From the NCBI GenBank assembly GCA_903935205.1, contig CAIZQU010000129.1:1-58478 (forward strand): DNA of 58,478 nt, written 5' to 3'. The DNA comes from an uncultured cyanobacterium. GTDB taxonomy: Bacteria > Cyanobacteriota > Cyanobacteriia > PCC-6307 > Cyanobiaceae. A model generated the notes under the pieces. The model was not told where the DNA came from, did no database searches, and saw only the letters and a program-made list of their open reading frames with translations. This document shows positions 1 through 58,478 of the stretch, piece after piece (within the stretch, counting starts at the first letter, position 1; each line of letters begins with the position of its first letter). Position numbers and translations under genes: made by a program.

Positions 1-332
1 AGCCTTTGGCGCGTAGGTCGACAGGCCAGGCCCTGAACAGAGACAGAGCCGATCGGGCGGCTATCGAGGCCTCAGCCTGAGACAAAGGGCATCAGGTACA
101 GGCCATCAGCAACAAGACATCAGGAACATCGCCGCAGCTTGATCGCAAGATCTACTGCGACCCAATCATTCATCCCTTTGCTCCGGCGCCGCAATCATGA
201 TGCGGATCTGAGATCCATGGGAGCCCCAGTTCCGTTCCACGGTGAGATCTCCCCATGGATCAGGAGCCACTACGGCTACGCGCAACAGGCTCCTGGGGGG
301 TAGGAGGGCCTGGAAGCCCTCGGACGGGGCGA
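1..332. other. No gene seen; region downstream of glnB
   Basis: I see no convincing coding sequence or RNA gene here. An 8-bp inverted repeat (arms 261-268 and 288-295, CAGGAGCC/GGCTCCTG) lies just past the glnB stop on the minus strand. It has no T-tract, so it is at best a weak 3' hairpin for the glnB transcript. Confidence 0.5.
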
Positions 333-734
<402 letters not shown>

Positions 735-784
735 CTACGGTTGCGGAAACGGTCCTATTAGGCCGGACCGCCGCCGGGCGCGTC

Positions 785-798
785 GTTACGATTGTTAC
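785..798 (-). promoter_or_regulatory. Candidate NtcA box upstream of glnB
   Basis: Read on the minus strand the site is GTAACAATCGTAAC, which fits the relaxed NtcA pattern GT-N10-AC and nearly fits GTA-N8-TAC. A -10-like TAATAG (minus strand, 760-755) follows after a 24-nt spacer, close to the 22-23 nt typical of NtcA-activated promoters. glnB is a known NtcA target in cyanobacteria. The match is suggestive, not proven. Confidence 0.45.
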
Positions 799-842
799 CG
801 GAGCCGTTGTCCGCCCAGCTCCTGTACGGTCGAGCATCCTCC

Positions 843-1334
843 ATGCTTCAGCGTCCGGTGACTTCAGTCGCTGTCCCGTCCGCCCCCTCCGCGTCCCCCA
901 CCCCGGCGGAGGGTGCTCCCCCGGCCTCCGCCGCCCCGGATGCCGCCACGGTCACCCCCCGATACGGAGAGCGGGCCATCGCCGAAGCGCAGCTGATCTG
1001 CTTCGACAACCCCAGGCCGGGCCGGCCCTTTGATGTGTCGATCGAGCTGCCGGAATTCACCTGCAACTGTCCCTTCTCCGGTTACCCCGACTTCGCGGTC
1101 CTGCGCCTGCTGTACCAGCCAGGGCCCCGGGTGCTGGAGCTCAAGGCCCTGAAGCTCTACGTCAACAGCTACCGCGATCGCGCCATCTCCCATGAGGAGG
1201 TCGCGAACCGCATCCTCGACGATCTGGTGGCCGCTGCCGATCCGACCTGGATGGAGCTGGTGGCTGATTTCAACCCCCGCGGCAATGTGCACACGGTGGT
1301 CAGGGTCAGCCATGGGCTGCGTCAGAGCTGCTGA
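843..1334 (+). CDS. queF: NADPH-dependent 7-cyano-7-deazaguanine reductase (QueF)
   Basis: QueF reduces preQ0 to preQ1 in the biosynthesis of the tRNA base queuosine. This is the short unimodular type (163 residues from the ATG at 843; an in-frame TTG at 792 would lengthen it). The catalytic stretch CPFSGYPDF has Cys76 and Asp83, and the NADPH-binding QueF motif ELKALKLY is at about residues 99-106. The first 40 residues are Ala/Pro-rich and not part of the enzyme fold. The stop codon overlaps the end of the convergent ccs1 gene by 13 bp. Confidence 0.93.
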
Positions 1335-2686
1335 GCTGCTGCTTCGGCCTTCTCCTCAGCCCCAGCCTCTGATCCCAGCCCCGCCAACAGCTGGGGCAGG
1401 ACCGTGGCGAAGCCGGTGAGGCTGCGGTTGCAGAGCCCGCCCACGTGCAGCCTGCCGGCATCGATGACCGCCCAGATCTGACGGGTGGCGATCAGGCTCA
1501 GCCCACCGCCCACCAGGGTGATCGCGAAGGCGGTGTAGACGAGGGGCACACCAGGGTCGCGCTTGAGCAGGATGCCGCTGGCCGGCAGGATCGAGGCCAC
1601 CCGGATCGGCAGTCCACGCACCTCGACCGCCTCGCCGCCTGGCACGATCCGGGCCAGGGAGGCACCGTCGGGGCCGAACACGTCCACCGGTCCCGACTCA
1701 TCGCTGACGCTGAGCAGCACCGGTTCGCTGCCATCGGGCCTGGTCGGCAGAATCAGACCCCAGATCTGTTCCCCCAGCTGGGGCAGGGGCTGCAGGGGCA
1801 GGCTCAGCACCGGGCTGCGCCCGAGCTGGATGTCGACCGCCACAAGGGCCCAGTCGGCCTGGTAGAGGGTGATGCCGCGGGTGCGCAGCGGATGGTTGAC
1901 GCTGATCTCGGCGGGTTCGGCGGGCGGTGCGGGCTGGCCCGGGCCTGCGGCGGGCAGGATTCGCAACTGGGAGGTGAACTGCTCGGGTCGACCGGCGGGG
2001 TCCCGCTGGATCGTGAACCGATCCAGGGCCACGCTGAGCTGGCTGTTGCCGCGCAGATCGACGAGCTCAAGCTCCCGACCGGGTGCCAGGAACTGTTCCA
2101 GCCGTTGGCCGGCCAGGGCACCCCAGGCGGCCCCGACCATCAGCAGCACCAGCCCGGCGTGCACCAGCAAGGGCCCAACCCGGCCGGCCACGCCACGGCG
2201 GCCGGCGAGCCGTCCGTCCTGGCGGCGCACCTGCCAGCCCCGCTGCAGCAGACGCTGCTCCAGCTGATCGAGGCAGGCTGCCGGATCGCTGCAGGGGACG
2301 GTCTCGGCCAGGCTGAGCTTGCTGAGTTGGCGCGGTTCGCGGTAATCGATCCAGCGCAGGGAGGCCTGCAGCGCCGGCCACTGGCGGCGCCAGCTGCAGA
2401 GCAGCAGCGCCAGCCCGAGCCAGGCGAGCAGGGCGAGGAACCAGCCGCTGCTGTACACGTGATCCAGCTGCAGGCCCAGGACGCCGTCGCCCCGCACCAT
2501 CCCCAGCCAGGGGGCGCTGTCGTAGCGCTGGTGGTAGAACTCGGCTGTCTCGCCCTGGGGGATGGCGGTGCCCAGACCGCTGCCGATGGCGATCAGCAGC
2601 AACAGGCCGATCGCCGTGCGGAGATCGGCGATCCAGGAGAGCAGCCGCCCAATAGGCCGTAGCAGTGTCGGATTTGCCGTGGTCAT
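1322..2686 (-). CDS. ccs1: Cytochrome c biogenesis protein Ccs1/ResB
   Basis: Ccs1 (ResB family) is the partner of CcsA in system II cytochrome c maturation. It sits in the thylakoid or plasma membrane and helps deliver haem to apocytochromes. The 454-residue protein has N-terminal membrane helices around [16 protein letters not shown] and [16 protein letters not shown], a third with the conserved His in [10 protein letters not shown], a large lumenal domain, and a final helix around [15 protein letters not shown]. The ATG at 2686 overlaps the ccdA stop as ATGA, so the two are probably translationally coupled. ccsA itself is not in the window. Confidence 0.93.
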
Positions 2687-3432
2687 GGCAGCTGGGCCAC
2701 AAGGGTCAGGGCGCCGGTGGTGAGCAGGACGACGCCGCTGATCGGTGGAATCCATTGGCCGATCCGGCGCAGCTGCAGCAGGGTGGGGAGGCTGGCGGCG
2801 GCGGTGCCGGCCAGCAGCAGCGGCACCACCTGGCCGGCTCCGAAGGCGGTGAGCAGCAACAAGCCGGTCAGGGGGCGGCCGTTCTGGGCCATCCAGGTGA
2901 GCAGCACGGCCAGCACCGGCGTGGTGCAGGGTGTGGCGGCCAGACCGAAGGCCAACCCGGCTGCCAGGGGCGCCAGGGGGGCGGGCACCAAGCGGCGCCA
3001 GCGCTCCGGGTCGGGACCGGCTGGAAGCGGAAGGCGCAGCACCCCCAGGAGGTTGAGGCCCATCGCCACCGCCACCAGGGCAACCAGCAGGGGAATCTGA
3101 CGTGGCAGGCTGCCGTAGAGACTGCCGAGCAGGCCGCTGGCCAGGCCGAGCAGCACCAACGCCAGAACGATGCCCGCAGCGAAGCTGACGCTGCGGCGCC
3201 AGGGCAGGACGGCCCTGGGCTGGTCCGGGTCGGCGTTTCGGTCGCCTCCGAATCCAGCCAGATAGGCCAGGGTCACCGGCAGCAGGGAGAGGGAGCAGGG
3301 GCCGAGGCTGGTGAGCAGACCACCGCAGAACACCAGGCCGAGGGTGAGAGGACCGGGGTGGGCCAGGGAGGATTGCAGCAAAAGCTCGCTGCTGCGGGCC
3401 CAGTCGGCGAGCAGCGATGCGGGGCCAGTCAT
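2683..3432 (-). CDS. ccdA: Cytochrome c biogenesis thiol transporter CcdA
   Basis: CcdA carries reducing equivalents across the membrane to keep apocytochrome haem-binding cysteines reduced. The protein has about six membrane helices and the two hallmark cysteines, one in [15 protein letters not shown] and one in [15 protein letters not shown]. It is the short DsbD-like form without extra thioredoxin domains. I use the ATG at 3432; a TTG two codons upstream is also possible. It is followed directly by ccs1, a common pairing in cyanobacteria. Confidence 0.93.
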
Positions 3433-3455
3433 GGCCAAATCCGGGCCGGGGGGAT

Positions 3456-4853
3456 TCAGCTTATCGGGGCCGCCTGGCCTCGCCGGCGCCGGGGTCGTGC
3501 GGTTTCCAACCCCGTCGATTCGAGGCCACAGCGCACCAGCAGCCCAGCGCTGAACAGGCTCATCAGCAGGGAATTACCGCCGTAGCTGACCATTGGCAGC
3601 GGCAGGCCGGTGGTGGGCATCGAACCGCTGGCCACGGCGATGTTGAGGATCGACTGGCCCACCAACAAGGTGGTGCAGCCGATCGCCACCAGTCGGTGCT
3701 GGTTGCTGCGGCAGGCCAGGGCTAGGCGCAGCCCGACCAGGGCGAAGCTGATCAGGAAGAGGATGAACATCAGGCAGCCCACGAAGCCGAACTCCTCGGC
3801 GTAGACAGCAAAGATGAAATCGGTGGTCTGAATCGGCAGGTATTGCAGTTTCTGGGTCGAGAGGCCGAATCCCTGGCCCATCAGGCCGCCGGAGCCGATG
3901 GCCAGCAGGCTCTGGACCAGCTGGTAGCCGTTTCCCTGCGCATCCTCCCAGGGATTGAGAAAGGAGGTGAAGCGCAGCCGCTGGTACTCGTTGACCAGGA
4001 TGCTGACCGTGCCCACCAGCCCACCCAGGCCGGCGGTGGCCAGAAGACCAGTGAGGGGGAGGCCGCCAGCCAGGGCCATCAGCCAGAGCAGAAGGCCGGA
4101 GAGGGCGGCGGTGCTGAGGTTGGGCTGCTTGAGGATCAACAGGATCAGGATGGCGAAGATCCCCAGCCACAGCGCTTTCTGGTCGAGGGCGATGCGGCGC
4201 CAGTGGGAGAAGAGCACGGCGCCCTGCAGCACCACAAACGGTTTGACCAGCTCGGTGGGCTGGATCTGGAAGGGCCCGAGCACGAGCCAGCGGCTGGAGC
4301 CGTTGACGGTGCTGCCGATCACGAGCGTGGCAGCCACAAGCAGCAGGCCAACCAGCAGACCGCGGGAGCCCCACTGGAGCCAGCGGCGCATGCTGGTGCG
4401 AATCGCCAGCCAGAACAGCCCCCAGCTCGCCGCCATCCAGATCAGCTGGCGCTTCACATAGAAGGCCGCCTCACCCGCTTCGCGCTCGGCTACCCACCAG
4501 CTGGCGGAGGTGAGGATCAGCAACCCGACCAGACTCCAGAGGACCGTGAGGGCCACGATCAGGCGCGTTTCCGCCGGCCACGCCTGCCAAGGGAGCGGCA
4601 GCAAGCCGACCGGGGTTCTCGGTGCTGCTGGCTGCTCAGCGAGTGCTGCTGGGCTCACCAGCGGTGGATCGGCACCATCATCGCGGAAGGGGTCCGGACC
4701 AGTCGGTCGGCGATGGGGCCGGGGTTTTGGTGGAACAGTTCTGGCCAAGTCCGCCGAGCCCAAGGTGAAGCGCTCCCATTGAGCCGTGCTCAGGGCCGCT
4801 TTGTCGAGCTTTTGTCGCTGATCGCCGCGCGGAGCATGGTGGGGCGTCAGCAT
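3456..4853 (-). CDS. ftsW: Cell division SEDS-family protein FtsW
   Basis: FtsW is the polytopic SEDS glycosyltransferase of the divisome that polymerises lipid II with a class b PBP. The 465-residue protein has about ten membrane helices and the family stretches [20 protein letters not shown] and [17 protein letters not shown]. About 70-90 N-terminal residues before the first helix are Pro/Arg-rich and longer than in most homologues, so a later start cannot be excluded. RodA is the alternative, but the PTELVKPF and GNGYQ context fits FtsW better. It lies just upstream of ccdA on the same strand. Confidence 0.92.
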
Positions 4854-4925
4854 CCGCCAGCGGATGGCGGAGGGGCCGCGCCTGCCAGGGGATGGCAGCA
4901 GCGGTGGCTTGGGTTGGGTGGCATC

Positions 4926-4950
4926 AAAAAAGCCCGGCTGTTGCCGGGCT
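4926..4950 (-). terminator. Intrinsic terminator, distal copy, after apcABC
   Basis: On the minus strand an 8-bp GC stem (AGCCCGGC/GCCGGGCT, 4-nt loop) is followed by six Ts. It terminates transcription running leftward from the apc genes and is the second of two tandem copies. Confidence 0.9.
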
Positions 4951-5022
4951 CAGGGAATGGATGGCGGAGGGGCCGCGCCTGCCAGGGGATGGCGGCAGCG
5001 GTGGCTTGGGTTGGGTGGCATC

Positions 5023-5047
5023 AAAAAAGCCCGGCTGTTGCCGGGCT
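5023..5047 (-). terminator. Intrinsic terminator, proximal copy, after apcABC
   Basis: This has the same hairpin and T-tract as at 4926-4950, exactly 97 bp closer to apcC. It is the first terminator met by the apcA-apcB-apcC transcript, about 70 nt past the apcC stop codon. Confidence 0.92.
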
Positions 5048-5115
5048 CAGGGAATGGATGGAGACCACCAGCGGCTGGCTGAACGACGGAGACAGTCGCA
5101 AGGGCCGGTTGCTGC

Positions 5116-5316
5116 TCAGTTGCCGACGTTTTGCTGGCGACGACCAGCCGCCAACTCGACCTTGAGGATGCGACCACCCTGCTTCATGATCCGCTGCTGT
5201 TCAGCGAACCAGCTCTCATAGGGCACCCACTTGGTGAAGTAGGTGTTCTGGAGCTCACGCTGGCTGCGCGCCTTTTCAGGGCTGGGTATGCAGGCGGTGA
5301 TCTTGAACAGACGCAT
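5116..5316 (-). CDS. apcC: Allophycocyanin core linker LC7.8
   Basis: ApcC is the small linker that caps and stabilises allophycocyanin trimers in the phycobilisome core. The 66-residue sequence MRLFKITACIPSPEK... is typical of the CpcD-like linker family in length and content. The ATG at 5316 has a GAGGA ribosome-binding site just upstream, and an in-frame TTG two codons earlier is less likely. It is the last gene of apcA-apcB-apcC and is followed by the tandem terminators. Confidence 0.96.
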   Translation of the reverse strand: MRLFKITACIPSPEKARSQRELQNTYFTKWVPYESWFAEQQRIMKQGGRILKVELAAGRRQQNVGN

Positions 5317-5351
5317 GATCAAATCCTCAGAAACCGGACGTTGCTACGAAA

Positions 5352-5840
5352 TCAGTTGCCGAGACCGGAGCTGATGTAGTCGAAGTAGACACCCATTTCG
5401 CGGCCGGCGTCAGGGCCGACGAGCGCTGCGGTCGCTTCTTTCATGGCCTGGATCGACTGAACAGTGGCGCCGATGGGAACGCCGAGGGAGTTGTAGGTCT
5501 CCTTGAGGCCGTTCAGAACGCGCTCGTCGAGGATCGACGTGTCCCCAGCCAGCATGGCGTAGGTGGCATAGCGCAGGTAGTAATCCAGGTCGCGGATGCA
5601 GGCCGCATAGCGACGGGTGGTGTACATGTTGCCGCCCGGACGGGTGATGTCCGAATAGAGCAACGACTTGGCAACGGCCTCTTTGATGATCGCGGAGGCG
5701 TTGGCGCTGATGGTGGCAGCGGCACGGACGCGCAGCTCACCGCTGGCGAAGTACTTCTCCAGGCGACCGATCGCGGAGCCGTCAAGGTAGAGGCCCTGAA
5801 CGTCGGACTGGTTGATGACGTTGGTGATGGCGTCTTGCAT
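5352..5840 (-). CDS. apcB: Allophycocyanin beta subunit
   Basis: ApcB forms the beta half of allophycocyanin, the phycobilisome core pigment-protein that passes energy to ApcE and the photosystems. The globin-like 162-residue chain has the phycocyanobilin-binding Cys81 in [18 protein letters not shown] and Asn71 in GGNMYT, the site that is methylated in the family. It lies 39 nt after apcA and 35 nt before apcC, on one transcript. Confidence 0.98.
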
Positions 5841-5879
5841 GGATCCTGAGTGGGGAGCGATGAAGGGGGGAGGTGGGCC

Positions 5880-6365
5880 TCAGGAGAGAGCGCCGACCAC
5901 GTAGTCGAAGTAGAAGCCAGCTTCCTCGGCGTCGGCGCCGGTGAGGATGCTGGTGGCCACGGCCTTCATTTCACGCACGGATTCAGCAAGCGCTTCCAGG
6001 GGAGTGCCCAGGGCGCGGTACATCTCGCGGGCGCCGATGATGCCGATCTCTTCGATCGGAGTCACGTCGCCGGCGACCACCCCATAGGTGACGAGCCGGA
6101 GGTAGTAATCCATGTCGCGCAGGCAGCTTGCCGTCATCTCCTCGCCGTAGGCGTTGCCGCCGGGGGAGATGAGGTCAGGGCGCTTCTGAAAGAGGGCGCC
6201 GCCAGCCTGCTTCACAATCCGCTCGCGGCTCTCGGCCAGGACCTGAGCCACCCGCAGCCGGCGTTGGCCACCGGCGACGAAGGACTTGATCTGGTCGAGT
6301 TCGCCAGGGCTGAGGTAGCGGGCTTCGGCGTCCGCGTTGATGATCGAGTTGGAGACGATGCTCAT
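5880..6365 (-). CDS. apcA: Allophycocyanin alpha subunit
   Basis: ApcA pairs with ApcB in the core trimers of the phycobilisome. It starts [20 protein letters not shown] and binds phycocyanobilin at Cys81 ([18 protein letters not shown]). The length of 161 residues is standard. It is the first gene of the apcA-apcB-apcC group and has its own 5' region of about 470 bp separating it from apcE, so it is probably transcribed separately from apcE. Confidence 0.98.
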
Positions 6366-6836
6366 GCAGTTCTGCCTCGAAACAAGCGGTCGCCGTTAAG
6401 GAGACCGGTATCCGGTGGGTAAGGGTGAGGCCGGCAGTGCCGACCGCCGAATCATTCTGTGGCAGCGCCCATCGCAGCCCCGGGGAGCGGTAACAGTTCT
6501 TCACTGGTTCGCCGCCATGACCTTTGACTGCAGAACCCTTGCCCCGCAATGGATCCCCATCGAGATCGTGATACTGGGAGCGGAGGCTGATTGTTCATGA
6601 TTGCCATGCACAGAAAGGCGGCGTCGTTGGTCGCGACGCCGCCTTTTTGACACGCTTGTTGTTGCGCTTCTGGTCAGCTTCTTGGCCGGGGCCGATGGAG
6701 ACGCCCGCTCCCTTGGATTTCCCAGGTCAGCGGCTCTTCTTCCTGGCTAATGACCCGCTGACCATCCGCCATGCCGGCAGCTCGGGCCGATCGCGAGACC
6801 TGTTTTCGCGGCCCTGACCAGGCCGCGAGAACAGCA
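6366..6836. other. apcE-apcA intergenic region
   Basis: This 471-bp spacer holds the presumed apcA promoter and long leader, and the hairpin at 6614-6648. A 61-codon open frame on the plus strand (6415-6600) has no recognisable features. I could not assign a confident -10/-35 pair by eye. Confidence 0.5.
6614..6648 (+). terminator. Strong hairpin with T-tract between apcE and apcA
   Basis: A 13-bp perfect stem (left arm 6614-6626, right arm 6634-6646, 7-nt loop) is followed by a T-tract on the plus strand. On the minus strand, the direction of apcE, the hairpin is the same but only three Ts follow. It may therefore stop readthrough from both sides, most strongly plus-strand (antisense) transcription. 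Which transcript it serves is not clear from sequence. Confidence 0.7.
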
Positions 6837-9800
6837 TCAGACCGCTCCCTTGATGGCTGGATTGAGCCCCGCATTACCGCCGTAGAGGGCGGCGGTGCGG
6901 TTCACCGTGGTCAGGGGGATGCCGTTGGCGGTCTGTAGGCCGCGCAGGTAGGGAACCGTGTCCATCCCAAAGGCCATGGCGTAGTCGCGGCTGACCAGAA
7001 TCTGTTGGATGGCGGCCCGCTGGCCTTGACGCACCCTAGTCGAGAGGTAGCGGCTGGTTTCAGCAGGGGTGGCGGCCCTGCCGAGAAGGGCAAGGTGGGC
7101 GGCGGCGGCGCCACGCAGGGGGGCGAGCCGATCGAGACGGGCCTGGAACAGATCGCTGCAGGCCAGCAGCGAGACGAATTCTGCCACCGACACCTGCCCA
7201 TCGCGGAGCTGCGACTCGGCATCGCCCAGACGCTCGGCCTGCAGCGGCTCCCGGTTGAGGAGCTGGCGATAGGTGGCGGCGATCACGGCATCGACCTCGG
7301 CACGGGACGGAGCCTGAGCCAGCTTCAGGGGCGAACCCAGGCTCTGGCGGCGACGGAATCCCTGGGGTGTTCCGGGCATCAGAGCCTTGACCATGGCAGC
7401 GCCGGCCTGTTGAGCCTGGGCCACGGCGGCGCCACTGCTGACGGTTGATCGCCAGCTTCCCTGGATCGGCCCGGCGGCCAGTCCGGCCGGGGTCGCGCCG
7501 GTCGGGCGCACCGGGGTGGCCGTGACCGTGCTGGTCCAGGCGCCGACCGCGGCAGAGCCGTTGTCCTGCCACCTGCGCTGAGGGCTGGGAGCCTGACGCA
7601 GGCTCTGGGAGCCTGCCGGGGCGGAACTGACAGGGGCAGCAAAGCTCTCGCCGCCGCTGATCGCCGCGCTCCAGCCGCCACGGGCCGGGGGCGGAGGGGC
7701 GGGAAGGTTGCGGCGAACCGGGTCGCCGCTGACGGTGCGGATCTGCTGGGGTTGGGGTACCAGCGGACGACGGCTGGGGCTGAGATCGACGTAGCTGCCC
7801 GCGTCGAAGGGTCGGCGCAAGGCCGGAACCCTGCGGGTGCTGAGGTCGGTGGGAGTGATGAACCGTTCATAGGGAACGGTGTCTTCACCGAAGGTCTCGT
7901 TGTATTCGGCACTGTCGATCATGGCGTCGACAACGCCGTAGAAGCCGCTTCGGGCGGCGATGCCGAAGTAGCCGTCAATCTCCCAGCGGCCGAAGGTGGG
8001 ACGGCCAAGGATGCGGCGGTGCATCACTTCGATCGCCTTACAAATGTAGAGGCCGCTCCAATACCGTCGACGGAAGGCGTTGGATCGCGCCACCTGGCGG
8101 ATGAATTCCCGTAGGGAGATGTCCCCGTTCTCAAGCTTGATCTCTTCGACCTTGTTGCGCTCGCCGGCGTAGCCGGTGTTGCCGAGGATCTGGTTGTAGA
8201 CCCCCCGGATCACCGCCTGGGTGCTGGCCTCGGTGCCGCGCACGCTCGGCTGACCGCCGCGGCGGGGAACGGAACTTCCCCCGGTGGCGATCTGCTGCAG
8301 TCTCAGGACGCGTGGGCCGACCCTGCGCGGGGTGGCCTTGCGGAACTGGGCACTATTCATGGGCCCGGGCTGGCGGATGCCATTACCCACCAGGATTCGG
8401 CGCGAGTCGTAGCTGAACGGAACCGGACGGGTGGACACCGAAGCGGTGCCCGAGGGGAAGATCGCGCCGTAGTTGAGGGCGAGCGGGTCGTTGCCGCCTC
8501 CGTAGGGGTGCTGGTCGGGAAGGGGCTGCCGGTAGGAGGCGTAGAGGGTGACGTATTGGGGGGCGCCTTCGAAGGGGGCGCTGAAGCGGAACAACTTGCG
8601 ATTGGATCCCCAACCAGCACTCTCTTGGGCCTCTTCACCCAGATCGCGCAGATAGGGGACGGTCTCTTCACCAAAGACCCGGGCATACTCCATCGAGTTG
8701 ACCAGGCTGTCGACCAGACCGTCGAGGCCTTGGGCGGACACGATATCGAAGTAGCGCGTGAATTCCTCACGGGAGCTGATACCGCGCCCAAGGAAATGCC
8801 GGAAGGCGAGTTCAACGACGCGGCTGTTCACAAAACGGCCGTAGAACTGGCGCTTGTATTCGTTGCTCTTGCCCAGAGCGCGGATGAATTCGCGCATCGA
8901 AATATCGCCTTGCCGCACCTGCGTGGCCTGCACCGGGCAGGGCGTCTGGCTGTAGGCCTTGGCGATATCGCGCTCAAAAACCTGCCGATAGGCAGCCCGG
9001 ATCACTTCGGCCTTCTGGGCGCCGCTGAGTCGGGGCCGCATGATGAAACGCTGGCGTCCGTCGGCGGCCAGGGCATAAATCGCCGGCAGTTGCAGGCCCT
9101 GGTTCACGGGGCTGCCCAGGCGCTGGCGCGCGGAGGGGGTGGGAACCTCCAGCTCCTTGAGGAGCACGTTGAAGCACTCGATGACCAGCTGGCGGGCTTC
9201 CGGTTCGCCCTTGAACAGGGCCGCGCTGGCGGCCCGCATCTCCTGCAGCGCCACGTTGGTGGCCGCCAGGGAGCAGGCCTTTTCCAGCACATCCCGGAGG
9301 CCGCGGGTGTTGACCGCCAGGATGCTGGGATCGCCCGCGACCACGGCATAGCCGACATAGCGGAGGAACCAGGCCATGTCGCGGATCGACTTGCGCATCC
9401 GCTCGGTGCCGTATCGGGCGACGCTGATCGGCGCGAAACCGGTGGGCAGGATCACCCGCACATCGGCATCACCTCCAGGCCCATCGAGCAGGCGGCTGAT
9501 CAGATTGCCGCGGCTGCCGGTGTCGCCGGTGAAGGTCTGGACCGAGCGCTGGAAGGCCGCCTGGTCGGAAGCGAGGGGCGACTCGGTCGCTCCGGTGCTG
9601 AGGGGGCCGTCGAGATAGGAGAGCGGGGTGCCGCCGGCAAAGATCCGGTTGGCGGCCCGAGCCACGATCGCGTCGGCGTTCGCTGAGATGCGGCGGGAGG
9701 CCTCCACCCGGACCTGGCCACTCCGGAAGAAGGTGATCAGGGAGTCGAGCTCACCCCCGTCCGGAAATCGGTCCTGCTGCTCGGCACGACGGACGCTGGA

Positions 9801-9866
9801 GAGCGGCAGGGTGTCGAAGAGTTGAGGATTCACCCGGGTACTGCCGCTGCTGGCGGTCACGGTCAT
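6837..9866 (-). CDS. apcE: Phycobilisome core-membrane linker LCM
   Basis: ApcE anchors the phycobilisome to the thylakoid and is a terminal energy emitter. The 1009-residue chain starts with an allophycocyanin-like domain (about 1-240) interrupted by a loop. The bilin-binding Cys is Cys198 in EKACSLAAT. Three linker (REP, pfam00427-type) repeats follow: about 265-420, 540-680 and 860-985, joined by Pro/Ser/Ala-rich arms. Three repeats usually go with a tricylindrical core. The ATG at 9866 is preferred to a GTG at 9893 because MTVTASSG matches family N-termini. It is divergent from a methyltransferase with a 103-bp spacer. Confidence 0.97.
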   Translation of the reverse strand: MTVTASSGSTRVNPQLFDTLPLSSVRRAEQQDRFPDGGELDSLITFFRSGQVRVEASRRISANADAIVARAANRIFAGGTPLSYLDGPLSTGATESPLASDQAAFQRSVQTFTGDTGSRGNLISRLLDGPGGDADVRVILPTGFAPISVARYGTERMRKSIRDMAWFLRYVGYAVVAGDPSILAVNTRGLRDVLEKACSLAATNVALQEMRAASAALFKGEPEARQLVIECFNVLLKELEVPTPSARQRLGSPVNQGLQLPAIYALAADGRQRFIMRPRLSGAQKAEVIRAAYRQVFERDIAKAYSQTPCPVQATQVRQGDISMREFIRALGKSNEYKRQFYGRFVNSRVVELAFRHFLGRGISSREEFTRYFDIVSAQGLDGLVDSLVNSMEYARVFGEETVPYLRDLGEEAQESAGWGSNRKLFRFSAPFEGAPQYVTLYASYRQPLPDQHPYGGGNDPLALNYGAIFPSGTASVSTRPVPFSYDSRRILVGNGIRQPGPMNSAQFRKATPRRVGPRVLRLQQIATGGSSVPRRGGQPSVRGTEASTQAVIRGVYNQILGNTGYAGERNKVEEIKLENGDISLREFIRQVARSNAFRRRYWSGLYICKAIEVMHRRILGRPTFGRWEIDGYFGIAARSGFYGVVDAMIDSAEYNETFGEDTVPYERFITPTDLSTRRVPALRRPFDAGSYVDLSPSRRPLVPQPQQIRTVSGDPVRRNLPAPPPPARGGWSAAISGGESFAAPVSSAPAGSQSLRQAPSPQRRWQDNGSAAVGAWTSTVTATPVRPTGATPAGLAAGPIQGSWRSTVSSGAAVAQAQQAGAAMVKALMPGTPQGFRRRQSLGSPLKLAQAPSRAEVDAVIAATYRQLLNREPLQAERLGDAESQLRDGQVSVAEFVSLLACSDLFQARLDRLAPLRGAAAAHLALLGRAATPAETSRYLSTRVRQGQRAAIQQILVSRDYAMAFGMDTVPYLRGLQTANGIPLTTVNRTAALYGGNAGLNPAIKGAV

Positions 9867-9969
9867 GAACGGAAGCGAGCCTGGCCCCGGCACCCTACGG
9901 CTCTCCCCATGGCCCTCCCCAAGGCCATGAACAAATGTTTGCAGCCCCCTGCCGCGCCGCCGCCTGCCG

Positions 9970-11304
9970 ATGCTGCCCCATGAAAAGCTCGCCAGGGTCC
10001 GAGCTCAACTGCGCTCCATGCCCCTTTTCCCGCCTGATCCCGATTCCGCCAGCGGCCAGGCGGTCGGAGCTCCGCCCAGCGACGCCGCCACCCCGGTGGT
10101 GGGTGCCTTCTACGACCGTTTCCCCTACCCGGGCGATCCGCTTCAAGATGGGCCGCCTCCGGGATACAACTGGCGGTGGTGCGTCGACAGCGCCCGCTCG
10201 TTCGCCCTCGGTCCCCTGCCCCGTCGGGACGCCGCCGGTCAACGGCCTTGGCGCATCCTCGATGCCGGCTGCGGCACCGGGGTCAGCACCGACTACCTCT
10301 GCCACCTCAATCCAGGTTCGCGGGTTCTGGCGGTCGACATCAGCGAGGGCGCCCTGGCGGTGGCCCGCGAGCGCAGCCGACGCTCCGGGGCGGCCGGGGC
10401 GGCCGGGGCGGTCCAGGAGCTGCGGATCGAACGGCGCAGCCTGCTCGATCTCGACGCGGAGGGCGGATTCGACTACATCAATTCGGTTGGCGTGCTGCAC
10501 CACCTCGACCGCCCCCTGGAGGGACTGAGGGCCCTGGCCCGACGGCTCGCTCCCGCAGGGGTGCTGCATCTCTTCCTTTATGCCGACGGCGGCCGCTGGG
10601 AAATCCATCGCACCCAGCGGGCCCTGGCCCTGCTGGGAGTGGGCAGCGGCAGCGAAGGGCTGCGGCTCGGGCGTCGGCTGCTCACCGAGCTGCCCGCCGA
10701 CAACCGCCTGCGACGGCATCACGAGGAACGCTGGGCGCTCGATACCAGCGCCGATGCCAACTTCGCCGATATGTACCTCCACCCCCAGGAGACCAGCTAC
10801 AACCTTGCGCGTCTGTTCGCCTTGATCGAAGCGGGCGGCCTTCGCTTCGCCGGCTTTTCCAACCCGGAGGTCTGGGATCCGGCCCGGCTGCTGCAAGGGG
10901 AACTGCTGGAGCGGGCCCGGTCCCTGCCGGCCCTCGAGCAGTGGGCGCTGGTGGAAGAACTCGACCCGGCGATCAGCCACTTCGAATTCTTCCTCTGCCC
11001 TCCCTCCGCTCCAGCGGTGGAGGGGGGCGAGCCCGATGACCGCACCCTGCTGGCCGGCGGAGCGGAGCGGAACCGCTGTCTCTGGGGCTGGCCGGGCACC
11101 AGCCTGCTGGGTCCGGATCTTCAGCCCCTCGATCTGGAGGAAGGCGATCTGACCCTCCTCCAGGCCCTGGAGGAGGCCCCTGCAGGGACTCCCCTGGGCG
11201 AGCTTCCCCTGGCCATGGAGGCCAGGGAACGGCTGAGCCGGTTCCGCCGGCTGATCCGGGAGCGGGTGCTGCTCAGGCTGGCCGGGGCCGAACAGGCTGC
11301 GTGA
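9970..11304 (+). CDS. Class I SAM-dependent methyltransferase
   Basis: The 444-residue protein has a class I methyltransferase core. Motif I is LDAGCGTG at about residues 97-104, an acidic LAVDIS follows, and NSVGVLHHLDRP fits the post-motif region. An N-terminal segment with VGAFYDRFPYPGDP precedes the core, and about 180 residues follow that I cannot assign. The substrate is unknown. The motifs resemble small-molecule methyltransferases more than DNA enzymes. It sits between apcE (divergent) and the ATP synthase operon, 18 nt before the first possible atpI start, so it may be co-transcribed with it. Confidence 0.8.
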   Translation: MLPHEKLARVRAQLRSMPLFPPDPDSASGQAVGAPPSDAATPVVGAFYDRFPYPGDPLQDGPPPGYNWRWCVDSARSFALGPLPRRDAAGQRPWRILDAGCGTGVSTDYLCHLNPGSRVLAVDISEGALAVARERSRRSGAAGAAGAVQELRIERRSLLDLDAEGGFDYINSVGVLHHLDRPLEGLRALARRLAPAGVLHLFLYADGGRWEIHRTQRALALLGVGSGSEGLRLGRRLLTELPADNRLRRHHEERWALDTSADANFADMYLHPQETSYNLARLFALIEAGGLRFAGFSNPEVWDPARLLQGELLERARSLPALEQWALVEELDPAISHFEFFLCPPSAPAVEGGEPDDRTLLAGGAERNRCLWGWPGTSLLGPDLQPLDLEEGDLTLLQALEEAPAGTPLGELPLAMEARERLSRFRRLIRERVLLRLAGAEQAA

Positions 11305-11322
11305 TAAATTCCGCACGCTCCA

Positions 11323-11937
11323 ATGGCTCTTTCACGGTTGCCGGCCTTCCTGACCACCCCGGCTGATGCAGACACCCCCGCGGTGTCGCCCCACGGGAAT
11401 GGTCTGGAAAGCGATGCTCCTCCGGGGGGATCGTCCGGGCAACCCGTCCTGATCATGGGATTTCCCGCCGATCAGGTCGACCCCACGTCCATGGACGACG
11501 ACATGGCCGGCGGGTCTCCAGCTGCAGCAGTGGCCGGGACCTCAGGCCAGGTCGACTCCGGAACCGATAGCGTCACGGCCCTACCGGCCATTGCGTCCGG
11601 GATGGAGCACTACGAGCGGCTGCAGCGGCGGCTCCTCGTAGCCACTGCTTTGGCCATTGCCACGGCGGTGCCGATCAGCGGCTGGTTTTACGACGGCCCC
11701 ACCGCCCTCAGCCTGCTGCTGGGGGGCGTTGCCGGCCTTCTCTACCTCCGCCTGCTGGCCCGCAGCGTCTCCCGTCTGGGAGGTGACCGGCGCTCCGTCG
11801 GCAAGGTCCAGCTCCTGGTCCCTGTGGTTCTGGTGCTGGCTTCAGCCCGGATCCCTTCCCTGCAGATTCTTCCCGCCCTGGTGGGTTTTCTGCTGTACAA
11901 ACCGGCCCTGATCGTTCAGGCCCTGCTGGATCGCTGA
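11323..11937 (+). CDS. atpI: ATP synthase protein I (Atp1/AtpI)
   Basis: This small membrane protein heads cyanobacterial ATP synthase operons and is thought to help assemble the c-ring. The conserved part is the last ~111 residues: EHYERLQRRLL, then helices around LSLLLGGVAGLLYLRLLARSV and VGKVQLLVPVVLVLA, ending LVGFLLYKPALI. The longest frame starts at 11323 and adds about 90 poorly conserved, acidic and Pro-rich residues. The ATG at 11602 gives the usual family length, and 11455 and 11491 are also possible. The end is certain, the start is not. Confidence 0.85.
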   Translation: MALSRLPAFLTTPADADTPAVSPHGNGLESDAPPGGSSGQPVLIMGFPADQVDPTSMDDDMAGGSPAAAVAGTSGQVDSGTDSVTALPAIASGMEHYERLQRRLLVATALAIATAVPISGWFYDGPTALSLLLGGVAGLLYLRLLARSVSRLGGDRRSVGKVQLLVPVVLVLASARIPSLQILPALVGFLLYKPALIVQALLDR

Positions 11938-12121
11938 GTGGGATCAGGCCCCAGGCCGCATCCCTGCCCAGCGCCAAGGCAATGGCTCCAACAAAGATCT
12001 GGCAGCACCGCTCTGACGCGGTCTGCTGCCTCTTCGCCAACCGGCGTGGCCCCATGGCCTGTCGGGACTGTTTTATTCGCCGCCCTGCGGCACCACTCCA
12101 CCGCCAGGACCCCCCATCCCG

Positions 12122-13251
<1,130 letters not shown>

Positions 13252-13373
13252 TCGCCCCAGGAGTCCGGGGACATGGGCACCCTGCCCGGTCCCTTGGATT
13301 CCGGCCCCAACAGGGAGGCTGAATCCCCTGGTTCAGCCCTTCCCATCGCTTCCTTCCACCGCCCGCCATCCCC

Positions 13374-13859
13374 ATGACCAGCTGGCTACTGCTTGCCGAG
13401 GCAGGGGCTTCCGCCGCCGGAACGCCCGAGGGAGGTCTCTTCGACCTTGATGCCACCCTGCCCCTGATGGCGGTGCAGGTGGTGCTCCTCACCTTCATCC
13501 TCAACGCCCTCTTCTTCCGCCCCGTCGGGCGGGCCGTGGAGGAGCGGGAGGGCTACATCGCCACCAGCCGCGCCCAGGCCAAGGAAAAGCTGGCCCAGGT
13601 CGAGCGGCTTGAGGCCGATCTCAAGGAGCAGCTGCGGGAGGCCCGCATCCAGACCCAGAAGCTGATCCAGGCCGCCGAACAGGATTCCGACAAGCTCTAC
13701 CGCGAGGCGATCGCTGTGGCCCAGGCCGAATCCAACGCCAGCCGTGAGGCCGCCCGCCGCGAGATCGACAGCCAGCGCACCTCTGCCCTCGGACAGATTC
13801 GCGCCGATGCCGACAAGCTGGCCGATCAGATCGTCGACCGTCTTCTCGCCGCATCATGA
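13374..13859 (+). CDS. atpF2: ATP synthase subunit b' (second b-type stalk subunit)
   Basis: Photosynthetic organisms have two different b-type subunits in the peripheral stalk. This is b' (161 residues). One N-terminal helix ([20 protein letters not shown]) is followed by [15 protein letters not shown] and a long charged coiled coil to the C-terminus. The stop overlaps the start of the next gene (b) by 4 nt. It is often annotated atpG in cyanobacteria. Confidence 0.96.
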
Positions 13860-14386
13860 CCAACCTTCCCGCCCTCCATCTGCTCGCCTCCCACGGCGGT
13901 GGCTTCGGGCTGAATCTGAATCTGTTCGAAACCAACATCATCAATCTGGCGATTGTGATCGCTGGTTTGGTCTGGTTTTTGCGGGGCTTCCTCGGCGGCA
14001 TCCTCGACCGCCGGCGTCAGGCCATCCTTGCCGATCTGAAGGATGCCGATGACCGTCTTGTCGCCGCCACCACGGCGCTCGAAACCGTGAAGAAGGACCT
14101 TGCTGAAGCCCAGCAGCGGGCTGAAGCGATCCGGGCCGACGGCCAGGCTCGCGCCGAGGCGATCCGTCTGGAGAGCGAGAAGCGCACGGTGGAGGAGATG
14201 GCACGGCTCCGCGAGGATTCGGCTGCTGATCTCGATGCCGAGGCCGCCAGGGTCACCGCCCAGCTCCGCCGCGAGGCCGCCCGTCTGGCGATCGAGAAGG
14301 CCCTGGCCTCCCTGCCTGGCAAGCTCGATTCCGGCGCTCAGGCCCGGCTCATCGACCAGTCCATTCAATCGCTGGGGAACGCCTGA
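13856..14386 (+). CDS. atpF: ATP synthase subunit b
   Basis: This is the second peripheral stalk subunit (176 residues), with one membrane helix ([22 protein letters not shown]) after a short lumenal segment, then an extended Ala/Glu/Arg-rich coiled coil. It forms a heterodimer with b'. It begins inside the b' stop codon (ATGA) and its own stop overlaps atpH by 1 nt (TGATG), so translation of the three is likely coupled. Confidence 0.96.
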
Positions 14387-14934
14387 TGCCTCTGCTGAAC
14401 ACCGTCACCACCCCCTGGGCCGAGGCATTCCTCCAGCTCAGCGAAGCCAACGGTGAGACCACCGCTGTGATCGACCAGGCCCGCAAGCTGCTGGCGATCT
14501 GGAACGAATCATCCGAGCTGCGTGAGGCGATGGCCTCTCCGGTTCTGGAGATTGAGGCCAAGAAAGCCGCTATCTCCAGCCTCTTCTCGGAGCAGATCTC
14601 GCCCAGTTTCCTCAACCTGCTCAAGCTCCTGGCCGATCGCCAACGCATCGGTGTGCTCGACGCCGTGCTCGAGCGACTTCTGGAGCTCTACCGCGACCAG
14701 AACGGCATCGCCCTGGCCACGGTGACCTCCGCCGAGGCCCTCAGCGAGGAGCAACTGGCCGGGATCACCAGCCAGATCAAGGCGGTCGCCGGCACCGATC
14801 AGGTTGAGGTCAACACGGCCATCGATCCTGCTCTGATCGGCGGTTTCGTGCTCAAGGTCGGTTCCAAGGTGATCGACGCCAGCCTGGCCGGACAGGTCCG
14901 TCGCCTGGGCCTGGCCCTGGCTCGGGTGAGCTGA
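14386..14934 (+). CDS. atpH: ATP synthase subunit delta
   Basis: Delta (OSCP-like, 182 residues) joins the peripheral stalk to the top of F1. The N-terminal helical domain reads TPWAEAFLQLSEANGE, and the C-terminal signature is VNTAIDPALIGGFVLKVGSKVIDASLAGQ-like (about 145-173), the hallmark of the family. It is coupled to atpF by a 1-nt overlap and is 63 nt upstream of atpA. Also called atpD in cyanobacteria. Confidence 0.97.
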   Translation: MPLLNTVTTPWAEAFLQLSEANGETTAVIDQARKLLAIWNESSELREAMASPVLEIEAKKAAISSLFSEQISPSFLNLLKLLADRQRIGVLDAVLERLLELYRDQNGIALATVTSAEALSEEQLAGITSQIKAVAGTDQVEVNTAIDPALIGGFVLKVGSKVIDASLAGQVRRLGLALARVS

Positions 14935-16515
<1,581 letters not shown>

Positions 16516-16527
16516 GGATTCCCAGCC

Positions 16528-17478
16528 ATGGCCAATCTCAAGGAGATCCGCGATCGGATCAGTTCGGTCAAGAACACGCGCAAGATCACCGAGGCCATGC
16601 GTCTGGTGGCCGCTGCCAAAGTGCGGCGTGCCCAGGAGCAGGTATTGCGGAGTCGGCCTTTCGCCGACCGCCTCGCCCGGGTGCTGCAGACCCTGCAGAC
16701 CCGGATGGCCTTCGAATCCGCCGACGCGCCCCTGCTGGCAACCCGTGACCTTCGCACGATCACCCTGCTCGCCGTCACCGGCGATCGGGGTCTCTGCGGC
16801 GGCTACAACGCCAACATCATCAAGCGCACCGAGCAGCGCGTCGCCGAACTGCGAGGACAGGGCTACACGGTTGATCTGGTGCTGATGGGCCGCAAGGCGA
16901 TCACCTATTTCCAGAACCGGGCTTCCCAATACAAAATCCGCGCCACCTTCACCGGTCTGGAGCAGGTGCCCACGGCGGCAGAGGCCAATGCCATTGCCAA
17001 TGAGGTGCTGGCGGAATTCCTCTCTGCTTCCACCGATCGGGTGGAGATCATCTACACCAAGTTCATCAACCTGGTGAGCTCCAAGCCGGTGGTGCAGACC
17101 CTGCTGCCCCTCGATGCCCAGGACATCGCCGATCCCGACGATGAAATGTTCCGGCTGGTCACCAAGGACGGTCGCCTCACCGTCGAGACGGTGGATGTGG
17201 CCAACACTCAGCCGGTCCTGCCCTCCGACTTCGTGTTTGAGCAGAGTCCGGAGCAACTGCTCAATTCCCTGCTGCCCCTCTATCTGTCCAACCAGCTGCT
17301 GCGCTCCCTTCAGGAAGCCGCCGCCAGCGAACTGGCCAGTCGGATGACGGCCATGAACAACGCCAGCGACAATGCCAAGGCCCTCGCCAAATCATTGACT
17401 CTGGACTACAACAAGGCCCGTCAGGCCGCGATCACCCAGGAGATTCTCGAGGTGGTCGGTGGCGCCGCCGCGATGTGA
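16528..17478 (+). CDS. atpG: ATP synthase subunit gamma
   Basis: Gamma is the central rotor of F1 (316 residues). The N-terminal helix ([24 protein letters not shown]) and C-terminal helix ([17 protein letters not shown]) form the coiled coil. The family motif [13 protein letters not shown] is at about 89-101. The cyanobacteria/plastid-type insertion is present around [19 protein letters not shown] (about 204-222) and lacks the paired redox cysteines of plant chloroplast gamma. It is the last gene of the operon and is followed by a terminator. Often named atpC in cyanobacteria. Confidence 0.98.
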
Positions 17479-17546
17479 ACGTCGGCTCCCCTGATCCCAT
17501 GTGATCCCACGTCACCGCGATCAGTCCGGATCCAGTTCTTCCCTCC

Positions 17547-17577
17547 GCTGTCCCAGACACTCTGGGGCAGCTTTTTT
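17547..17577 (+). terminator. Intrinsic terminator of the ATP synthase operon
   Basis: An 11-bp stem with one G-T wobble (17547-17557 with 17561-17571, 3-nt loop) is followed by six Ts at 17572-17577. It lies 68 nt after the gamma stop codon. Confidence 0.93.
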
Positions 17578-17705
17578 ATGGATGACACCGCCGCCCCAGG
17601 CCCCAGGGGGGGTGCCTTCAGCCGGAACTGCGCCGACCAGAGGTCGTGCCCAGATGGCTGCTGGCGCTTCCGCAGGGCTCGGACGATCCACCCCTCCACC
17701 GCACC

Positions 17706-18485
17706 ATGCCCAAGACCACAGCATCTGCGCCCCAACCAGGCAGAGGTCTCAAGCTGCAGGCCCTGTTCCCTCTGGCCGTGGGACAGGTGCAGCTGCAGCC
17801 CGATCCTCTCGATCTGGCCTTGCAGTTGCAGGCGATCCGAGAGCTGCAGGCGGGCGCTGACTCCAACCCTGATCCCGGCTGTGCCTGGACCGGTGATCTC
17901 AACGGGGTCTGGCAGCTGGATCGGGATCCCCGCTTCTCGGCGCTGATCGCAGGCCTGCTGGGCCATGCCTGGAGCTATCTGGAGCAGCTTGGTTTCGATC
18001 GCGATCGGATCGCCCTGCACCTGCAGCGTTGCTGGCCGGTCGTCAGTGAGCTGGGACAGGTGGTGGGTCGCCACCACCATCCGAATGCCCATCTCAGTGG
18101 GGTGTACTACCTCAATGGTGATGGCAGCGGCCGCAGCGGCTGCCTGCGCCTGTTCACTCCCAGCGCCTTGAATGAGCTGGTTCCCGGTCTGGCCGTGGGC
18201 CATGGCGGACCCATTCTCAACGAGGGGCCTGCAGCGGCCCAATGGAACGCCCCCTGGTTTGATCTGGCCCCGCGGGCCGGTCTGTTGGTGTTGTTCCCTG
18301 CCGGCTTGGAGCACATGGTGCTGGAGAACAGAGATGCCAACGACAGCCGCTTTTCGATCAGTTTCGATTTGGTGTTGACGTCACCCCCTTGCCCTACTCC
18401 CGGCCAGCAGGTCGGTGAATATCTGGCTCCCCATCCCTCGGCCTGGACGGCCGTTCCCGCCGATCGCATCAGGGAGAAAGGCTGA
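17706..18485 (+). CDS. Putative 2-oxoglutarate-Fe(II) oxygenase-like protein
   Basis: The 259-residue protein (ATG at 17706; the frame is open further upstream) resembles the TIGR02466-type family of putative 2OG-Fe(II) oxygenases. HHHPNAHLSGVYYLNGDGSG (about 121-140) would lie at the metal-binding strand of the double-stranded beta helix. GLLVLFPAGLEHMVLEN carries the expected distal His, and an Arg shortly after (DSRFSISFDL) could bind 2-oxoglutarate. The metal-binding acidic residue is not obvious. Substrate unknown. It follows the ATP synthase terminator and is probably a single transcription unit. Confidence 0.6.
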   Translation: MPKTTASAPQPGRGLKLQALFPLAVGQVQLQPDPLDLALQLQAIRELQAGADSNPDPGCAWTGDLNGVWQLDRDPRFSALIAGLLGHAWSYLEQLGFDRDRIALHLQRCWPVVSELGQVVGRHHHPNAHLSGVYYLNGDGSGRSGCLRLFTPSALNELVPGLAVGHGGPILNEGPAAAQWNAPWFDLAPRAGLLVLFPAGLEHMVLENRDANDSRFSISFDLVLTSPPCPTPGQQVGEYLAPHPSAWTAVPADRIREKG

Positions 18486-18616
18486 GCATCACCGCGCCCG
18501 TACGCGAGGGCCAGGGCAGGTCACCCCAGGGGCTATGCCAGATTGCCAACCGGCTGTGGCTCTGTGGACGGTTTGGCGATGCGTCACAACAATGCAGCTA
18601 TACCGGTTGTTTTGCT

Positions 18617-19318
18617 GTGTACCACCCACGCCATCAGCTCGTTTCGGTTCTCAAGAAGGCAGGGGTTGGCATGGCTGTGCTGCCAGCCTGTTTGCTCGCT
18701 TTATGCCCCCGGGCTGAGGCGATCCTGCGTTACTACATCCACGACGCCGACGGTGCCGGCAGGATCGATGCCATCGGCAGCCTCAATCTGCCTGTGGCCC
18801 TGGTGACGAAAACGGGAATTTCTGAATATTGCCCTTCCAATTCATCATTTTTTCCGCCGATTGGCAATGCTGGTTTGCAGACAAAGGCAACGCTCTCGGC
18901 TTTGCTGATCTGCACGGGGCCTGCAGCCAACTCTTCGATGGTATTCAAGGGCTATGAGATGCAAGTCGTTTCGCAATCTTTCAGCACGGATATCTTCGCG
19001 GCCGCTGCTTCCTATTCCGGCCTTGCCACGGGTCTGATCGGTGATGCGCCTGCTTTCTATGTTCAGACCTCTTACAGCAGCGGCGGATCGATCAGCAGCG
19101 CTGCCCTGCTCTCCGGCACCCTGGCTTCGATCGGCCTCTCGGGCTCCGGTCTGATTGCCCAATACAACATCCTCGATGGCAGCACCGTCACCGACAGCGT
19201 CGAGGTGCATCTGAGTGCCCCTCCCCGGCCGGTTCCTGGTCCCCTGCCGATGCTGGGGGCCAGCCTGGCCTTCGCCTGGTCCCGCCAGCTGCGTCAGCGG
19301 GTCGGGCTGACGCGCTGA
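18617..19318 (+). CDS. Secreted protein with PEP-CTERM-like C-terminal tail
   Basis: I do not recognise the 233-residue mature domain. The N-terminus has a signal peptide: basic region with KK, hydrophobic VGMAVLPACLLALC, cleavage near RAEA. The GTG at 18617 is preferred because it supplies the basic region; the ATG at 18671 gives 215 residues. The C-terminus PVPGPLPMLGASLAFAWSRQLRQRV is a PEP-CTERM-like sorting signal: Pro-rich motif, hydrophobic helix, basic end. The body is Ser/Gly/Ala-rich with two cysteines, as in exported surface proteins. Its base composition is visibly less GC-rich than its neighbours. Confidence 0.7.
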   Translation: MYHPRHQLVSVLKKAGVGMAVLPACLLALCPRAEAILRYYIHDADGAGRIDAIGSLNLPVALVTKTGISEYCPSNSSFFPPIGNAGLQTKATLSALLICTGPAANSSMVFKGYEMQVVSQSFSTDIFAAAASYSGLATGLIGDAPAFYVQTSYSSGGSISSAALLSGTLASIGLSGSGLIAQYNILDGSTVTDSVEVHLSAPPRPVPGPLPMLGASLAFAWSRQLRQRVGLTR

Positions 19319-19361
19319 GGCTCGACCCTTCAGGGAAAATGGCAGCAACGACGGCAGCGCC

Positions 19362-19691
19362 TTGAGCGAACCCACCCCTTTCCTGATTCAGGCCAGCCTT
19401 CACGGCACCACCTACTCCTTTCCCTGCCTTCCCGACCAGACCGTGCTGGCCGCCGCCGAAGCCGCTGCGGTTCCCCTGCCCAGCTCCTGCTGCTCGGGGG
19501 TCTGCACCACCTGTGCCGCCCGGATCACAGAGGGCAGCGTTGATCAGCCCGATGCGATGGGGGTGCGCCAGGAGCTGCGGGACGAAGGATTCGCCCTGCT
19601 GTGCGTGGCCTACCCCCGCAGCGACCTGACCCTGATTGCCGGCCAGGAGGATGCGCTGTACGAAGCCCAGTTCGGCCAGTTCCAGAAATGA
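19362..19691 (+). CDS. Plant-type [2Fe-2S] ferredoxin
   Basis: This is a soluble electron carrier of 109 residues. The iron-sulphur ligands are Cys-x4-Cys-x2-Cys in SSCCSGVCTTCA plus the distal Cys in FALLCVAYP. The extra Cys next to the first ligand is notable. The start is a TTG at 19362, as the nearby ATG at 19339 is out of frame. It differs from the main photosynthetic PetF in its N-terminus and C-terminal tail. Its stop codon overlaps the start of the next small gene by 4 nt (ATGA). Confidence 0.9.
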   Translation: MSEPTPFLIQASLHGTTYSFPCLPDQTVLAAAEAAAVPLPSSCCSGVCTTCAARITEGSVDQPDAMGVRQELRDEGFALLCVAYPRSDLTLIAGQEDALYEAQFGQFQK

Positions 19692-19963
19692 GGCTTCAGG
19701 CCGAAACCTTCTGGTGGTCGCCCGCCCCTGGCCCGCTGCTCCCCCAGCTGCACAACGAGCTGGCGGACCTCTGCCGGCGCCAGGGGGGGACTGGCAGCCG
19801 TCCCCTGCGCTGGGCTCTCACCGCCGCCGAGCGGGGGAGGGGCCTTCGGATTGAGGCGGTGCTGGTGCTCGAGGGGATCGCAACCGCACCACCGCCGTCA
19901 GCTCCCGGCCAGTCTGGTCAGGCTGGTCCGACCATCGCCTCCGGCGGGTCCCGGGCATGCTGA
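19688..19963 (+). CDS. Small conserved-looking protein, unknown function
   Basis: This 91-residue product (MRLQAETFWWSPAPGPLL...) starts within the ferredoxin stop codon and ends 7 nt inside the next gene. The coupling on both sides is the main evidence that it is real. It has no signal peptide or membrane helix. The first 60 residues look globular and the last 25 are Pro/Ala/Gly-rich. I recall similar short proteins next to DUF3326 genes in picocyanobacteria but cannot name a family. Confidence 0.7.
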   Translation: MRLQAETFWWSPAPGPLLPQLHNELADLCRRQGGTGSRPLRWALTAAERGRGLRIEAVLVLEGIATAPPPSAPGQSGQAGPTIASGGSRAC

Positions 19964-21072
19964 TCGCTGCAGCGCCGCCCCTGCCCACCCTGTTGGTGAT
20001 TCCCACCGGTGTGGGCTGCGATGCGGGTGGCTACGCCGGCGATGGACTGCCGGCGGCACGCCTGCTGGCTGCTGCCAGCGGCTGCCTGATCACCCATCCC
20101 AACGCGATGAACGCGGCCTCCCTCTATTGGAGCGATGCGCGCATCCACTACGTGGAGGGTTGGGCGCTGGATCGCTTTGCTGCAGGCGATCTCGCCCTGC
20201 GACCGGTCGCCGGTCGGCGGGTGGGGCTGCTGCTGGATCGCGGGATTGAGGCCGAGCTGCTGCAGCGCCATCTCCAGGCGGCCGAGGCCTGCCGCGCCAG
20301 CCTGGGCCTGGCCATCGGCCCGGTGCTGTGCAGCGATGTTCCGCTGGGGGCCGGACTGAGCCTCGGGCCCAGCGGCGTGAGCTGGGGAACCCTGGAGCGT
20401 CCCGATGCCCTGCTGCGGGCCGGCGAACGCCTCGTCGCCGCCGGCGCCACCGCCATCGCCGTGGTCTGCCGCTTCCCCGATGATCCCGACAGCGACGCCC
20501 TGGCCTCCTATCGCCAGGGCCGTGGCGTCGACGCCCTGGCCGGGGCCGAGGCGGTGATCAGCCACCTGCTGGTGGAACACCTCGGCATCCCCTGCGCCCA
20601 CGCTCCCGCCCTCGCCCCCCTGCCCCTGGACCCGGCCCTCGATCCCCGCGCCGCCGCTGAGGAGCTGGGCCATACCTTTCTGCCCTGCGTGCTGGTGGGC
20701 TTGAGCCGCGCTCCCGACCTGATTCCCCTGGCCAGCGGCAGCCTCGGCGGCTTTGCCGGCCGCCCCAGCCTCCAGCCCGCGGCTTGCCCCCCCGCCTCGG
20801 CCCTCAGCGCCGCTGATCTCGGCGCGGTGGTGGCCCCGGCCGGTGCCCTGGGCGGCGAGGCCGTGCTGGCCTGCGCTGAGCGAGGGGTGCCCCTGATCGC
20901 TGTCAACGGCAATTCCTGCCTGCTTCAGGTGGATGGCCCGGCCCTGGGACTGCCCGTCCTGGAGGCTGCCAGCCATGCCGAAGCGGCGGGTCTGGTGTTG
21001 GCCCTGCGGGAGGGGCTGGATCCCGCCTGCCTGGAGCGGCCCTTTCGCCCCCTGCCGATCCCCCCCGCCTGA
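19957..21072 (+). CDS. DUF3326 family protein
   Basis: This 371-residue protein of the cyanobacteria/plant DUF3326 family has no established function. It opens with TLLVIPTGVGCDAGGYAGDGLPAARLLA, and conserved-looking motifs include THPNAMNAASLYW and YVEGWALDRF. It is Ala/Gly-rich, with no membrane helices and no signal peptide. It is translationally coupled to the small protein upstream, which is coupled to a ferredoxin, so the three may act in one redox-dependent pathway (inference). Confidence 0.8.
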   Translation: MLIAAAPPLPTLLVIPTGVGCDAGGYAGDGLPAARLLAAASGCLITHPNAMNAASLYWSDARIHYVEGWALDRFAAGDLALRPVAGRRVGLLLDRGIEAELLQRHLQAAEACRASLGLAIGPVLCSDVPLGAGLSLGPSGVSWGTLERPDALLRAGERLVAAGATAIAVVCRFPDDPDSDALASYRQGRGVDALAGAEAVISHLLVEHLGIPCAHAPALAPLPLDPALDPRAAAEELGHTFLPCVLVGLSRAPDLIPLASGSLGGFAGRPSLQPAACPPASALSAADLGAVVAPAGALGGEAVLACAERGVPLIAVNGNSCLLQVDGPALGLPVLEAASHAEAAGLVLALREGLDPACLERPFRPLPIPPA

Positions 21073-21105
21073 GGCCGCCAGAATCGGGGATCCGCCTCCC
21101 GCTCG

Positions 21106-22833
21106 ATGGCTGCACGCCCGCGCTGGCCTCGCTGGTTTGCACCGCGGCGCCAACCCCAGCTCCGGCAGGCCTCCCCGGGGGGGAGCCCCCAGGGAGCTCT
21201 CCAGTCCGGGATGCCGCGGCGTGCCCAGCCCAGCGGCCAGGCGGCAGCGCTGGCTCCGGCAACGGCGGCCGGCGATGCCGCGTCCCCGGCCGCCGCTGGC
21301 GCTGGAGGGCCTCAGAGCGGCGACCTCCGGCCGGCGGCCCTGCAGCGTCAGCTGCTGCTGGCCCTGCTGCCCTGCGGGCCGCTGCTCGCCCTGGTGCTGT
21401 GGCCGCTGCAGGGATTGGCGATCGCCGGTTACGCCATCGAGGGGCTCTGGCCCCATGGGCAGCCCGGTCTGGAGGATCCCCTGCTGCCGGTGCTGGTGTT
21501 CTGCGGCACCCTGACCCTGCTGGCCCTGGCCTGGGGACCCCTGGCCGCCGGGCGGGGATCGGGGGCCCTGGCGGTGGAGGGGCTCCAGGATCCGAGCCTG
21601 GCGGCGGCGGAACGGCAGCGGCTGCTGGCGGTGTTGGGCTGGCGGACCCAGCTGCAGCGCCTGACCTTGCTGGCCCTCGCCCATGGCGCCGGCCTGGCGG
21701 TGGGGATCGAGACCGCAGCGGCAGCGTTCGGCGCCTCCACCCTGCTGGCCCTGCGCGGCCGCCTGCTGGGGCTGGGGGCCCTGCCGGTGTCGCTGCTGGC
21801 GGCGATCGGGGCGGGGGCCGGCCTCGGTGCGGCCTTCCGCTCGCCGCTGCTGGGGGTGATCTACGCCCTGGAGTGCCTGGGCAGCAGCACGGGGATGTCG
21901 CTGGTCTGGCCCACGCTCCTGCTGGCTGGGCTCGCTTCGCTGCTGACATGGACGCCCCTGGGGGGAATTCTCGCCTTGCAGGGATCCCTGGCGGAGCTTG
22001 GCAGCCAGGGGGTTCGAGGGGCGCTGGAGGGGGCGACTACGGCGCTGGCTTCAGGGTCTCCGCTGGGGGGACTGACTCAGCTGGGGACCCGCTCCCCTTG
22101 GGGGGCCGGCCCTCTGGGGCTGGTTTCAGGGCTGGGTCAGGGTGGCGGGCTGTCGCTGCTGCTGCCCTGGGCCCTGCTGCTCACCCTGCTGGCGGCGCTG
22201 GTGGGGGCGGGCCTGCGCCGGGCTGTGTTGACCCTGACGCCACGGATCGATCGGCTGCTGCAGCAGCGCTTCCTGCCCACGGCCCTGGTGATGGCGGTTC
22301 TGGCTGCCGTCCTGGCCCATCGCAGCGGTGGCATCAGCCTCAACGATGGCGCCCGCGACCTGACGGCGGCCCTGACGGGTGCCGCGGCGGTGCCCCGCTG
22401 GGCGGCCCTGCCGCGGCTGCTGAGCCCGCTGCTGGCCAGCGCCAGCGGCGCGCCGGGTGGCCTGTCGTTCGATTGCATGAGCCTCGGAGCGTTGGTGGTG
22501 GCGCCCCTGGTGAGGCGGCTCGGAGCTGATCAGCAGCTGATCCTGATCGCCATCGGCGCAGCCGTGGTGTTCAGCGCCGCCTGCCGCACGCCGCTGTTGG
22601 CGGCGGTGTTTGTGGTGGTGGTGCAGGGGCAGGGGGCCAACCTGCCCCTGCTGCTGATCGCCTGTGCGATCGGGGCGGCCGTGGCCGGTGCCATCCCGGA
22701 TCCGCCGCTGGCGGAGGCCTTCGGGACGCTGCTGCACGGGGTGCCGCTACCTGCGCCGGCGGCGCGACCCGGGGCCGATCGCTGGGAGCCGGCTGGGATC
22801 AGCGCAGACAGGCCATCGGGTGGCGGGGATTGA
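21106..22833 (+). CDS. ClC-family chloride channel/transporter-like protein
   Basis: This 575-residue polytopic protein has a long Pro/Ala-rich N-terminus (about 1-78) and then 10 or more membrane helices. AAFRSPLLGVIYALE matches the ClC signature around helix G. GRGSGALAVEGL corresponds to the first filter region (GSGIP in classical ClCs), and GIETAAAAFGA occupies the GKEGP position. The filter is thus changed at key places, including loss of GKEGP, so anion selectivity or transport mode may differ. Its 3' end overlaps the convergent alanine dehydrogenase gene by 35 bp. Confidence 0.8.
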   Translation: MAARPRWPRWFAPRRQPQLRQASPGGSPQGALQSGMPRRAQPSGQAAALAPATAAGDAASPAAAGAGGPQSGDLRPAALQRQLLLALLPCGPLLALVLWPLQGLAIAGYAIEGLWPHGQPGLEDPLLPVLVFCGTLTLLALAWGPLAAGRGSGALAVEGLQDPSLAAAERQRLLAVLGWRTQLQRLTLLALAHGAGLAVGIETAAAAFGASTLLALRGRLLGLGALPVSLLAAIGAGAGLGAAFRSPLLGVIYALECLGSSTGMSLVWPTLLLAGLASLLTWTPLGGILALQGSLAELGSQGVRGALEGATTALASGSPLGGLTQLGTRSPWGAGPLGLVSGLGQGGGLSLLLPWALLLTLLAALVGAGLRRAVLTLTPRIDRLLQQRFLPTALVMAVLAAVLAHRSGGISLNDGARDLTAALTGAAAVPRWAALPRLLSPLLASASGAPGGLSFDCMSLGALVVAPLVRRLGADQQLILIAIGAAVVFSAACRTPLLAAVFVVVVQGQGANLPLLLIACAIGAAVAGAIPDPPLAEAFGTLLHGVPLPAPAARPGADRWEPAGISADRPSGGGD

Positions 22834-23911
22834 GACCGAGGGCCTTGGCCACGCCGGGATGGCAGACCGCCCCATGGACGGTATTGAGGCCGGAGAGCAG
22901 CTCGGGACGGTCGGTGACCGCCTCGGCCACGCCGCGGCCCGCCATGACCAGGATGTAGGGAAGGGTGACGCTGACCAGGGCCTCGGTGGAGGTGAAGGGC
23001 ACCGCCCCCGGCATGTTGCCGACGGCATAGTGCTGCACGCCATGGATCGTCATCACCGGATCGGTGTGGGTGGTCTCGCGGCTGGTGGCGACGCAGCCGC
23101 CCTGGTCGATCGCCACATCGACGATCACCGATCCCGCCTTCATCGCCCGCACCAGGGGTTCTTCGACCAGGGTGGGAGCGCGGCCCCCGGGCAGCAGCAC
23201 CGCGCCGATCAGCAGATCGGCATCGGGCACCAGCCGTTCGATCAGGGCGCGGCTGCTGACGAGGGTGACCATGCGGCCGCGTCGATCCGACTCCAGGCCC
23301 CGCAGCCGCTGGGGGGAGTGGTCGAGCAGAAACACCTCCGCATCCATGGCGGCGGCGATGCGGGCGGCATTCCAGCCGACGGTGCCGGCCCCGAGCACCA
23401 CGACCCGGGCCGGCTGGACGCCGGTGCAGCCACCCATCAGGATGCCGCGACCGCCGTGGGGTTTTTCGAGCAGGTGGGCGCCCACCTGGGCGGCGAGACG
23501 GCCGGCGATCTCGCTCATCGGCGCCAGCAGCGGCAGGCTGCCGTTCTCGAGCTGCACGGTTTCGTAGGCCAGGGCCGTGGTGCCGGCTTCGAGCAGGGCG
23601 CGGCCCACCTCCGGGTAAGCGGCGAGGTGGAGGTAGGTGAACAGCACCAGATCGGGCCGCAGGAAACGGAACTCCTGGGGCTGGGGCTCCTTCACCTTGA
23701 CCACCAGATGGGCGGCCCAGGCCTCCTGGCAGCTGACCAGAGCGGCACCGGAGGCCCGGTAGTCGTCGTCGGAGATGCCGGCACCCTCGCCGGCGCCCGC
23801 CTCGACCCGCACCTCCATCCCCTGCCCCACCAGCTCGCGCACCCCATCGGGGGTGAGGGCCACCCGCTGCTCATCGCGCTTGATCTCCCTGGGCACACCG
23901 ATGCTTGCCAT
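22799..23911 (-). CDS. ald: Alanine dehydrogenase
   Basis: Ald catalyses reversible NAD-dependent deamination of L-alanine to pyruvate and ammonium. The 370-residue protein starts MASIGVPREIKRDEQRVALTP. It has the substrate-binding Lys in VVKVKEP and the catalytic His in YLHLAAYPE. The Rossmann motif VVLGAGTVGWNAA and the VDVAIDQGGC stretch are present. The ATG at 23911 matches the family N-terminus although the frame is open to 24073. It is convergent with the ClC gene, overlapping by 35 bp. Confidence 0.96.
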   Translation of the reverse strand: MASIGVPREIKRDEQRVALTPDGVRELVGQGMEVRVEAGAGEGAGISDDDYRASGAALVSCQEAWAAHLVVKVKEPQPQEFRFLRPDLVLFTYLHLAAYPEVGRALLEAGTTALAYETVQLENGSLPLLAPMSEIAGRLAAQVGAHLLEKPHGGRGILMGGCTGVQPARVVVLGAGTVGWNAARIAAAMDAEVFLLDHSPQRLRGLESDRRGRMVTLVSSRALIERLVPDADLLIGAVLLPGGRAPTLVEEPLVRAMKAGSVIVDVAIDQGGCVATSRETTHTDPVMTIHGVQHYAVGNMPGAVPFTSTEALVSVTLPYILVMAGRGVAEAVTDRPELLSGLNTVHGAVCHPGVAKALGLNPRHPMACLR

Positions 23912-24541
23912 CGGCGAAGCCAGGGGAGCCGCCAGGCCGGGGGGTGCCATGGGCTGGGTGCGGGGCTGGGCGATGAACCTAGGACGGGATCGCCTGAGGC
24001 CTGCCCCGCATGGCTGCTGATCGGCTTCGGCGGAAAAAAACGTGGAAGGTGGCCTGTTGATCGCCGTAGGCAACGAAGCGCACCGGTCCGAAGCTGGTGC
24101 GGTGCTGAGGGTGTGAAAGGAGGACGCGCTTGCTCGCGTCGGGGCTGCGTCCCTGTGGAGTCTTCTCCCCCCGCTCCTGCCGCCGCTACCCCCGCTCCCC
24201 TGCCCCTGCTTGCTGCTGGTGCGGCCTTCAGCTTCAGCCGCCGTCTGTGCTCCCGCCTGTGCAGCGGTCAGGCTTCACGGCAGGGGTGAGCGCTGCAGCG
24301 GTTTTTTTGGGGGCGCCTGCTCGTTCATTCCCCTGGGCTGATCGGCGCTTGCTGCGATCAGGCCCAGAACAAGATCGCCCGCGAGTGCAACGCCATTCCC
24401 TCCAGCGCTCCCCTGCGCCTGCTCCCGCCACAATCTCGTCCGCCCGGGGCTCGTTGCCGCTCAGGATCGATCGCCCTGGCGAACGACCGCGGGCGCCATC
24501 CCGGCTGTCCACCCTCCCCTGGCCCGGTGAACCGACAGGCT
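23912..24541. other. 630-bp spacer between ald and nadE
   Basis: Apart from the tail-like remnant at 24113-24289 I see no convincing gene. A plus-strand frame at 24130-24627 is Arg/Pro/Ser-rich and looks like a shadow of GC-rich non-coding DNA. The ald promoter should lie just above 23911. Polypyrimidine runs are common from about 24165 to 24215. Confidence 0.5.
24113..24289 (+). pseudogene. Orphan PEP-CTERM-like sorting tail (gene remnant)
   Basis: In one plus-strand frame this short stretch encodes TPAPLPLLAAGAAFSFSRRL followed by a Cys/Arg-rich end. It is very like the sorting tail of cyanobacterial PEP-CTERM-like proteins and resembles the tail of the secreted protein ending at 19318. 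Upstream, the frame has only an Arg/Gly-rich lead from a possible GTG at 24113 and no signal peptide or body. The simplest reading is the last exon-sized piece of a decayed secreted-protein gene. It could also be a chance match. Confidence 0.45.
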
Positions 24542-26518
24542 TCACCCGGCCGCGATCGGCATCCGCCAACCGCTGCCGAAGGAGCGGCGGCTCACCTTCA
24601 GGGCCGGTGCCGCCTGGCGGCGCTTGAACTCGGCCCGGCGCAGCAGGGTCCAGATCCGCTCCACCAGGGCCGGGTCGTGGCCGGCGGCCACCAGCTCCTC
24701 GGGGCTGGCCATCTCCTCGATCAGCCGCCGCAGGAGCGGATCGAGCACGGCGTAATCGGGCAGGGAATCGCTGTCGCGCTGGTCGGGGCGCAGCTCGGCG
24801 CTGGGGGGTTTGCGGCGGATCGCCTCACCGATCAGCTCCCCTTCGGCCGGCAGCCCCAGGGCGGCGCGGCAGCTGGCGGATTCCGGCGCATCGAGCCAGT
24901 CGCAAAGCGCGAAGACGGTGCTCTTGTAGAGGTCGCCGATCACCGCCAGGCCGCCGTTCATGTCGCCGTAGAGGGTGCAGTAGCCCACCGCCAGCTCCGA
25001 TTTGTTGCCGGTCGAGAGCAGCAGCTGGCCCTGCTGGTTGGCCACCGCCATCAGCAGCGTGCCGCGCAGCCGCGATTGCAGGTTCTCGGCGGTCACATCC
25101 CGTGGTGCCTCGCCGAGGGCGGGGGTGAGGGCGGTGTCGCAGGCGGCCATCAACGGCGCGATCGGCACGGTGTCGCAGGCCATGCCCAGACGCTGGGCCA
25201 GGGCTTCGGCATCGCTCAGGGATCCGGCCGAGCTCCAGGGGGAGGGCATCCGCAGGGCCCGCACCCGCTCAGCTCCGAGCGCAGCGCAGGCGATCACCGC
25301 CACCAGGGCCGAATCGATGCCGCCGCTCAGGCCGAGCAGGGCGCCGCGGAAGCCGCACTTGCGCCCGTAGTCGGTCACCCCCAGCACCAGGGCGCGCAGC
25401 AGCAGCTCCTCGGGGGCGGGGTCCGCCGGGCTGGGGACCAGGGGCAGGGATTGTGCCGCCGCGGGCGATGGGGCAACCGGGGGCTGGGAGTCGTGCTGAT
25501 GCAGGGGTGAGCCGGAGGGGAGCTGGTTCCCATGGCCCGCGGCAGCCCCGGGAGGCAGGGCCTCGGGAGGCAGGGCCCCGGGAGGCAGGGCCTCGCGAGG
25601 CCGGGGTGGCGTCACCGGCGGCTGGGGCATCTCCCAGAGGGCCAGGTCCTCCATCGCCCAGGGCTGTTGCAGCAGCACCGCGCCGCCGGCGTCGACCACG
25701 AAGCCGCCGCCATCGAAGACCAGCTCGTCGTTCCCCCCCACCTGGTTCACATACACGGCCGGCACCCCCAGCCGCCCCGCCGCCCGGCCCGCCAGCCGCC
25801 GCCGCAGGGCCGCCTTGCCCTGGCCGAAGGGGGATGCCGAAAGGTTCACCAGCAGATCAATCCCCTGCCCCTGCAGAGCGGCGATCGGATCGCAGCCCCC
25901 CAGGGGTTGACCCAGGGGCGTCTCCTCCACCCAGAGGTCCTCGCAGATCGTCAGGCCCAGGCGCCAGCGGCGGCTGCCGCCGTTCCCGCTCCCATGGCCA
26001 TCACAGCCACCCCCGCCGCTGCCACCGTCATCGCTGCCGCGGCGGCTCCCTCCGCCATCGCTGCTCCCATCGCCGCCGCTGCCGATCTCGATCCAACCGC
26101 CTATCTCCAGCACCGCCGCCTCGCTGCCGGGCCGGAAGTAGCGCCGCTCATCGAACACGTCGTAGCTGGGCAGCAATCGCTTGCGCGCCACCACCCGCCA
26201 GCTGCCGCCAGCCACCAGCGCCACGGCGTTGTAAAGGGCCGGCTGGCCCTCCCCCAGCAGCGGCTCGACCACGCCCACCAGCAGCGCCAGCCCTGCCGGC
26301 AGCCCCGCCGCCAACCCCTCGAGGCTGCGCCGCTGGGCCTCCAGCAGGGCGGGCCGCAGCAGCAGATCCCGGGGCGGGTAGCCCCAGAGCGAGAGCTCCG
26401 GGGTCAGCACCAGATCGGCCCCGGCCGCCGCCGCCTCGTGGCAACGCTCCAGGATCCGCGCGGCATTGCCCTCCAGATCCCCCACCAGGGCATTGAGCTG
26501 GGCCAGGGCCAGGCGCAT
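24542..26518 (-). CDS. nadE: Glutamine-dependent NAD(+) synthetase
   Basis: NadE makes NAD from nicotinic acid adenine dinucleotide using ammonia freed from glutamine. The N-terminal nitrilase-type amidase has the triad Glu41 (PELSLWGYP), Lys113 (RKRLLPSYD) and Cys192 (LTICEDLW). The C-terminal synthetase has the P-loop LSGGIDSALV. At 658 residues it is longer than usual, because of a Gly/Ser insert (about 147-183) inside the amidase domain and a Pro-rich linker with ALPPG/ALPPE repeats before the synthetase. Its start overlaps the nadD stop by 1 nt (TGATG), so consecutive pathway steps are coupled. Confidence 0.96.
   Translation of the reverse strand: MRLALAQLNALVGDLEGNAARILERCHEAAAAGADLVLTPELSLWGYPPRDLLLRPALLEAQRRSLEGLAAGLPAGLALLVGVVEPLLGEGQPALYNAVALVAGGSWRVVARKRLLPSYDVFDERRYFRPGSEAAVLEIGGWIEIGSGGDGSSDGGGSRRGSDDGGSGGGGCDGHGSGNGGSRRWRLGLTICEDLWVEETPLGQPLGGCDPIAALQGQGIDLLVNLSASPFGQGKAALRRRLAGRAAGRLGVPAVYVNQVGGNDELVFDGGGFVVDAGGAVLLQQPWAMEDLALWEMPQPPVTPPRPREALPPGALPPEALPPGAAAGHGNQLPSGSPLHQHDSQPPVAPSPAAAQSLPLVPSPADPAPEELLLRALVLGVTDYGRKCGFRGALLGLSGGIDSALVAVIACAALGAERVRALRMPSPWSSAGSLSDAEALAQRLGMACDTVPIAPLMAACDTALTPALGEAPRDVTAENLQSRLRGTLLMAVANQQGQLLLSTGNKSELAVGYCTLYGDMNGGLAVIGDLYKSTVFALCDWLDAPESASCRAALGLPAEGELIGEAIRRKPPSAELRPDQRDSDSLPDYAVLDPLLRRLIEEMASPEELVAAGHDPALVERIWTLLRRAEFKRRQAAPALKVSRRSFGSGWRMPIAAG
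25546..25605. repeat. Four tandem 15-bp units inside nadE
   Basis: Four consecutive 15-bp units (consensus CCCCGGGAGGCAGGG, with C/T variation, the last degenerate) encode the ALPPG-type pentapeptide linker of NadE. They keep the reading frame, so slippage changes only linker length. Confidence 0.9.
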
Positions 26519-27108
26519 CAGGGGGCAGGGGGTGACGGAGGCCCGGCAAGGCCGTAGAGATTGTGCTCCAGCAGCAGCGGCCGCAGGGCCGGTGGCACCT
26601 CCGCCAGGGCCGGACCCCCCTGGCGCACATGGCTGCTGGCGGTGCCGGGCACCATCAGGTCTGTGAGGATCTCGGCCCGGCCGCCCAGGGCCTCCAGGCC
26701 TGCCAGCTCGCCCCCCTGCAACGGCCAGCCCTGGCGCGGTGCGATCGCCAGCCGGCAGCTCCCCAGCACCGCCCGGGCCTGGCGCCAGCGCGGGATCTGG
26801 GCCACCAGGTCGCTGCCCACCACGAACACCAGCTCCTGGTCGGGCCAGCGGCGGCGCGCCCGCTCCAGGGTCTCGATCGCCCAGGGGCTGCTCAGATCCG
26901 CCTCCAGGCTGAGGCGCGGATCGCCGATCGCCGCGATCAGGGCCTGCAGCAGCTTCATTCGCACCGCCAGGGGCTGGCCGTGCTGCTTCATCGGGTTATC
27001 GCTGGCCCAACTCGCCACCCGCGGATAGCGCTGCAGCAAGCCCTCCAGCAGCACCCGGTGGCCTTCGGTGGGGGGATCGGCGCTGGTGCCGAACAGGGCG
27101 ATGGCCAC
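26518..27108 (-). CDS. nadD: Nicotinate-nucleotide adenylyltransferase
   Basis: NadD transfers AMP to nicotinate mononucleotide, the step before NadE. The 196-residue nucleotidylyltransferase has FGTSADPPTEGH at the N-terminus (the GxFDPxHxGH-type motif, first His replaced by Thr) and SSHVR near the end (ISSTxIR-type). It lies 4 nt after the GTPase gene and overlaps nadE by 1 nt, in a minus-strand operon. Confidence 0.9.
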   Translation of the reverse strand: MAIALFGTSADPPTEGHRVLLEGLLQRYPRVASWASDNPMKQHGQPLAVRMKLLQALIAAIGDPRLSLEADLSSPWAIETLERARRRWPDQELVFVVGSDLVAQIPRWRQARAVLGSCRLAIAPRQGWPLQGGELAGLEALGGRAEILTDLMVPGTASSHVRQGGPALAEVPPALRPLLLEHNLYGLAGPPSPPAP

Positions 27109-27112
27109 GGGG

Positions 27113-28588
27113 TCAGGGCATCAGGGCATCGATGGGTTCAGCCTCGCCCTTCGCCCGCCAGGCGTTCAGCCAGCGGCGCGCCTCCGGATCCTGGGCTGCC
27201 AGGCGCCGCAACAGGGCGCCCGGCTGGCCGGCCGCGCTGGCGGCCTGCAGCAGTTCCGCCGCCGCCAGCTGGCCGGTGCGGCGGGTGGTGTGCACCGCCA
27301 GCGCCGCCTGGGCCAGGGCGACGGGGGCCGCCGGCACCAGGCTCAGGCCGCCGCTCAGCGGTGCTGCCGCCAGCAGCGCCTGGCGCACGCCCCCGAGCAG
27401 CAGCTGCAGGCCGATCTGGGCTCCCCCCAGCAGGGCGTTGTGGCCGGAGAGCCGCGCCGCCAGCTGGCGGGCGCCGGGGCGGCTCATCGGCAGGCCGTAG
27501 AGCTGGCAGAGCTGCACCACCAGGGCGCTGTCGCAGGCCAGACCACCGGCCAGATCGAGCAGCAGCAGCGGATTCATCGCCACCCCCGTGGCCTTGAGGG
27601 CCGCGAAGCGGCCGATCAGATCCTGGGCCCGGCGGCGCCCATGGGCCAGGCGGCACCGATGCAGCGCCTGGCTGAACTGGTCCGCCGCCCGTAGCCCGTT
27701 GAGAGCCAGCAGCAACGGCCCCTCCTGCTGCAGCAGGCTGGCCAGGGCCTGCTGCAGGGGGGCGATCCGCGGTGCCACGGCCGTGCTGCGCACCGTGCCA
27801 TCGGCGCGCAGCTGGGGGTCGCGGGGCGCCGCCGCCACGGTGATCGGATCCAGGTGGCGAGCCTCGGCCGGCAGGCGGCGGCGGATGCTGGCCCGCAGCG
27901 CCGGCAGTTCCGCCGCCGGCCAGCAGTCGCTGCGGTTGAGCACCAGCAGCAGGGGTTTGCCGCTGGCCAGCAGGATCTCCAGGGCCTCCAGCTCGCCCCG
28001 GCCCAGGTCGGCATCGAGCACCAGCAACACCACATCGGCGCCAAGGGCGATGCGGCGGGCCAGGCGGGCCCTGGCGGCGGCGCCGATCTCATCAATGCCG
28101 GGCGTATCGACCAGATCCACCCCCTCCAGGCCGGCCAGGGTCTGGCGCCAGGCCCGCTGCTCCTGGCGGCGGGTGCAGCCGTGGGCCACATCGGTCGCGA
28201 ACTGCTCCTCCCCCAGCAGGGCATTGAGCAGGCTCGACTTGCCCACCCCCACCCGGCCGAACACCACCACCCGGGGCCGCCGCCGCCGCAGGCGTTCGAG
28301 CTGGCGATCGAGGGCGACCAGCTCCGGTCCCAGCAGGGTGGTTTCCCGCGGGCTGAGCTGCAGGCCCGCCCGCCAGCGCTCCAGCAGCAGGGCGGCCCGC
28401 TCCGGAGTCGGTGGACACCCCTCATGTGGCCCCTGGGGCGGTGCATCGCTGGGGGCAGTCCCGGCCGCTGGGGCCAGCAACGCCGGCAGGGCATCCCCCC
28501 ATGGGCCCTTGCGCTGGGGACCCCGGCGGCGGTTGCGGGCGACGCGGCGGGTGGGGCGGGCGCCGCTGGGGCCGCTGGGGCCGCTCAT
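27113..28588 (-). CDS. GTP-binding protein with C-terminal DUF697-like domain
   Basis: The 491-residue protein carries a small Era/HSR1-like GTPase domain. It has P-loop GRVGVGKSSLLNAL, switch region VAHGCTRR, DTPGID (G3) and NRSD (G4). After about residue 300 there is a helical, Ala/Leu/Gly-rich region resembling DUF697 in cyanobacterial GTPases of this type (LLLLDLAGGLACDSALVVQLCQLYG). Such proteins are membrane-associated and their role is unknown. The start (ATG at 28588) overlaps the upstream transporter stop by 4 nt. Confidence 0.85.
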   Translation of the reverse strand: MSGPSGPSGARPTRRVARNRRRGPQRKGPWGDALPALLAPAAGTAPSDAPPQGPHEGCPPTPERAALLLERWRAGLQLSPRETTLLGPELVALDRQLERLRRRRPRVVVFGRVGVGKSSLLNALLGEEQFATDVAHGCTRRQEQRAWRQTLAGLEGVDLVDTPGIDEIGAAARARLARRIALGADVVLLVLDADLGRGELEALEILLASGKPLLLVLNRSDCWPAAELPALRASIRRRLPAEARHLDPITVAAAPRDPQLRADGTVRSTAVAPRIAPLQQALASLLQQEGPLLLALNGLRAADQFSQALHRCRLAHGRRRAQDLIGRFAALKATGVAMNPLLLLDLAGGLACDSALVVQLCQLYGLPMSRPGARQLAARLSGHNALLGGAQIGLQLLLGGVRQALLAAAPLSGGLSLVPAAPVALAQAALAVHTTRRTGQLAAAELLQAASAAGQPGALLRRLAAQDPEARRWLNAWRAKGEAEPIDALMP

Positions 28589-29601
28589 GGGCTGGCCTCC
28601 CCTCCCAGGGGCAGGGGCCGCCGCCACCAGCCCGCCAGCACCGCCAGCACGGCCTCGGGACCCACCACGCCCACAAATCCTCCGAACTCATCCACCACCA
28701 CCCGCACCCCCGATCCGTTGCGCCGGAAGCTGGTCAGCAGTCGGTCTGCGCGGATCATCTCCGGCACGAACTCGACCGGGTCCATCACCGCCGCCACCGC
28801 CGCCTCTCCCTGGCCCTGTGCCAGCAGGGCGAGCAGCCGTTCGCGGCTCGCCACCCCCAGCACCTCATCGACCTCCTCCCCCAGCACCACCCACCAGGGG
28901 GCGTTCTGGCGCAGCAGCAGGGCCCGCTGGGAGTCGAGGCTGGCCTCGCCCTCCAGGGTGGGTGCCGCGACCCGGGGCACCATCAGATCCCGGGCGGTGA
29001 GGTCGTTGAGCTGGAAGACCTTGGCGATCATCGCCGCCTCATCCGCCTCGATCTGGCCCTTCTGGGAGCCGAGCCGAGCCAGCTGGCGGATCTCGTTTTC
29101 GTCGGTGTTGAGCTCGTTTTCGGCGGTGATCGCCGGCAGCAGCCGCTCCAGCAGCAGCACCACAGGGCTCATCAGCCGGACCACCAGACCCACGGCCGGG
29201 GCGCTGCTGAGGGCCACCGGCAGGGCCAGGCGGCTGCCGATCGCCTTGGGCAGGATCTCCCCCAGCAGGATCACCAGCACCGTCAGACCCACAGAAAAGA
29301 GGGGCAGGGCCACGCCGCTGACCCCCTGGCGGGCGAACACCTCGGCGGCATAACCGCCGACCATCAGGCTGCCGAAGATGTTGAAGATGTTGTTGGCGAT
29401 CACCAGCACCGCCAGGGTGCGGCCCAAGCGCAGCCGCAGCTGTTCGAGCTGGCGGGCCCCCGCCGGTGGCCTTTCGCGCCGCGCCAGCTCATGCACCTTG
29501 ACCGGGTTGACGGTGAGCAGGGCCGCCTCGACGCCGGAGCAGAAGAACGACCCCAGCAGCATCAGCACCACCGCCAGGCCGAGCAACAGCAGATCGTTCA
29601 T
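28585..29601 (-). CDS. CNNM/CorC-HlyC-type transporter (DUF21 + CBS)
   Basis: The 338-residue membrane protein has an N-terminal DUF21/CNNM domain with about four helices, including the motifs GSFFCSGVEAALLT and NNIFNIFGS. Two CBS-like modules follow (about 190-310), recognisable by VPRV, ELNDLTARDLM-like and VVDEFGGFVGVV. The C-terminal CorC_HlyC domain found in many relatives is missing. Family members are linked to Mg2+/Co2+ or Na+ transport. It is the first gene of a four-gene minus-strand operon ending in nadE. Confidence 0.88.
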   Translation of the reverse strand: MNDLLLLGLAVVLMLLGSFFCSGVEAALLTVNPVKVHELARRERPPAGARQLEQLRLRLGRTLAVLVIANNIFNIFGSLMVGGYAAEVFARQGVSGVALPLFSVGLTVLVILLGEILPKAIGSRLALPVALSSAPAVGLVVRLMSPVVLLLERLLPAITAENELNTDENEIRQLARLGSQKGQIEADEAAMIAKVFQLNDLTARDLMVPRVAAPTLEGEASLDSQRALLLRQNAPWWVVLGEEVDEVLGVASRERLLALLAQGQGEAAVAAVMDPVEFVPEMIRADRLLTSFRRNGSGVRVVVDEFGGFVGVVGPEAVLAVLAGWWRRPLPLGGEASP

Positions 29602-29755
29602 CGGGGGGTGGAGAACACGGACCGCGGGGACGGTCGGGGGCGGTCCCCGTATTTAATCGGTTGCGCCACCATGGCGCTGGCGCGAGAACCGCCTTGCGGC
29701 TCGCCGTTCCCCTTACTCCGCCTGCCCGGCCGCCGCGTTTCACCCCCCTGCCCCC

Positions 29756-31105
29756 GTGCCCGATCCCTTCGCCCCGCCCCTCGATCGCGCCGCCTTCGCC
29801 GATCGCCGCGACCGCTTTCTGCGGCGCCTCGGCGGTGCGGCGGCGGTGATCCCGGCCGCTCCCCTGGTGACCCATCACGCCGATGTCGAGCACCCGTTCC
29901 GGCAGACCAGCGACTTCTGGTACCTCACCGGCTTCGATGAGCCCGGCGCCGTGGCCCTGTTCCTGCCCCATCAGCCGGACAACCCGTTCGTGCTGTTCGT
30001 GGCCCCGAAGCAGGCCAGCGCTGAGGTCTGGAACGGATTCCGCTGGGGCTGCGAGGGCGCCGTGGCCGAATTCGGCGCCGCCGTGGCCCATCCGATCGAG
30101 GAGCTGGCCCAGCGCCTTCCCGGTTACCTCGATGGCGCCGAGGGCATCGCCTTCCGGGTGGGCCGCCACCCGGCTGTGGAGCCCCTGGTGCTGAAGGCCT
30201 GGGCCGCCCAGCTCGACCGTGCCCCCCGCAGCGGCCGGGCCGCCCTTGGTCTGGTGGCCCCCTGTCCGCTGCTGCATGAGCTGCGGCTGCGCAAATCGCC
30301 CGCTGAACTGGAGCGGCTGCGGGAGGCGGCCAGGATCTCGGCCGAGGCCCATGAGCTGGCCCGCCAGGTGGCCCGGCCCGGGTTGAATGAGCGGCAGGTT
30401 CAGGCGGTGATCGAGCACCATTTCCTCGAACAGGGCGCCCGCGGTCCGGCCTATGGCTCGATCGTCGCCGGCGGCGACAACGCCTGCGTGCTCCACTACA
30501 CCGCCAACAACGCCACCCTGCGCGACGGCGACCTCCTGCTGATCGATGCCGGCTGTTCCCTCGCCGACTACTACAACGGCGACATCACGCGCACCTTCCC
30601 GGTGAACGGCCGCTTCAGCGGCGAGCAGCGGGCGCTCTACACCCTGGTGCTGGCGGCCCAGGAGGCCGCGGTTTCGGCGGTGCGGCCCGGGGCCACCGCC
30701 GAGGGGGTCCATGACACCGCGGTGCGGGTGCTGGTGGAGGGGCTGGTGGAGCTGGGCCTGCTGCAGGGCTCCATCGACGGGATCATCGAGCAGGGGGCCT
30801 ACCGCCATCTCTACATGCACCGCACCGGCCACTGGCTCGGCCTCGATGTCCATGATGTCGGCGCCTACAGGTTGGGCGAGCATCCGGTGCAGCTGGAAAC
30901 CGGCATGGTGCTCACGGTGGAGCCGGGCCTTTATCTGAGCGATCGCCTGCCGGTGCCGGAGGGCCAGCCCGCCATCGCACCGCGCTGGAAGGGCATCGGC
31001 ATCCGCATCGAGGACGACGTGGCTGTCAGCGAGCACGGCCATGAGGTGCTGACCGCCGCGGCTCTCAAGTCGGTGGCGGCGATGGAGCAGCCATTGGCCG
31101 GCTAG
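29756..31105 (+). CDS. pepP: Xaa-Pro aminopeptidase (aminopeptidase P)
   Basis: PepP removes the N-terminal residue from peptides with proline in second position. The 449-residue protein has an N-terminal AMP_N domain (HPFRQTSDFWYLTGFDEP) and a pita-bread catalytic domain. The dinuclear metal ligands are visible: two Asp in LLIDAGC and YYNGDITR, His in MHRTGHWLGLDVHD, Glu in TVEPGLYL and Glu in IRIEDDV. The start is a GTG. The stop overlaps the convergent TauE/SafE gene by 4 bp. Confidence 0.95.
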   Translation: MPDPFAPPLDRAAFADRRDRFLRRLGGAAAVIPAAPLVTHHADVEHPFRQTSDFWYLTGFDEPGAVALFLPHQPDNPFVLFVAPKQASAEVWNGFRWGCEGAVAEFGAAVAHPIEELAQRLPGYLDGAEGIAFRVGRHPAVEPLVLKAWAAQLDRAPRSGRAALGLVAPCPLLHELRLRKSPAELERLREAARISAEAHELARQVARPGLNERQVQAVIEHHFLEQGARGPAYGSIVAGGDNACVLHYTANNATLRDGDLLLIDAGCSLADYYNGDITRTFPVNGRFSGEQRALYTLVLAAQEAAVSAVRPGATAEGVHDTAVRVLVEGLVELGLLQGSIDGIIEQGAYRHLYMHRTGHWLGLDVHDVGAYRLGEHPVQLETGMVLTVEPGLYLSDRLPVPEGQPAIAPRWKGIGIRIEDDVAVSEHGHEVLTAAALKSVAAMEQPLAG

Positions 31106-31872
31106 GGGCGCAGCAAGGCCAGGCCCAGGACGATCCCCGCCACCACCACCAGGCGGCGCAGCAGCCGCGGATCCACCCAGCTGGCACAGCGGCCCCCCAG
31201 CAGTCCGCCGAGCCAGGCCGCGGCCGCCATCGGCAGCACCAGGGCCCAGGGCACCGGGCCGCCGCTCGCGAACAGCAGGGCGGCGGTGAGGTTGCTGGCC
31301 AGGGCCAGGGGTTGCTTGAGGCCATTGAGCCGGGTCAGGGAATCGGCCAGGCCGGTGGCCAGCACCGCCAGCAGGATCACGCTGAGGCCGGCGCCGAAAT
31401 AGCCGCCGTACACCGAGGCGACCAGCACCGCCGCCACCGTGCCCCAACCCGGCGGTTCCACCGTCTCGCCGGCGGCCGCCGCGGGCCGGCGGCCCCGCAG
31501 CCGCCGCCCCAGGGGCTCCTGCAGGGCCAGCAGGGCGGCACCGCTGAGAATCAGCCAGGGCACCAGCCGGCGAAACAGGCTGGGCTCGCTGTGGAGCAGC
31601 AGCCAGGCGCCGATCAGCCCGCCGAGCACCGCCGCCGGCAGCAGCCGCCGCAGCCGGGGCCCATGACCGGCCAGGTCCCGGCTCTGGCCGACGCTGGCTC
31701 CCAGGTATCCCGGCGCCAGGGCCAGGGTGCTGGTCATGTTGGCGGTGATCGGAGCCAGGCCAGAGGCTGTGAGCGCCGGGAAGCTCAGCAGGGTGCCGCC
31801 ACCGGCCAGGGCATTGACGAAACCGGCGGCCAGGGCGGCGCCGAGCAGGGCGGCGGTGGGGGCGTTCACCAT
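31102..31872 (-). CDS. TauE/SafE family sulfite exporter-like permease
   Basis: The 256-residue protein has about eight membrane helices. Typical TauE/SafE features are GFVNALAGGGTLLSFPAL near the N-terminus and SVYGGYFGAGLSVILLAVL in the second half. The family includes sulfite, sulfoacetate and other organosulfur anion exporters; the substrate here is not determinable. It lies 94 nt after nblS on the same strand and may be a read-through partner. Confidence 0.88.
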   Translation of the reverse strand: MVNAPTAALLGAALAAGFVNALAGGGTLLSFPALTASGLAPITANMTSTLALAPGYLGASVGQSRDLAGHGPRLRRLLPAAVLGGLIGAWLLLHSEPSLFRRLVPWLILSGAALLALQEPLGRRLRGRRPAAAAGETVEPPGWGTVAAVLVASVYGGYFGAGLSVILLAVLATGLADSLTRLNGLKQPLALASNLTAALLFASGGPVPWALVLPMAAAAWLGGLLGGRCASWVDPRLLRRLVVVAGIVLGLALLRP

Positions 31873-31966
31873 CGGCAGCCGCCTCAGGAACCCAGGGCCA
31901 GCCCCGGTTGGGGGCCAGCTTCAGCCGGCGGCCGGGGCCAGGTCCAGGGCCGCCGGCGGCCCCTCC

Positions 31967-34060
31967 TCATGCCGCCACCCCGAGCCGCTCGCGATGGAGG
32001 CGGTCGTGATCGCGGCGCTCCGCCTGCAGGGCCAGCTCATCGCTGTCGGCATGCTCCAGGGGCAGATCAAACCAGAAGGTGGTGCCAACGCCCGGGGCGC
32101 TGGTCATCTGGATCCGGGCCCCGTGCTTCTCGAGGATGCCACGCACGATCGAGAGACCCAATCCGGTGCCGACCTCGGTGTGCACCGCGTTTTCAACCCG
32201 GAAGAAGCGATCGAAGATGCGCTCCTGGTCGGCCTCGCCGATGCCGCAACCGGTGTCGGCGATCTCGATCCGCAACCGCGGCAGCGGTGAGCTCAGGGCG
32301 CAGACGGGACCGTCATCGGCCGGGCAGGACGGGTCGATGGCGCACTGGTCGGGCCAGGGGTAGGCGCGCAGCATCAGCTGGCCGCCGCGGGGCGTGAACT
32401 TCAGGCCATTGCCCACCAGGTTGTCGAACACCTGCAGCAGCAGATCCCAGTTGCCCACCACCCGCGGCAGGGACTCGGGGCAATCGAAGCCGAGGTCGAC
32501 GCCCTTGTCGCGGGCATTGAGGCGGTAGTTGCGGAGGGTCTGTTCGATCGCCGGGGCGACATCCAGCGGTTCGAGGCTGAACACCCGCTCCGATTCCAGC
32601 CGCGACAGGTCGAGCACATCGGACACCAGGCGCGTCAGGCGGTCGGTCTCGTCATTGGCGATGCCCAGAAACTCCTGGCGCTGGGCATCGCTGAGCTGGT
32701 CGCCGAGATCGTGGAGGGTTTCCAGATAGCTCTTGATGTTGCACAGCGGCGTGCGCAGCTCGTGGGACACATTGCTGATGAACCGGCTCTGGGCGGCGTT
32801 CAGCTCCACCTCACGGGTCAGGTCCTGGATGGTCATGGCGATGCCCTTGAGCACCTCGCCGCTGGCATCCCGCACCGACTGGAGCACGATCCGCAGGGTG
32901 CGGGGCGGTTCCCCCAGGCTGCAGCGCACATCGCTGCCCTCCTTCTGACCGCTGATCAGGTTCTGCAGGGCTGCGCCCAGCTCCATCGCCAGCCGATCGG
33001 GCAGCACATCGAGCAGGTCGCTGGCCTCCAGGTTGCGCGCCTCCCAGCGGAACAGGCGACGGGCGGTGGGGTTGGCCAGCACGATCCGCCCCTCGGCATC
33101 GAGGAGCACGGCGCCATCGGCCATGGTGGCGATCAGGGACTGCTGCTTGCCCTGCTCGGCCCGCAGCTCCTCGATATTGGCCGCCTTGTAGACCTCCAGC
33201 TGGGAGGCCATGGTGTTGAAACCCTCCAGCAGCTCCCCCAGTTCACCGCCCACCGGCAGGGCGATGCGGGTTTCAAAGTTGCCGCCAGCGATCGAGCGCA
33301 CCCCCCGCAGCAGTTCCTTCACGGGCCGGATGATCGTCAGGGCATTGATCACCGAGCCCAGGATCACCAGCACCCAGATCGAGACAAACACCGCCACGGT
33401 CACCTCGCGGGTGAGGGCGGAGCTGACCAGCAGGGTTTCGTTGGGATTGATGCCGAGGGCGACGACACCGAGGTAGCGATCGCCGCTGACCATCGGCACG
33501 AACACATCGGTGACCTGGCCGTCGGGGGTCAGGTGCTGGCGGATCAGAGGATTGTCGGGGCGGCGCTGCAGGTCGGCGGGCAGCTCCAGGCGGCGGCTGA
33601 GCAGCTGCTCTCCGGCCGGGGAGAGGCCATCGACGCCGTTGCCCATCGGAATGCCGAGGTAGATCACCCCCTCGGCGTCGGCGAAGACGATGTAGCGAAG
33701 GCTGCGGCTTGAGCGCCAGAACCGCTCCGCCACCGCCGCCAGCTCCCGGTCGTTGCCCTGGGCCACCAGCGGCGTGACGTTGGCGGTGAGCAGCAGGCCC
33801 AGGTCGCGGGCGTAACGGGTGTCGCTCATCCGGGCGTCCTGCTGGATGCCGTTGAGTGAGAAGAAGGTGATGCCGGTCATCAGCAGGCTCACCACCAGGG
33901 TGGCGACCGCCAGCAGCTTGGTCTGGAGGGTGAATTCAGCCCACCACCGCTGCAGGCCCTGGCGCCAGTCGCCGCTGGCGGCGGGCGCCGCAGGCCCGCT
34001 GGCGGCTGAAGCCGGCGCCGCGGGGCCACTGGTGAGGGCGGAAGGGGCGGAACCGTTCAT
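31967..34060 (-). CDS. nblS: Sensor histidine kinase NblS (Hik33/DspA type)
   Basis: NblS is the essential membrane sensor that adjusts phycobilisome and high-light gene expression, through RpaB-type regulators in other cyanobacteria. The 697-residue chain has helices around LLAVATLVVSLLMTGITFF and VFVSIWVLVILGSVI flanking a periplasmic domain (about 70-235). Then come HAMP, PAS, HisKA with the phospho-His in NVSHELRTPLCNIKSYLE, and an ATPase domain (DNLVGNGLKF, ADTGCGIG, GTGLGLSI). It is coupled to purD by an ATGA overlap, the usual picocyanobacterial neighbour. Confidence 0.95.
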   Translation of the reverse strand: MNGSAPSALTSGPAAPASAASGPAAPAASGDWRQGLQRWWAEFTLQTKLLAVATLVVSLLMTGITFFSLNGIQQDARMSDTRYARDLGLLLTANVTPLVAQGNDRELAAVAERFWRSSRSLRYIVFADAEGVIYLGIPMGNGVDGLSPAGEQLLSRRLELPADLQRRPDNPLIRQHLTPDGQVTDVFVPMVSGDRYLGVVALGINPNETLLVSSALTREVTVAVFVSIWVLVILGSVINALTIIRPVKELLRGVRSIAGGNFETRIALPVGGELGELLEGFNTMASQLEVYKAANIEELRAEQGKQQSLIATMADGAVLLDAEGRIVLANPTARRLFRWEARNLEASDLLDVLPDRLAMELGAALQNLISGQKEGSDVRCSLGEPPRTLRIVLQSVRDASGEVLKGIAMTIQDLTREVELNAAQSRFISNVSHELRTPLCNIKSYLETLHDLGDQLSDAQRQEFLGIANDETDRLTRLVSDVLDLSRLESERVFSLEPLDVAPAIEQTLRNYRLNARDKGVDLGFDCPESLPRVVGNWDLLLQVFDNLVGNGLKFTPRGGQLMLRAYPWPDQCAIDPSCPADDGPVCALSSPLPRLRIEIADTGCGIGEADQERIFDRFFRVENAVHTEVGTGLGLSIVRGILEKHGARIQMTSAPGVGTTFWFDLPLEHADSDELALQAERRDHDRLHRERLGVAA

Positions 34061-35436
34061 GCCGCCGGCTCCGGGCTCGGGCGGCGCACCTGGTGGCCGA
34101 TGTCCCGGCGGTAGGTGATGCCCTCGAAGTGCACCTGGGCCAGGCCCCCATAGGCCCGTTCGAAGGCGGTGTCGAAGTCGTCGGCCTGGGCCACCACCGC
34201 CAGCACCCGGCCGCCGGCGGTGAGGCAGCGCCCATCCCGATCGCGGCGACTGCCGGCATGGAAGAGCTGCAGGCTGTCGGTGGCCACCAGGTCGCTGCGG
34301 ATCGGATCGCCGCGCCGCACCTCACCCGGATAGCCGGCGGCGGCGGCGATCACGCAGGCGCTGCAACCGGCCTGGATGGTCAGGGGCGGCGCTGCGCTGA
34401 GGTCACCGCGGGCACAGGCCAGCAGCACCTGGGCCAGCTCCGGCCCAAGCAGAGGCATCAGCGTCTCGCATTCGGGATCGCCGAAGCGGCAGTTGAATTC
34501 GATCACCTGCGGCCCTGTGGCGGTCAGCATCAGGCCGGCATAGATCACGCCCCGGTAGTCGATCCCCCGCTGCCGCAGCGCCGCCAGGGTGGGCACCAGC
34601 ACCCGCTGGCGCACCGCCTCCAGGGCGTCGCCGGCCAGCAGGGGCGCCGGCGCATAGGCGCCCATGCCGCCGGTGTTGGGACCGGTGTCGCCTTCACCGA
34701 TGCGCTTGTGGTCCTGGGCGGTGGGCAGCAGCACCAGATCGCGGCCATCGCTGAGGCCGAACACCGAAACCTCCGGACCGCTGAGGGTTTCCTCCAGCAC
34801 CAGCGAGCAACCGGCCGCCCCGAACCGGCCGGCGAAGACCTCCTCGATCGCGGCCCGGGCTTCAGCCATGTCGGCGGCCACGGTGACGCCCTTGCCCGCC
34901 GCCAGCCCATCGGCCTTGACCACCGGCGGCCGATCGAACCGCTGCAGCAGCTCCAGCGCCTCCTCGCGGTTGCTGGCCGGGCAGTGGCGGGCGGTGGGGA
35001 TGCCGGCCTCGACCATCAGCTCCTTGGCCCAGCGCTTGCTCGCCTCCAGCTGGGCACCATCGGCCCCGGGCCCGAACACCGCCAGGCCCCCGGCCCGCAG
35101 CTGGTCCGCCAGCCCCGCCGCCAGGGGGGCCTCCGGGCCCACCACGACCAGATCCACCCGCCGCTGGCGGCAGGCCTCCAGCAGGGCTTCGCCGTCCTGC
35201 TCCGGGATCGGCAGGGCCTGGCAGCCCTCCAGGGCCGCGGTGCCGCCGTTGCCGGGGGCGATCCAGACCGCCTCGACCCCGGGGCAGCGGGCCAGGGCCC
35301 AGCCGAGGGCGTTCTCCCTGCCTCCGCCACCGACCACCAGGATCCGGGCCGGGCCGCTGGCTCCGTTCGGGGTGGAGCCGTTTGAGGTGGAGCCGTTCGG
35401 GGTGGAGTCGGCGGCGGGGGCTTGGGTGGGAGGCAT
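34057..35436 (-). CDS. purD: Phosphoribosylamine-glycine ligase (GARS)
   Basis: PurD joins glycine to phosphoribosylamine in de novo purine synthesis. After a variable N-terminus the ATP-grasp enzyme begins at RILVVGGGGRENALGWAL. It includes [37 protein letters not shown] and FNCRFGDPECETLMPLL. The first ~30 residues contain NGSTSNGSTPNG-type repeats from 15- to 18-bp DNA units and are not in the family core. The stop overlaps nblS as ATGA. Confidence 0.96.
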   Translation of the reverse strand: MPPTQAPAADSTPNGSTSNGSTPNGASGPARILVVGGGGRENALGWALARCPGVEAVWIAPGNGGTAALEGCQALPIPEQDGEALLEACRQRRVDLVVVGPEAPLAAGLADQLRAGGLAVFGPGADGAQLEASKRWAKELMVEAGIPTARHCPASNREEALELLQRFDRPPVVKADGLAAGKGVTVAADMAEARAAIEEVFAGRFGAAGCSLVLEETLSGPEVSVFGLSDGRDLVLLPTAQDHKRIGEGDTGPNTGGMGAYAPAPLLAGDALEAVRQRVLVPTLAALRQRGIDYRGVIYAGLMLTATGPQVIEFNCRFGDPECETLMPLLGPELAQVLLACARGDLSAAPPLTIQAGCSACVIAAAAGYPGEVRRGDPIRSDLVATDSLQLFHAGSRRDRDGRCLTAGGRVLAVVAQADDFDTAFERAYGGLAQVHFEGITYRRDIGHQVRRPSPEPAA

Positions 35437-35636
35437 CAAGGGGGTGCTCCGGTGCCGGCTCCCCGGCCGCGTGTCGGCCAATCCTGCCAAGCCGTGGCCC
35501 GGGGCGCGCGGAGGGCGGGACGGCTCCGGCCGGCTCCCTTAGGTTGGGCTCTGGCCCGGGGCCTGCCGCCGCCGCCGCCTGGGCAACCGTTCCGCCCTTT
35601 CGACCCCGCCTCCCCCTGACGCCGCTTCCCCCGACC

Positions 35637-36854
35637 GTGCTCTCCACCGCGCCGGTGCGCCGGCCCGTTGCCGGCGGTCCCCCAGCGGCGGCAACACCAC
35701 TCCGTGCCGCCTGCCGCCGGACCCTGGGGCGGGCCGCCCTGCTGCTGGGATTGACCCTGCAGCCGCCGCTGGGGGCCCTGGCGCTGCCCCCGACCGCCGC
35801 GCCGGCTGGCAGCCCGCCGGCGGCGGCGCCTGCTCCGATGGGCAACGCCGAGCTGCGGGCCCTGCTGCGCGACGGCAACCTCGATGCCCTGGCCCTGGGC
35901 TGTGAGCGGGCCCTGGCCGAGGAGCGCTACGACCAGCTGCGGTTGCTCCGCCAGCGGCTGCTCAGCCTGCATCCGGCCCCCCAGCCGCTGCCGGTGGTGT
36001 TGGCCAATGCCGATGTGCTGATCGGCTGCCAGCAGCCGGAGGCGGCCCTGACCGTGCTGGAGCGGATCTCCCCGGCGGCTGGAGCCGAGCGGGTGCAATG
36101 GCTGTTGATGGAGTGGCGCGCCGCCAACGCCGCCCTCGACCACCGCCGCGCCGCCTTCGCCCTGGAGCGCCTCACCGCCTCCCGTCCCGAGCGGCTCGAC
36201 CAGCTGCTGCTGCCGGTGGCCCGCCGCCCCGACGGCAGCGTCGTCAGCCGGCCCGCCATCGACCTGCTGGCCGAACACCAGCGGGCCCGCGGCTTCCCCG
36301 GGGCCGCGGCCGATCTGCTGCTCGCCAGCCGCGAGCCCGGTGCGGCGGGAGCCGAGCGGCGCCTGGAGGCGGTGCGGGCCCTGGCGCAGCTGCCCGCCCA
36401 GGAGAGGGAGGCCCTGCTGGAAAGCGCCCTCGACCAGGCCGCCGCCGCTGGTGCCTGGGGATTGGTGGCGGAGCTGCTCGATGCCCAGGTGGCCCTGCCC
36501 TCGGAGCGGGCCCGCCAGCGCCGTCTGCGGCTCAGCCCCCGCATCGATGATACCTACGGCGAGTGGCTGTTGCGCCGCCAGGATCCGCTTCCCTCCGCCC
36601 GCCTGCGGGAGCTCGAGCGCCAGCTGCGGGCCCCCGTTCCACTGCCGGACGACAGACCATCGCCGCCGGAACCGGCCCTGGTCCCGAAGGCCCCCACCCT
36701 GGCTCCAGCCCGGATGCCAGCGGTTCCGGGCGCCCCTGCGCCGCCGCCGACCTCCAGGATCCCGACCCAGGGGGCTTCGGCCGCTGCGCCGCTCCAGCCG
36801 CCCGCCGCCGGCTCCTCCTCGACCCCACCCGCCCCTTCGCCCATTCCCCGATGA
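35637..36854 (+). CDS. Exported protein of unknown function, picocyanobacterial purD-purC neighbour
   Basis: I do not recognise a named domain in this 405-residue product. From the GTG at 35637 it has a plausible signal peptide (basic RRTLGR, hydrophobic [18 protein letters not shown]). An alpha-helical Leu/Ala/Arg-rich region (about 65-320) follows that could form TPR-like repeats ([27 protein letters not shown]). A Pro/Ala-rich tail closes it. It overlaps purC by 4 nt (ATGA) and so heads the purC-bamA-lpx operon. A role in the lumen or periplasm is inference. Confidence 0.65.
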
Positions 36855-37606
36855 CCGCCTTCAGCCTGGGTTCGCTGCTCTATGAGGGCAAGGCCAAGCG
36901 CGTTTTCGCCACCGATCAGCCCGATCGCGTGGCGGTGGAATTCAAGGACGATGCCACCGCCTTCAACGCCCAGAAGCGGGCCAGCCTGGCGGGCAAGGGG
37001 GCCTGCAACTGCCTGATTTCAGCGCTGATCTTTGAGGTGCTGGAGCGCCGCGGCATCGCCACCCACTACCTGGGCCTGGCGGAGGAGCGCTGGATGGTGG
37101 TGAGGCCGGTGCAGGTGGTGCCACTGGAGGTGGTGGTGCGCAACATCGCCGCCGGTTCGCTCTGCCGCCAGCTGCCGATCACCGAGGGCACAGCCCTGGA
37201 GCCGCCGTTGCTGGATCTCTATTACAAAGACGACGGCCTCGGCGATCCCTTCCTCAGCGAAGCGCGACTGGAGCGCCTTGGTGTGGTGAATCCAGACCAG
37301 CGTCAGGCGATCGGCGAGATGGCCCTGGCGGTGAATCTTGGCTTGCGCGATCTGTTCGGTTCGGTGGATCTGGAGCTGGTGGATTTCAAGATCGAGCTGG
37401 GCTTCGCCTCCGATGGCAGCTTGCTCCTGGCTGATGAGATCAGCCCCGACACCTGCCGGCTCTGGGACCGCCGCCAGAGCGACAGCAGCGACCGCATCCT
37501 TGACAAAGATCGCTTCCGCCAGGACCTCGGTGGCGTGATGGAGGCCTACGGGGAGGTCCTCAAACGGGTCCAAGGGGTGTGTCCTGAACCCAGGGTCTAC
37601 GGGTAG
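36851..37606 (+). CDS. purC: SAICAR synthase
   Basis: PurC condenses CAIR with aspartate, step eight of purine synthesis. The 251-residue enzyme starts with [11 protein letters not shown]. It has [18 protein letters not shown], the signature [10 protein letters not shown] and [13 protein letters not shown]. The length is normal. The ATG at 36851 lies within the stop of the preceding gene, and the bamA homologue follows 45 nt later. purC and purD thus flank the exported protein on opposite strands. Confidence 0.97.
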
Positions 37607-37651
37607 GGTCAGCCCGAATTGCGGCATCGCCGCTCCAGAGCTCTCCACCCA

Positions 37652-40303
37652 ATGGCCGGCGCCAGCCCCCGCAGGAAGACCGCCCTTCGCAGCGCTGGCT
37701 CCCTTTCCGTTCTGCCACTGCTCGGTGTGGTCGTGCTCCTGGGGGCTGGTCGGGGTCTGGCCGCTGAGGTTCCGCCAGCGGCGGAGACCAGCCCATCCCC
37801 CGCTGAGACCGGTCTGCTGGCGATGGCGCCCAGCCTCCCGACCGAGGCTTCAGGCGCGGTCCCTGCCCAGGGTGCTCCGGCCGCCAGCCCGTCGACGATG
37901 ACGGGCGAGCCGGCTGTCGTCGCGGCAGATCCCAGCCCCAGGCTCGGCCCGGCCGGCTCCGCGGCCAGCCCGGATGCGGCCAGCCTCGCCCAGGCCGCCC
38001 CGAACCCCGCTCCCTCCGGAGCCAATCCCGCTCCCGCCAGCCCCGGGACCGCTGCCCCGGTCGCCGCTCCGGCACCGACCATCACCCCCTCCGGCCCCGG
38101 CCGGGCCACCACCTCCGCCCCGGCCGGCGTGGCGCCGCCGGCGGCGGCCACCACCCCTGGGGCTGCCGATGCCGCGAGCCCCGGCGGCGGCGCACCGTCC
38201 CCGGCCGCCGGAGCGGCGCCGCCAGCCGGATCTTCTCCCCAGGCCGAACCGGCCGCCGCCGCACCGGACAACGAGCCGCGGGTGCTGCTCAGTGAGGTGG
38301 TGGTTCAGGGCCTCGACGGCCATCCCGAACGCCAGCGGCTCGAGCAGGCCGTTTATGGCGCCATGACCGTGATCCCGGGCAGCCGCGTCACCCGCAGCCA
38401 GCTGCGCAAGGATCTGGCGGCCATCTATGCCACCGGCTGGTTCTCCGATGCGCGGATGCAGCCGAAGGATGGTCCCCTCGGCGTGCGCTTGATCGTCACC
38501 GTCGCTCCTTACCCGGTGCTCACCCAGGTGGTGATTGAACCGGAGGACGCCAAGCTGCCGGCGACGGTGGTCAATGACACCTTCGCCCCCGATTACGGCC
38601 GCAGCCTCAACCTCAACACCCTGCAGACCCGCATGCAGGAGCTGCAGAAGTGGTATGCGGACCAGGGTTATTCCCTGGCCCGGGTCACCGGCCCCGGCCG
38701 GATCGGACCCGATGGCCGTGTGCAGCTGCTGGTGCGCCAGGGCACGGTCAGCGGCGTGGAGGTTCAGTTCCTCGACAAGGAGGGATCGGATACCGATGCC
38801 GAGGGCAAGCCGATTCGCGGCAAGACCAAGTCCTGGGTGATCACCCGTGAGATTTCGCTGAAGCCCGGTCAGGTGTTCAACCGCCGCAACCTCGAAGATG
38901 ACATCAAGCGGCTCTACGGCACCGGCCTGTTCAGCGATGTCAAGGTGACCCTCAAGCCCCAGCCGGACGATCCGGGTCAGGTGGCGATCGTGCTCGGGGT
39001 CGTCGAGCAGTCGACCGGTTCGCTCTCCGGCGGTCTGGGCTATAGCCAGAGCCAGGGTGTCTTCGGGCAGGTGCAGGTTCAGGACAGCAACCTTCTCGGT
39101 CGCGCCTGGGACCTGGCGACCAGCTTCACCTATGGTCAGTTCGGCGGATTGTTTGACATCACCTTCACCGATCCCTGGATCAAGGGTGATCCCTTCCGCA
39201 CCGCGATGCGAATCAAGGCCTTCATCAGCCGGGATGTACCGCAGGTGTTCCAGAGCCAGAATGATGGAAACATCTACACGGTTTCTGATTTTTACGAGGC
39301 CCCCGGCGCCAAGCTCAATGACTTGGCCTACAACATCGATGCCAACAAAAATCCGGCCAATCGCCATTTTGATTCCGTAGAGGATGCCGAGAACGCCTCG
39401 CCCGGCAACAGCTGGTTCAACTACGACGGCAACACCGTGGTGGTGCAACGCATCGGCGGTAATCTGCAGTTCGTGCGTCCTCTCAACGGCGGCAATCCCT
39501 TCAAGCGGGCACCCTGGAGCGTGGTGGTCGGCCTGAGTGGTCAGCAGGTCACGCCGATGAATGTCGGTGGTTCGGTCATGCCCTACGGCGCGGCAGATAC
39601 CGACGACAGTTTCGATTACAACGGCAACCTCCAGGTCAAGGATCTGGTCTGCATCGCCTACAACTGCGCCAGCCGCAACCAGCTGCTTGGGGTTCGGCTG
39701 GCAACCACCTACAACACCCTCGACGATCCCCGCAACCCGACCCGCGGCGATTTCTTCAGCCTCGGCACCGAGCAGTTCGTGTCGGTCGGTCCTGACTCCC
39801 CCACCTTCAATCGGGTGCGCGGCAGCTACACCCACTTCATTCCGGTCAACTGGCTGAAGATCTTCAAGGGCTGCCGCACCGATGCCTCGGGCTCGGCCCC
39901 CAACTGCAAGCAGGCCGTCGCCTTCCAGGTGTCGGCCGGCACGGTGATGGGCAACCTCCCCCCCTACGAAGCGTTCTGTCTGGGCGGGGGCAACTCCGTG
40001 CGCGGCTACTACGACTGCGACCTCGGCGTCGGCCGCAGCTTCGGGGAGGCCACCCTCGAATATCGCTTCCCCCTGTTCAGCATCGTCAGCGGTGAGCTGT
40101 TCATCGATGGCGGCACCACCTTCGGCACTCAGAAGGATGTGCCTGGCGATCTCGGCACCCTTCTGGGCAAACCCGGTGAGGGCTTCTCGGTGGGCACCGG
40201 CCTGATCGTGACCACCCCGGTGGGCCCCCTGCGCCTGGAGGTGGCCAGCGAGGACTTCAGCGGCAGCTGGCGCTTCAACCTCGGCGTGGGCTGGAAGTTC
40301 TAG
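37652..40303 (+). CDS. bamA: Omp85/BamA outer membrane assembly protein
   Basis: This is the outer-membrane beta-barrel insertase (883 residues). A signal peptide (about 1-38) is followed by a 170-residue Pro/Ala/Gly-rich stretch (about 39-208), which is unusually long. Three POTRA domains occupy about 209-455 (VVVQGLDGHPERQR, VVIEPEDAKLPATVV, RNLEDDIKRLYGTGLFSDV). A 16-strand-type barrel runs to the C-terminal Phe (GWKF), with GGNSVRGYYDCDLGVGRS as the lid-loop VRGY motif. Its TAG stop overlaps the lpxC GTG by 1 nt. Confidence 0.94.
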   Translation: MAGASPRRKTALRSAGSLSVLPLLGVVVLLGAGRGLAAEVPPAAETSPSPAETGLLAMAPSLPTEASGAVPAQGAPAASPSTMTGEPAVVAADPSPRLGPAGSAASPDAASLAQAAPNPAPSGANPAPASPGTAAPVAAPAPTITPSGPGRATTSAPAGVAPPAAATTPGAADAASPGGGAPSPAAGAAPPAGSSPQAEPAAAAPDNEPRVLLSEVVVQGLDGHPERQRLEQAVYGAMTVIPGSRVTRSQLRKDLAAIYATGWFSDARMQPKDGPLGVRLIVTVAPYPVLTQVVIEPEDAKLPATVVNDTFAPDYGRSLNLNTLQTRMQELQKWYADQGYSLARVTGPGRIGPDGRVQLLVRQGTVSGVEVQFLDKEGSDTDAEGKPIRGKTKSWVITREISLKPGQVFNRRNLEDDIKRLYGTGLFSDVKVTLKPQPDDPGQVAIVLGVVEQSTGSLSGGLGYSQSQGVFGQVQVQDSNLLGRAWDLATSFTYGQFGGLFDITFTDPWIKGDPFRTAMRIKAFISRDVPQVFQSQNDGNIYTVSDFYEAPGAKLNDLAYNIDANKNPANRHFDSVEDAENASPGNSWFNYDGNTVVVQRIGGNLQFVRPLNGGNPFKRAPWSVVVGLSGQQVTPMNVGGSVMPYGAADTDDSFDYNGNLQVKDLVCIAYNCASRNQLLGVRLATTYNTLDDPRNPTRGDFFSLGTEQFVSVGPDSPTFNRVRGSYTHFIPVNWLKIFKGCRTDASGSAPNCKQAVAFQVSAGTVMGNLPPYEAFCLGGGNSVRGYYDCDLGVGRSFGEATLEYRFPLFSIVSGELFIDGGTTFGTQKDVPGDLGTLLGKPGEGFSVGTGLIVTTPVGPLRLEVASEDFSGSWRFNLGVGWKF

Positions 40304-41262
40304 TGAGCGCCTGGCCCTCCGATTACCGCCTCGCCTGGACCCTGGCCGCGGCCGTGGAGCGTTCCGGCGTCGGCCTCCACAGCGGTTTGCCCTGCCGGGT
40401 GCGCCTGGCCCCCTCCGCCCTGCCCGGCTACCGGGTCGGCTGGCTCGATGCACCGGAGCTGCCCCTGCGGCAGCTTGAGCCCTCCCAGGTCTGCGATACC
40501 CGCCTCTGCACCGCCTTGAAGCTCGGAGAGCGCCAGCTGACCACGGTGGAACACCTGCTCGCGGCCCTGGCCGGCACCGGCGTCAGCCAGGCCGAGATCT
40601 GGGTGGAGGGCGGCGAGATCCCCCTCCTGGACGGCTCCGCCCTGCCCTGGGTGGAGGCCATCGCCGAGGCGGGGCTCACCCCACTAGGGGAGCGTTCGGA
40701 GCCGAGCCTTCCAGCAGAGCCCCTGACGGTGCGCCAGGGGTTGGGCTTTGTGACCGCCTTCGCGGCTGAGGAGCGGCGGCTGGCGGCGGCCGTGGAATTT
40801 CCCCAGGCCGCCATCGGTCGCCAGTTGTTCTCCCTGACCCTCACCCCCGAGAGCTTCGTGCGCGAGATCGCTCCGGCTCGCACCTTCGGGTTCCGGGAGC
40901 AGGTGGAGCAGTTGCGCCAGGCCGGCCTGATCCGAGGCGGTGCCCTCGACAATGCCCTGGTCTGCGACGGCGAGCGCTGGCTCAACCCACCGCTGCGCTT
41001 TGAGGACGAACCGGTGCGCCATAAGCTACTGGATCTGTTGGGGGATCTCGCCCTGGCAGGGTTGCCAAGGGCCCAGGTGTTCGCCTATCGCGGCTCCCAC
41101 GGCCTTCACACCGCCATGGCCGCTGCCATGACCACGGCCATCACCACCGCCATGGCCGCGGCGGTCGAACCCAGCGCTGACTCGCCAACCCTTTCCCTGG
41201 CCGGCCCGTCGCCGCCCGTCGCCGGTCCGCCCACCCCGATCCCTCCCATCCTCAGCATCTGA
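40303..41262 (+). CDS. lpxC: UDP-3-O-acyl-N-acetylglucosamine deacetylase
   Basis: LpxC commits the cell to lipid A synthesis by removing acetate from UDP-3-O-acyl-GlcNAc. The Zn ligands are His in [12 protein letters not shown] and His/Asp in [13 protein letters not shown]. The catalytic and lipid-passage region is [19 protein letters not shown]. The last ~50 residues (Met/Thr/Ala repeats, then Pro-rich) extend past the family C-terminus. It starts with a GTG inside the bamA stop codon. Confidence 0.95.
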
Positions 41263-41266
41263 GACC

Positions 41267-41824
41267 TTGACCGCTTCGCCCACCATCCCCGCCGCCACGG
41301 AGCCCGGATCAGCCGACGATCACCTCGATCCAGCGACGGCCGTCCCCGAATCCAGCAGCTGCGGCACCAGTGGCCTGCGCCTTCCCGATCCGGTGGTATT
41401 GACCAGCGAGCAGATCCAGGGGCTGCTGCCCCATCGCTACCCCTTTTCGCTGGTGGATCGGGTGGTGGCCCACGAGCCAGGAAGGATGGCGGTAGCGATC
41501 AAGAATGTGACCCTCAATGAACCCCAGTTCCAGGGCCATTTCCCAGGCCGCCCGCTGATGCCGGGGGTGCTGATCGTTGAAGCCATGGCCCAGGTGGGGG
41601 GTCTGATCGTCACCCAGATGCCCGATCTGCCCAAGGGGCTGTTCGTGTTCGCCGGCATCGACGGCGTGCGCTTCCGCCGACCGGTGGTTCCCGGCGACCA
41701 GCTGCGCATCACCTGCGAACTGCTCAGTCTCAAGCGCAAACGCTTCGGCAAGGTGAAGGGCGAGGCCCGCGTCGACGGTGAGCTGGTCTGCTCCGGCGAG
41801 CTGATGTTCTCCCTGGTCTCCTGA
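41267..41824 (+). CDS. fabZ: 3-hydroxyacyl-ACP dehydratase FabZ
   Basis: FabZ dehydrates beta-hydroxyacyl-ACP and competes with LpxA for the same substrate, so its place among lpx genes is typical. The hot-dog fold is clear: [14 protein letters not shown], then [21 protein letters not shown] with the catalytic His and Glu. The TTG at 41267 lies 4 nt after lpxC but adds about 44 non-conserved residues. A TTG in the stretch VVLTSEQIQ (near 41399) would give the usual length. Confidence 0.95.
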
Positions 41825-41828
41825 GCTG

Positions 41829-42650
41829 ATGACGAGCGCAGCCATGGCCACATCGGTCCACCCCACGGCGGTCATTGACCCGGCCGCACGGTTGGGTGAA
41901 GGGGTCACGGTGGGCCCCTATGCGGTGATCGGTCCCGACGTGGAGATCGGTGATGGCAGCCGCATCGGCCCCCATGCGGTCATCGATGGACGGGTGCGGA
42001 TGGGGCGCCGCAACCGCATCTTTCCAGGGGCCTGCATCGGCCTTGAGCCCCAGGATCTCAAATACGACGGCGCCGCCACCGAGGTGGTGATCGGCGACGA
42101 CAACACCATCCGCGAATGCGTCACCATCAACCGCGCCACCGGTGAAGGCGAACAGACCTGCCTGGGCAGTGGCAATCTGCTGATGGCTTACAGCCACCTG
42201 GGCCACAACTGCCACCTCGGTGATCGGATCGTGATCGCCAACGGCGTCGCCGTCGCCGGCCATGTGGTGATCGGCGACCGGGCCGTGATCGGCGGCGTGC
42301 TCGGCATTCACCAGTTCGTGCACATCGGCGGTCTGGCGATGGTGGGCGGCATGAGCCGCATCGATCGGGATGTGCCCCCCTTCAGCCTGGTGGAGGGCCA
42401 TCCCGGCCGGGTGCGGGGCCTCAACCGCATCGGCCTGCGCCGCAGCGGCCTGGCCGAGCGCCAGGGCGGCGAGGACCTGCGCGATCTGCAGGAGACCTGG
42501 GCCCTCCTCTACCGCAGCGATCGGGTGCTCGCCGATGCCCTGCGCGAGGCCCGCCAGCGCACCCTGCTGCCGGCGGCCGACGAACTCTGCAGCTTCCTGG
42601 AGGCCTCGATCGGTCCCGGCCGCCGCGGTCCCCTGCCGGCGGCGCGCTGA
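41829..42650 (+). CDS. lpxA: UDP-N-acetylglucosamine acyltransferase LpxA
   Basis: LpxA adds the first 3-hydroxyacyl chain to UDP-GlcNAc. The 273-residue chain is a left-handed beta helix of hexapeptide repeats ([24 protein letters not shown]). It has the catalytic His region [13 protein letters not shown] and the [15 protein letters not shown] segment, followed by a helical C-terminus. ATGs at 41829 and 41844 are both possible. The stop overlaps lpxB by 1 nt. Confidence 0.96.
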
Positions 42651-43843
42651 TGGTGCGTCTGCTGGTGAGCACCGGTGAGGTCTCCGGTGACCTGCAGGGC
42701 AGCCTCCTGATCCAGGCGCTCCACCGCGAGGCGGAACGCCGGGGCCTGGCTCTGGAGGTGGTGGCCCTGGGGGGCCGGCGCATGGAGGCGGCCGGGGCCA
42801 GCCTGCTGGCCGATACCGCCGCCCTCGGGGCCATCGGCCTCTGGGAGGCCGTTCCCCTGGTGCTGCCCACCCTGCGCCTCCAGTCCCGGCTGCGGCGTTG
42901 GCTGCGCCGCCATCCGCCCGATGGCGTGGTCCTGATCGATTACATGGGGGCCAACATCAACCTGGGCCTGCGCCTCAAGCGCACCTACCCGCAGGTGCCG
43001 ATCTCTTATTACATCGCCCCCCAGGAATGGGCCTGGCGGATGGGGGATGGCGGCACCACCCGTCTGATCGGTTTCACCGACCGGATCCTGGCGATCTTCC
43101 CGGAGGAGGCACGCTTCTACGCCTCCCGAGGCGCCGAGGTCACCTGGGTGGGCCATCCCCTGATCGATACCCTCGGGGAGCTGCCCAGCCGCAGCGAGGC
43201 CCGCCGCCGGCTCGACCTGCCCGCCACCGCTCCGGTGCTGCTGCTGCTGCCCGCTTCCAGGCCCCAGGAGCTGCGCTACCTGCTGCCGGTGATGCTCGAG
43301 GCGGCCGTGGCCCTGCAACGGCGCCGCCCGGATCTGGAGGTGGTGCTGCCGGCCGGTCTGGAAAGCTTCGAAGAGCGGCTGCGGGCCGCCGTGGCCCAGG
43401 CCGGCCTGCGGGCCCGGGTGATCCCCGCCTCCCAGGCCGATGCCCTGCGGCCCGACCTCTGTGCCGCCGCCGATGGCGCCGTCACCAAATCGGGCACCGC
43501 CAACCTGGAACTGGCCCTGCGGGGGGTGCCCCAGGTGACCGGCTACCGGGTCAGCCGGCCTACGGCCCTGGTGGCGCGCCATCTGCTGCGCTTCCAGGTG
43601 GCCCACATCTCGCCGGTCAACCTGGTGCTCGATGAGCGGTTGGTGCCCGAGCTTCTGCAGGAGGCATTCACGGCGGAGGGGATCCTCTCGGCCCTGGAGC
43701 CGCTGCTGGATCAGGGCAGCGCCCGGGAGCGCATGCTGGAGGGCTACGGGCGCCTGCGCCGCTGCCTCGGGGAACCGGGGGTCACCGGCCGGGCCGCCTC
43801 CGCCATCCTGGACCAGGTCCAGCACGCCCAGCCATGCGCCTGA
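42650..43843 (+). CDS. lpxB: Lipid-A-disaccharide synthase
   Basis: LpxB joins UDP-2,3-diacyl-GlcN and lipid X. The 397-residue GT19 enzyme has the N-terminal [14 protein letters not shown] motif, the [10 protein letters not shown] stretch, [22 protein letters not shown], and the donor-site region [17 protein letters not shown]. It overlaps lpxA by 1 nt and msrA by 10 nt. No further lipid A genes follow, as expected for the simplified lipid A of picocyanobacteria. Confidence 0.96.
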
Positions 43844-44778
43844 GCCGTCGTCCATCCCATCGCGCCGCCGCCACACCGGCCGCGGCAATGCCGCCAGCCG
43901 ATGGCGCCTCCACTTCGCTGGCCCGCTGGGTGCTGGGGCCCCTGCTGGTCCTGGTGCTCCTGCTCGCCCCTGCCGCCGCCGGCCTGGCGGCCACCGAGGA
44001 GGCGGTGCTGGCGGGGGGGTGCTTCTGGTGCCTGGAGCACGACCTCGAAGACCTGCCCGGAGTGCTGGATGTGGAGAGCGGCTACAGCGGCGGCCGCAAG
44101 GCCAATCCGAGCTACGGCGAGGTCTCGGCTGGCGGCACCGGCCACCAGGAGAGCGTGCGAGTGCGGTTCGACAACACCAAGATCCGCTATGAGGCCCTGC
44201 TGCGTGCTTATTGGCGCCAGATCGATCCCTTCGATGGCGGCGGCCAGTTCTGCGACCGCGGCGATTCCTACCGGCCGGTGATCTTCACCACCAGCGCCAC
44301 CCAGGCCGTGGAGGCCCGCAACAGCCTGGTGGCGGCAGCCCACGAGCTGGGGCGTCCGACGGCGGCGATCAAGGTGGCGGTCCGGCCCCTGGCCAAGTTC
44401 TGGCCGGCGGAGACCTACCACCAGAACTACGCCCGTCGCAACGGGCTTCGCTATCGCTATTACCGCTGGGCCTGTCGCCGTGATCAACGCCTCGATGCCG
44501 TCTGGGGGGTGCGGGCCCGCCGCGGCGATCGCTGGCAGGCGACCCAGGCGCCGGCGCCCGCAGCGCCCTCCTCCGGGGCCGTCGGGGCTGGCTCCACCGC
44601 CACCGGGCCAGCTGGCTCCCCCGCCGCCGCGCCGAAGGTCAGCCCGGCCCCCCTCCCCGCCGCCAAACCCGCCGGCCCCCTCCCCGCCCCGGCACCCCAG
44701 CCCCCGGCCGCCGCTGGCAGCCAGCCTTCCGGCGGTGCCCGAACCGCCGCACCCGCCGCACCCGCCGCTGCGGCGTGA
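43834..44778 (+). CDS. msrA: Peptide methionine-S-sulfoxide reductase MsrA, exported form
   Basis: MsrA repairs S-methionine sulfoxide in proteins. The catalytic motif is [10 protein letters not shown], followed by [21 protein letters not shown] and [12 protein letters not shown] basic then hydrophobic N-terminus ([19 protein letters not shown], about 32-50) makes export or membrane anchoring likely. The last ~95 residues after RRGDRWQA are Pro/Ala-rich and outside the family fold. It overlaps lpxB by 10 nt and ends the envelope operon, so it may protect periplasmic or outer-membrane proteins (inference). Confidence 0.93.
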
Positions 44779-44950
44779 TCAGACCCTGATCAAACGGGGC
44801 CCAGCCCAAGCCGGCCCCGTAGAAATCGGTAGAAAAGATTAAGGAAATGGGCGCCGCCGCTGGGCTCTCGTTTGGGGGATGCTCGGTTTTCACGGCTTCC
44901 GCCCCCTGAATTTCCGCGTAACGTGGTTTTGCCCAGAGAGCCATTCGTGT

Positions 44951-45160
44951 ATGTATCTGCTGACCATCCGTGACGGTCTTCAAACCCGCCACATCGGTCC
45001 CTACAGCACGCCCCAGGACGCCGCCGCCCAGCTCGATCAGCTGCTCCTCCACGCCGGCGAGCGGGCCCACTGGCAGATCCATGAGCTCGAGCCTCCCCAG
45101 GGCCAGGTGCGTGAGGTCCGGGTCAGTGCCGCCGGTCAGGCCGCCGTCGCTGCGGCCTGA
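44951..45160 (+). CDS. Small conserved-type protein of unknown function
   Basis: This 69-residue product starts MYLLTIRDGLQTRHIGPYST and has an amphipathic helix (AAAQLDQLLLHAGERA) before a short acidic stretch. It has no signal peptide or membrane helix. The frame is open upstream to 44879, but the ATG at 44951 gives a clean globular start. I recall similar short proteins in picocyanobacteria but no function. Confidence 0.6.
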   Translation: MYLLTIRDGLQTRHIGPYSTPQDAAAQLDQLLLHAGERAHWQIHELEPPQGQVREVRVSAAGQAAVAAA

Positions 45161-45228
45161 GCACCCTGGCCTCCCCCCGTTCGCCCCGGCGATCGGCGGG
45201 GAGCCTCCTGCCGCCGACCGGGCAGCCC

Positions 45229-45504
45229 TCAGGGTTTTGGCGAGCCCGGATAGCCACGCCGTAACCCGCTTTCGATCATCAGGCCGATGCCGGCATTGAT
45301 CAGCACCAGCCCCAGGGTTCCGTACCAGAACCAGGGCCCGGCGTTGGCAACCACGGCCAGCTTCTCGGGTACCGCCATCGCCAGACCGGCGTAGGTCTGC
45401 ACGCCCTTGCGGATCACCGCCTCACCGAACAGGCAGAGACCGGCCGGCAGCAGCAACACACCGATCTGGGCCTTGAGATACCAGCGCAGTTTCGGGAAGG
45501 GCAT
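45229..45504 (-). CDS. Small membrane protein, two helices
   Basis: This 91-residue protein has two predicted membrane helices (AQIGVLLLPAGLCLFGEAVI and FWYGTLGLVLINAGIGLMI) and a basic C-terminal tail. It has no recognised family. It is convergent with the small gene ending at 45160 and lies 46 nt after pepA on the minus strand, so it may be a pepA co-transcript. Confidence 0.7.
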   Translation of the reverse strand: MPFPKLRWYLKAQIGVLLLPAGLCLFGEAVIRKGVQTYAGLAMAVPEKLAVVANAGPWFWYGTLGLVLINAGIGLMIESGLRRGYPGSPKP

Positions 45505-45550
45505 CGGCAGGGGGCCGTCGGCCCCCTCAACCTAAGAACCTGGCCAGGGA

Positions 45551-47092
45551 TCAGGCCGGAGCCCCGGCCAGCACCCAGCCCACCAGGGTGCGCACCCCGA
45601 AGCCCGTGGCGCCGGACCCATCCGCACCGCGGGGTTTTTCATTCCAGACGGTCCCGGCGATGTCGAGATGGGCCCAGGCCAGCCCCTTGGGCACGAAATC
45701 CTGGAGGAAAAGGGCCGCGGTGATCGATCCACCCGGGCGGGGACCGGTGTTCTTCAGGTCGGCCAAAGGGCTCTTCAGGCCGTCCTTGTAGGAGCGACGC
45801 AGCGGCATCCGCCACAACGACTCACCGCCGCGGTGGGAGGCCTCCAGCAGGGCATCGGCCAGGCCATCGGCCGGGGACCAGAGGCCGGCGATCTCCTCCC
45901 CCAGGGCGATCACGCAGGCGCCGGTGAGGGTGGCCAGATCGACGATCGCATCGGGTTCGAGCTTGCCGGCATAGACCAGGGCATCGGCCAGGGTGAGCCT
46001 GCCCTCGGCGTCGGTGTTGTTGATCTCGATCGTCTTGCCGTTGGAGGCGGTGAGGATGTCGCCCGGGTGAATGGCGCCGCCACTGACCATGTTTTCGCAG
46101 CTCGCCACGATCGCGTGCACCTCCACTCCCTCCGGACGGAGCTGGCCGATGGCCCGCATCGCTCCGAGCACGGCGGCGCTGCCCCCCATGTCGTATTTCA
46201 TCATCTCGATCTGGGAGCCGGCCGTGTTGAGGTTGTAGCCCCCCGAATCGAAGGTGAGCCCCTTGCCCACCAGGGCCACCCGCCGGCTGACGTTGGCCGG
46301 GCGATAGGTGAGATGGATGAATTTCGGCGGCAGATCCGAACCCTGGGCCACCCCCAGATAGGCGCCCATTCCCAGGGCTTCGCAGTCGCTGCGCTCCAGC
46401 ACCTTCAGCTCCAGGCCATGGGCGCTGGCGATGGTGGCGGCGCAGTCCGCCAGGGCCTGTGGGGTGGCCACATTCGGGGGGGCGGCCACCAGCTGGCGCG
46501 CCAGTTCGACCCCGGAGCAGAGGGCATCCACCGTGTCCAGGCCGGCGGCAGCCCCGGGGTCGAGGCCCAGCAGACTGACGAGCTCCAGCCCTGGGCGCGG
46601 CTCCGGTTCACTGCGGAAGCGCAGATCGCTGTAGAGCGCCAGACGCACCGCTTCGGCCATCGCCGCTGCCGCCGCGCTTCCATCAAGACCCTCGACCGGC
46701 AGCGCCAGGCCGAGGCTGCGGGCCCCGGCGGCGGCGGCGGCCCTGGCCACTGCCGCCGCGGCGATCCGCAGAGCCATTCCGTCGAACTCGGCCGGATCTC
46801 CCAGGCCCACCAGGATCAAGGTGGCGGGTCGGCCATCCGGTCGCTCCAGGCAGAGCAGCTCGCCCGGCTTGCAGCGGAAGCGGCGCCGCTCGAACAGGGC
46901 CGTCGGATCGCCGCCCAGCAGTCCGGCCGTGGCGGCTTGCAGGGGATGGTCCGTGCCGCTGAACAGGCCCACCGCCAGGGCATCGCCTGCCCAGCCCTCG
47001 GGGAGGTCACCCGCCGCACCGAGGCCACCGCTGAGACATTGGAACGCCGGAATGACCTGGCCTGAGGGGCTGGACGAGGGGCTGGACTCCAT
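45551..47092 (-). CDS. pepA: Leucyl aminopeptidase (M17)
   Basis: PepA is a hexameric di-zinc aminopeptidase of peptide turnover. The 513-residue chain has the catalytic-domain motifs VGKGLTFDSGGYNLN, KYDMGGSAAVLGAM and the family signature NNTDAEGRLTLADAL. All expected metal ligands (Lys, Asp, Asp, Asp, Glu) are present. The ATG at 47092 is chosen because the frame above it runs through a 9-bp DNA repeat and is plainly non-coding. Confidence 0.96.
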   Translation of the reverse strand: MESSPSSSPSGQVIPAFQCLSGGLGAAGDLPEGWAGDALAVGLFSGTDHPLQAATAGLLGGDPTALFERRRFRCKPGELLCLERPDGRPATLILVGLGDPAEFDGMALRIAAAAVARAAAAAGARSLGLALPVEGLDGSAAAAAMAEAVRLALYSDLRFRSEPEPRPGLELVSLLGLDPGAAAGLDTVDALCSGVELARQLVAAPPNVATPQALADCAATIASAHGLELKVLERSDCEALGMGAYLGVAQGSDLPPKFIHLTYRPANVSRRVALVGKGLTFDSGGYNLNTAGSQIEMMKYDMGGSAAVLGAMRAIGQLRPEGVEVHAIVASCENMVSGGAIHPGDILTASNGKTIEINNTDAEGRLTLADALVYAGKLEPDAIVDLATLTGACVIALGEEIAGLWSPADGLADALLEASHRGGESLWRMPLRRSYKDGLKSPLADLKNTGPRPGGSITAALFLQDFVPKGLAWAHLDIAGTVWNEKPRGADGSGATGFGVRTLVGWVLAGAPA

Positions 47093-47154
47093 GCGATCAG
47101 TGGCGCCATCTGGCGTTTGATCGTAGCCAGGGTGCAACGCTGAACCCGGGTGCC

Positions 47155-47226
47155 GGCAGGCCCGGCAGGCCCGGCAGGCCCGCCGAGGCCGGCAGGCCCG
47201 GCAGGCCCGGCGAGGCCGGCGGGCCC
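47155..47226. repeat. Eight tandem 9-bp repeats upstream of pepA
   Basis: Eight consecutive 9-mers (consensus GGCAGGCCC, with GGCGAGGCC-type variants) lie between pepA and the GIY-YIG gene, 63-134 nt upstream of the pepA start. Length variation by slippage is likely. It may lie in the pepA leader. Confidence 0.9.
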
Positions 47227-47353
47227 GCGGTGCGGCGGCATCCCCGGAGCTCGGGCGGCCGTGGCCGCCAGCTCGGTGGCTGCCGGGACCCGGAATGGCC
47301 TGTGCTGCTGAACGGCGGGCCCTGAACCGCAACCCCAGCGCCCTCCTGCGGGC

Positions 47354-48088
47354 TCAGAGCGGATCGGCGGTGAACGGAGTGGTCCAGCGGTCGCGGGTCT
47401 CCTTGTTGAAAGGGGGCAACCAGAGGCGGATCAGGGCCTGCTCCAGGGCGCGGCGGCGGGGGATCTGGGCGGGCACGTCCGTCCAGAAGCGGATGCTCAG
47501 GCGCGGTTCCAGGGAGGCGCGGTGCAGGGCCTCGCTGTAGGCGGCCAGGTAGCCCTTGCAGTCGTGGTCGCCCTTCCAGCGGCGATCGGCCCGGGCGGTC
47601 TCCCCCACATACAGCAGCAGGGGCTCGGCCTGGGCCGATGGGCGATCGAGCACCAGATAGATCGCGGCTCCCTGCTGGGGCGCCGCCGGCCAGCGCCAGA
47701 AGGTCAGGCTCTGGGCCTGCAGGACGAGGGGATCGAGGGCCCGGGCCGCCGCCCCGGCATCGCCCCAGGCGGGCGGCACGGCCGCGGTGGTGGAACCGGC
47801 GGCACGACCGCCAGCCCAGGCGGCAGCACCGGTGGAGCTGGCGTCCAGGGCGAGGCCCCCGCTGGTGGCGGTCGAGCTCGAAGCGCAGACCGCCGCGAAC
47901 AGCTCGCCCTGGCCCGCACCTCCCCCCCCATCGCGCCGGAACAGGGGCCCTTGATGGGCCGCCAGCCTGCCCTGCCAGGCCAGCAGCTGCTCGCGCAGCA
48001 GCTGCGGCGGCGCCGCCCCAGCGGTCACCCCCGCCGTGGCGGCGGGGGTGAACAACTCCCCCTGGCGTCCCTGGCCACGGCCCGCCAT
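47354..48088 (-). CDS. GIY-YIG-like nuclease family protein
   Basis: The 244-residue protein has a C-terminal GIY-YIG-type fold: IYLVL (143-147) and YVGET (160-164) stand for GIY and YIG, and E216 plus N228 in ALEQALIRLWLPPFNKE match the catalytic Glu and the P-x-N end of the fold. The first 130 residues are low in complexity but hold GELF twice (QGELFTPA, QGELFAAV) with an amphipathic helix between. The start overlaps the HhH gene stop by 1 nt (TGATG), implying a joint role in DNA handling (inference). Confidence 0.7.
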   Translation of the reverse strand: MAGRGQGRQGELFTPAATAGVTAGAAPPQLLREQLLAWQGRLAAHQGPLFRRDGGGGAGQGELFAAVCASSSTATSGGLALDASSTGAAAWAGGRAAGSTTAAVPPAWGDAGAAARALDPLVLQAQSLTFWRWPAAPQQGAAIYLVLDRPSAQAEPLLLYVGETARADRRWKGDHDCKGYLAAYSEALHRASLEPRLSIRFWTDVPAQIPRRRALEQALIRLWLPPFNKETRDRWTTPFTADPL

Positions 48089-49209
48089 CAGCGCGCCGGC
48101 CCCCGGGGGGCCGAAGGTCCCCGGCTTCTGGCTGGCGGCGCGGGGCCCAGTGCCCCAGGTGTTGCCGGCGCCGAGCCGCTGCCCTGGTTGCGCGGCGCCG
48201 GAGGGAGTTCCGGGCCAGCGACCCTGGCACCGCCCTGGCCCGCTGCACCGGCACCGGCACCGGCACCGGCAATCTGAAACCCTGTCGCTCCGGCTGCGAT
48301 GCCGCCGGAGCCTGCCGTGGCGGAGGAGGCCCCGCAACCAGCAGCGCCCGAATCAGCAGCGATCGAGCCGCTGGCCCCAAACCCGGAGCCCCGGATGCCT
48401 GCCAGCCCTGAGCCGCCAGCAGCGGAGCTTCCAGGCCCGGGCCCCGCGACCCCGGGCGCGGCGGCCATGGCCCCGGCATTTCGCTCGCCTGAAGCCCCGC
48501 CGCCGGATCCCGCCGTGCAGTCGATCCGGCCGATCCAGCTCTCCAGCACCTCGGCGGGCAGGCAGAGCCGCTCCCCCAGCTCCGCCAGATCCCGGAACGG
48601 GGCCCGCCGCCGCTCCCGCTGCAACCGCTGGCTGCGCTCGGCGGTCAGCCCCGGTAGGCGGGCCAGCTCGGCGGCGCTCGCCAGGTTCACCGCCACCGCC
48701 GCGGGGCCGGCTGCCACCGCGTCGCCATACCAGCGGAAGCTGAGCAGCGGCAACCAGCTCGCCAGGGTGGCGCCATCGAGGCCGAGCACGGCCTGCAGAT
48801 CCTCCGGTCCGCTCAGCTGCACCCCACCGGCCCGCAGCCGGGCCAGCAGATCGGCCCGCTCGGCGCTGCAGCCCGGCAGCCGGGTCCAATCGCTGGCGGT
48901 GGCCTGGTTGACATCAAGGCGCCAGCCCAGGGCGGCGGCGTGGCGAACCTCCTCGGCGTCGCGCAGGCGCAGGCCTGGGTTCTGGGCCAGCTTGAGGGCC
49001 AGCAGATCGCGCTCCAGGGCGTCGTGGCGCTCGGCGGCAGCGGAGGTTGCCGCCCAGCCATCAACGGCGCCATCGCCACCGCGGGCCGGCGGTGATCCGG
49101 AGCGGGCGGAGGCCGGACGGGCCTCTCGGGCCGGGGGATCGGGCGGCAACTGGCCGCTGGCGATCAGCAGCCGCCGGGCGAGGGGATCGAGCCAGTGGCG
49201 CCTGGCCAT
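48088..49209 (-). CDS. Helix-hairpin-helix (ComEA-like) protein
   Basis: The 373-residue protein carries two helix-hairpin-helix motifs of the ComEA/PF12836 kind: DVNQATASDWTRLPGCSAER (about 99-118) and VNLASAAELARLPGLTAERS (about 172-191). The second is followed by PFRDLAELGERL. These usually bind DNA backbone non-specifically. No signal peptide is seen, unlike secreted ComEA. The last ~140 residues are Gly/Ala/Ser-rich low complexity. It is coupled to the GIY-YIG gene. Confidence 0.7.
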   Translation of the reverse strand: MARRHWLDPLARRLLIASGQLPPDPPAREARPASARSGSPPARGGDGAVDGWAATSAAAERHDALERDLLALKLAQNPGLRLRDAEEVRHAAALGWRLDVNQATASDWTRLPGCSAERADLLARLRAGGVQLSGPEDLQAVLGLDGATLASWLPLLSFRWYGDAVAAGPAAVAVNLASAAELARLPGLTAERSQRLQRERRRAPFRDLAELGERLCLPAEVLESWIGRIDCTAGSGGGASGERNAGAMAAAPGVAGPGPGSSAAGGSGLAGIRGSGFGASGSIAADSGAAGCGASSATAGSGGIAAGATGFQIAGAGAGAGAAGQGGARVAGPELPPAPRNQGSGSAPATPGALGPAPPARSRGPSAPRGPAR

Positions 49210-49259
49210 GGGCCGGGGACCCGCTCACAACGGGCCCGAACTTAGCGGCGATTCAGGGC

Positions 49260-49946
49260 TCAGGGCCACTCGAGCAGGCCGAGTTGCAGACCTCTGACGG
49301 CGGCATGGGTGCGATCGCGGGCCTGGAGCTTCTGCACCGCCCGGCTGACGTGGCATTTGACGGTGTCGACGCTGAGGAACAGCTGGCGGGCGATCTCATG
49401 GTTGCTGTCGCCGTGGAGCACCCGCTGCAACACCTGGCTTTCGCGGTTGCTCAGCAGGCTGGAGCGGCTGCGCACGTGGCGGCATTCGGCCTCCAGCTCA
49501 CGATCGATGACCACACCGCCGCTGCAGATCGTGCGGATCGCCATCAGTTCCCCACCGGCACCGAGGGCATCGGCCCGCAGCACCGCCTCGCAACCGGCGG
49601 TGATGGCGCTCGCCACCCGACTGCGCTTCGGGGTGCCACTGATCACCAACACCACCCGGGTGGCCGGATGGAGCCGTTTCACATCCCGGGCCAGTTCCAC
49701 CCCGCAGCCCTCGCTGAGCTGATCGCTGAGCAGCAGCAGATGGGGGCGATGGCGCGCCACCAGGGGGAGGGCCGCCGGGGCGCTGGTGGCTGCGGCCACG
49801 ATCCGTTCCGGGTCCGGCATGGCTCCCACCACGGCGGTGATCAGCAGCGGGCTGCCCAGGCAGAGCATCAGCCGCTGACCCTGCAGCTGGCTGGCCACGA
49901 GGCAGTAATCCGACCGCAACTGGGCGAGTAACGGGGTGAGGTCCAC
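49260..49946 (-). CDS. LuxR/NarL-type transcriptional regulator with atypical receiver
   Basis: The 228-residue protein has a C-terminal LuxR-type HTH (LSNRESQVLQRVLHGDSNHEIARQLFLSVDTVKCHVSRAVQKL). The N-terminal domain is receiver-like, but where the phosphoacceptor Asp should end strand 3 the sequence reads HLLLLSDQLSEGCG. The aligned residue is Ser and the usual Pro is lost. The GTG at 49946 is chosen because an AAAGG Shine-Dalgarno sits 6 nt upstream. It stands alone on the minus strand with no kinase nearby. Target genes unknown. Confidence 0.8.
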   Translation of the reverse strand: MDLTPLLAQLRSDYCLVASQLQGQRLMLCLGSPLLITAVVGAMPDPERIVAAATSAPAALPLVARHRPHLLLLSDQLSEGCGVELARDVKRLHPATRVVLVISGTPKRSRVASAITAGCEAVLRADALGAGGELMAIRTICSGGVVIDRELEAECRHVRSRSSLLSNRESQVLQRVLHGDSNHEIARQLFLSVDTVKCHVSRAVQKLQARDRTHAAVRGLQLGLLEWP

Positions 49947-50185
49947 GCTGAACCTTTCGTCGTGCCCCCTGCAAAATGTGCAGCGCTCGCCCTTGCTGGT
50001 GCAGCGGTTGCTACCAAACGGTTTCGAAACTGGCCCTGGGATGGCTCCGGGTTGACCTCGCGCTGGTCCGGGGCCGGCTCCCGCAGTGGGGCCGGCGTGC
50101 GTGGATCCGCACTCCCCGGCCTCGCCTTCGCTGCCCAGAATCAAGGCCCAAGTCCAGCGCCGGCACCTGCCAGCGCCGCAATCCG

Positions 50186-50509
50186 ATGGCCTTCTTCGAT
50201 TCCGAGATCGTCCAGGACGAAGCCAAGCGATTGTTTGGCGATTATCAACAGCTGATGCAGCTGGGCAGCGAATACGGAAAGTTTGATCGTGAGGGCAAGA
50301 AGCTCTATATCGAGCGCATGGAGGAAATGATGGACCGTTACCGCGTCTTCATGAAGCGCTTCGAGCTTTCCGAGGATTTTCAGGCCAAGCTCACCGTCGA
50401 GCAGCTGCGCACCCAGCTCGGCCAGTTCGGGCTCACCCCCGAAACGATGTTCGCCCAGATGCAGCAGACCCTGGAGCGCATGAAGAGCCAGCTCGACAAG
50501 GAAGGCTGA
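50186..50509 (+). CDS. DUF1825 family protein
   Basis: This 107-residue helical protein of a family found throughout cyanobacteria has no assigned function. It starts [23 protein letters not shown] and contains a charged coiled-coil-like middle ([24 protein letters not shown]). It is 142 nt upstream of tyrS on the same strand. Confidence 0.88.
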
Positions 50510-50651
50510 AGCCTGGGCCGGGCCCATGCCTTTGCCGCAGGGAGTGGCGGGCACCGGCCGGAGCCGGGCGCCTGGGCCGTCGGCGCCAGGGGCCGGGGCT
50601 GCCCGCTGCTTACGATCCGACGGCACGCGGCTCTGCGGCCTCCGGTTGTCC

Positions 50652-51959
50652 ATGCTTGATCAGCCCACCTCCAGGCCTGATGCCGCTCCGCAGGGCTCTG
50701 CTGGCTTGCCCGCCTGGTTGAGTCGGGGCCTGGCCGATCTGTTCCCGGCTGGCGTTACCGCTGATCCAAAGCCCACCGCCAAGGTCGCAGACCAACATCT
50801 CGCCGCCCGCCTGGCGGAGGCCGAGGCCGAGGGCCGACCGCTGCGGGTGAAGCTGGGCATCGACCCCACCGGCTCCGACATCCACCTGGGTCACGCGATC
50901 CTGTTCCGCAAGCTGCGGGCCTTCCAGGATGCGGGCCATACGGCGGTATTGATCATCGGCGATTTCACCGCCCGCATCGGTGATCCCACCGGCAAGAGCG
51001 CCACGCGGGTGCAGCTGAGCGCCGATCAGGTGGAGGCCAACGCCCAGACCTACCTGGCTCAGCTGGGCCAGGGGCAGGATCCGGCCCGGGCCCTGCTCGA
51101 TTTCGACACGCCAGGCCGGCTGGAGGTGCGACGCAACAGCGAATGGCTGGCGGCGATGGATCTGGCGGCGGTGATCGACCTGCTCGGCACGAGCACGGTG
51201 GGCCAGATGCTGGCGAAGGAGGATTTCGGCAACCGCTATGGCTCGGGCACGCCGATCTCGCTGCATGAGTTTCTTTATCCCCTGCTCCAGGGTTACGACT
51301 CGGTGGCGATCCGCTCCGATCTGGAGCTGGGCGGCACCGATCAGAAGTTCAACGTGGCGATGGGGCGTGATCTGCAGCGCCACCATGGCCTGCGGCCCCA
51401 GTTCGGAATGCTGCTGCCGATCCTGCCGGGGCTGGATGGGGTGCAGAAGATGAGCAAGAGCCTGGGCAACACGGTCGGGCTGGCGGAGGATCCGCTGTCG
51501 ATGTATTCGAAGTTGGAAAAGCTGCCGGATGCGGTGGTGAACGACTACCTCAACCTCCTCACCGATCTCGATCTCGCCGCCCTGCCGGCCAATCCGCGCG
51601 AGCGCCAGAAGGCGATGGCCCTTGAGGTCACCCGCCAGCGCCACGGCGAGGATGCTGCCCGCCAGGCCCAGGCCGATGCGGCCCGGCTGGTGGCCGGAGC
51701 GGCAGGGGCGGGGGCGGCCATTGCGGAGGTGCCCGAAGCTTCGTTAGCGGCGGTGAATTTCCCGGCCAAGGCTTTCTATCTGCTCAGCGCCGTGGGGCTT
51801 TGCAGCAGCAGCGATGCCCGCCGCCAGATTCAGGGCGGTGGCGTGCGGCTCGATGGCGAAAAGCTCAGCGATCCCAACCAGGTCTTCGCCGATGCGGCAT
51901 CCCTGGATGGCAAGGTGTTGCAGCTCGGCAGGAAGACCTTCCGGCGACTGGTGGGCTGA
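50652..51959 (+). CDS. tyrS: Tyrosyl-tRNA synthetase
   Basis: TyrS charges tRNA-Tyr. The 435-residue class I enzyme has [15 protein letters not shown] (HIGH-like), the [13 protein letters not shown] stretch, the KMSKS loop in [11 protein letters not shown], and an S4 RNA-binding domain at the end ([18 protein letters not shown]). The frame is open upstream, but MLDQPTS at 50652 is the first sensible start. HLGH and ELGGTDQ suggest the TyrZ-like branch. Confidence 0.96.
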
Positions 51960-52313
51960 GCCGGTCCGCGCCCGTCAGGGGCCCGCGGGTTGTTCGTCGG
52001 GGCCTGCTTCCAGGGTCCGACTGAGGGAGGCCAGGAGCCTGCGGAATCCGCACCGGGTTTGTTGGCGCAAGAGGCCAGCAGGCCTTCTTGCTCCCACCAC
52101 CCCGTCTGGCTGGCGTGCCCTGTGATCAGGGCAGCTGTTTTGATCCCCGATCCGATGGCCCGGGTGAGCCCGGAGCCAGCCGAGGCAGAGCAGGGCTTTC
52201 CTGTCGAGATGATCGTTGGGTTTTGATGGCCTTGCGCCCGAGGCAGCCTGTGTCCACGATCCAGGCACGACCTCCCATGGACCGCGCGGGGGGCAGTTTC
52301 AGGGATTCACACC
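51960..52313. other. Spacer between tyrS and the aspartic-protease-like gene
   Basis: I see no gene, hairpin with T-tract or repeat in these 354 bp. Open frames here are short and lack plausible composition. Confidence 0.5.
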
Positions 52314-53668
52314 ATGGCTTGTTCCGTTCTCCATGCGCTCCGCCGCCGTGGCTGCAGCGGCCGCGGCGGCGCCGGACTGATCCCAGGGCCGTTGCCAGCC
52401 CTGGCCAGCGCCGCCCTTCTCAGCGCTCCTGCCGCCCTGGCCGCTCCGCTGACGATCACCGCACCGATCCAGGTGCCGCTCCATTGGACGCCGATCAGCT
52501 CTGGCTTCCCGATGCCCACCCGGAAGCTGGGCCTCTATGTGGCCCTGGGGGGCGGCAGCAGCCCGCAGTTGTTTGAGTTCGACACCGGCGGCGCCGGCTT
52601 CTACCCGGCCTACTCCGAGCACGTGAACTGGTGGGGGGCCGATCAGCAGGCGAACACGCCCTATAGCGACTTCAGCCAGGGCTACAACAGCGGCAACAGT
52701 TACGCGGGCCAGGTCGTCACCACCTCCGTGTCGCTCTACGGCAGCGCCAGTGCTCCTGCGCCCCTGTTCACCGCCACCGATGTGGTGGTCGGTCGGGCCA
52801 GTCTGATCACCAACAGCGCCGGCAGCACCGTCTGGAGCAACGCCTCGACCGCTGCCACGCCGCCCCCCCTTCTCGGAGCCTTCTGGGGTGACTTCGGCAT
52901 GGCCCCCAAGCAGGGCCAGCAGGGCCAGCAGGGGCTGAACCCCAGCAGTCCCAGCGGCGGCCCGACCATCGACAGCCTGATCTCCCAGCTGGCCTTCGGC
53001 ACTGGCGTCACGGCCGGCTATCGCGTCCATGCCTCGTCCGAGAACCCCTGGGTGCAGTTCGGCCTGGGGCCAGCCGATCTGCTGGACCTCCCCACCAGCT
53101 TTGCCCTCAACTCTGCCGGCCTCGGTCAGCCACGGGCGTGCCTTACTACGACCCCAAGGTGATCACGGGCGGCCTGCAGCTGAGTCTGGGCAGCAGCGGC
53201 TTTGCCAATGCCGACACCGGCATTCTCTTCGACACCGGTGCTTTCACCACCATCCACCAGAGCGGTAACAGCACCGTACCGCCCACGAGCCTGCCCAGTG
53301 ATCTGGTCAATCCTGGGGTCGGCTATCCCTACGCCTATCTCCAGCCCGGTTCCCAGGTGGTGGTTGGTGCTCAGAGCGTTGCCCTCGGCAGCTGGACCCC
53401 GTTTCTGACCTTCGAGGCCGGTACGACTGTTGATCAGAACCTGGTCGATATTCAAACGGATTCTTACTATTTAAACACCGGTATCCTGCCGTTCCTGAGC
53501 CATGACATCATCTACAACCTCCAGGGCGCCCAGCTGACGCTGGTTCCCCAACCAACACCCGCGCCCGTGGCTGGGGCCGGGCTGGCGGCGGCCGGCGCCC
53601 TGAGCCGCCGCCTGCGACGTCTGGCTGCCAGGGCCCGGCGAGCCAACGGGCCTCTGGCCCTGCCCTGA
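52314..53668 (+). pseudogene. Secreted pepsin-like (A1-type) aspartic protease homologue, frameshifted
   Basis: The gene reads in one frame from 52314 to a stop at 53162 and continues in another frame to 53668. One extra C in CAGCCACGGG (53127-53136) would join them as Q-P-T-G-V-P-Y-Y, giving about 451 residues. A signal peptide ends near AALAAP (about 43). Lobe 1 has LFEFDTGGAGFY with Asp90; lobe 2 has ILFDTGAFTTIH with its Asp codon at 53231. LLGAFWGDFG and ILPFLSHDIIY fit the psi-loop hydrophobic-hydrophobic-Gly/Pro positions. The C-terminus (PAPVAGAGLAAAGALSRRLRRL) resembles a PEP-CTERM-type tail. Pseudogene, sequencing error or recoding are all possible. Confidence 0.6.
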
Positions 53669-53683
53669 GCTGACAGCGGCCGA

Positions 53684-54514
53684 TCAGAGCCCGTCGCCGT
53701 TCGGCTCGCGGCGGGCGCTGATCCAGGTGGCGGAGAGCCAGGCGCCGCTGGCGTCATACCGGCGGATCAGCCGCTCCAGTCGGTCGGGGGCGGGCAGCCA
53801 GCCGGCCTCCACGCTGAAGGGCTGGCGGTGGCTCACCTGCAGGGGAGCCAGGCAGTAGCCGCTGTCGGGTAGGAGCAGGAGCCGTTCCGGCACCTGACCG
53901 CTGCTCTGGCTGGTGTCCCCGATCCGGCTTTCAAAGCGCAGGCCGCCATCCGCTGCGGCGCTCACCGTCAGGGTGGCGGCGGCGAGATCGGGTTCGGGCC
54001 AGTCGGCCTGGATGGTGGCGGCCTGGCCGCTCCAGCGGCCGAGCAGGGCCTCCGGTTCCAGGGCTGGTCGTTCGCTGGCATCGCTGCCGAGGCGGAACTC
54101 GCGAATCAGCACCAGGCTTTCCAGGGCGCCCTCCGGGCTGTGGAGCTGCACGAGCCGGTGGCGGCGATCCCCAGCCACGAAGCCGAACTCCGCTCCGAAG
54201 GCGGTGGCTGGCGCCACCTGCAGGGAGCCCTTGCAGAACGATCCCGAGGAGAAGAACACCACCTGCCGGCCGAGGGAGCGGTATTCCTGGCGGATTTCGC
54301 GGGTGGGGGCCGTGTCGCGGCCATTGCCCCAGCGGCTCAAGCTGAAATGCACCAGCCTCTCCCCCTCCCCCTTCTCCAGGCAGAGCAGGGAAGGGGTGGT
54401 ATCGAGCACCCGACCGTTGGCATCCAGGGAGGCGAAACTGCCCTCCCAGGCGCCGAGGTTCTGCAGGAAGTTGTCCCATTGGCTGCTGGGCTTGGCGGCC
54501 GTGGCGCTGCTCAT
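53684..54514 (-). CDS. DUF3598-like (calycin fold) protein
   Basis: The 276-residue protein starts MSSATAAKPSSQWDNFLQNLGAWEGSF, which resembles DUF3598 proteins of cyanobacteria. The predicted beta-rich sequence fits two calycin-like barrels: one before FFSSGSFCKGSLQVAP, and a second after ALLGRWSGQAATIQ. The function is unknown. Distant relatives of the calycin fold in cyanobacteria include bilin lyases of the CpcS type, but I see no specific evidence for that activity. The ATG at 54514 is preferred, since the frame above it lacks similarity. Confidence 0.6.
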   Translation of the reverse strand: MSSATAAKPSSQWDNFLQNLGAWEGSFASLDANGRVLDTTPSLLCLEKGEGERLVHFSLSRWGNGRDTAPTREIRQEYRSLGRQVVFFSSGSFCKGSLQVAPATAFGAEFGFVAGDRRHRLVQLHSPEGALESLVLIREFRLGSDASERPALEPEALLGRWSGQAATIQADWPEPDLAAATLTVSAAADGGLRFESRIGDTSQSSGQVPERLLLLPDSGYCLAPLQVSHRQPFSVEAGWLPAPDRLERLIRRYDASGAWLSATWISARREPNGDGL

Positions 54515-54662
54515 CGCGGCTGGGTCAGGGTGGCTGCGGTCATGATGGCGGCTGGCGAGGGATGGCGGCTGGCCTGGGTCAGCCAGATCCCGATCGATGG
54601 CGCCGACCGAGGGATCCCTGCTGCCAGTGGACAGGAGATCTTCAAGGACCGGATGGGAATAG

Positions 54663-55640
54663 CTAGCTGCATAGCGGTATGGAACCGTTGAAGGCCTCAG
54701 CAGTGTGATCACCGGCTAGGGTGCCATCCTTCTGGGGAAAGGCTTGGTAAATCCATCCAAAATCTGGGGTCTTGATCAGGTTGATCTTGGCGTATCTGCC
54801 CTGGTGTTCGACCAAAAAGGGCTCCGACACGCTCTCGCCGCTACCGTCTTGCTCGGACCAGGAGACGAGGAACACATTCGGCAGATAGGCTCTGTTGGTT
54901 GCCTCGGCCGCGTCGACGATCAGTTGCCTGATGTGGGGATCGGACAGGCTGTAGCCAATGAAGATGCAGGGATCCTCGATGAAGTGGACCAGAAGCTTGG
55001 CGAATGAATAGCGGTGGGTAATTGAGAAATCTTTGTAGTCGGATGGCAGGATGATGATGCTGTCTGGATCATCGATCGAGCCGTGGGCGTGGAGCACCAC
55101 GCCCCCTTTGTCCTGCCGGTTGACTTGGCGGCCATTGTGTTTGCAGTAGCCGAGAAAATCGGAGAGGAAATTGTCATAGTTCGTGGTCACAATCTCCTTG
55201 GCATCCATTGCCTTGAGCGAGGCGAGCTCGGCCGAGAATTCCGTGTTGATGCTGCGATGCTCTCCAATGATCTTTGCGACCATGCGCTTGAAAAAGACCT
55301 TGTAGGAAACTCGGGAGTCGTAGAGATGATGGTCAAAATATTGCCTGCCCTCTTCGCTCCAGGCCCAGTCGTGTACTCGTTCGGCAATGATATCAGCGAC
55401 TTCGATCAGGTCGTCGTCGAAGGCGGTCTTGTCGGTTTTCTGCAGATAAAAATCAAGCCCTCTCCTGTCGCCAATCAGCGCCAAGACTTCCACCAGCAAG
55501 GCATACCATCCTGGGGTGTTCAGATAGCGCCTGGACAGGCCGGCACCGGCGAAAAGTATGGGTCGTGATTGGCTGGTGGCTTCCAGTTGTGTGCTGATTT
55601 TTGCCTGTACAAGCTGCCGATAGGATTGATTTGCTGGCAT
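54663..55640 (-). CDS. SIR2-like NAD-binding protein, possible defence NADase
   Basis: The 325-residue protein is a compact SIR2_2-type domain. FAGAGLSRR (about 30-38), TTNYDNF with Asn154, HAHGSIDDP with His186 and GYSLSDPHIR (229-238) are the family's NAD-site motifs, all intact. Related domains are the NAD-depleting effectors of Thoeris, DSR, Avs and CBASS defence systems. No second domain and no adjacent partner gene are visible, so it would act alone or with a distant gene. Base composition is clearly less GC-rich than its neighbours, which suggests acquisition. The ATG at 55640 matches family N-termini. Confidence 0.82.
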   Translation of the reverse strand: MPANQSYRQLVQAKISTQLEATSQSRPILFAGAGLSRRYLNTPGWYALLVEVLALIGDRRGLDFYLQKTDKTAFDDDLIEVADIIAERVHDWAWSEEGRQYFDHHLYDSRVSYKVFFKRMVAKIIGEHRSINTEFSAELASLKAMDAKEIVTTNYDNFLSDFLGYCKHNGRQVNRQDKGGVVLHAHGSIDDPDSIIILPSDYKDFSITHRYSFAKLLVHFIEDPCIFIGYSLSDPHIRQLIVDAAEATNRAYLPNVFLVSWSEQDGSGESVSEPFLVEHQGRYAKINLIKTPDFGWIYQAFPQKDGTLAGDHTAEAFNGSIPLCS

Positions 55641-56351
55641 GAATCGCTCGTTGGTGACGCCATGATCTCGCGTGTCTCTGAAGACCGGGAAGTTGGGAGA
55701 TTGTTCTTCATCTGACCCTGCTCCATCTCCTGCTGCCGAGCGGCAGGCTGCTGCCTGGCAGCATGGTGTTGGCCACTGATCCCTGCCGCCCCAGCTTGAC
55801 TCGCCCCCTGGGTTCACCTCGCTGCATGAGGAGCCAAGCCTGGTTCTCTCTGCTTCTGCCGCAGGCGGCTGATGGCCTGGCCAGAGCCCGCCTGGCGGTT
55901 GCCGTCGTCCATGGTGGCGGCGTCTTGTTCCGGGCCGACATGGGTGTATGAGGTCAGCCTGAAACTGCCGTTGTTGTCACCGCAGGCGCAGGCCCGCAGG
56001 CTGATCCAAGCCTCCGCTTGCCGCTGGACCCATCCGCCCCGGGAGAGCGCCTCCCTCCAGGCAGGGAACGATCGACACAGCGGGATTCCCATCCCGATCA
56101 GAGCCGCAGCCCTGTTGTCCGCTTCAGCATCCGCATGGATCAGTCCCGCTTATCACGTCCACGAGCAGCCCTGAACAGTCGGGCACCCAGAGCGTCGCCA
56201 AGCCCCTTAAGATTGCTTTCAGATTCGCTTCGGTTCTGACGCCGACCAGCGAACCACAGCGATGCTCCTCGGCTTTCAGTCCGGGATCGATCCTGTGGCT
56301 CCTGTCTCGTTCGGGTGCCCTGAGCAGGCAGCCCGGCTTCATCTGTGGGTA

Positions 56352-56389
56352 AAAAGACTCGGGTGGTGGTGACCATCCGAGTTTTTTTG
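56352..56389. terminator. Bidirectional intrinsic terminator
   Basis: An 11-bp stem with a G-T pair (56358-56368 with 56373-56383, 4-nt loop) is flanked by AAAAA on the left and seven Ts on the right, so it can act on both strands. No gene ends close by on either side, which is unusual. Confidence 0.85.
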
Positions 56390-56410
56390 TGGCCTGCGGC
56401 TTGGTCCGGG

Positions 56411-56472
56411 CTCTCCTCTCCGCTCCTCTCCGCTCCTCTCCGCTCCTCTCCTCTCCGCTCGGCTCCTCTCCG
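56411..56472. repeat. Pyrimidine-rich tandem repeat
   Basis: The unit CTCCTCTCCG (10 bp, with small variants) repeats about six times, directly after the bidirectional terminator. It produces artefactual Arg/Glu-rich frames on the minus strand. Confidence 0.9.
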
Positions 56473-56672
56473 GCCTGCCGCCGCGACCTCTCCCAACACC
56501 CCTGGCCCTCCTTGCCCCCATGGCCCCTGGGCTGGGCGGCTGAATCGGGCCATCCGGGCGGGTGCTCCCCGTTGTCCGTTCACCACCGCCCGGTTCAGCC
56601 CTGGCGGTTCCCCGCTCGTCTGCGCCAGGGTTGGCGCATGGCCATGGTCCTCCTACCGCCAGCCCCACCGCC

Positions 56673-57560
56673 ATGACACCCTCTTCCCCCTCCCCCCCGG
56701 CCGATGCCGCTGCTCTGCAGAGCGAGCCCTCGCTGCTGCTTCGCCCCTCCGCCGACCGTTTCCACAGCCGCCACGACTGGCTCGACAGCCGCCACAGCTT
56801 CAGCTTCGCCGGCCATGACGATCCGGCCTGGCGCGGCTTCGGCCCCCTGCGGGTGATCAATGAGGACCACATCGCCGCCGGCAGGGGCTTCGGCATGCAT
56901 CCCCACAGCGACATGGAGATCGTCACGGTGATGCTGGCCGGGGTGCTGCGCCACCGCGACTCCCTGGGCCACAGCGCCGAGCTGCGCGCCGGAGAGGTGC
57001 AGCGGATGAGCGCCGGCACCGGCATCGTGCACAGCGAGGTCAACGGCGGCGCGGATCCCTGCCACCTGCTGCAGATCTGGATCGAGCCGAGTCGGCGCGG
57101 CATCGCCCCCTCCTACGACCAGAAGGCTTTCACCCTGGGAGCCGGCTGGACGGCGCTGGTCGATCCCGAGGGCACCGATGGCGCCCTGGCGATCGAGCGG
57201 CCGGTGCGGATCTGGCGGGGTCAGCCCCCCTTGGCCCCATCCCTCGACCTTCCCGGCGATCCCGCTGCCCACGGTTGGATTCAGGTGATCGCCGGCAGCC
57301 TGGCGATTCGCTTCGATCCCAGGGGTCCGGGTCAGGATCGGCTTCAGGGAGAGGGCCAGGCCCAGGGAGAGGGCCAGGCCCAGGGAGAGGGCCAGGCCCA
57401 GGGAGAGGGACAGACCGTTGGGGATGGCCGGAACCGGCCGATCGAGGGCATCCTCCGGGCCGGCGATGGCCTGGGCTTCGCTCCCCCCAGGGCCGGCCGG
57501 GTCGCCAGTCTGCGGGCCCTGGAACCGGGAACCGACCTGCTGGTGTTCGCCCTGCGCTGA
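56673..57560 (+). CDS. Pirin family protein with hexapeptide repeats
   Basis: This bicupin of the pirin family has 295 residues. Metal-binding positions are seen in the N-terminal cupin: MHPHSDMEIVTVML and GIVHSE (three His and one Glu). Some bacterial pirins have quercetinase-like activity or bind partner enzymes; the role here is unknown. Within the C-terminal cupin a loop is expanded by four GEGQAQ-type hexapeptides (about 226-248), coded by 18-bp DNA repeats. The ATG at 56673 precedes MTPSSPSPPADA and is the best start. Confidence 0.9.
   Translation: MTPSSPSPPADAAALQSEPSLLLRPSADRFHSRHDWLDSRHSFSFAGHDDPAWRGFGPLRVINEDHIAAGRGFGMHPHSDMEIVTVMLAGVLRHRDSLGHSAELRAGEVQRMSAGTGIVHSEVNGGADPCHLLQIWIEPSRRGIAPSYDQKAFTLGAGWTALVDPEGTDGALAIERPVRIWRGQPPLAPSLDLPGDPAAHGWIQVIAGSLAIRFDPRGPGQDRLQGEGQAQGEGQAQGEGQAQGEGQTVGDGRNRPIEGILRAGDGLGFAPPRAGRVASLRALEPGTDLLVFALR
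57345..57412. repeat. 18-bp tandem repeat in the pirin gene
   Basis: Three exact 18-bp units (CAGGGAGAGGGCCAGGCC) at 57345-57398 and a partial fourth encode the GEGQAQ loop. The perfect identity suggests recent expansion; the length is a multiple of three, so the frame is kept. Confidence 0.95.
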
Positions 57561-57713
57561 ATCGCCACCGCGACCTGCCCAGGCCGGTCTCCAGGAAGCC
57601 CGGAGCCGCCCGGTCGCCCCCGGAGCCATTCCTGGGCGGTTGCTTGGTGCCAAGCCTGAACGCCCGCTCAGGGGCCATCACCCGGTCCGCTGGCGGAGCG
57701 AAGGAGCCGGTCC

Positions 57714-58391
57714 CTACAGCTGCCGCAACCCCTGCAGCTCACCCTTGCCATGCAGGTCCACAAGGGCGTCGTATCCGCCGATCGCCACCCCATCGATCGC
57801 CACCTGGGGAACGCTGACGCCCGGACGGGGCTCGACCAGCACATAGGGGATGCCGAGGGTGCGCAGCAGCCGCAGGGCCCTGGTCGACCAGGGGCAACCG
57901 GGCAGCACACCCACCTCCACCCGCGGCGTCTCGGCGGGTCCCGCGGCGGAGTGGGCCGCGGATCGGCCCGCCAGCGTCCGGCCCGCCAGCGTCCCGGTCC
58001 GGCGGGGCGCCGGAGCCGCCGCTGCCGCAGTTCCGGATTCCAGCGCCGCCGGCGCCAGGAACCCCACCAGCAGTTCGCAGACGCTGTGCACCAGTGCCCC
58101 TGGCTCCAGATGGCCGCCCCACACCTGGCAGTGGCTGTCCGCGAGGCTCAGGTGCAGATGCACCCCCTGGGGACCGACCGTGCCCTGCAGGGTGATGATC
58201 TCCAGCACGCCGCTGAGCAGGGTGGGCTGGGGCTGGCCCGGGCACTGGAAGGCCGCCTGGGAGAGATTGCCCACCACGCTCAGCACAAAGCCGCTCGCCC
58301 CCTGCTCCCGCCCCAGTTGCTCCAGGCTGAGGCGCACGTCGCTGCCCGGCCCGAGCTGGAGTGCCACGGTGCGCAGGGCCTGGAACGTCAT
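57714..58391 (-). CDS. PPC (DUF296) domain fused to a glutaredoxin-like domain
   Basis: The 225-residue protein joins two folds. Residues 1-115 are a PPC/DUF296 domain with GVHLHLSLADSHCQVWGGHLEPG (77-99), the H-x-H and GGHL signature of the trimeric family related to plant AT-hook proteins. After an Ala/Gly/Arg linker (about 118-155), residues 157-225 are glutaredoxin-like: VLPGCPWSTRALRLLRTLGIPY, VPQVAIDGVAIGGYDALVDL. The active site is CPWS, so it is monothiol. A redox-controlled sensor or DNA-binding role is inference. Confidence 0.8.
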   Translation of the reverse strand: MTFQALRTVALQLGPGSDVRLSLEQLGREQGASGFVLSVVGNLSQAAFQCPGQPQPTLLSGVLEIITLQGTVGPQGVHLHLSLADSHCQVWGGHLEPGALVHSVCELLVGFLAPAALESGTAAAAAPAPRRTGTLAGRTLAGRSAAHSAAGPAETPRVEVGVLPGCPWSTRALRLLRTLGIPYVLVEPRPGVSVPQVAIDGVAIGGYDALVDLHGKGELQGLRQL

Positions 58392-58453
58392 GGCCGGAAG
58401 CGTTGCGGTGGCGCCCAGGATACGCGGGGCCTAGCCGGGCTCCAGCGCCTGAG

Positions 58454-58478
58454 CCCCCGCCAACGACGACGGCGGGGG
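58454..58478. terminator. GC-rich hairpin at the window edge
   Basis: An 8-bp perfect stem (CCCCCGCC 58454-58461, GGCGGGGG 58471-58478, 9-nt loop) reaches the last base of the window. It may be a terminator whose T-tract lies outside. No call on direction. Confidence 0.35.

Follow-up and report, generated by a model that had tools for sequence, protein, structure and literature searches.

A probable exported pepsin-like protein in a split gene

The gene at 52314-53668 of the window, the whole 58,478-nucleotide stretch of DNA analysed here, probably encodes a pepsin-like aspartic protease homologue that has two lobes and is exported. The protein would belong to a rare bacterial family not yet covered by Pfam or NCBIfam, and in this strain it would be inactive if the lesion in its gene is real. 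The source is a draft genome of 3.82 Mb in 169 contigs, with a completeness of 99.3%. The family was found in 3 of 42 congeneric genomes: the source genome, Cyanobium sp. FGCU52, and a lake MAG of an uncultured Synechococcaceae. In the last two the homologues are intact and single-frame (440 aa in FGCU52, 426 aa in the MAG). Coordinates of the features are collected in Table 1.

Table 1. Features of the two-DTG gene in window coordinates. Conservation refers to five full-length proteins: that of the window (its two pieces taken as one), those of FGCU52 and the MAG, and two from Azospirillum.
Feature	Position	Strand	Remarks
First frame	52314-53162	+	ATG ORF, 282 aa, to TGA; signal-peptide-like start and N-terminal half
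Proposed signal peptide	52314-52445	+	Arg-rich start, Ala/Leu-rich hydrophobic stretch, ALAA; from hydropathy and inspection only
First DTG (FEFDTGGAGFY)	52581-52589	+	Proposed first catalytic Asp, residue 90; kept in 5/5
DFG of FWGDFG	52890-52898	+	Near the position of pepsin's first psi-loop glycine; DFG in 5/5, preceding FWG in 3/5
Frame-loss stretch	53112-53135	+	Codon HMM 53127/53135; homology 53114-53126
Second frame	53123-53668	+	C-terminal half and tail, to TGA
Second DTG (ILFDTGAFTT)	53231-53239	+	Proposed second catalytic Asp; kept in 5/5
NTG	53474-53482	+	Near the position of pepsin's second psi-loop glycine; kept in 5/5
PEP-CTERM-like tail	53552-53665	+	Pro-rich, hydrophobic, then SRRLRRLAARARR; similar tails on other proteins of the genome

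Both window frames matched the intact FGCU52 protein in order, the first over residues 27-261 (54% identity, E 3.9e-56) and the second over residues 263-438 (53% identity, E 3.2e-40). In a three-way alignment the window protein was 53% identical to the FGCU52 protein and 46% identical to that of the MAG. Judged by these alignments, 52314-53668 is one real gene split over two frames, and the claim of the first-pass annotation that a gene had been divided by a loss of frame was borne out. The same annotation had placed the break at 53127-53136. When other ORFs were used to train an HMM of codon usage, it too lost the frame there, ending one frame at 53127 and starting the other at 53135; by homology the break may sit slightly upstream, as similarity of the second frame to the homologues begins at about 53114-53126. 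The first frame runs on for about 14 codons past the end of homology before it meets the TGA. GC content by codon position was 0.63/0.59/0.86 before the break and 0.65/0.53/0.75 after it, a coding pattern on both sides, in line with the gene-like codon use that had been described.

Changes private to the window protein were counted at 30 of the 204 core positions before the break (17 for FGCU52, 19 for the MAG) and at 18 of the 131 after it (7 and 29, respectively). Before the break the window thus has more private changes than either relative, and there was no rise behind the break. Since both halves are still conserved and coding-like, the lesion should be recent or an artefact, and we take the frame break to be a recent mutation or an assembly error. 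These are two of the three origins originally offered. The third, read-through, did not hold up, because the homologues are single-frame and need none. A programmed frameshift was likewise rejected as the main reading, as in both relatives a single unbroken frame encodes the protein; inspection by eye gave no slippery heptamer at the break. Comparison of the junction in related genomes, proposed at the outset, thus showed two uninterrupted relatives. An old pseudogene is unsupported, given that window-only changes do not rise after the break. We also considered a poor assembly with many indels, and an audit of codon-HMM junctions, 13 on the plus strand (that of the two-DTG gene included) and 12 on the minus strand, showed no further clear break. 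Three of the plus-strand junctions, read as translations, resemble ordinary gene boundaries; the remaining ones were judged by stop positions alone, and a further break may exist. If the lesion is real, translation would end within about 15 codons of the break, the second Asp and the tail would be lost, and the product would therefore be inactive.

Distribution and genomic setting

The annotation had claimed great rarity, and searches of increasing breadth agreed: apart from the three congeneric genomes, no other full-length cyanobacterial match appeared in the genomes sampled. A scan of public genomes (one genome per species, 84,980 species) confirmed 2 of 68 candidate stretches, those of FGCU52 and the Synechococcaceae MAG; it used two short peptide patterns, which distant relatives would escape, and the source genome possibly lay outside the set. 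Among 400 genomes of the bacterial family (a Cyanobiaceae-level sample) there were four matches, the three already named and one in a further genome (G139) that concerned the tail only. Neither 388 sampled genomes of the class nor 386 of the phylum, the latter searched with a broader profile, gave a match besides the source genome; the family, class and phylum draws overlap and are samples only. A virus or phage origin was rejected, as no relative of the two-DTG protein was present in the viral contigs or phage records searched. In the source genome itself, contig C117 gave a weak N-terminal match with an internal stop, which we took as chance. A literature search on bacterial or cyanobacterial pepsin-like, PEP-CTERM-linked and Cyanobium aspartic proteases returned, among the matches listed, no title describing the family; its coverage left most subscription papers outside.

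Plasmid records yielded one match, in Azospirillum sp. B510 (E 3e-4; 27% identity, with 75% of the query covered), and A. lipoferum 4B holds a copy 84% identical to the B510 protein. Cyanobacterial and Azospirillum proteins were related at E 6e-11 and 27% identity by BLASTP, and by hhalign at a probability of 97.9 (E 3.1e-13) over most of their length, both DTGs included. On these comparisons the Azospirillum plasmid protein is a distant full-length homologue.

The gene in the window lies between a tRNA-synthetase gene on its 5' side (tyrS, 50526-51959, with PF00579 and S4) and a DUF3598/BFA1 gene on its 3' side (53684-54712), which is on the opposite strand and 15 bases away. A promoter scan at the two-DTG gene found none, and the one terminator-like site was no better than chance. 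In FGCU52 and the MAG the gene adjoins UbiD (by Pfam), and the window copy sits elsewhere. The two UbiD proteins are 91% identical and their neighbouring two-DTG homologues about 51%, so the family evolves fast. At 20 BFA1 loci in other genomes tyrS was found within about 1500 bases on either side, contig permitting, in none (0/20), and hence nothing points to a conserved tyrS-BFA1 site that lacks the gene; this comparison left out nine other listed loci, and the window's own BFA1 locus is also without a nearby tyrS, the two-DTG gene intervening.

Proposed export and tail sorting

Features of export and sorting had been claimed, and the window does show an Ala-rich hydrophobic N-terminal stretch and a C-terminus that is Pro-rich, hydrophobic and then Arg-rich. 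A hydrophobic stretch at the N-terminus and an end that is Pro-rich, hydrophobic and Arg-rich are common to all three cyanobacterial proteins, and in each a basic cluster follows the hydrophobic C-terminal stretch, as PEP-CTERM tails require. PEP-CTERM cargo is described, in the available text of the source, as exported proteins with a near-invariant Pro-Glu-Pro, little Cys and much Ser, Thr and Asn (PMC1569441). Pro-Glu-Pro occurs in FGCU52 only (VPEP); the window has PTPAP and the MAG protein is without PEP. The mature window pieces resemble such cargo in being free of Cys and rich in Ser (10.9%) and Thr (9.0%), with Asn at 4.1%; the MAG homologue has only 4.7% Ser.

An exosortase (PF09721) scored above the cut-off in each of the seven genomes searched, the source genome included. 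The source-genome exosortase is above the cut-off of TIGR04178 and below that of cyanoexosortase A (TIGR03763), and its gene adjoins one that reads like a putative nucleotide-sugar epimerase. Similar tails occur on at least two other proteins of the source genome, among them an NlpC/P60 protein and a short one from contig C114. The tails of the window, FGCU52 and MAG proteins gave no Pfam or NCBIfam match. PF07589 reached its cut-off in none of the seven genomes searched (source genome included), and two clear tails in G139 were unmatched by the curated tail models; the silence of these models on the window is therefore uninformative. One of two PF07589 candidates in the source genome (L041) was discarded, being the end of another protein and not a tail. 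Picocyanobacterial tails of the form PxP-hydrophobic-RRLRRR (L015 of G139; L024 and L039 of the source genome) fall below the PF07589 and NCBIfam cut-offs. Exosortase cargo in picocyanobacteria may be under-annotated.

Active-site motifs compared with family A1

The two DTG motifs reported earlier are confirmed, with Asp codons that start at 52581 in one frame and at 53231 in another. A homologue lacking either aspartate would have spoken against the original reading; both DTGs are present in all five full-length proteins, and the whole set of FEFDTGG, DFG, DTGA and NTG is kept in each. Like A1 enzymes, the intact chains carry two Asp-Thr/Ser-Gly motifs, one per half, the window's second being in the other frame. 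The distance from DTG to DTG is 212, 218 and 228 residues in three intact proteins, compared with 183 in pepsin, and the conserved Gly follows the two DTGs by 99 and 77 residues in FGCU52 versus 90 and 87 in human pepsin. In the window an extra in-frame DTG (53213-53221) lies six codons 5' of the conserved second one and is absent from the two close relatives.

Two further rules for A1 were compared. One expects each Asp-Xbb-Gly to be followed by Ser, Thr or Ala (PMC4814920, as far as its text is available): the second motif, DTGA, fits in five of five proteins and the first, DTGG, fails in five of five. The other expects two conserved hydrophobic-hydrophobic-Gly psi-loop motifs (PMC2761423, from the accessible text). 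A psi-loop motif had been claimed for each half; in the first half it stood, as FWG directly precedes DFG in the three proteins from cyanobacteria (the two from Azospirillum have FSG), and in the second half it did not, since the counterpart in all five is NTG, which is not hydrophobic, so the two-motif pattern is incomplete. An LLG at residue 186 is private to the window. With the strict A1 rules broken at DTGG and NTG, we regard the protein as pepsin-like and not as a member of A1.

In pepsin, the flap Tyr lies 43 residues after the first DTG Asp. In each of the four proteins, out of five, that were counted by hand, a pair of Tyr lies 29-37 and 35-44 residues past that Asp, and a non-significant hhalign alignment sets this tyrosine region against pepsin's flap. 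Pepsin chemistry suggests that an enzyme with no Ser/Thr behind its first DTG would have a higher pH optimum.

Neither intact homologue matched any Pfam or NCBIfam model, PF00026 and PF20729 included, up to E 5. PF00026 was found in 0 of 145 class genomes, but also in 0 of 14 control genomes, so that this search shows little. Sequence searches of the PDB gave chance-like matches or none, and a tblastn search of plasmid records with human pepsin found nothing. A comparison of the family profile with five pepsins fell short of significance: among 150 column shuffles, 15 equalled or exceeded the real score, and one shuffle gave an outlying 134.8.

Fold models

AlphaFold model 1, of the FGCU52 protein, was built without templates from three aligned homologous genes and is of low confidence (pLDDT 36.6, pTM 0.41). 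The top of its 184 Foldseek matches was BACE (E-value 0.29), and the second, 5enk, unnamed among the matches listed, we take to be BACE-1. Within the best 50 of the 184, five were named as an aspartic protease or a wheat xylanase inhibitor complex; that complex ranked sixth, and its inhibitor presumably has the pepsin fold. With VIA, 345 of 994 aligned chains reached Z of at least 2, and the best 50, which we considered, were all pepsin-fold chains, with Z of 4.6-5.4 (below 8 is middling on the scale of the tool) and rmsd of 3.3-7.7 over 116-190 residues; many of these 50 cover the first half only. Modelling of the MAG protein (model 2) was unsuccessful (pLDDT 28.4, pTM 0.20), and none of its 34 matches was pepsin-fold. 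The bilobed pepsin fold claimed initially is thus weakly favoured by model 1, a poor model that nevertheless leads to pepsin folds, though at weak E-values and Z, and disfavoured by the failure of model 2 and the lack of a sequence-level match. We regard a pepsin-like bilobed fold as likely but unproven on this modelling.

Alternative readings

The protein could have a pepsin-type fold and yet be no protease, serving instead as an exported binding or inhibitor protein in the manner of the plant xylanase inhibitor of family A1. We consider this unlikely. The departures from A1 near the active site, DTGG and NTG, would suit it, as would the xylanase inhibitor complex at Foldseek rank 6 and the fast divergence seen in the ~51% identity between relatives against 91% for UbiD, but both DTG aspartates persist in all five full-length proteins, in two phyla, and non-peptidase members of A1 are said to have lost the conserved active-site aspartates (PMC2761423, in the text available). 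Less probable still is a different fold altogether, that of an exported surface protein rich in beta structure, in which the two DTGs would be no mark of an aspartic-protease fold. Although the absence of a sequence match to any aspartic-protease model or PDB chain, the lack of a pepsin fold in model 2 and the non-significant pepsin profile comparison all lean that way, every one of the best 50 chains that VIA matched to model 1 has a pepsin fold, and two DTGs at pepsin-like spacing have been kept across ~27% identity.

A further reading concerns the break itself: the two pieces could be separate chains of a split protease, with a restart at GTG 53138. This codon does open the second frame just past the break, and both halves are coding-like, but no Shine-Dalgarno-like sequence was seen by eye before it, the second piece would be without a signal peptide and the relatives are single chains. 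We regard a split protease as highly improbable.

Relation to known systems and proposed function

The preferred reading remains an exported pepsin-like protease homologue. Two-lobed pepsin-like proteases were long held to be eukaryotic, and the first bacterial ones are described as being without signal peptides (PMC2761423, available text). The two-DTG protein resembles shewasins A and D and the A1 homologues of Shewanella, Colwellia, Marinomonas and Sinorhizobium medicae in having two Asp-Thr/Ser-Gly motifs per bacterial chain, and it shares Ala after the second motif with marine bacterial A1 homologues (PMC4814920, in the text available). According to the accessible parts of two reports, the bacterial A1 homologues have no signal peptide, and shewasin D resides mainly in the cytoplasm (PMC2761423; PMC4814920). 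What sets the window protein apart from these homologues is its signal-like start and sorting-type tail, a Gly behind the first DTG, the NTG of the second half and the absence of a PF00026 match. Retropepsin-like RimB, RloA and Rickettsia APRc have an aspartic protease motif in common with it. RloA proteins carry signal peptides, and retropepsins have one lobe and dimerise (PMC12239564, as far as the text is available), whereas the intact chains here contain two conserved DTG halves instead of the one lobe and one motif of family A2. The signal-like start, Pro-rich motif, hydrophobic stretch and basic end are those of PEP-CTERM/exosortase cargo, from which the window tail differs in its PTPAP and in matching no Pfam or NCBIfam tail model.

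An exported, tail-sorted pepsin-type protease in a picocyanobacterium had been called unusual. The rarity stands, but an exported aspartic protease in a bacterium is less unheard-of than was supposed, since mycobacterial PecA is described as an exported, surface-associated aspartic protease with two DTG/DSG motifs that, in Mycobacterium marinum, trims other surface proteins (PMC6819658, in the text available). The PecA/PE_PGRS domain PF20729 had no match in the cyanobacterial proteins, nor did a PE domain. By analogy, PecA serves as the nearest working model, without shared sequence evidence here.

The protein would leave the cytoplasm by the Sec pathway; its tail would hold it in the inner membrane until cut by the exosortase, and the released protein would end at the cell surface or in the exopolysaccharide. 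There the two lobes could bring the two aspartates together, activating water and cutting peptides near the cell. Putative targets are surface proteins, processed as by PecA, or external proteins that are trimmed. To our knowledge, no protease activity has been reported for any member of the family.

A wider reading, which we advance tentatively as a real possibility, is that picocyanobacteria and Azospirillum share a new family of bilobed aspartic proteases, exported and sorted by an exosortase, with a DTGG...DFG / DTGA...NTG frame unlike that of A1 and forming a separate bacterial branch. If true, an exported, exosortase-sorted bacterial family missed by current models would widen the range of places where such enzymes act. 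Studies of how the two-lobed fold arose would gain a new outgroup from it, bearing on whether lobe duplication is also bacterial. It would further provide a cargo resembling an enzyme for a sorting system in which, in the available text of one source, cargo mostly has no known function (PMC12188702).

Other two-DTG proteins in Azospirillum and Xanthomonas

In Azospirillum the family gene follows the gene of a second two-DTG protein, whose BLASTP match to the family protein was not significant (best E 0.066). An alignment of this sister group compared with that of the family reached a profile probability of only 5.7, at the C-terminal NTG stretch. The sister alignment found nothing in the 388 class genomes (a search run without a positive control) or in the viral contigs. 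The two adjacent genes, both for two-DTG hypothetical proteins, occur in the same order on plasmids of two Azospirillum species (L017:4670-6978 and L018:1842-4131); the pair has no Pfam match and adjoins NosP and a NahK/ErcS-type kinase. Further two-DTG hypothetical proteins, related to the first of the pair, are encoded on a Xanthomonas sacchari plasmid (L020:3899-5083) and on Azospirillum pAB510e (L019:3863-5176). The Xanthomonas protein matches PF20729 at E 0.037 as well as PF13650, both below cut-off.
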